This document shows, piece after piece, positions 1-16,304 of a stretch of 16,304 nt of DNA (positions are counted from its first letter, which is position 1; the number at the start of each line of letters is the position of its first letter). The notes under the pieces are model-generated. The model did not search any database. It saw nothing but the letters and a program-made list of their open reading frames with translations, and was not told where the DNA came from. The DNA is from Neisseriaceae bacterium (lineage in GTDB: Bacteria; Pseudomonadota; Gammaproteobacteria; Burkholderiales; UBA11063), in assembly GCA_947454215.1 (NCBI GenBank), contig CANGJN010000001.1, positions 1 to 16,304 on the forward strand. The letters run 5' to 3'. Made by a program: the position numbers and the translations under genes.

Positions 1-37
1 ATATTTATTGGTATACAATATTTTGAAAGGAAAGAAT

Positions 38-553
38 ATGAAATTTAATCACTTGTTAATACTCACGGTAAATTTATTATTTTGTTTAAATCTATCTTAT
101 GGATATTTAAAATGCGAAGATTTTTTGAAAACGCAACATGAATACCGTTTTTTTAGTAAAGTTATTCATGGAAATTATAGCTATAAAATAACTATTTTTG
201 TTGACAATTCCGAGGATAATAACCTTAAAACAACTAGAAGTAAAATTAAATTTTCAGATTTTGTATATATTCCTTCCGGTTTAAAACTTGACATTCCATC
301 ATTTGAATATTTAATAGGATTATTTTGTAGCGAAGCACAGGAAGGATCTCCTATTTTAGGTTTTTTCATTTATGGATCTAATGATCCTTTTCTTAAAGAA
401 AAAGATAATATAATTGATCTTCCTTCCAGAATTAGCCATCATAAAGTAGATGGTAAAGATATAGGCGAAGCACAATTAGTTAGAAGGAGCTTATCACATT
501 ATATGTTAAATGAAATTGACCACAGAATTTACATGGAAGCTAGTAAACAATAA
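38..553 (+). CDS. Small secreted protein of unknown function (tandem paralogue A)
   Basis: I do not recognise this protein. It is 171 aa from the ATG at 38, chosen because GAAAGGAAAG (25-34) lies just upstream and the product then starts with a clean Sec signal peptide (Met-Lys, hydrophobic core at residues 6-19, probable cut after Ser-Tyr-Gly at residue 22). An upstream in-frame TTG at 8 would bury that signal. The mature part is predicted to be soluble, with one Cys just after the cleavage site (C26) and one in a Leu-Phe-Cys context in the middle, which could form a disulfide in the periplasm or outside the cell. The gene at 862-1431 is a clear paralogue: near-identical signal peptide, matching Lys-Phe-Ser-Asp-Phe and Leu-Phe-Cys segments, and a similar Leu-Asn/Gly-Glu-Ile-Asp/Glu C-terminal region. 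This copy is shorter at the C-terminus, and a frame-shifted remnant of the longer tail lies downstream. Confidence 0.75.
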   Translation: MKFNHLLILTVNLLFCLNLSYGYLKCEDFLKTQHEYRFFSKVIHGNYSYKITIFVDNSEDNNLKTTRSKIKFSDFVYIPSGLKLDIPSFEYLIGLFCSEAQEGSPILGFFIYGSNDPFLKEKDNIIDLPSRISHHKVDGKDIGEAQLVRRSLSHYMLNEIDHRIYMEASKQ

Positions 554-583
554 ACTTGTTCATAAGTTAGTCGAATAGGTACT

Positions 584-600
584 CCCCATGTACGTTGGGG
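584..600. other. Short GC-rich hairpin downstream of paralogue A
   Basis: CCCCA (584-588) and TGGGG (596-600) are perfect complements around a 7-nt loop. This is a conspicuous GC island in very AT-rich DNA. No T-run follows, so an intrinsic terminator is unlikely. It lies just before the decayed tail at 611-627. Confidence 0.4.
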
Positions 601-610
601 TGCTTCCAAA

Positions 611-627
611 GAAGAGGTATGAATGCT
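611..627 (+). pseudogene. Decayed 3'-end remnant of a paralogue B-like gene
   Basis: This stretch matches 1403-1419, the last coding part of paralogue B (Arg-Arg-Asp-Met-Asn-Ala), at 16 of 17 positions by eye. Here it lies after the stop of paralogue A and in a different frame. Homology resumes at 774-806, which matches 1429-1461 without gaps at 27 of 33 positions. The two blocks are split by the palindromic insertion at 628-773. The simplest reading is that paralogue A once had the longer C-terminus of B and lost it. Confidence 0.6.
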
Positions 628-773
628 AGTTATACCATTTCCCTAATTATTTTTGTCAGGTATAAACTTATTTTTTATTACAGAAACTTTTAAAATGAAC
701 TTAGATTTTCAATAAATGATGAAAAAAGTAACTTTATAATGAGACAATTAAAATAGGGAAATGGCATTAATGT
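628..773. mobile_element. MITE-like palindromic insertion, about 146 bp
   Basis: The termini form an imperfect inverted repeat about 40 bp long. The core is perfect: CCATTTCCCTA (635-645) against TAGGGAAATGG (754-764). Weaker pairing continues outward to both ends and inward to about 669 and 731. The centre is AT-rich and non-coding. Paralogue B supplies an approximate empty site: blocks flanking this element (611-627 and 774-806) are only 9 bp apart there. No clear target-site duplication and no second copy were seen in the window. A long stem-loop of another kind remains possible. Confidence 0.5.
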
Positions 774-861
774 TAGCAAGGACAGATTGAGTTAGGTTGA
801 TTTCTTTTATTAATATTAATTAATCTATCTGATGGTAAACAACATTTTAAAGGTCAAGAAT

Positions 862-1431
862 ATGAAATCTAAGCATTTACTAACACTGACGATAAATTTA
901 TTATTTTGTTTAAATTTATCTTATGGATATATTCGTTGTAAAGATATACAGAAAAATGGTTACCGTTTTGTTGCTAATGTTATTAATGGAGGTTATCGTT
1001 ATAAAATGACTATTTTAGCTGAGAATTTCGAGAGAAGTGTTCTTAAATTTTCAGATTTTGCAGAGTTTCATTTATCTTGGCGTATGAGAGGTATAAAACC
1101 AGAACCTCTTCTTAATAATTCCGAATATGTTTTTCCAATAGAGTTATTTTGTGATGAATATAAACCAGATAATTATTTATCTTTTAAAGTTTTAGAGTCT
1201 GAGGAGCCTTTTAGTAAAAAATTTATTAATTATATTGTTATTCCACAAGAAGCTAGGTTTAGTAAGAAAGATAATAAAGCAGAAACAGAATATATACCAA
1301 TATCTAGATATGAAATAAACCCTTTTTTATTAGGTGAAATTGAACAAAGTGTTGCTACTAAAGTACGTGAAGAAGAAACTTTGGAACATTCTAGACACAG
1401 AAGAAGAGATATGAATGCTGGATATTACTAG
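862..1431 (+). CDS. Small secreted protein of unknown function (tandem paralogue B)
   Basis: This 189-aa protein belongs to no family I recognise. The ATG at 862 is preferred over the in-frame ATG at 832 because AAAGGTCAAG lies just upstream and the product then begins with a Sec signal peptide (residues 1-22, cut after Ser-Tyr-Gly) almost identical to that of the protein at 38-553. The mature chain keeps two Cys at equivalent places (Ile-Arg-Cys just after cleavage, Leu-Phe-Cys mid-protein). Compared with its paralogue it has an extra C-terminal tail that is charged and Arg-rich (Arg-His-Arg-Arg-Arg) and ends in two Tyr. Upstream DNA is also alignable between the two genes, which indicates tandem duplication. 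An exported, host-facing role is possible but not shown by the sequence. Confidence 0.75.
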   Translation: MKSKHLLTLTINLLFCLNLSYGYIRCKDIQKNGYRFVANVINGGYRYKMTILAENFERSVLKFSDFAEFHLSWRMRGIKPEPLLNNSEYVFPIELFCDEYKPDNYLSFKVLESEEPFSKKFINYIVIPQEARFSKKDNKAETEYIPISRYEINPFLLGEIEQSVATKVREEETLEHSRHRRRDMNAGYY

Positions 1432-2229
1432 CAAATACATGTTGATTTAGGTTGATTTTTTAGTCATAATAAATAAATTAAAAGAATAATTTTTATAAAT
1501 AGATAAAGTTGTTGGGGAGGTTATTAGATTAGGGATATTTTAATAGATCAATTTTTTCTAATTATTTAATTTATTTATTGCAATATTAAATAGTAATAAA
1601 TATTTTTTTCTATTTTTACTTTGTTTCGTATTACATTTAGTGTTACCTGACATTATATAAATTCTATTCTATGGACTAGAAAAAATAATTAAATTCTGTT
1701 TTATTTTACATTAAATAATTTTTTTGATTTGAATGTTATCAATTTATATAATTTTATTTTCTAAAGAAATATTATCTAATAATTTTGCGTTGGAGTATTG
1801 TTGTAGTTTAATTTGATTTTGATTCAATTTTTTTTATGAAGAAACTCCTGTTTATTATTAAATTATTAACAGATAAAAAAAGATGTTTCTACCATATGTA
1901 CTCTTTTATTATTTTATTTATGGCAGTTCTTAAGTTTTATTCACAATAATGATACCAACCAGTTTTAAAATTTATCGTTATTTATTAGAAACTTAATTAG
2001 TAGTTTTTGCAATGTTTATTTAGATTGTATTTTAGATTTAATTGATATACTTTGTTATTTTTATAAATAAAATTTTATATTGAATAGAAGATAATATTAA
2101 CTTAAGTAAAAATTAGATTAAAATATATAATATGTTAAGTCTATAATTATTTGATATCTAATTTTTCTATATTATTTATATTAAATGTTTAGTAACTTAG
2201 TGGTTTTAATTAGTTCCTCAGTATTAGAA
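1432..2229. other. AT-rich region without recognisable genes
   Basis: About 800 bp of extremely AT-rich DNA with stops in all frames. I found no credible ORF with a ribosome binding site, no tRNA and no repeat array. The first 30 bp (1429-1461) are homologous to 774-806. The rest may be an eroded gene or spacer; nothing is recognisable. Confidence 0.6.
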
Positions 2230-2257
2230 AATTTTCAATTAGTACAAATTGAAAATT
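2230..2257. promoter_or_regulatory. Perfect 11-bp dyad upstream of gspN
   Basis: AATTTTCAATT (2230-2240) and AATTGAAAATT (2247-2257) are perfect inverted repeats around the 6-nt loop AGTACA, ending 32 bp before the gspN start. No T-run follows directly, so an operator or 5'-leader stem-loop is more likely than a terminator. No factor can be named. Confidence 0.45.
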
Positions 2258-2289
2258 AATTTGAATATTTTATAAGGTAGGGAAGATCT

Positions 2290-3036
2290 ATGTCAACAAT
2301 TAGAAAATTAAGATTAACCAATAATAAATTTATTTTTGTGTTACTCTGCATAATAATTTTCTTTTCATCATTAGTTTATCAGCTTCCTAGTTGGGCTATA
2401 GGAAGTTTTATTGATAAATATTCTGATGGAAAATTAAAGTTATTTAATGCTAACGGATCATTTTGGTTAGGTGATGCATTATTAGTTGCAAATGATGGAA
2501 GAAAAAATGAGTCTTCTGCAATAGCATTAATACATTGGCATTCTAAATTAGGTTTAAAAAAGTATTTGGATATTGATTTTTATGTTGGCGATAAAAAAGT
2601 AGCCGATATTTATGTTAATAAACAAGGTATCTTTTTAACGAATTTATCAGTTTCATTTTCTTTAAAAGAAATTACTCTCTTTTTGAGTTCTATTCAAGAT
2701 CTAAATGTCTCTGGAGTATTAAATATTACATCTGATCATATATTATTTAATAAACATGCTGAGGGTAAGGTAAATATAATGATAAATCATTTATCATCTG
2801 CTATTTCCAAAATAAACCCTTTGGGAAACTATGCTATCAATTATGATTTATTATCTTCGGCAATTAATGTAAATACATTGCCTGATAGTGTTTTGAATTT
2901 AACTGGTTCAGGGACAGCAACAAATTTATCTTTAGAAGCCTCAATATCCCCAGAGCATAGAAATGATATGAGACAGTTTATTTCAATTTTTGGAGAACCT
3001 CTTCCAAATGGTAATTATAAATTAAAAGTTTTTTAA
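2290..3036 (+). CDS. gspN: Type II secretion system protein N (GspN-like)
   Basis: This looks like the GspN (T2SN) family of inner-membrane-anchored periplasmic components of the type II secretion system, which exports folded Sec/Tat substrates across the outer membrane. The 248-aa product has one N-terminal membrane anchor (about residues 12-32) followed by a beta-rich periplasmic domain. Family-like features visible are the early Gly-Ser-Phe-Trp-x-Gly motif (about residues 56-61), Asn-Pro-Leu-Gly-x-Tyr (N176-G179), and a C-terminal Gly-x-Pro-x-x-x-Gly-x-Tyr-x-Leu ending. Length matches the usual 240-260 aa. The start is supported by AAGGTAGGGAAG at 2274-2285. rlmB begins 3 nt after its stop, so the two are probably co-transcribed. 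No other gsp gene is in the window. The assignment rests on motif pattern; overall conservation is modest. Confidence 0.7.
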   Translation: MSTIRKLRLTNNKFIFVLLCIIIFFSSLVYQLPSWAIGSFIDKYSDGKLKLFNANGSFWLGDALLVANDGRKNESSAIALIHWHSKLGLKKYLDIDFYVGDKKVADIYVNKQGIFLTNLSVSFSLKEITLFLSSIQDLNVSGVLNITSDHILFNKHAEGKVNIMINHLSSAISKINPLGNYAINYDLLSSAINVNTLPDSVLNLTGSGTATNLSLEASISPEHRNDMRQFISIFGEPLPNGNYKLKVF

Positions 3037-3039
3037 TGA

Positions 3040-3783
3040 ATGCAAAATATAGTATATGGTTTTCATGGGGTAATTTCTTTACTTAATAATTGCCCAGATA
3101 GAGTTATTAAACTTTATTTAGATAAAGATACTAAAAACAAAAGAGTAAATCAATTATTGGACTTAGCAAAAAAATTTAACTTAGATATAGTTTATTTTGA
3201 TGTAAAGTACTTAGATAAAATTACTAATGTTGATACTCATCAAGGAGTAGTTGCAGAGGTTACGTTGATTGAAAATATAGACCTTGTTTCTTTCTTATCA
3301 AAATTAAGTAATAATAATTCACAAATATTAATTTTAGATGGAGTTACCGATCCACAAAATTTGGGTGCAATTATTAGAACATCCTCATGTTTTGGTGTGG
3401 ATGCTGTCATAATTCCTAAAAATAATTCAGCTAATATAAATAACCCAGTAGTTGCTAAAACTTCAAGTGGATCTTTATATATAGTTCCTATAATACAAGT
3501 AAATAATATTTCTCAAGCAATTCAAGTTTTACAAGAATATAATTACTGGGTTATAGGAACTACATTGTCTAAAGACTCAATAAGTTTATATGAATTTGAT
3601 TGTAGAGGAAAATTAGTTTGGGTTTTAGGTAATGAGGGAAGCGGAATTAGGAGATTGGTAACTGAAAATTGTGATTACTTAGTAACTATTCCAATAACAA
3701 ATAAAATGCAATCATTAAATGTTTCAGTTAGTGCTGGTATAATTTTATCACATGTAAAGTATTTTAAATTGACTCATAGTTAA
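3040..3783 (+). CDS. rlmB: 23S rRNA (guanosine-2251-2'-O)-methyltransferase RlmB
   Basis: RlmB is a SpoU/TrmH-family (SPOUT) enzyme that uses S-adenosylmethionine to methylate the 2'-OH of G2251 in the peptidyl-transferase P loop of 23S rRNA. The 247-aa product has the family's N-terminal substrate-binding domain, starting with the typical Ile-Val-Tyr-Gly-x-His/Phe segment, and a C-terminal knotted domain. Motif 1 (N107, R113 in Asp-Pro-Gln-Asn-Leu-Gly-Ala-Ile-Ile-Arg), motif 2 (N198-E199-G200) and motif 3 (Ile-Pro-Ile-...-S225-Leu-N227-Val) are all intact. The in-frame TGA at 3037-3039 rules out an earlier start. There is no separate Shine-Dalgarno, so translation is probably coupled to gspN. 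In many proteobacteria rlmB sits next to rnr; here they are about 4 kb apart. TrmH or TrmL are less likely given the N-terminal domain. Confidence 0.92.
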   Translation: MQNIVYGFHGVISLLNNCPDRVIKLYLDKDTKNKRVNQLLDLAKKFNLDIVYFDVKYLDKITNVDTHQGVVAEVTLIENIDLVSFLSKLSNNNSQILILDGVTDPQNLGAIIRTSSCFGVDAVIIPKNNSANINNPVVAKTSSGSLYIVPIIQVNNISQAIQVLQEYNYWVIGTTLSKDSISLYEFDCRGKLVWVLGNEGSGIRRLVTENCDYLVTIPITNKMQSLNVSVSAGIILSHVKYFKLTHS

Positions 3784-4366
3784 TTTTTGAATACTTGTTA
3801 TTCGAGTTATAATATTAATTTTTTTATGATAATTTTGATTTAATTTTTATAAATTCATTAGTTGGTAAAATATTTTTTGATTATTTATATTAAAAAAGAA
3901 TTTTATTATTATGGTCAATTATTGTGTTAAGAATACTTACTGTTGAAGTATGTAAAGGTGAGATGGATTGTTAATACTACAATTATTTTGCTTTTGTTAC
4001 CGAGGAATAAAATATTTTAATAAAAATAATATAATTCTATAAAAGTAAAATAATTACCTTAAAAAAAGTAATAAATTAATTCTTTTTAAGAAGGATATAG
4101 ATAGAATATGTTAATAGATTTTTAAATACAAGTAGATATTATATATTTCCCTCATTATACAACTTTTGTATAATTAATGTTATCTTTATATTTCCATAAA
4201 AAGTGAGTTTTAAATTTTTAGTTGATTTATTATAAACAAAAATTTTATTTAAATTTTATTATTGCTTTTGTAAAAGTAAACTAGTTAGTAAATTTATCAA
4301 AATTAAAGGTTAGGCATTTATTCTTAATATTTACAATAAATCTGACAAATTTTAAAGGGTTAAATT
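3784..4366. other. AT-rich intergenic region
   Basis: This 583-bp spacer has no ORF worth calling. A weak 5-bp hairpin (GAATA 3789-3793, TATTC 3799-3803) followed by T-rich DNA may end the gspN-rlmB transcript. A stretch near 3912-3990 is less AT-rich than its surroundings and could be a gene relic, but nothing is recognisable. A strong small dyad lies at 4154-4174. AAAGGG at 4354-4359 is the ribosome binding site of the next gene. Confidence 0.5.
4154..4174. promoter_or_regulatory. Perfect 9-bp inverted repeat upstream of the CaaX-tail gene
   Basis: ATTATACAA (4154-4162) and TTGTATAAT (4166-4174) pair perfectly around a 3-nt CTT loop, about 190 bp before the next start codon. TATAAT-like hexamers lie inside the arms on both strands. 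It could be an operator, a small stem-loop or chance in AT-rich DNA. Confidence 0.35.
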
Positions 4367-5125
4367 ATGAAATCGATTTTAATTTTATTAATATTTTTTT
4401 TAAATACATATATTTATGCTAATGCTGGTTGTAAAAAATTACAAAATGATGATAGTATTGTTATTTTAACTCAAACTCATACGCATGATCTTGCAGAAAA
4501 AGCAGTTTTAAATGTTTTATATACGAATTATGAAAATGAAAGTTATGGAGTCCTTGTTTTAGTTAAGTATATTAATTTTTCTAATAATCAAGAAATCATC
4601 CCAGGATCAGATAAATATGAACAATTTTTTCACAATCGATTTATCTTATATAAATGTAGTGGGAATAATTTAGAACTTTATTCATTAGCAAATAAAAGAA
4701 CTAATGTTTTAGCTAAATATAATACTGTGTCTGAAGAAAGCAAAAATCCTCATCTTGTCTATTGGATTACAATAGAAAATAAACCATCTAATATTTTACT
4801 TGAAAAACTTAAAGATTCTATAGCACTAATACCTGATGTAAATTTTGAGGATAGTATGAAAATTGCAAAAGAGGATTCACCTCATGAGAATGATTTAGAA
4901 TCTCAAGAAATGAAAGACGCAACTACATTATACAAAGGTAAACGAACAACTGAGAGATCTCAAATGCTAAGTTCTAGAAATTGGACGTCTAGTTCTATGG
5001 GCTCGTCCTACGGTGGTAGTGCTGACCATAGTGATGGTCATATTGTTAAACATAATGTTCAACGCCATGATGTAGGAATTTTATCTCCTAATGATAATAA
5101 AAGTGATTGTTGTGCAATTCAGTGA
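4367..5125 (+). CDS. Secreted protein of unknown function with C-terminal CaaX-like box
   Basis: I do not recognise this 252-aa protein. The ATG has a good ribosome binding site (AAAGGG, 4354-4359). Residues 1-20 form a Sec signal peptide ending in Ala-Asn-Ala, with Cys at residue 22 of the precursor; this is a poor lipobox, so ordinary signal-peptidase cleavage is more likely than lipidation. A folded region (about residues 21-165) has a second Cys in a Leu-Tyr-Lys-Cys context, a two-Cys arrangement loosely like the paralogues at 38-1431. A hydrophilic Ser/Gly/His-rich, probably disordered segment (about residues 170-245) follows. The last residues are Asp-Cys-Cys-Ala-Ile-Gln, so the protein ends in a formal CaaX box (CAIQ) of the type eukaryotic farnesyltransferase accepts. 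This would fit a host-modified effector, but the Sec signal does not itself give access to host cytosol. It is probably a single-gene unit with a terminator at 5310-5340. Confidence 0.75.
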   Translation: MKSILILLIFFLNTYIYANAGCKKLQNDDSIVILTQTHTHDLAEKAVLNVLYTNYENESYGVLVLVKYINFSNNQEIIPGSDKYEQFFHNRFILYKCSGNNLELYSLANKRTNVLAKYNTVSEESKNPHLVYWITIENKPSNILLEKLKDSIALIPDVNFEDSMKIAKEDSPHENDLESQEMKDATTLYKGKRTTERSQMLSSRNWTSSSMGSSYGGSADHSDGHIVKHNVQRHDVGILSPNDNKSDCCAIQ

Positions 5126-5309
5126 TTTGGTTGATCATTTAAATTTCAAAGATAAATGCAAATTTATTCTCTTAGGTGAGATTTTAACTAAGTTATGTTA
5201 ATAATTATGCATACTTTAAAATCTATTGGAATGAAATATATAATCTAAGATTGTTGTTAAACAATAAAAAATTTCATATTCTTTATAAATTGTCATTTTT
5301 TTAACTAAC

Positions 5310-5345
5310 AAATACCATGCTACTTTGTGGCGTGGTATTTTATTA
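5310..5345 (+). terminator. Intrinsic terminator after the CaaX-tail gene
   Basis: AAATACCATGC (5310-5320) pairs with GCGTGGTATTT (5330-5340) to form an 11-bp stem with one G-T wobble and a 9-nt loop. T-rich sequence follows, and T-rich plus A-rich sequence lies upstream, so it could act in both directions. It is 185 bp after the stop at 5125. Confidence 0.75.
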
Positions 5346-5658
5346 TATATACTATAAAATATTATTAAATAAAAAATACAAATATAACATAAAAAATCTT
5401 ATATTATTTATTAGAGTTTTAAATATTTTTGAAATTATATTCCTAAGGATTTAAAATTTTACTATTATGATGAGTATTTAATAATGTCACAGTGAAATTA
5501 AAATTTGATAAAAATATAATAAAAGTGATAATTTTAGCTAAGTATAACTTCTAATATTATTTATAACTTTGAGAGATTTAAAACTCAATTTTAATGATAA
5601 AATTTATAGTTATATAAAAAATCTATTTATATTAATGACAAAATAAATAAAATTTATC

Positions 5659-5687
5659 TTTACTTTTTTGATAGTTCCATTTATAAT
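5659..5687 (+). promoter_or_regulatory. Candidate sigma-70 promoter for tyrS
   Basis: The sequence TTTACT (5659-5664), then a 17-bp spacer, then a perfect TATAAT (5682-5687) places a start near 5694, about 39 nt before the tyrS ATG. In such AT-rich DNA, chance -10 boxes are common, so this is only a candidate. Confidence 0.4.
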
Positions 5688-5732
5688 TATGTGTTAGATG
5701 TGTAAAATTTAAACTATAAGAGAATTTAAAAT

Positions 5733-6848
5733 ATGATAGATATTGAAGAACAATTGTTAATCATTCAAAAGGGAGTTGATGAAATATTGCCCTTGGATGA
5801 ATTAAAATCTAAACTTATGCTAAATAAACCATTAAATATTAAAGCCGGATTTGATCCTACTGCACCAGATTTACATCTAGGTCATACTGTATTGCTAACT
5901 AAAATGAGGCAATTGCAAGATTTAGGGCATAATATTACTTTTTTAATTGGTGATTTTACTGGTTTGATAGGTGATCCTACTGCTAAAAATGTAACGAGAC
6001 CAATATTAACTAAGGCTCAAATAGAAGAAAATGCTAAAACATATGCTCAACAAGTTTATAAAATTTTAGATCCTGATAAGACTAAAATTGATTTTAATTC
6101 TAAATGGTTAGTGGAATTAGGGTCTATTGGTATGCTACAATTAGCGGCGTCTCAAACTGTGGCTAGAATGTTAGAGCGTGATGATTTTAATAAACGTTTT
6201 AAAGAAAATAAATCTATATCTATTCATGAGTTTATGTATCCTTTGTTACAAGGATATGATTCTGTTGCTATGAATTGTGATATTGAATTAGGAGGCAGTG
6301 ATCAAAAATTCAATTTATTAATGGGTAGGGAACTACAAAAATATTATGGAAAAAACCAACAGGTAATACTAACTATGCCTCTATTAGAGGGTACTGATGG
6401 CATTAATAAAATGTCAAAGTCATTGAATAATTATATAGGTATCAATGATAGACCTAATGATATGTTTGGAAAAATAATGAGTATCAGTGATACTTTGATG
6501 TGGAAGTACTATGACTTATTGTCTTTAAAATCGACAAGTGAGATTAACATACTTAAGAAAAATGTATCTAACGGTTTAAATCCTCGTGATGTTAAGGTAA
6601 TGTTAGGTACTGAACTAGTTACAAGATATTATGGTATTAGTGAGGCTAATGATGCTTTGAATGATTTCGAAATTAAATTTAAGCACCATGGTTTTCCAGA
6701 AGATTTAGAACTTATAGAGGTTTCTATTGAAGAAGATCTGATTTTGATTGCAACTTTACTTAAATTAGTTAATTTAGTCTCTTCTTCATCAGAGGCGAAT
6801 AGATTAATAGATCAAGGTGGAGTTAAAATAAATGGCACTAAGATATAA
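5733..6848 (+). CDS. tyrS: Tyrosyl-tRNA synthetase, truncated in its S4 domain by an in-frame TAA
   Basis: TyrRS charges tRNA-Tyr with tyrosine using ATP in the cytoplasm. The class I catalytic core is intact: the HIGH-type motif is His-Leu-Gly-His (48-51) and the KMSKS loop is at 226-230. Tyrosine-pocket segments such as Gln-Gly-Tyr-Asp and Gly-Gly-Ser-Asp-Gln are also present. It resembles the roughly 400-aa TyrRS type found in betaproteobacteria. The frame stops at TAA 6846-6848 (codon 372), inside the C-terminal S4-like tRNA-binding domain (from about residue 338), directly after a conserved Lys-Ile-Asn-Gly-Thr-Lys-Ile. The same frame then continues for 27 codons encoding the normal end of the domain, up to TAG 6930-6932, for a full length of 399 aa. 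So this is a recent nonsense change, a readthrough case or a sequence error. No second tyrS is visible in the window. Confidence 0.93.
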
Positions 6849-6932
6849 GATAAAAGTTTAAAATTATCTAAAGGTACAATATTTTTGATTCAAGCAGGTA
6901 AGCGTAAATTTAGCAAAGTAATTGTTAAATAG
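6849..6932 (+). pseudogene. tyrS: Detached C-terminal tail of TyrRS (S4 domain end), in frame
   Basis: The 27 codons directly after the premature tyrS stop, in the same frame, encode Asp-Lys-Ser-Leu-Lys-Leu-Ser-Lys-Gly and then Gln-Ala-Gly-Lys-Arg-Lys-Phe, the characteristic end of the S4 domain in TyrRS. The true stop is TAG at 6930-6932. There is no start codon with a ribosome binding site, so it cannot be an independent gene. Its intact sequence implies either a very young stop mutation or continued expression by readthrough. Confidence 0.9.
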
Positions 6933-6938
6933 AAACAT

Positions 6939-6944
6939 AAGGAG
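6939..6944 (+). promoter_or_regulatory. Strong Shine-Dalgarno with no well-placed start codon (folD leader)
   Basis: The AAGGAG sequence is one of the best ribosome binding sites in the window. No ATG, GTG or TTG follows at normal distance. The first ATG (6964) is 19 nt away and reads only four codons before a stop. The only AT-rich non-standard option in the folD frame is ATA at 6960. Confidence 0.5.
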
Positions 6945-6963
6945 AAAAATTTCAATTATATAA

Positions 6964-7061
6964 ATGAAAAAATCCTAAATTGCAATAAGTTTTCTCAAAA
7001 AATTTTAACAGAAGTAACGGATGAAATTAACAATTTAACTAAAATTCATCGATCACCATGT
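6964..7061 (+). pseudogene. folD: Out-of-frame 5' end of folD
   Basis: Reading in the folD frame from 6969, this stretch encodes the family's usual N-terminal helix (Lys-Ile-Leu-Asn-Cys-Asn-Lys-Phe-Ser-Gln-Lys-Ile-Leu, ending near Ser-Pro-Cys before Leu-Ala-Ile-Ile-Leu-Ile-Gly). The only ATG, at 6964, is one base out of phase and meets TAA after Met-Lys-Lys-Ser. It is followed by an A6 tract (6967-6972). Seven A residues would join ATG to the conserved frame and give a 285-aa protein, close to the 288 aa of E. coli FolD. The frame is otherwise clean, which suggests a single-base loss, transcriptional slippage or a sequencing error. Confidence 0.8.
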
Positions 7062-7820
7062 TTGGCTATTATTTTAATAGGCAATGATTTTGCATCTCAG
7101 GTATATGTTAATAATAAAATTAATGCATGTGATACGGTTGGCATCAAGTCGTTAAAATATGATTTATCTGAAAATGTTACTTTGACTGAATTATTAAGTT
7201 TGATAAATACTTTAAATAAAGATAACTCTGTTGATGGGATTTTAATTCAACTTCCAATACCAAAACATTTAAACAAAGAATTAGTTATAAATAGTGTTAA
7301 TTACAAAAAAGATGTAGATGGATTATGTAGCCGTAATTTAGGTGCTCTTTTGTCAGGAAATCCTAACATTAGACCATGTACATCAAGTGGAGTAATGCAT
7401 ATTTTAGATAATTTGAATACTGATTTTCTTGGTAAGCATGTAGTAGTTATAGGTGCTTCAAATTTAGTTGGTAAACCAATGGCAATTGAGTTAATAAATC
7501 GATTTGCCACTGTAACCATTTGTAATAAAGAAACAATAAATCTAAATTTAATTTCATCTACTGCAGATATTGTAATTGTAGCAATAGGTCAACCAAGATT
7601 TATCAAAAGGAATTATATTAAAGATAGTGCTATAGTTATTGATATAGGCATAAATAGAGATGATGAGGATAACATATGTGGAGATGTAGATTTTGATGAT
7701 GTTATTGATAGGGTTTCATATATTACTCCTGTTCCTGGTGGAGTAGGCAAATTAACAGTTGCGATGTTAATGAAGAATACTGTGCTTTGTTTCCAAAATA
7801 ATATTTATAATGTAGTTTAA
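7062..7820 (+). CDS. folD: Bifunctional methylenetetrahydrofolate dehydrogenase/cyclohydrolase FolD
   Basis: FolD interconverts 5,10-methylene-THF, 5,10-methenyl-THF and 10-formyl-THF, supplying one-carbon units for purines and initiator tRNA. The open frame from the TTG at 7062 gives 252 aa and holds nearly all the enzyme. Visible are the catalytic Tyr and Lys in Gln-Val-Tyr-Val-Asn-Asn-Lys, the Asp-Gly-Ile-Leu-Ile-Gln-Leu-Pro loop, Lys-Asp-Val-Asp-Gly, the Pro-Cys-Thr loop, a Rossmann Gly-Ala-Ser-Asn-x-Val-Gly-Lys-Pro and the terminal Thr-Pro-Val-Pro-Gly-Gly-Val-Gly signature. Some usual residues differ (PCTP is PCTS; the Arg of GRSN is Ala; GPMT is GKLT). The N-terminal helix is encoded just upstream but is out of frame with the only ATG (6964), so the TTG is probably not the natural start; it sits inside a beta strand and has no ribosome binding site. 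rnr starts 1 nt after the stop. Confidence 0.88.
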   Translation: MAIILIGNDFASQVYVNNKINACDTVGIKSLKYDLSENVTLTELLSLINTLNKDNSVDGILIQLPIPKHLNKELVINSVNYKKDVDGLCSRNLGALLSGNPNIRPCTSSGVMHILDNLNTDFLGKHVVVIGASNLVGKPMAIELINRFATVTICNKETINLNLISSTADIVIVAIGQPRFIKRNYIKDSAIVIDIGINRDDEDNICGDVDFDDVIDRVSYITPVPGGVGKLTVAMLMKNTVLCFQNNIYNVV

Positions 7821-7821
7821 A

Positions 7822-9753
7822 ATGAAAAAAAATAAAAAAGCAAATTCTTCTGTGGCCAAATTATATAAATGTGTTTATTATAAAAATTTCAATGGTCAAG
7901 GTGGAGTTGCTATAACCAAAGAAGATTTACAAAAAATAAGAATTGGTGAGTTTGATGAACTATTTGCTTTGGATAAGGATGAAGTAGATGTTGTTTTACA
8001 TCAGGATAATTCTGAGGTATTAACTGGAACAATTGTTGACATTGTTAAACACAATACTTTTAATTTAATCGGCTACATTCAAAAATTCAAAAATCAATTA
8101 TTATTAAAAGTTGCAAAAAATAGATTTGGTAATTACTTAGTTAAAATAAATTCAAAAATAGATAATTTTGATCGTGACCAAATTTATAATTTTATAATAA
8201 AAGAATATCCTAGTATAGATAACCCCTACTTTGTTGTTGAGCTTAATAGTAAAATATTAGATGTAAGTGAAGATGAAATCTATTTAGACAATTTATTGGC
8301 TGAGTCTGGTTTGCCATGTAAATTTAATGATGAAATAAACTTATTTATAAAAAATTTATCTAATAAAATAAAGAAAAAAGATTTGTTAGATAGAATTGAT
8401 TTACGAGATTTAAATTTTGTTACTATTGATGGCAAAGATGCAAAAGATTTTGATGATGCTTTGTATTGTGAAACGTGTGTTGATGGATTTAAATTATATG
8501 TTGCTATTGCTGATGTATCGCATTATGTAAAAGAAGATGATCTTTTAGATAAAGAGGCTTTGCTTAGAGGAAATTCGGTATATTTACCTAAAATGGTAGT
8601 ACCTATGTTACCAGAGAAATTATCTAATAATTTATGCTCCTTAAAACCGAATGAAGATAGATTAGTTCTTTGTTGTGAAATGAATATAAATTTTAGTGGT
8701 ATTGTAACCGAATATAATATATATAATGGTGTTATAAACTCTAAATCTAGATTAACTTATGATGTTGTTCAACAATGGTTAAATGAATTGAGTTTTTGTC
8801 CACAAAATCTTATTGAAAATATTTCAAATTTGTTTTTAGTCTATAAATCATTGATTAAAAATAAAAAGTTACGTGGTGCAATTAATTTAGAGTTAGCGGA
8901 ACCATCTTTTATTTTTGATAAAAATAATAATATTATTGATTTACAAGTAGTTAACCGGCTTGAATCTCATAAAATTATAGAAGAATGTATGTTGGCTGCT
9001 AATGTTTCAGTTGCTGATTTTTTAGTAAAACACCAGTTACCTTGTTTATTTAGAATTCATGATAAACCCAGTCAGGAAAAATTTAAAAAACTTAAAGATT
9101 TTTTAAATTCTATAGCAATTAAATTTGATATAAGTTATGAGCATTTAACATCCAAAGATATGGATGATTTGTTAGAAAAAACATCAGATAATATTAACTT
9201 TGCTATTATCCAACAGGAGGTGTTAAGGTCGATGCAATTAGCTATATATACAACTGAAAACATAGGTCACTTTGGATTAAGTTATAAAAATTATTTACAT
9301 TTTACCTCACCAATTAGAAGGTATCCTGATTTAGTGATACATAGAGTTTTAAAAAATTATTTGAATAAGAAAAAATTATCTTTATCAGACAATAATCTAA
9401 CATCGATAGCATCACACACTTCATTTACTGAACGCAGGGCTGAATCGTTGGAACGTAAAATGAGTTCTTTTTATAAATGTCAACTAGCTCAAAAATATAT
9501 AGATAAAGAATATAGTGGCATAATAACTTCAGTTGTTAATTTCGGTGTTTTTGTTTATTTACCAGATATCATGATAGATGGTCTAATTCATGTAAGTGAA
9601 CTTGGAAAAGATTATTTTGTATTTGATGATAAATTACAAGTATTAGTTGGAAAGAGGTCGGGGGTAAAATATAATGGCGGTCAAAATGTTTTTGTTATAA
9701 TAGATAAAGTTGATATGAATCAATTATTAATTTCTTTTAAACTTATAGTATAG
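7822..9753 (+). CDS. rnr: Ribonuclease R (RNase II/R family 3'-5' exoribonuclease)
   Basis: RNase R degrades RNA processively from the 3' end, including structured RNA, in mRNA decay and rRNA quality control. The 643-aa product has N-terminal cold-shock-type RNA-binding regions (about residues 10-165), the RNB catalytic domain (about 185-510) and a C-terminal S1 domain (about 555-640). The four metal-binding Asp are present (D203, D209, D211, D212 in Ile-Asp-Gly-Lys-Asp-Ala-Lys-Asp-Phe-Asp-Asp), as is the family signature His-Phe-Thr-Ser-Pro-Ile-Arg-Arg-Tyr-Pro-Asp. It is much shorter than the E. coli enzyme (813 aa): the N-terminal helix-turn-helix extension and the basic tail after S1 are missing. 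RNase II is less likely given that signature and the domain spacing. ATG at 7822 directly follows the folD stop, so coupling is probable. Confidence 0.9.
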   Translation: MKKNKKANSSVAKLYKCVYYKNFNGQGGVAITKEDLQKIRIGEFDELFALDKDEVDVVLHQDNSEVLTGTIVDIVKHNTFNLIGYIQKFKNQLLLKVAKNRFGNYLVKINSKIDNFDRDQIYNFIIKEYPSIDNPYFVVELNSKILDVSEDEIYLDNLLAESGLPCKFNDEINLFIKNLSNKIKKKDLLDRIDLRDLNFVTIDGKDAKDFDDALYCETCVDGFKLYVAIADVSHYVKEDDLLDKEALLRGNSVYLPKMVVPMLPEKLSNNLCSLKPNEDRLVLCCEMNINFSGIVTEYNIYNGVINSKSRLTYDVVQQWLNELSFCPQNLIENISNLFLVYKSLIKNKKLRGAINLELAEPSFIFDKNNNIIDLQVVNRLESHKIIEECMLAANVSVADFLVKHQLPCLFRIHDKPSQEKFKKLKDFLNSIAIKFDISYEHLTSKDMDDLLEKTSDNINFAIIQQEVLRSMQLAIYTTENIGHFGLSYKNYLHFTSPIRRYPDLVIHRVLKNYLNKKKLSLSDNNLTSIASHTSFTERRAESLERKMSSFYKCQLAQKYIDKEYSGIITSVVNFGVFVYLPDIMIDGLIHVSELGKDYFVFDDKLQVLVGKRSGVKYNGGQNVFVIIDKVDMNQLLISFKLIV

Positions 9754-9782
9754 TTGAATTAAAATTTATGTTAGGATAAAAA

Positions 9783-11615
9783 ATGTTTAATATTGTAGAA
9801 AAAAATCAAAAAACAGCAAAGGGTATAATGATAGCGGTAACAGCTTCTTTTGTTCTTTGGGGAATTAGTGGGTATTTATCTCAAAGTTCTGATGATGGTT
9901 ACATTGCTAAAATTGGTGACCAAAAAATTTACCCAAGAGATATAGATCAGGCTTTAGACTCACAAAAGGGTGGAAATAGGCAGGAAGTTTTATCGCAACT
10001 TATTAATCGTGATTTAATGATTGAAAATGGAAATTATTATAATTTAATTGCATCAGATAGTGAATTACAAAATGAAATATTAAAAATTCCAGAGTTTCAG
10101 AATGCAAGTGGTGTATTTAGTCCGATAAAATATCAAAAGTATCTTATGGAAAGTTATACTAGTGCAGAACAGTTCCAAAAGAATGTTTCTAAGCAACTTA
10201 TAATTAATAAATATTTGAATTTATTTAAGCAGGATTATATTACTTCAGTTAAGATAAATGATAAGTTTGCTCAGTTATTATCACATGATAGAGTCGTTGC
10301 CCCTTATAAGTTAGAGTTAAAGAAATTTATAGATCAAGTTAAAGTTACTGATAAAGAAATAAAAACTTACTATACACAAAATTTAGCATCTTTTATGACG
10401 CATGATAAAGTTAAGTTTCAGTACATAGTTTTAGATTTACCTTTTGTTTCCACTAAAATAAATGTCTCTAATGAACAGGCATCCCAATATGTAGCGAAAC
10501 ATCCTGAATTAGAAAATTTTAAAATTGATGCCTCACATATTTTGTTTAGTGTTGATAAAAAAGCTACTAAAGCACAGATTGAAGATGTAAAAATTAAAGC
10601 CCAAGGTGTTTTAGACCAAATTAGAAAAGATCCATCATTATTCGTAAGTTTAGCTAAAAAATATTCTCAAGATAGTGGTTCTGCGGCAAATGGTGGGGAA
10701 CTTGGAACTTTTGGAAAAGGTATTATGGTTAAACCTTTTGAACAAGCTGTATTAAAAATGAAGCAAGGTGATATAAGTGATTTAGTCCGTACAGATTTCG
10801 GATTTCACATTATTAAACTTAATTCTTTTAAACAAGACTCAGCATCAGATTTAATTAATAAAGCTACTGAAAAAATTAAAAATCAAATGGCGATGACGAC
10901 TATGCAAAAATATGTGGATAAATTAAATTCTCTTACATATAATAATCCTAAAAATCTTGAAACAGCAGCTAATAGTCTAGGACTTAAAGTTATTCATTCA
11001 GATTGGGTAGAAAAAGGTGCCAAACAAGGAGATTTTGCTCCTGATAATGTTCAAAATGCTTTATTTAATCAAAATTTAATTAAGAAGAACGAAAACTCAG
11101 AAGTTGTAAATGTAGCCAAAAATAAATATATGGTATTCCATGTGTTAAGTTTTGAGCCTGGAAAATTACAAACAATAGCAGAAGTTCATGATAAAATTGT
11201 TATGAACTTGAAACAACGAGGAGCCAGTAGTTTAGTAGTTAAAGATGCTGTAAATAAATTACAATTATTTGAGTCTAATAAGGCTACAAGTGATATGGTT
11301 TTTGGCAAAGAAGAGGTTGTAAATTATTTATTTGAGAATAATAATGTTCCATCTCCAGCTGTACAGCAAATATTTACAAATAAAGCTGTTAAATTCCCAA
11401 GTTATCAGTTATATATATCTCAGGATGGGGATGTTATAATATATAAAATAATTTCAGATAAATTAAATCCTGCCACCGAAAAGAAAATGAAAAAAGTAGT
11501 AGAATCAATGGATCAGGCTGTTGGATATGCTGGTTTTGCAAGTTATTTAGAGTTCCTAAAGGATAAATATAAAGTAACAATAAGATCTGACAAATTAAAT
11601 TCAACGGAAATATAA
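9783..11615 (+). CDS. ppiD: Membrane-anchored periplasmic chaperone, PpiD-like (SurA N-terminal and PpiC domains)
   Basis: PpiD-type proteins are anchored at the Sec translocon and help newly exported proteins to fold. The 610-aa product has a short cytoplasmic N-terminus, one membrane segment (about residues 14-31), a SurA-type N-terminal chaperone region (about 38-170) and a parvulin PpiC domain (about 248-350). The parvulin domain includes Ala-Ser-His-Ile-Leu-Phe at 250-255, Gly-Gly-Glu-Leu-Gly-x-Phe and Phe-Gly-Phe-His-Ile-Ile. A second, degenerate helical region follows. Length is near E. coli PpiD (623 aa). The N-terminal layout resembles Neisseria-type PpiD. It lies 29 nt after rnr and 4 nt before tldD. 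With several exported proteins in the window, a busy secretion pathway is plausible. Whether the parvulin domain is catalytically active cannot be told; in E. coli PpiD it has little or none. Confidence 0.87.
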   Translation: MFNIVEKNQKTAKGIMIAVTASFVLWGISGYLSQSSDDGYIAKIGDQKIYPRDIDQALDSQKGGNRQEVLSQLINRDLMIENGNYYNLIASDSELQNEILKIPEFQNASGVFSPIKYQKYLMESYTSAEQFQKNVSKQLIINKYLNLFKQDYITSVKINDKFAQLLSHDRVVAPYKLELKKFIDQVKVTDKEIKTYYTQNLASFMTHDKVKFQYIVLDLPFVSTKINVSNEQASQYVAKHPELENFKIDASHILFSVDKKATKAQIEDVKIKAQGVLDQIRKDPSLFVSLAKKYSQDSGSAANGGELGTFGKGIMVKPFEQAVLKMKQGDISDLVRTDFGFHIIKLNSFKQDSASDLINKATEKIKNQMAMTTMQKYVDKLNSLTYNNPKNLETAANSLGLKVIHSDWVEKGAKQGDFAPDNVQNALFNQNLIKKNENSEVVNVAKNKYMVFHVLSFEPGKLQTIAEVHDKIVMNLKQRGASSLVVKDAVNKLQLFESNKATSDMVFGKEEVVNYLFENNNVPSPAVQQIFTNKAVKFPSYQLYISQDGDVIIYKIISDKLNPATEKKMKKVVESMDQAVGYAGFASYLEFLKDKYKVTIRSDKLNSTEI

Positions 11616-11619
11616 TACA

Positions 11620-13041
11620 ATGATTAAAACAATAGAACAAAATTTATTGCAGAATAATGATTTAGATATTCAATTTTTGCTTAAAATTAATGAGTCAATT
11701 ATGCAGAAAAATGTTGATTTATCAGACCTTTATTTACAATCTATGTACAATGAATATTTTGGAATAGATGAAGGTATAATAAAATCTGGTGGTTTTTCTT
11801 TAGAGCAGGGTATTGGGGCAAGAGCAATTTGTGGAGAAAAAGTATTTTTGACTTACTCTAATTGTTTAAACCCTTCTATTATAAAAAAAATGGTTGATAA
11901 TATATTTATTGAGTCAGGTTCCCATAAAGGTACTAACACTACTAATATTACATACGATTCAAAAAAACTCTATACAGAGCTCAGCCCGATAAACTCTGCT
12001 GATTCAGTTAAAAAGACCGACATATTAAAAAAAATTGATTTATTAGCAAGGAAGTTGACTTATGTAACCAATGTTATATCTAATTTAACATTAGAATTTG
12101 ATGAGGTTTGTATTGTTAGTAGTAAGAATGGAGTCATTGCTGATTTAAGACCATTAATTCATTTATCTATAACCATAGTTATAAATAAAAATGGAAAAAT
12201 TGAAAAAGGTTCGCAAGGATTTGGCGGTAGATATTTAATTGATTGTATCACTGATAGTATTTTGGAACAGTATGTAATGTTGGCTTACAATCAAGCAGTT
12301 TTAATGGTAGATGCAGTAACAGGTCCGTCGGGTAGTATGCCTGTAATTTTAGGTAATGCTTGGGCTGGAGTTATTTTACATGAGGCTATTGGGCATGGTC
12401 TTGAGGGTGATTTTAATCGCAGAGGAAGTTCTGCATTTACTAATAGAATCGGCCAAAAGGTTGCAAGTTCAGGAGTTACTATAGTTGATGAAGGGTGTAT
12501 CCCTAATTGTAGAGGATCTTTGAATGTTGACGATGAGGGAACTCCAACTCAAAGAACTGTATTAATAGAAGATGGTGTTTTATGTGGTTATCTATTCGAT
12601 GAATTAAATGCTAAACAAATGGGTGTTAAATCTACTGGAAATGGTAGAAGAGAATCTTTTAATTGTAACCCAATGCCAAGAATGACCAATACTTATATGT
12701 TAAATGGTAAATATACTCATGATGAAATTATTGAGTCTGTAGATGAAGGTGTTTATGCAGAGAGTTTTACTGGTGGGCAAGTTGATATTACTTCAGGGCA
12801 ATTTGTATTTAATGCAAATGTTGCATGGGTGATAAAAAAGGGTAAACTTGCATATCCGATTAAAGGTTGTGCTTTAGTAGGAAATGGTCCAGAATGTTTA
12901 AAGTATGTATCGATGATTGGAAATAATAGTGCATTAGATACAGGGGTTGGAACTTGTGGTAAAAATGGACAGAGTGTCCCAGTTGGGGTAGGTCAGCCAA
13001 CCATCAAGATAGATGGTGGTTTAATAGTGGGTGGTGGATAA
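11620..13041 (+). CDS. tldD: Metalloprotease TldD
   Basis: TldD forms a heterodimeric zinc protease with TldE (PmbA). In enterobacteria it matures microcin B17 and degrades the CcdA antitoxin; its general substrate is thought to be unfolded or modified small peptides. The 473-aa product (E. coli 481) carries the zinc motif His-Glu-Ala-Ile-Gly-His at 254-259 followed by Gly-Leu-Glu-Gly-Asp-Phe-Asn-Arg-Arg-Gly, and the late Cys ligand region Gly-Thr-Cys-Gly-Lys (C446). It ends in the typical Gly-Gln-Ser-Val-Pro-Val-Gly-Val-Gly-Gln-Pro-Thr. The catalytic layout is TldD, not TldE, which lacks the HExxxH motif. The partner gene is not in the window. It starts 4 nt after the ppiD-like gene with no strong ribosome binding site, probably as the last gene of the operon. 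Confidence 0.94.
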   Translation: MIKTIEQNLLQNNDLDIQFLLKINESIMQKNVDLSDLYLQSMYNEYFGIDEGIIKSGGFSLEQGIGARAICGEKVFLTYSNCLNPSIIKKMVDNIFIESGSHKGTNTTNITYDSKKLYTELSPINSADSVKKTDILKKIDLLARKLTYVTNVISNLTLEFDEVCIVSSKNGVIADLRPLIHLSITIVINKNGKIEKGSQGFGGRYLIDCITDSILEQYVMLAYNQAVLMVDAVTGPSGSMPVILGNAWAGVILHEAIGHGLEGDFNRRGSSAFTNRIGQKVASSGVTIVDEGCIPNCRGSLNVDDEGTPTQRTVLIEDGVLCGYLFDELNAKQMGVKSTGNGRRESFNCNPMPRMTNTYMLNGKYTHDEIIESVDEGVYAESFTGGQVDITSGQFVFNANVAWVIKKGKLAYPIKGCALVGNGPECLKYVSMIGNNSALDTGVGTCGKNGQSVPVGVGQPTIKIDGGLIVGGG

Positions 13042-13223
13042 CTTATTTTTTTATAAAATAATTATGTACTTATTTTAGTAGTATTTTAATTCTTATCTCT
13101 AAATTTTACTAAAAAGTAAACGTCACTAAATGCTACATAGTTTTTTTTATACCAAGAGATAAAGCATCTTGGATCTTGATTAAAAAATACGTTAGCAATA
13201 ATAAAAAATATTATTAATTAAAT

Positions 13224-13251
13224 TTGAATTTGATTTATTTGAAGATATACA
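13224..13251 (+). promoter_or_regulatory. Candidate promoter for gap
   Basis: TTGAAT (13224-13229) and TATACA (13246-13251) are separated by 16 bp, in the spacer between tldD and gap, about 60 nt before the gap start. Both boxes are imperfect and the background is AT-rich, so this is a weak call. The rest of the 267-bp spacer holds a minor hairpin (CCAAGA/TCTTGG near 13152-13172) without a T-run and no gene. Confidence 0.3.
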
Positions 13252-13308
13252 TTATCGCTTTGGAAACTTGTTTATAGATATTATAAATAATTTTAAGGAC
13301 ACATATTT

Positions 13309-14319
13309 ATGAGTATAAGAGTTGCTATTAATGGTTTTGGTAGGATTGGTAGATGTGTTATAAGATCTTTATTTGAAAGTAATCGAACACATGAATTTGA
13401 GTTAGTTGCTATTAATGATTTAAGTAAAGATTTGGGCATTATGTCTCATATATTACAGTATGATTCAGTACATGGTTACTTTAATCATAAAGTAACTAAT
13501 GATGATAATAATTTAATTATAGATGACCATTACATTAAAATTTTAAATCAACACAACCCAGAAAATTTACCATGGAGAGACTTAGAGATTGATATTGTCT
13601 TAGAATGTACTGGTGCCTTTACTACAAGAGAAAAGGCAAATAAACATATAATTGCAGGTGCTAAAAAAGTACTAATTTCCGCACCTGGAGATAAAAATGT
13701 TGATGCAACTATTGTATATGGTGTTAATCATCAAATAATTACTTCTGAAATGAGTATAATTTCCAATGCGTCTTGTACTACCAATTGTTTAGCTCCTATT
13801 GCTAAAGTCATACATGAGAATTTTGGAATTGAAAGTGGTCTGATGACCACTATTCATTCATTTACAAGTGATCAAGTTTTATTGGATAATTATCATAGTG
13901 ACCCACGTAGATCTAGGTCTGCTACTTTATCGATGATTCCAACTAAATCAGGAGCATCAAGATCAGTAGGATTAGTTTTACCAGAACTTGATGGTAAAAT
14001 TGATGGATTTGCAGTAAGGGTTCCAGTTCCTAATGTATCTTTAATTGATTTTGTTTTTTACTCTCAAAAACAAACTACTGTAAATGAAGTTAATCAAGCA
14101 ATAATTAATGCTTCAAATGGTTATTTATCACGAGTACTTGCTATAAATAACAAGCCATTAGTATCTTCTGATTTTAATCATAATAAATATTCTTCGGTTT
14201 TCGATGTTACACAGACGATGGTACAAGGTAAAATGAATAAAGTGCTTAGTTGGTATGACAATGAGTGGGGATTTTCAAATAGAATGTTAGATACGACTTC
14301 ATATATTTTCAATTGTTAA
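13309..14319 (+). CDS. gap: Glyceraldehyde-3-phosphate dehydrogenase (NAD-dependent, class I)
   Basis: GAPDH oxidises glyceraldehyde-3-phosphate to 1,3-bisphosphoglycerate with NAD and phosphate in glycolysis. The 336-aa product is full length. It begins with the Rossmann Asn-Gly-Phe-Gly-Arg-Ile-Gly-Arg and has N36-D37, the acidic residue that favours NAD. The catalytic C156 is in Ser-Asn-Ala-Ser-Cys-Thr-Thr-Asn, H183 is in Thr-Thr-Ile-His, and it ends near Asn-Glu-Trp-Gly-Phe-Ser-Asn-Arg. Erythrose-4-phosphate dehydrogenase (Epd) was considered, but the Ser-Asp-Gln-Val-Leu and Pro-Thr-Lys-x-Gly-Ala segments fit Gap. The start is set by AAGGA at 13295-13299. A 267-bp gap from tldD and a candidate promoter suggest its own transcription unit. 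A weak hairpin follows the stop. Confidence 0.95.
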   Translation: MSIRVAINGFGRIGRCVIRSLFESNRTHEFELVAINDLSKDLGIMSHILQYDSVHGYFNHKVTNDDNNLIIDDHYIKILNQHNPENLPWRDLEIDIVLECTGAFTTREKANKHIIAGAKKVLISAPGDKNVDATIVYGVNHQIITSEMSIISNASCTTNCLAPIAKVIHENFGIESGLMTTIHSFTSDQVLLDNYHSDPRRSRSATLSMIPTKSGASRSVGLVLPELDGKIDGFAVRVPVPNVSLIDFVFYSQKQTTVNEVNQAIINASNGYLSRVLAINNKPLVSSDFNHNKYSSVFDVTQTMVQGKMNKVLSWYDNEWGFSNRMLDTTSYIFNC

Positions 14320-14338
14320 TTCTAATTCATTCTGCCAA

Positions 14339-14358
14339 AAGATAATTTGAGTTATCTT
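14339..14358 (+). terminator. Weak stem-loop after gap, possible terminator
   Basis: AAGATAA (14339-14345) pairs perfectly with TTATCTT (14352-14358) around a 6-nt loop, 19 nt after the gap stop. The stem is AT-rich and the following sequence is only moderately T-rich, so termination would be weak. Confidence 0.4.
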
Positions 14359-14454
14359 AGCATCTTTCACTATATTAAATTATATATAAATTTAATTAAA
14401 TCAAAATGTTATATTTTTAAAAAGAACTACTGAATGTGATTTTAGAGGGGTAAA

Positions 14455-16304
14455 ATGAAAACACATTATATAATAATATTTATCCTAATATTGATAAATA
14501 ATCTATTATTTTCAGTATCACTAGGTGGTAGAGTTGTGCTCGATCCAAGAGATCCTTATTTCAACTTTGCCCGTCAATCGATAATTATAACTGATGCAAG
14601 TAATACCTTTGGATCAGTTATGGTATCTTCTCCAGGAAAATTTATCCTCCCAAATACCGTTACAGATAATAAGCCCCATGGATATAGTATAACAATAACT
14701 GAAACTCCTAATAATAATAGTTTTATTTGTTCTATTTCTGACAACCAAGTAACTGGAATGGTTTATTTGAAAGATAAAACTGATTTAACTATTGTATGTA
14801 GAGGTGAATATAAGGCAAATATAAATGCTAGTGGATTAGTAAATGGAGATATGTACACCGCCACTCTTTATCAAGATGAAACTCATAATGAAACCTTAAC
14901 CTTCTCATCCAATGCAACCAAATCATTTTCAACCTATTTCTATAATACTTATATAAATTATTATTTGAATCAAATACGATATAATTTTACTTATACTACA
15001 TTAAATTATAGAAGATGCAATAGATATAATGTTGGGTTCACTAATAATTATTTCAATATAAGTGTAAATTGTTTCAATTCCAGTTTTTATAATCCTCTTC
15101 AAAGAAATCTAATTACAGATTCCTCAGGTTCCAGAGCTATGTGGACAGATAAATCAGGTAATAAGTATTTTTTTGGTGGAGTAAATGGACGGCTTTTTAT
15201 CAATAGCGACCTACTAAAACTTGTTGTTTCCGATAATAATGCTACGTTGATTAACCTCACCCCAACTATAATAACTTCTCCATGGCCAAGGGCAAGAACC
15301 TCAGCCGCGACATGGAGTGATAATTCAGATAATATGTTTTTGTTTGGTGGTAGTGGAGGTTTTAATTTTGATTCTAAATACAATGACCTATGGAGGTTGA
15401 CTATTGGTGAAGATAATAAACCAATATGGACTAATTTAACACCTACTACACCAACTTCTCCATGGCCAGTTGCAAGAAGCGGAGCTACAACTTGGAGTGA
15501 TAGTTATGGTAATATGTATTTGTTTGGAGGAGCAAATTATCCTAATTATTTCCAAGATTTATGGAAGTTAAGTGTATCTACGGATAATAGTGTTACTTGG
15601 ACTAATTTAACCCCTACTACAATACCAGATTCATGGCCAGAATCAAGATATGGAGCCGCAACATGGAGTAATAATTCTGGTAATATGTATTTGTTTGGAG
15701 GAATATCTTCTTTGGTCAGACTAGATTTATGGAAGTTAAGTGTTTCCTCAGATAATAAGGTTACTTGGACTAATTTACTCCCTGCTGAAAGTTCTCCATG
15801 GCCAAGAGAAAGAGAAGGAGCTTCCTCATGGTGTGATAGTTCTGGTAATATGTATTTGTTCGGAGGTAATAATTACTATAATTATTATAATGATTTATGG
15901 AGTTTTAGTATTTCCGACAATAATACTGTTACTTGGAGTAATTTGACTCCCAACCCAATAGTAAATATTTGGCCAAGTACAGGAATAGGTTCACTTGGAT
16001 GGAAGGATAGTTTAGGTAATATGTATTTATTTAGTGGTTATCGATATTTTATGTCTACCACTACAAGTTTATTTAAATTGAATGTTTCAACTGATACTCT
16101 ACCAGTTGCAACATGGGAGAATGTTCCCTTAAAAGTAAAGCCACAATTCATTAGAAATTATGGTGTCTCATGGATTGATAAATATGGCAATGATTATTTG
16201 TTCGGTGGAGAAGATGGGTCATATAAAAGAGATTTATGGAAATTTTCTATTTTAAGTAATTCCTTTATTAATTTGACACCTGATACAATTCCAAATTCAT
16301 GGCC
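14455..16304 (+). CDS. Secreted kelch-repeat beta-propeller protein (3' end beyond the window)
   Basis: An uninterrupted frame runs from ATG 14455 to the window edge (616 complete codons, no stop). AGAGGGG at 14444-14450 is a strong ribosome binding site, and the product starts with a Sec signal peptide (hydrophobic about residues 5-20). Residues about 24-215 form a beta-rich, Asn/Tyr/Thr-rich N-terminal region with Cys pairs; part of it (Tyr-Ser-Ile-Thr-Ile...Thr-Ile-Val-Cys) resembles small Ig-like modules found before propellers in bacterial surface proteins. From about residue 222 there are seven kelch-type repeats, each with Trp-Ser-Asp-x-Ser-Gly-Asn-Met-Tyr-Leu-Phe-Gly-Gly, then Asp-Leu-Trp-Lys-Leu-Ser-Val-Ser and Thr-Trp-Thr-Asn-Leu-Thr-Pro, with Ser-Pro-Trp-Pro linkers. 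An eighth begins at the edge. Kelch propellers usually bind proteins or glycans, so an extracellular binding role is likely; the ligand is unknown. Galactose-oxidase activity cannot be judged. Codon choice looks less AT-biased than its neighbours. Confidence 0.88.
   Translation, partial: MKTHYIIIFILILINNLLFSVSLGGRVVLDPRDPYFNFARQSIIITDASNTFGSVMVSSPGKFILPNTVTDNKPHGYSITITETPNNNSFICSISDNQVTGMVYLKDKTDLTIVCRGEYKANINASGLVNGDMYTATLYQDETHNETLTFSSNATKSFSTYFYNTYINYYLNQIRYNFTYTTLNYRRCNRYNVGFTNNYFNISVNCFNSSFYNPLQRNLITDSSGSRAMWTDKSGNKYFFGGVNGRLFINSDLLKLVVSDNNATLINLTPTIITSPWPRARTSAATWSDNSDNMFLFGGSGGFNFDSKYNDLWRLTIGEDNKPIWTNLTPTTPTSPWPVARSGATTWSDSYGNMYLFGGANYPNYFQDLWKLSVSTDNSVTWTNLTPTTIPDSWPESRYGAATWSNNSGNMYLFGGISSLVRLDLWKLSVSSDNKVTWTNLLPAESSPWPREREGASSWCDSSGNMYLFGGNNYYNYYNDLWSFSISDNNTVTWSNLTPNPIVNIWPSTGIGSLGWKDSLGNMYLFSGYRYFMSTTTSLFKLNVSTDTLPVATWENVPLKVKPQFIRNYGVSWIDKYGNDYLFGGEDGSYKRDLWKFSILSNSFINLTPDTIPNSW
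15125..16304 (+). repeat. Tandem kelch-repeat DNA, units of about 171 bp
   Basis: The Asn codon of the Gly-Asn-Met-Tyr-Leu-Phe-Gly-Gly core recurs at 15160, 15331, 15511, 15682, 15847, 16018 and 16189, giving spacings of 171, 180, 171, 165, 171 and 171 bp, all multiples of three. Units 3-5 share long near-identical DNA stretches around the core (for example AATATGTATTTGTTTGGAGG), which points to recent duplication or gene conversion. Units 1, 6 and 7 are more diverged. The array is cut by the window edge. Confidence 0.85.

Follow-up and report, generated by a model that had tools for sequence, protein, structure and literature searches.

An isolated in-frame TAA codon near the 3′ end of tyrS in an AT-rich draft genome: probably a consensus error, a strain variant or a very young nonsense mutation

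The stretch of DNA analysed here (16,304 nucleotides; hereafter referred to as the window) constitutes contig C1 in a fragmentary draft genome that is 52.31% complete and whose 180 contigs add up to 945,430 bases. The genome belongs to the genus containing Aquella oligotrophica, and its G+C content is 26.5% over 153,531 sampled bases. The window contains tyrS, the gene for tyrosyl-tRNA synthetase (TyrRS), followed by folD (Table 1). The tyrS frame opens with ATG at 5733 and is interrupted by TAA at 6846–6848 after 371 codons; the same frame is then open for a further 27 codons (6849–6929), until TAG at 6930–6932. The original prediction, that a TAA splits tyrS and is followed by 27 homologous codons, was confirmed at exactly these positions. 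The TAA deprives the product of its last 28 residues, the full frame to TAG 6930 comprising 399 codons. Neither the additional lesions nor the clear decay beyond the lesion that would mark a pseudogene were found, the region 5733–6929 being a single frame except for the TAA.

Table 1. Features of the tyrS–folD region (coordinates in the window)
Feature	Coordinates	Strand	Remarks
tyrS, tyrosyl-tRNA synthetase	5733..6848	+	371 codons and TAA; TIGR00234 match
S4 part upstream of the stop (residues 330–371)	6720..6845	+	both helices, sheet only in part
In-frame TAA, codon 372	6846..6848	+	sense codon in 19/19 same-genus ends
Tail of 27 codons with homology to the C-terminal strands of the S4 domain, closed by TAG 6930–6932	6849..6932	+	
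AAGGAG, Shine-Dalgarno-like (presumed function)	6939..6944	+	15 nt upstream of ATA 6960
folD, methylenetetrahydrofolate dehydrogenase/cyclohydrolase	6960..7820	+	same frame as tyrS

Three small proteins encoded elsewhere in the window (8–553, 832–1431 and 4367–5125) look secreted by eye and have no Pfam match over the cut-off; the first two are alike at the N-terminus. Three segments (1432–2289, 3784–4366 and 5126–5732) of about 580–860 bases contain no open frame of at least 80 codons, which is long for a bacterial intergenic region. A 616-codon open frame that leaves the contig (14455–16302, plus strand) has a signal-like start and a repeated ‘MYLFGG’, and by eye resembles a kelch-type surface protein. 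At L124:1561–3851 (minus strand), two overlapping frames lie in different phases: the downstream one, of 479 codons, has no ATG and is kelch-like by partial family matches, and the likeness of the upstream one to it is seen by eye alone. The pair may represent a gene with a frameshift or a misassembled repeat.

The product of the window's tyrS matched the NCBIfam model of bacterial TyrRS, TIGR00234, at 375.2 bits (cut-off 113.8). With this family it shares the catalytic core, the KMSKS motif and the first part of the S4 domain, and its identity to the nearest intact protein is 80%, but it ends 28 residues early. The match of the truncated protein covers positions 5–374 of the 406-position profile; that of the intact relative, P0003, reaches position 404. 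The truncated TyrRS accordingly has no complete C-terminal S4 domain. A six-frame search of the genome with the Pfam S4 model gave a match that crosses the stop (34.1 bits, positions 5–46 of 48, with one TAA inside), and the truncated protein alone scored 23.4 bits over positions 5–34; the S4 part that is kept lies barely above the cut-off of PF01479 and barely below that of PF13275. As a lone query, the 27-residue tail gave no family match. Since about 8% of random 27-codon stretches of the same composition stay open, the openness of the tail is by itself weak evidence. Judged by its sequence, the tail is nevertheless homologous to the end of the S4 domain and not a chance open frame.

To place the TAA among related genes, we compared tyrS ends at three distances. 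Within the genus, 21 of 23 genomes had a match, the window's own counted, the match in G002 being only weak and TrpRS-like; the family-level search that followed covered the same 23 genomes. At the site of the TAA, each of the 19 same-genus tyrS ends that were read carries a sense codon (Ser in 12, Thr in 3, Ala in 2 and Ile in 2), and 18 of them continue to a stop past the tail, the remaining one leaving its contig partway through it. The nearest homologue among the matches listed (the best 120 of 7,999), P0003, is 80% identical, intact at 399 residues and encoded on a contig of 861,282 bases. The shortest of the 119 homologues in that list, with the window's own left out, has 388 residues, and among the 118 that remain without P0003 the column of the TAA holds Ser in 55, Ala in 31 and a gap in two. 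All 80 of the more distant tyrS loci that were kept extend for 387–407 residues from the start of the match and have a tail of at least 26 residues; the column of the TAA is a gap in one of them. A relative whose TyrRS naturally ends at the same place, the refuting case named by the original prediction, was found neither among the 19 same-genus ends nor among the 119 homologues (best 120 of 7,999) nor among the 80 distant loci. In the TrpRS-like matches of the three relatives G002, G008 and G015, an apparent internal TAA was considered as a recoding pattern and rejected, each TAA preceding the start codon.

The tail was then compared with the remainder of the protein. Identity between the window and P0003 is 256/310 in the catalytic part, 39/61 in the C-terminal region preceding the stop and 17/27 in the tail. 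Of the 10 tail columns that are at least 90% conserved in relatives, one is changed in the window only, one in P0003 only and one in both proteins; at columns of the same conservation, departures of the window alone number 2/195 in the catalytic part and 0/23 in the C-terminal part before the stop. With the threshold lowered to 70%, departures peculiar to the window number 2 among 13 tail columns and 1 among the 34 columns immediately preceding the stop. The window differs at one tail position where the listed relatives (best 120 of 7,999) show no variation. The departures in the tail may thus be in slight excess, with numbers too small to weigh, and the comparison suggests no clear relaxation in the tail, its divergence being about that of the flank before the stop. 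Because the tail is about as similar to P0003 as that flank is, the stop is probably either unreal or far more recent than the divergence from P0003. The original prediction had singled out the preservation of the tail: the tail is indeed preserved, but this is in itself no argument for readthrough, since a stop of recent origin, or one introduced by error, would show the same.

Readthrough of the UAA, whether programmed or leaky and under selection, would yield TyrRS isoforms of 371 and 399 residues and couple the termination of tyrS to the expression of folD. In its favour are the preserved tail and the arrangement downstream. The tyrS frame, the tail and folD share one frame, for which the chance expectation is one in three, and the start region of folD (6933–7062) holds no in-frame ATG, GTG or TTG before 7062, so that ribosomes coming from tyrS may be needed for translation of folD. 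The start of folD is expected near 6960 because the family match begins at the usual N-terminus: ATA 6960–6962 aligns with the first Met of P0124 and lies one codon after that of P0125, and the family profiles place the first Met at the ATA codon or at most two codons later. The FolD of the nearest relative is listed as ten codons shorter than a start at the ATA would give. Initiation at AUA occurs in bacteria, with roughly a tenth of the output of AUG in poor medium according to PMC13009471. As in the AUA-start genes infC, ccpN and citZ of Staphylococcus aureus described there, the window's folD has an ATA near the position of the start Met and an AAGGAG upstream; in contrast to those genes, the ATA is a candidate start and the spacing of 15 nt is long. 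The ATA may stand at the position of the start Met, or folD may be broken by a slip in an A run. Given the short listed N-terminus of the relative's FolD, the unusual folD start may be older than the tyrS stop.

Against such a mechanism, a selected recoding site should be shared by relatives, and among the genomes compared the stop occurs in this one only, a sense codon standing at the site in each of the 19 same-genus ends. Around the stop (6840–6960) we found no stimulatory RNA fold (z = 0.27; 116 of 200 shuffles fold equally well or better), and UAA is the stop codon least prone to readthrough. Moreover, the tail and the sequence preceding the stop are conserved to about the same degree, for which youth is explanation enough. 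We consider programmed readthrough quite improbable. An elaborated form of it, in which UAA is read through at a low rate, both forms of TyrRS coexist, ribosomes that end at TAG 6930 start folD at the AUA and the output of folD tracks the charging state, is more speculative still. Our search of the literature on premature stops in bacteria, in endosymbionts and in essential genes of draft genomes gave nothing apt by title or abstract among the matches listed.

We also asked whether UAA has lost its role as a terminator in this genome. Of the conserved genes with a family match, 24 of 24 (10,901 codons) end within 6 positions of the end of their profile, and in 18 of these 24 the terminator is TAA, which bears out the earlier exclusion of a reassigned TAA. 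The set was assembled from two batches: 20 proteins of this genome (G000), of which 17 reach the end of the profile, two have no match and one, which is kelch-like, has only partial matches, and 8 further G000 genes including folD, which was left out of the count. These are stop-to-stop frames, in which the end of the family is compared with the end of the frame, a comparison that reveals less about the N-termini; the matches of RNase R and of a peptidylprolyl isomerase, for instance, start at profile positions 57 and 88. The 24 genes are no random sample, since length and coding score governed their choice among 106 listed frames. In addition, none of the 17 ABC-ATPase domain matches in the genome (15 of them over the cut-off) contains an internal stop. 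A scan of the 153,531 bases by codon usage for in-frame stops flanked by coding sequence gave 15 pairs, many of which look like neighbouring genes sharing a frame; we used family models in its place because the tail of tyrS itself scores 2.8, under the cut of 3. Decoding of codon 372 by an ochre-suppressor tRNA or by a partial reassignment of UAA would call for a tRNA gene that could be missing from an assembly about half complete. Among the 11 assembled tRNAs, none has a UUA anticodon, and the ends of the conserved genes and the stop-free ABC-ATPase matches likewise speak against it, making this the least probable of the explanations considered.

Were the TAA a real and very recent nonsense mutation that is fixed or frequent in the population, the catalytic core would stay intact, the S4 domain would be broken and the TyrRS would work weakly, perhaps aided by background misreading of UAA, in an AT-rich lineage under relaxed selection. 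To predict the effect of the truncation, we compared AlphaFold models of the window's 371-residue protein (mean pLDDT 80.2) and of P0003 (mean pLDDT 81.7), which were built from 25 and 26 sequences with no templates. In the C-terminal part of the P0003 model there are strands at 327–330, 336–338, 364–366, 369–371, 377–379, 383–388 and 392–398 and helices at 339–345 and 352–360; the last three strands fall past the position of the stop. The C-terminal part of the window's model contains two helices and no strand. Confidence is 64 over residues 361–370 and 46 at residue 371 in the window's model, and 87 over residues 361–370 and 93 over 371–380 in that of P0003. The two models are of different proteins, one intact and one truncated, and differences in sequence may add to the contrast. 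The truncation is thus predicted to damage the S4 fold.

How harmful such damage would be depends on the gene copy number and on the role of the domain. One TyrRS gene was found in the assembly (52% complete), and the one other match of the search was taken to be the tryptophanyl enzyme; searches of plasmid and viral collections gave no match. Since about half of the genome is missing from the assembly, there is some chance that a suppressor tRNA or another tyrS lies in the missing part. A fixed stop should be costly, given that the TyrRS is the only one found and that the truncated model has no S4 strand. According to PMC6310243, TyrRS enzymes deprived of the S4-like domain generally bind tRNA-Tyr with lower affinity, and the apicoplast TyrRS that has lost the whole domain no longer activates tyrosine; the excerpt of PMC4275181, which describes an S4-like fold, tries no partial truncation. 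The window's product would share with such S4-deleted laboratory constructs a loss of S4 function, which generally weakens the binding of tRNA. It differs in being a natural sequence that lacks the last strands only, whereas the constructs lack the whole domain by design. As removal of the domain generally lowers affinity, the product may be weakened rather than dead.

The evidence on a real mutation points both ways. The clean 3′ ends of the 24 conserved genes and the 17 stop-free domain matches lower the base-error rate to be expected; the genome is AT-rich; the loss of the S4-like domain generally costs affinity for tRNA-Tyr, so that the product may be weakened and not dead; folD likewise has no canonical start, and one kelch-like gene looks frameshifted by eye; and an otherwise invariant column is altered in the tail. 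Weighing on the other side are the single TyrRS gene found, the strandless truncated model with its low confidence, the behaviour of the apicoplast enzyme and the fact that the truncation is absent from all relatives examined. We regard a real nonsense mutation as a serious, if tentative, contender.

The reading that we place first, with a probability of about one half, is that the TAA is a consensus error or an unfixed strain variant and that the main tyrS of the population is full length. The TAA would then be an isolated single-codon defect in the draft consensus and carry no decoding signal; it would have arisen as a base error, or as a minor strain variant picked by the assembler, and the main tyrS would run for 399 codons to TAG 6930. 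A fixed stop is disfavoured because the gene is essential, the tail is preserved and damage to the S4 fold is predicted, and the allele that is real or prevalent is inferred to be intact. The fragmentary state of the assembly (180 contigs, 52% complete) is consistent with this explanation. A weak hint comes from a protein database, in which the entries for the upstream neighbour RlmB and the downstream neighbour FolD each list one member sequence on two contigs, and that for the 371-residue tyrS product lists two member sequences and one contig. Provided that ‘contigs’ counts the representative alone, as we presume, and that the region is spanned by the second contig, another deposit of this species may have a different tyrS product while both neighbours are unchanged. 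The second member may have another codon at position 372 or another start call, or may be a fragment at a contig break or edge; should the database take the longest member as representative, the second member would not be a 399-residue form, which would count against an error or variant. So does the apparently good base quality elsewhere (24/24 conserved genes and 17 ABC-ATPase matches clean), and the departures of the window alone, 2/13 in the tail against 1/34 before it, are a slight sign of decay in small numbers.

Taken together, an error or strain variant ranks first, followed closely by a real, very young nonsense mutation, with programmed readthrough unlikely. Of the four options that the original prediction had left unranked, a young or unreal stop is favoured by the sense codons of the 19 same-genus ends and by a tail about as conserved as its flank, and programmed readthrough gained nothing from our analyses. 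Most likely, the explanation is an ordinary one either way and involves no new way of decoding. The recoded genes of small endosymbiont genomes described in PMC5009743 are likewise AT-rich and apparently broken yet well kept, but they contain frameshifts relieved by transcription slippage at long poly(A) runs, whereas the window has an in-frame UAA. If the TAA is an error, it is a caution against reading single nonsense codons in draft assemblies as biology without recourse to the reads. A real and fixed TAA would be a natural test of how much damage to the S4 domain can be tolerated in the seemingly sole TyrRS of an AT-rich genome.
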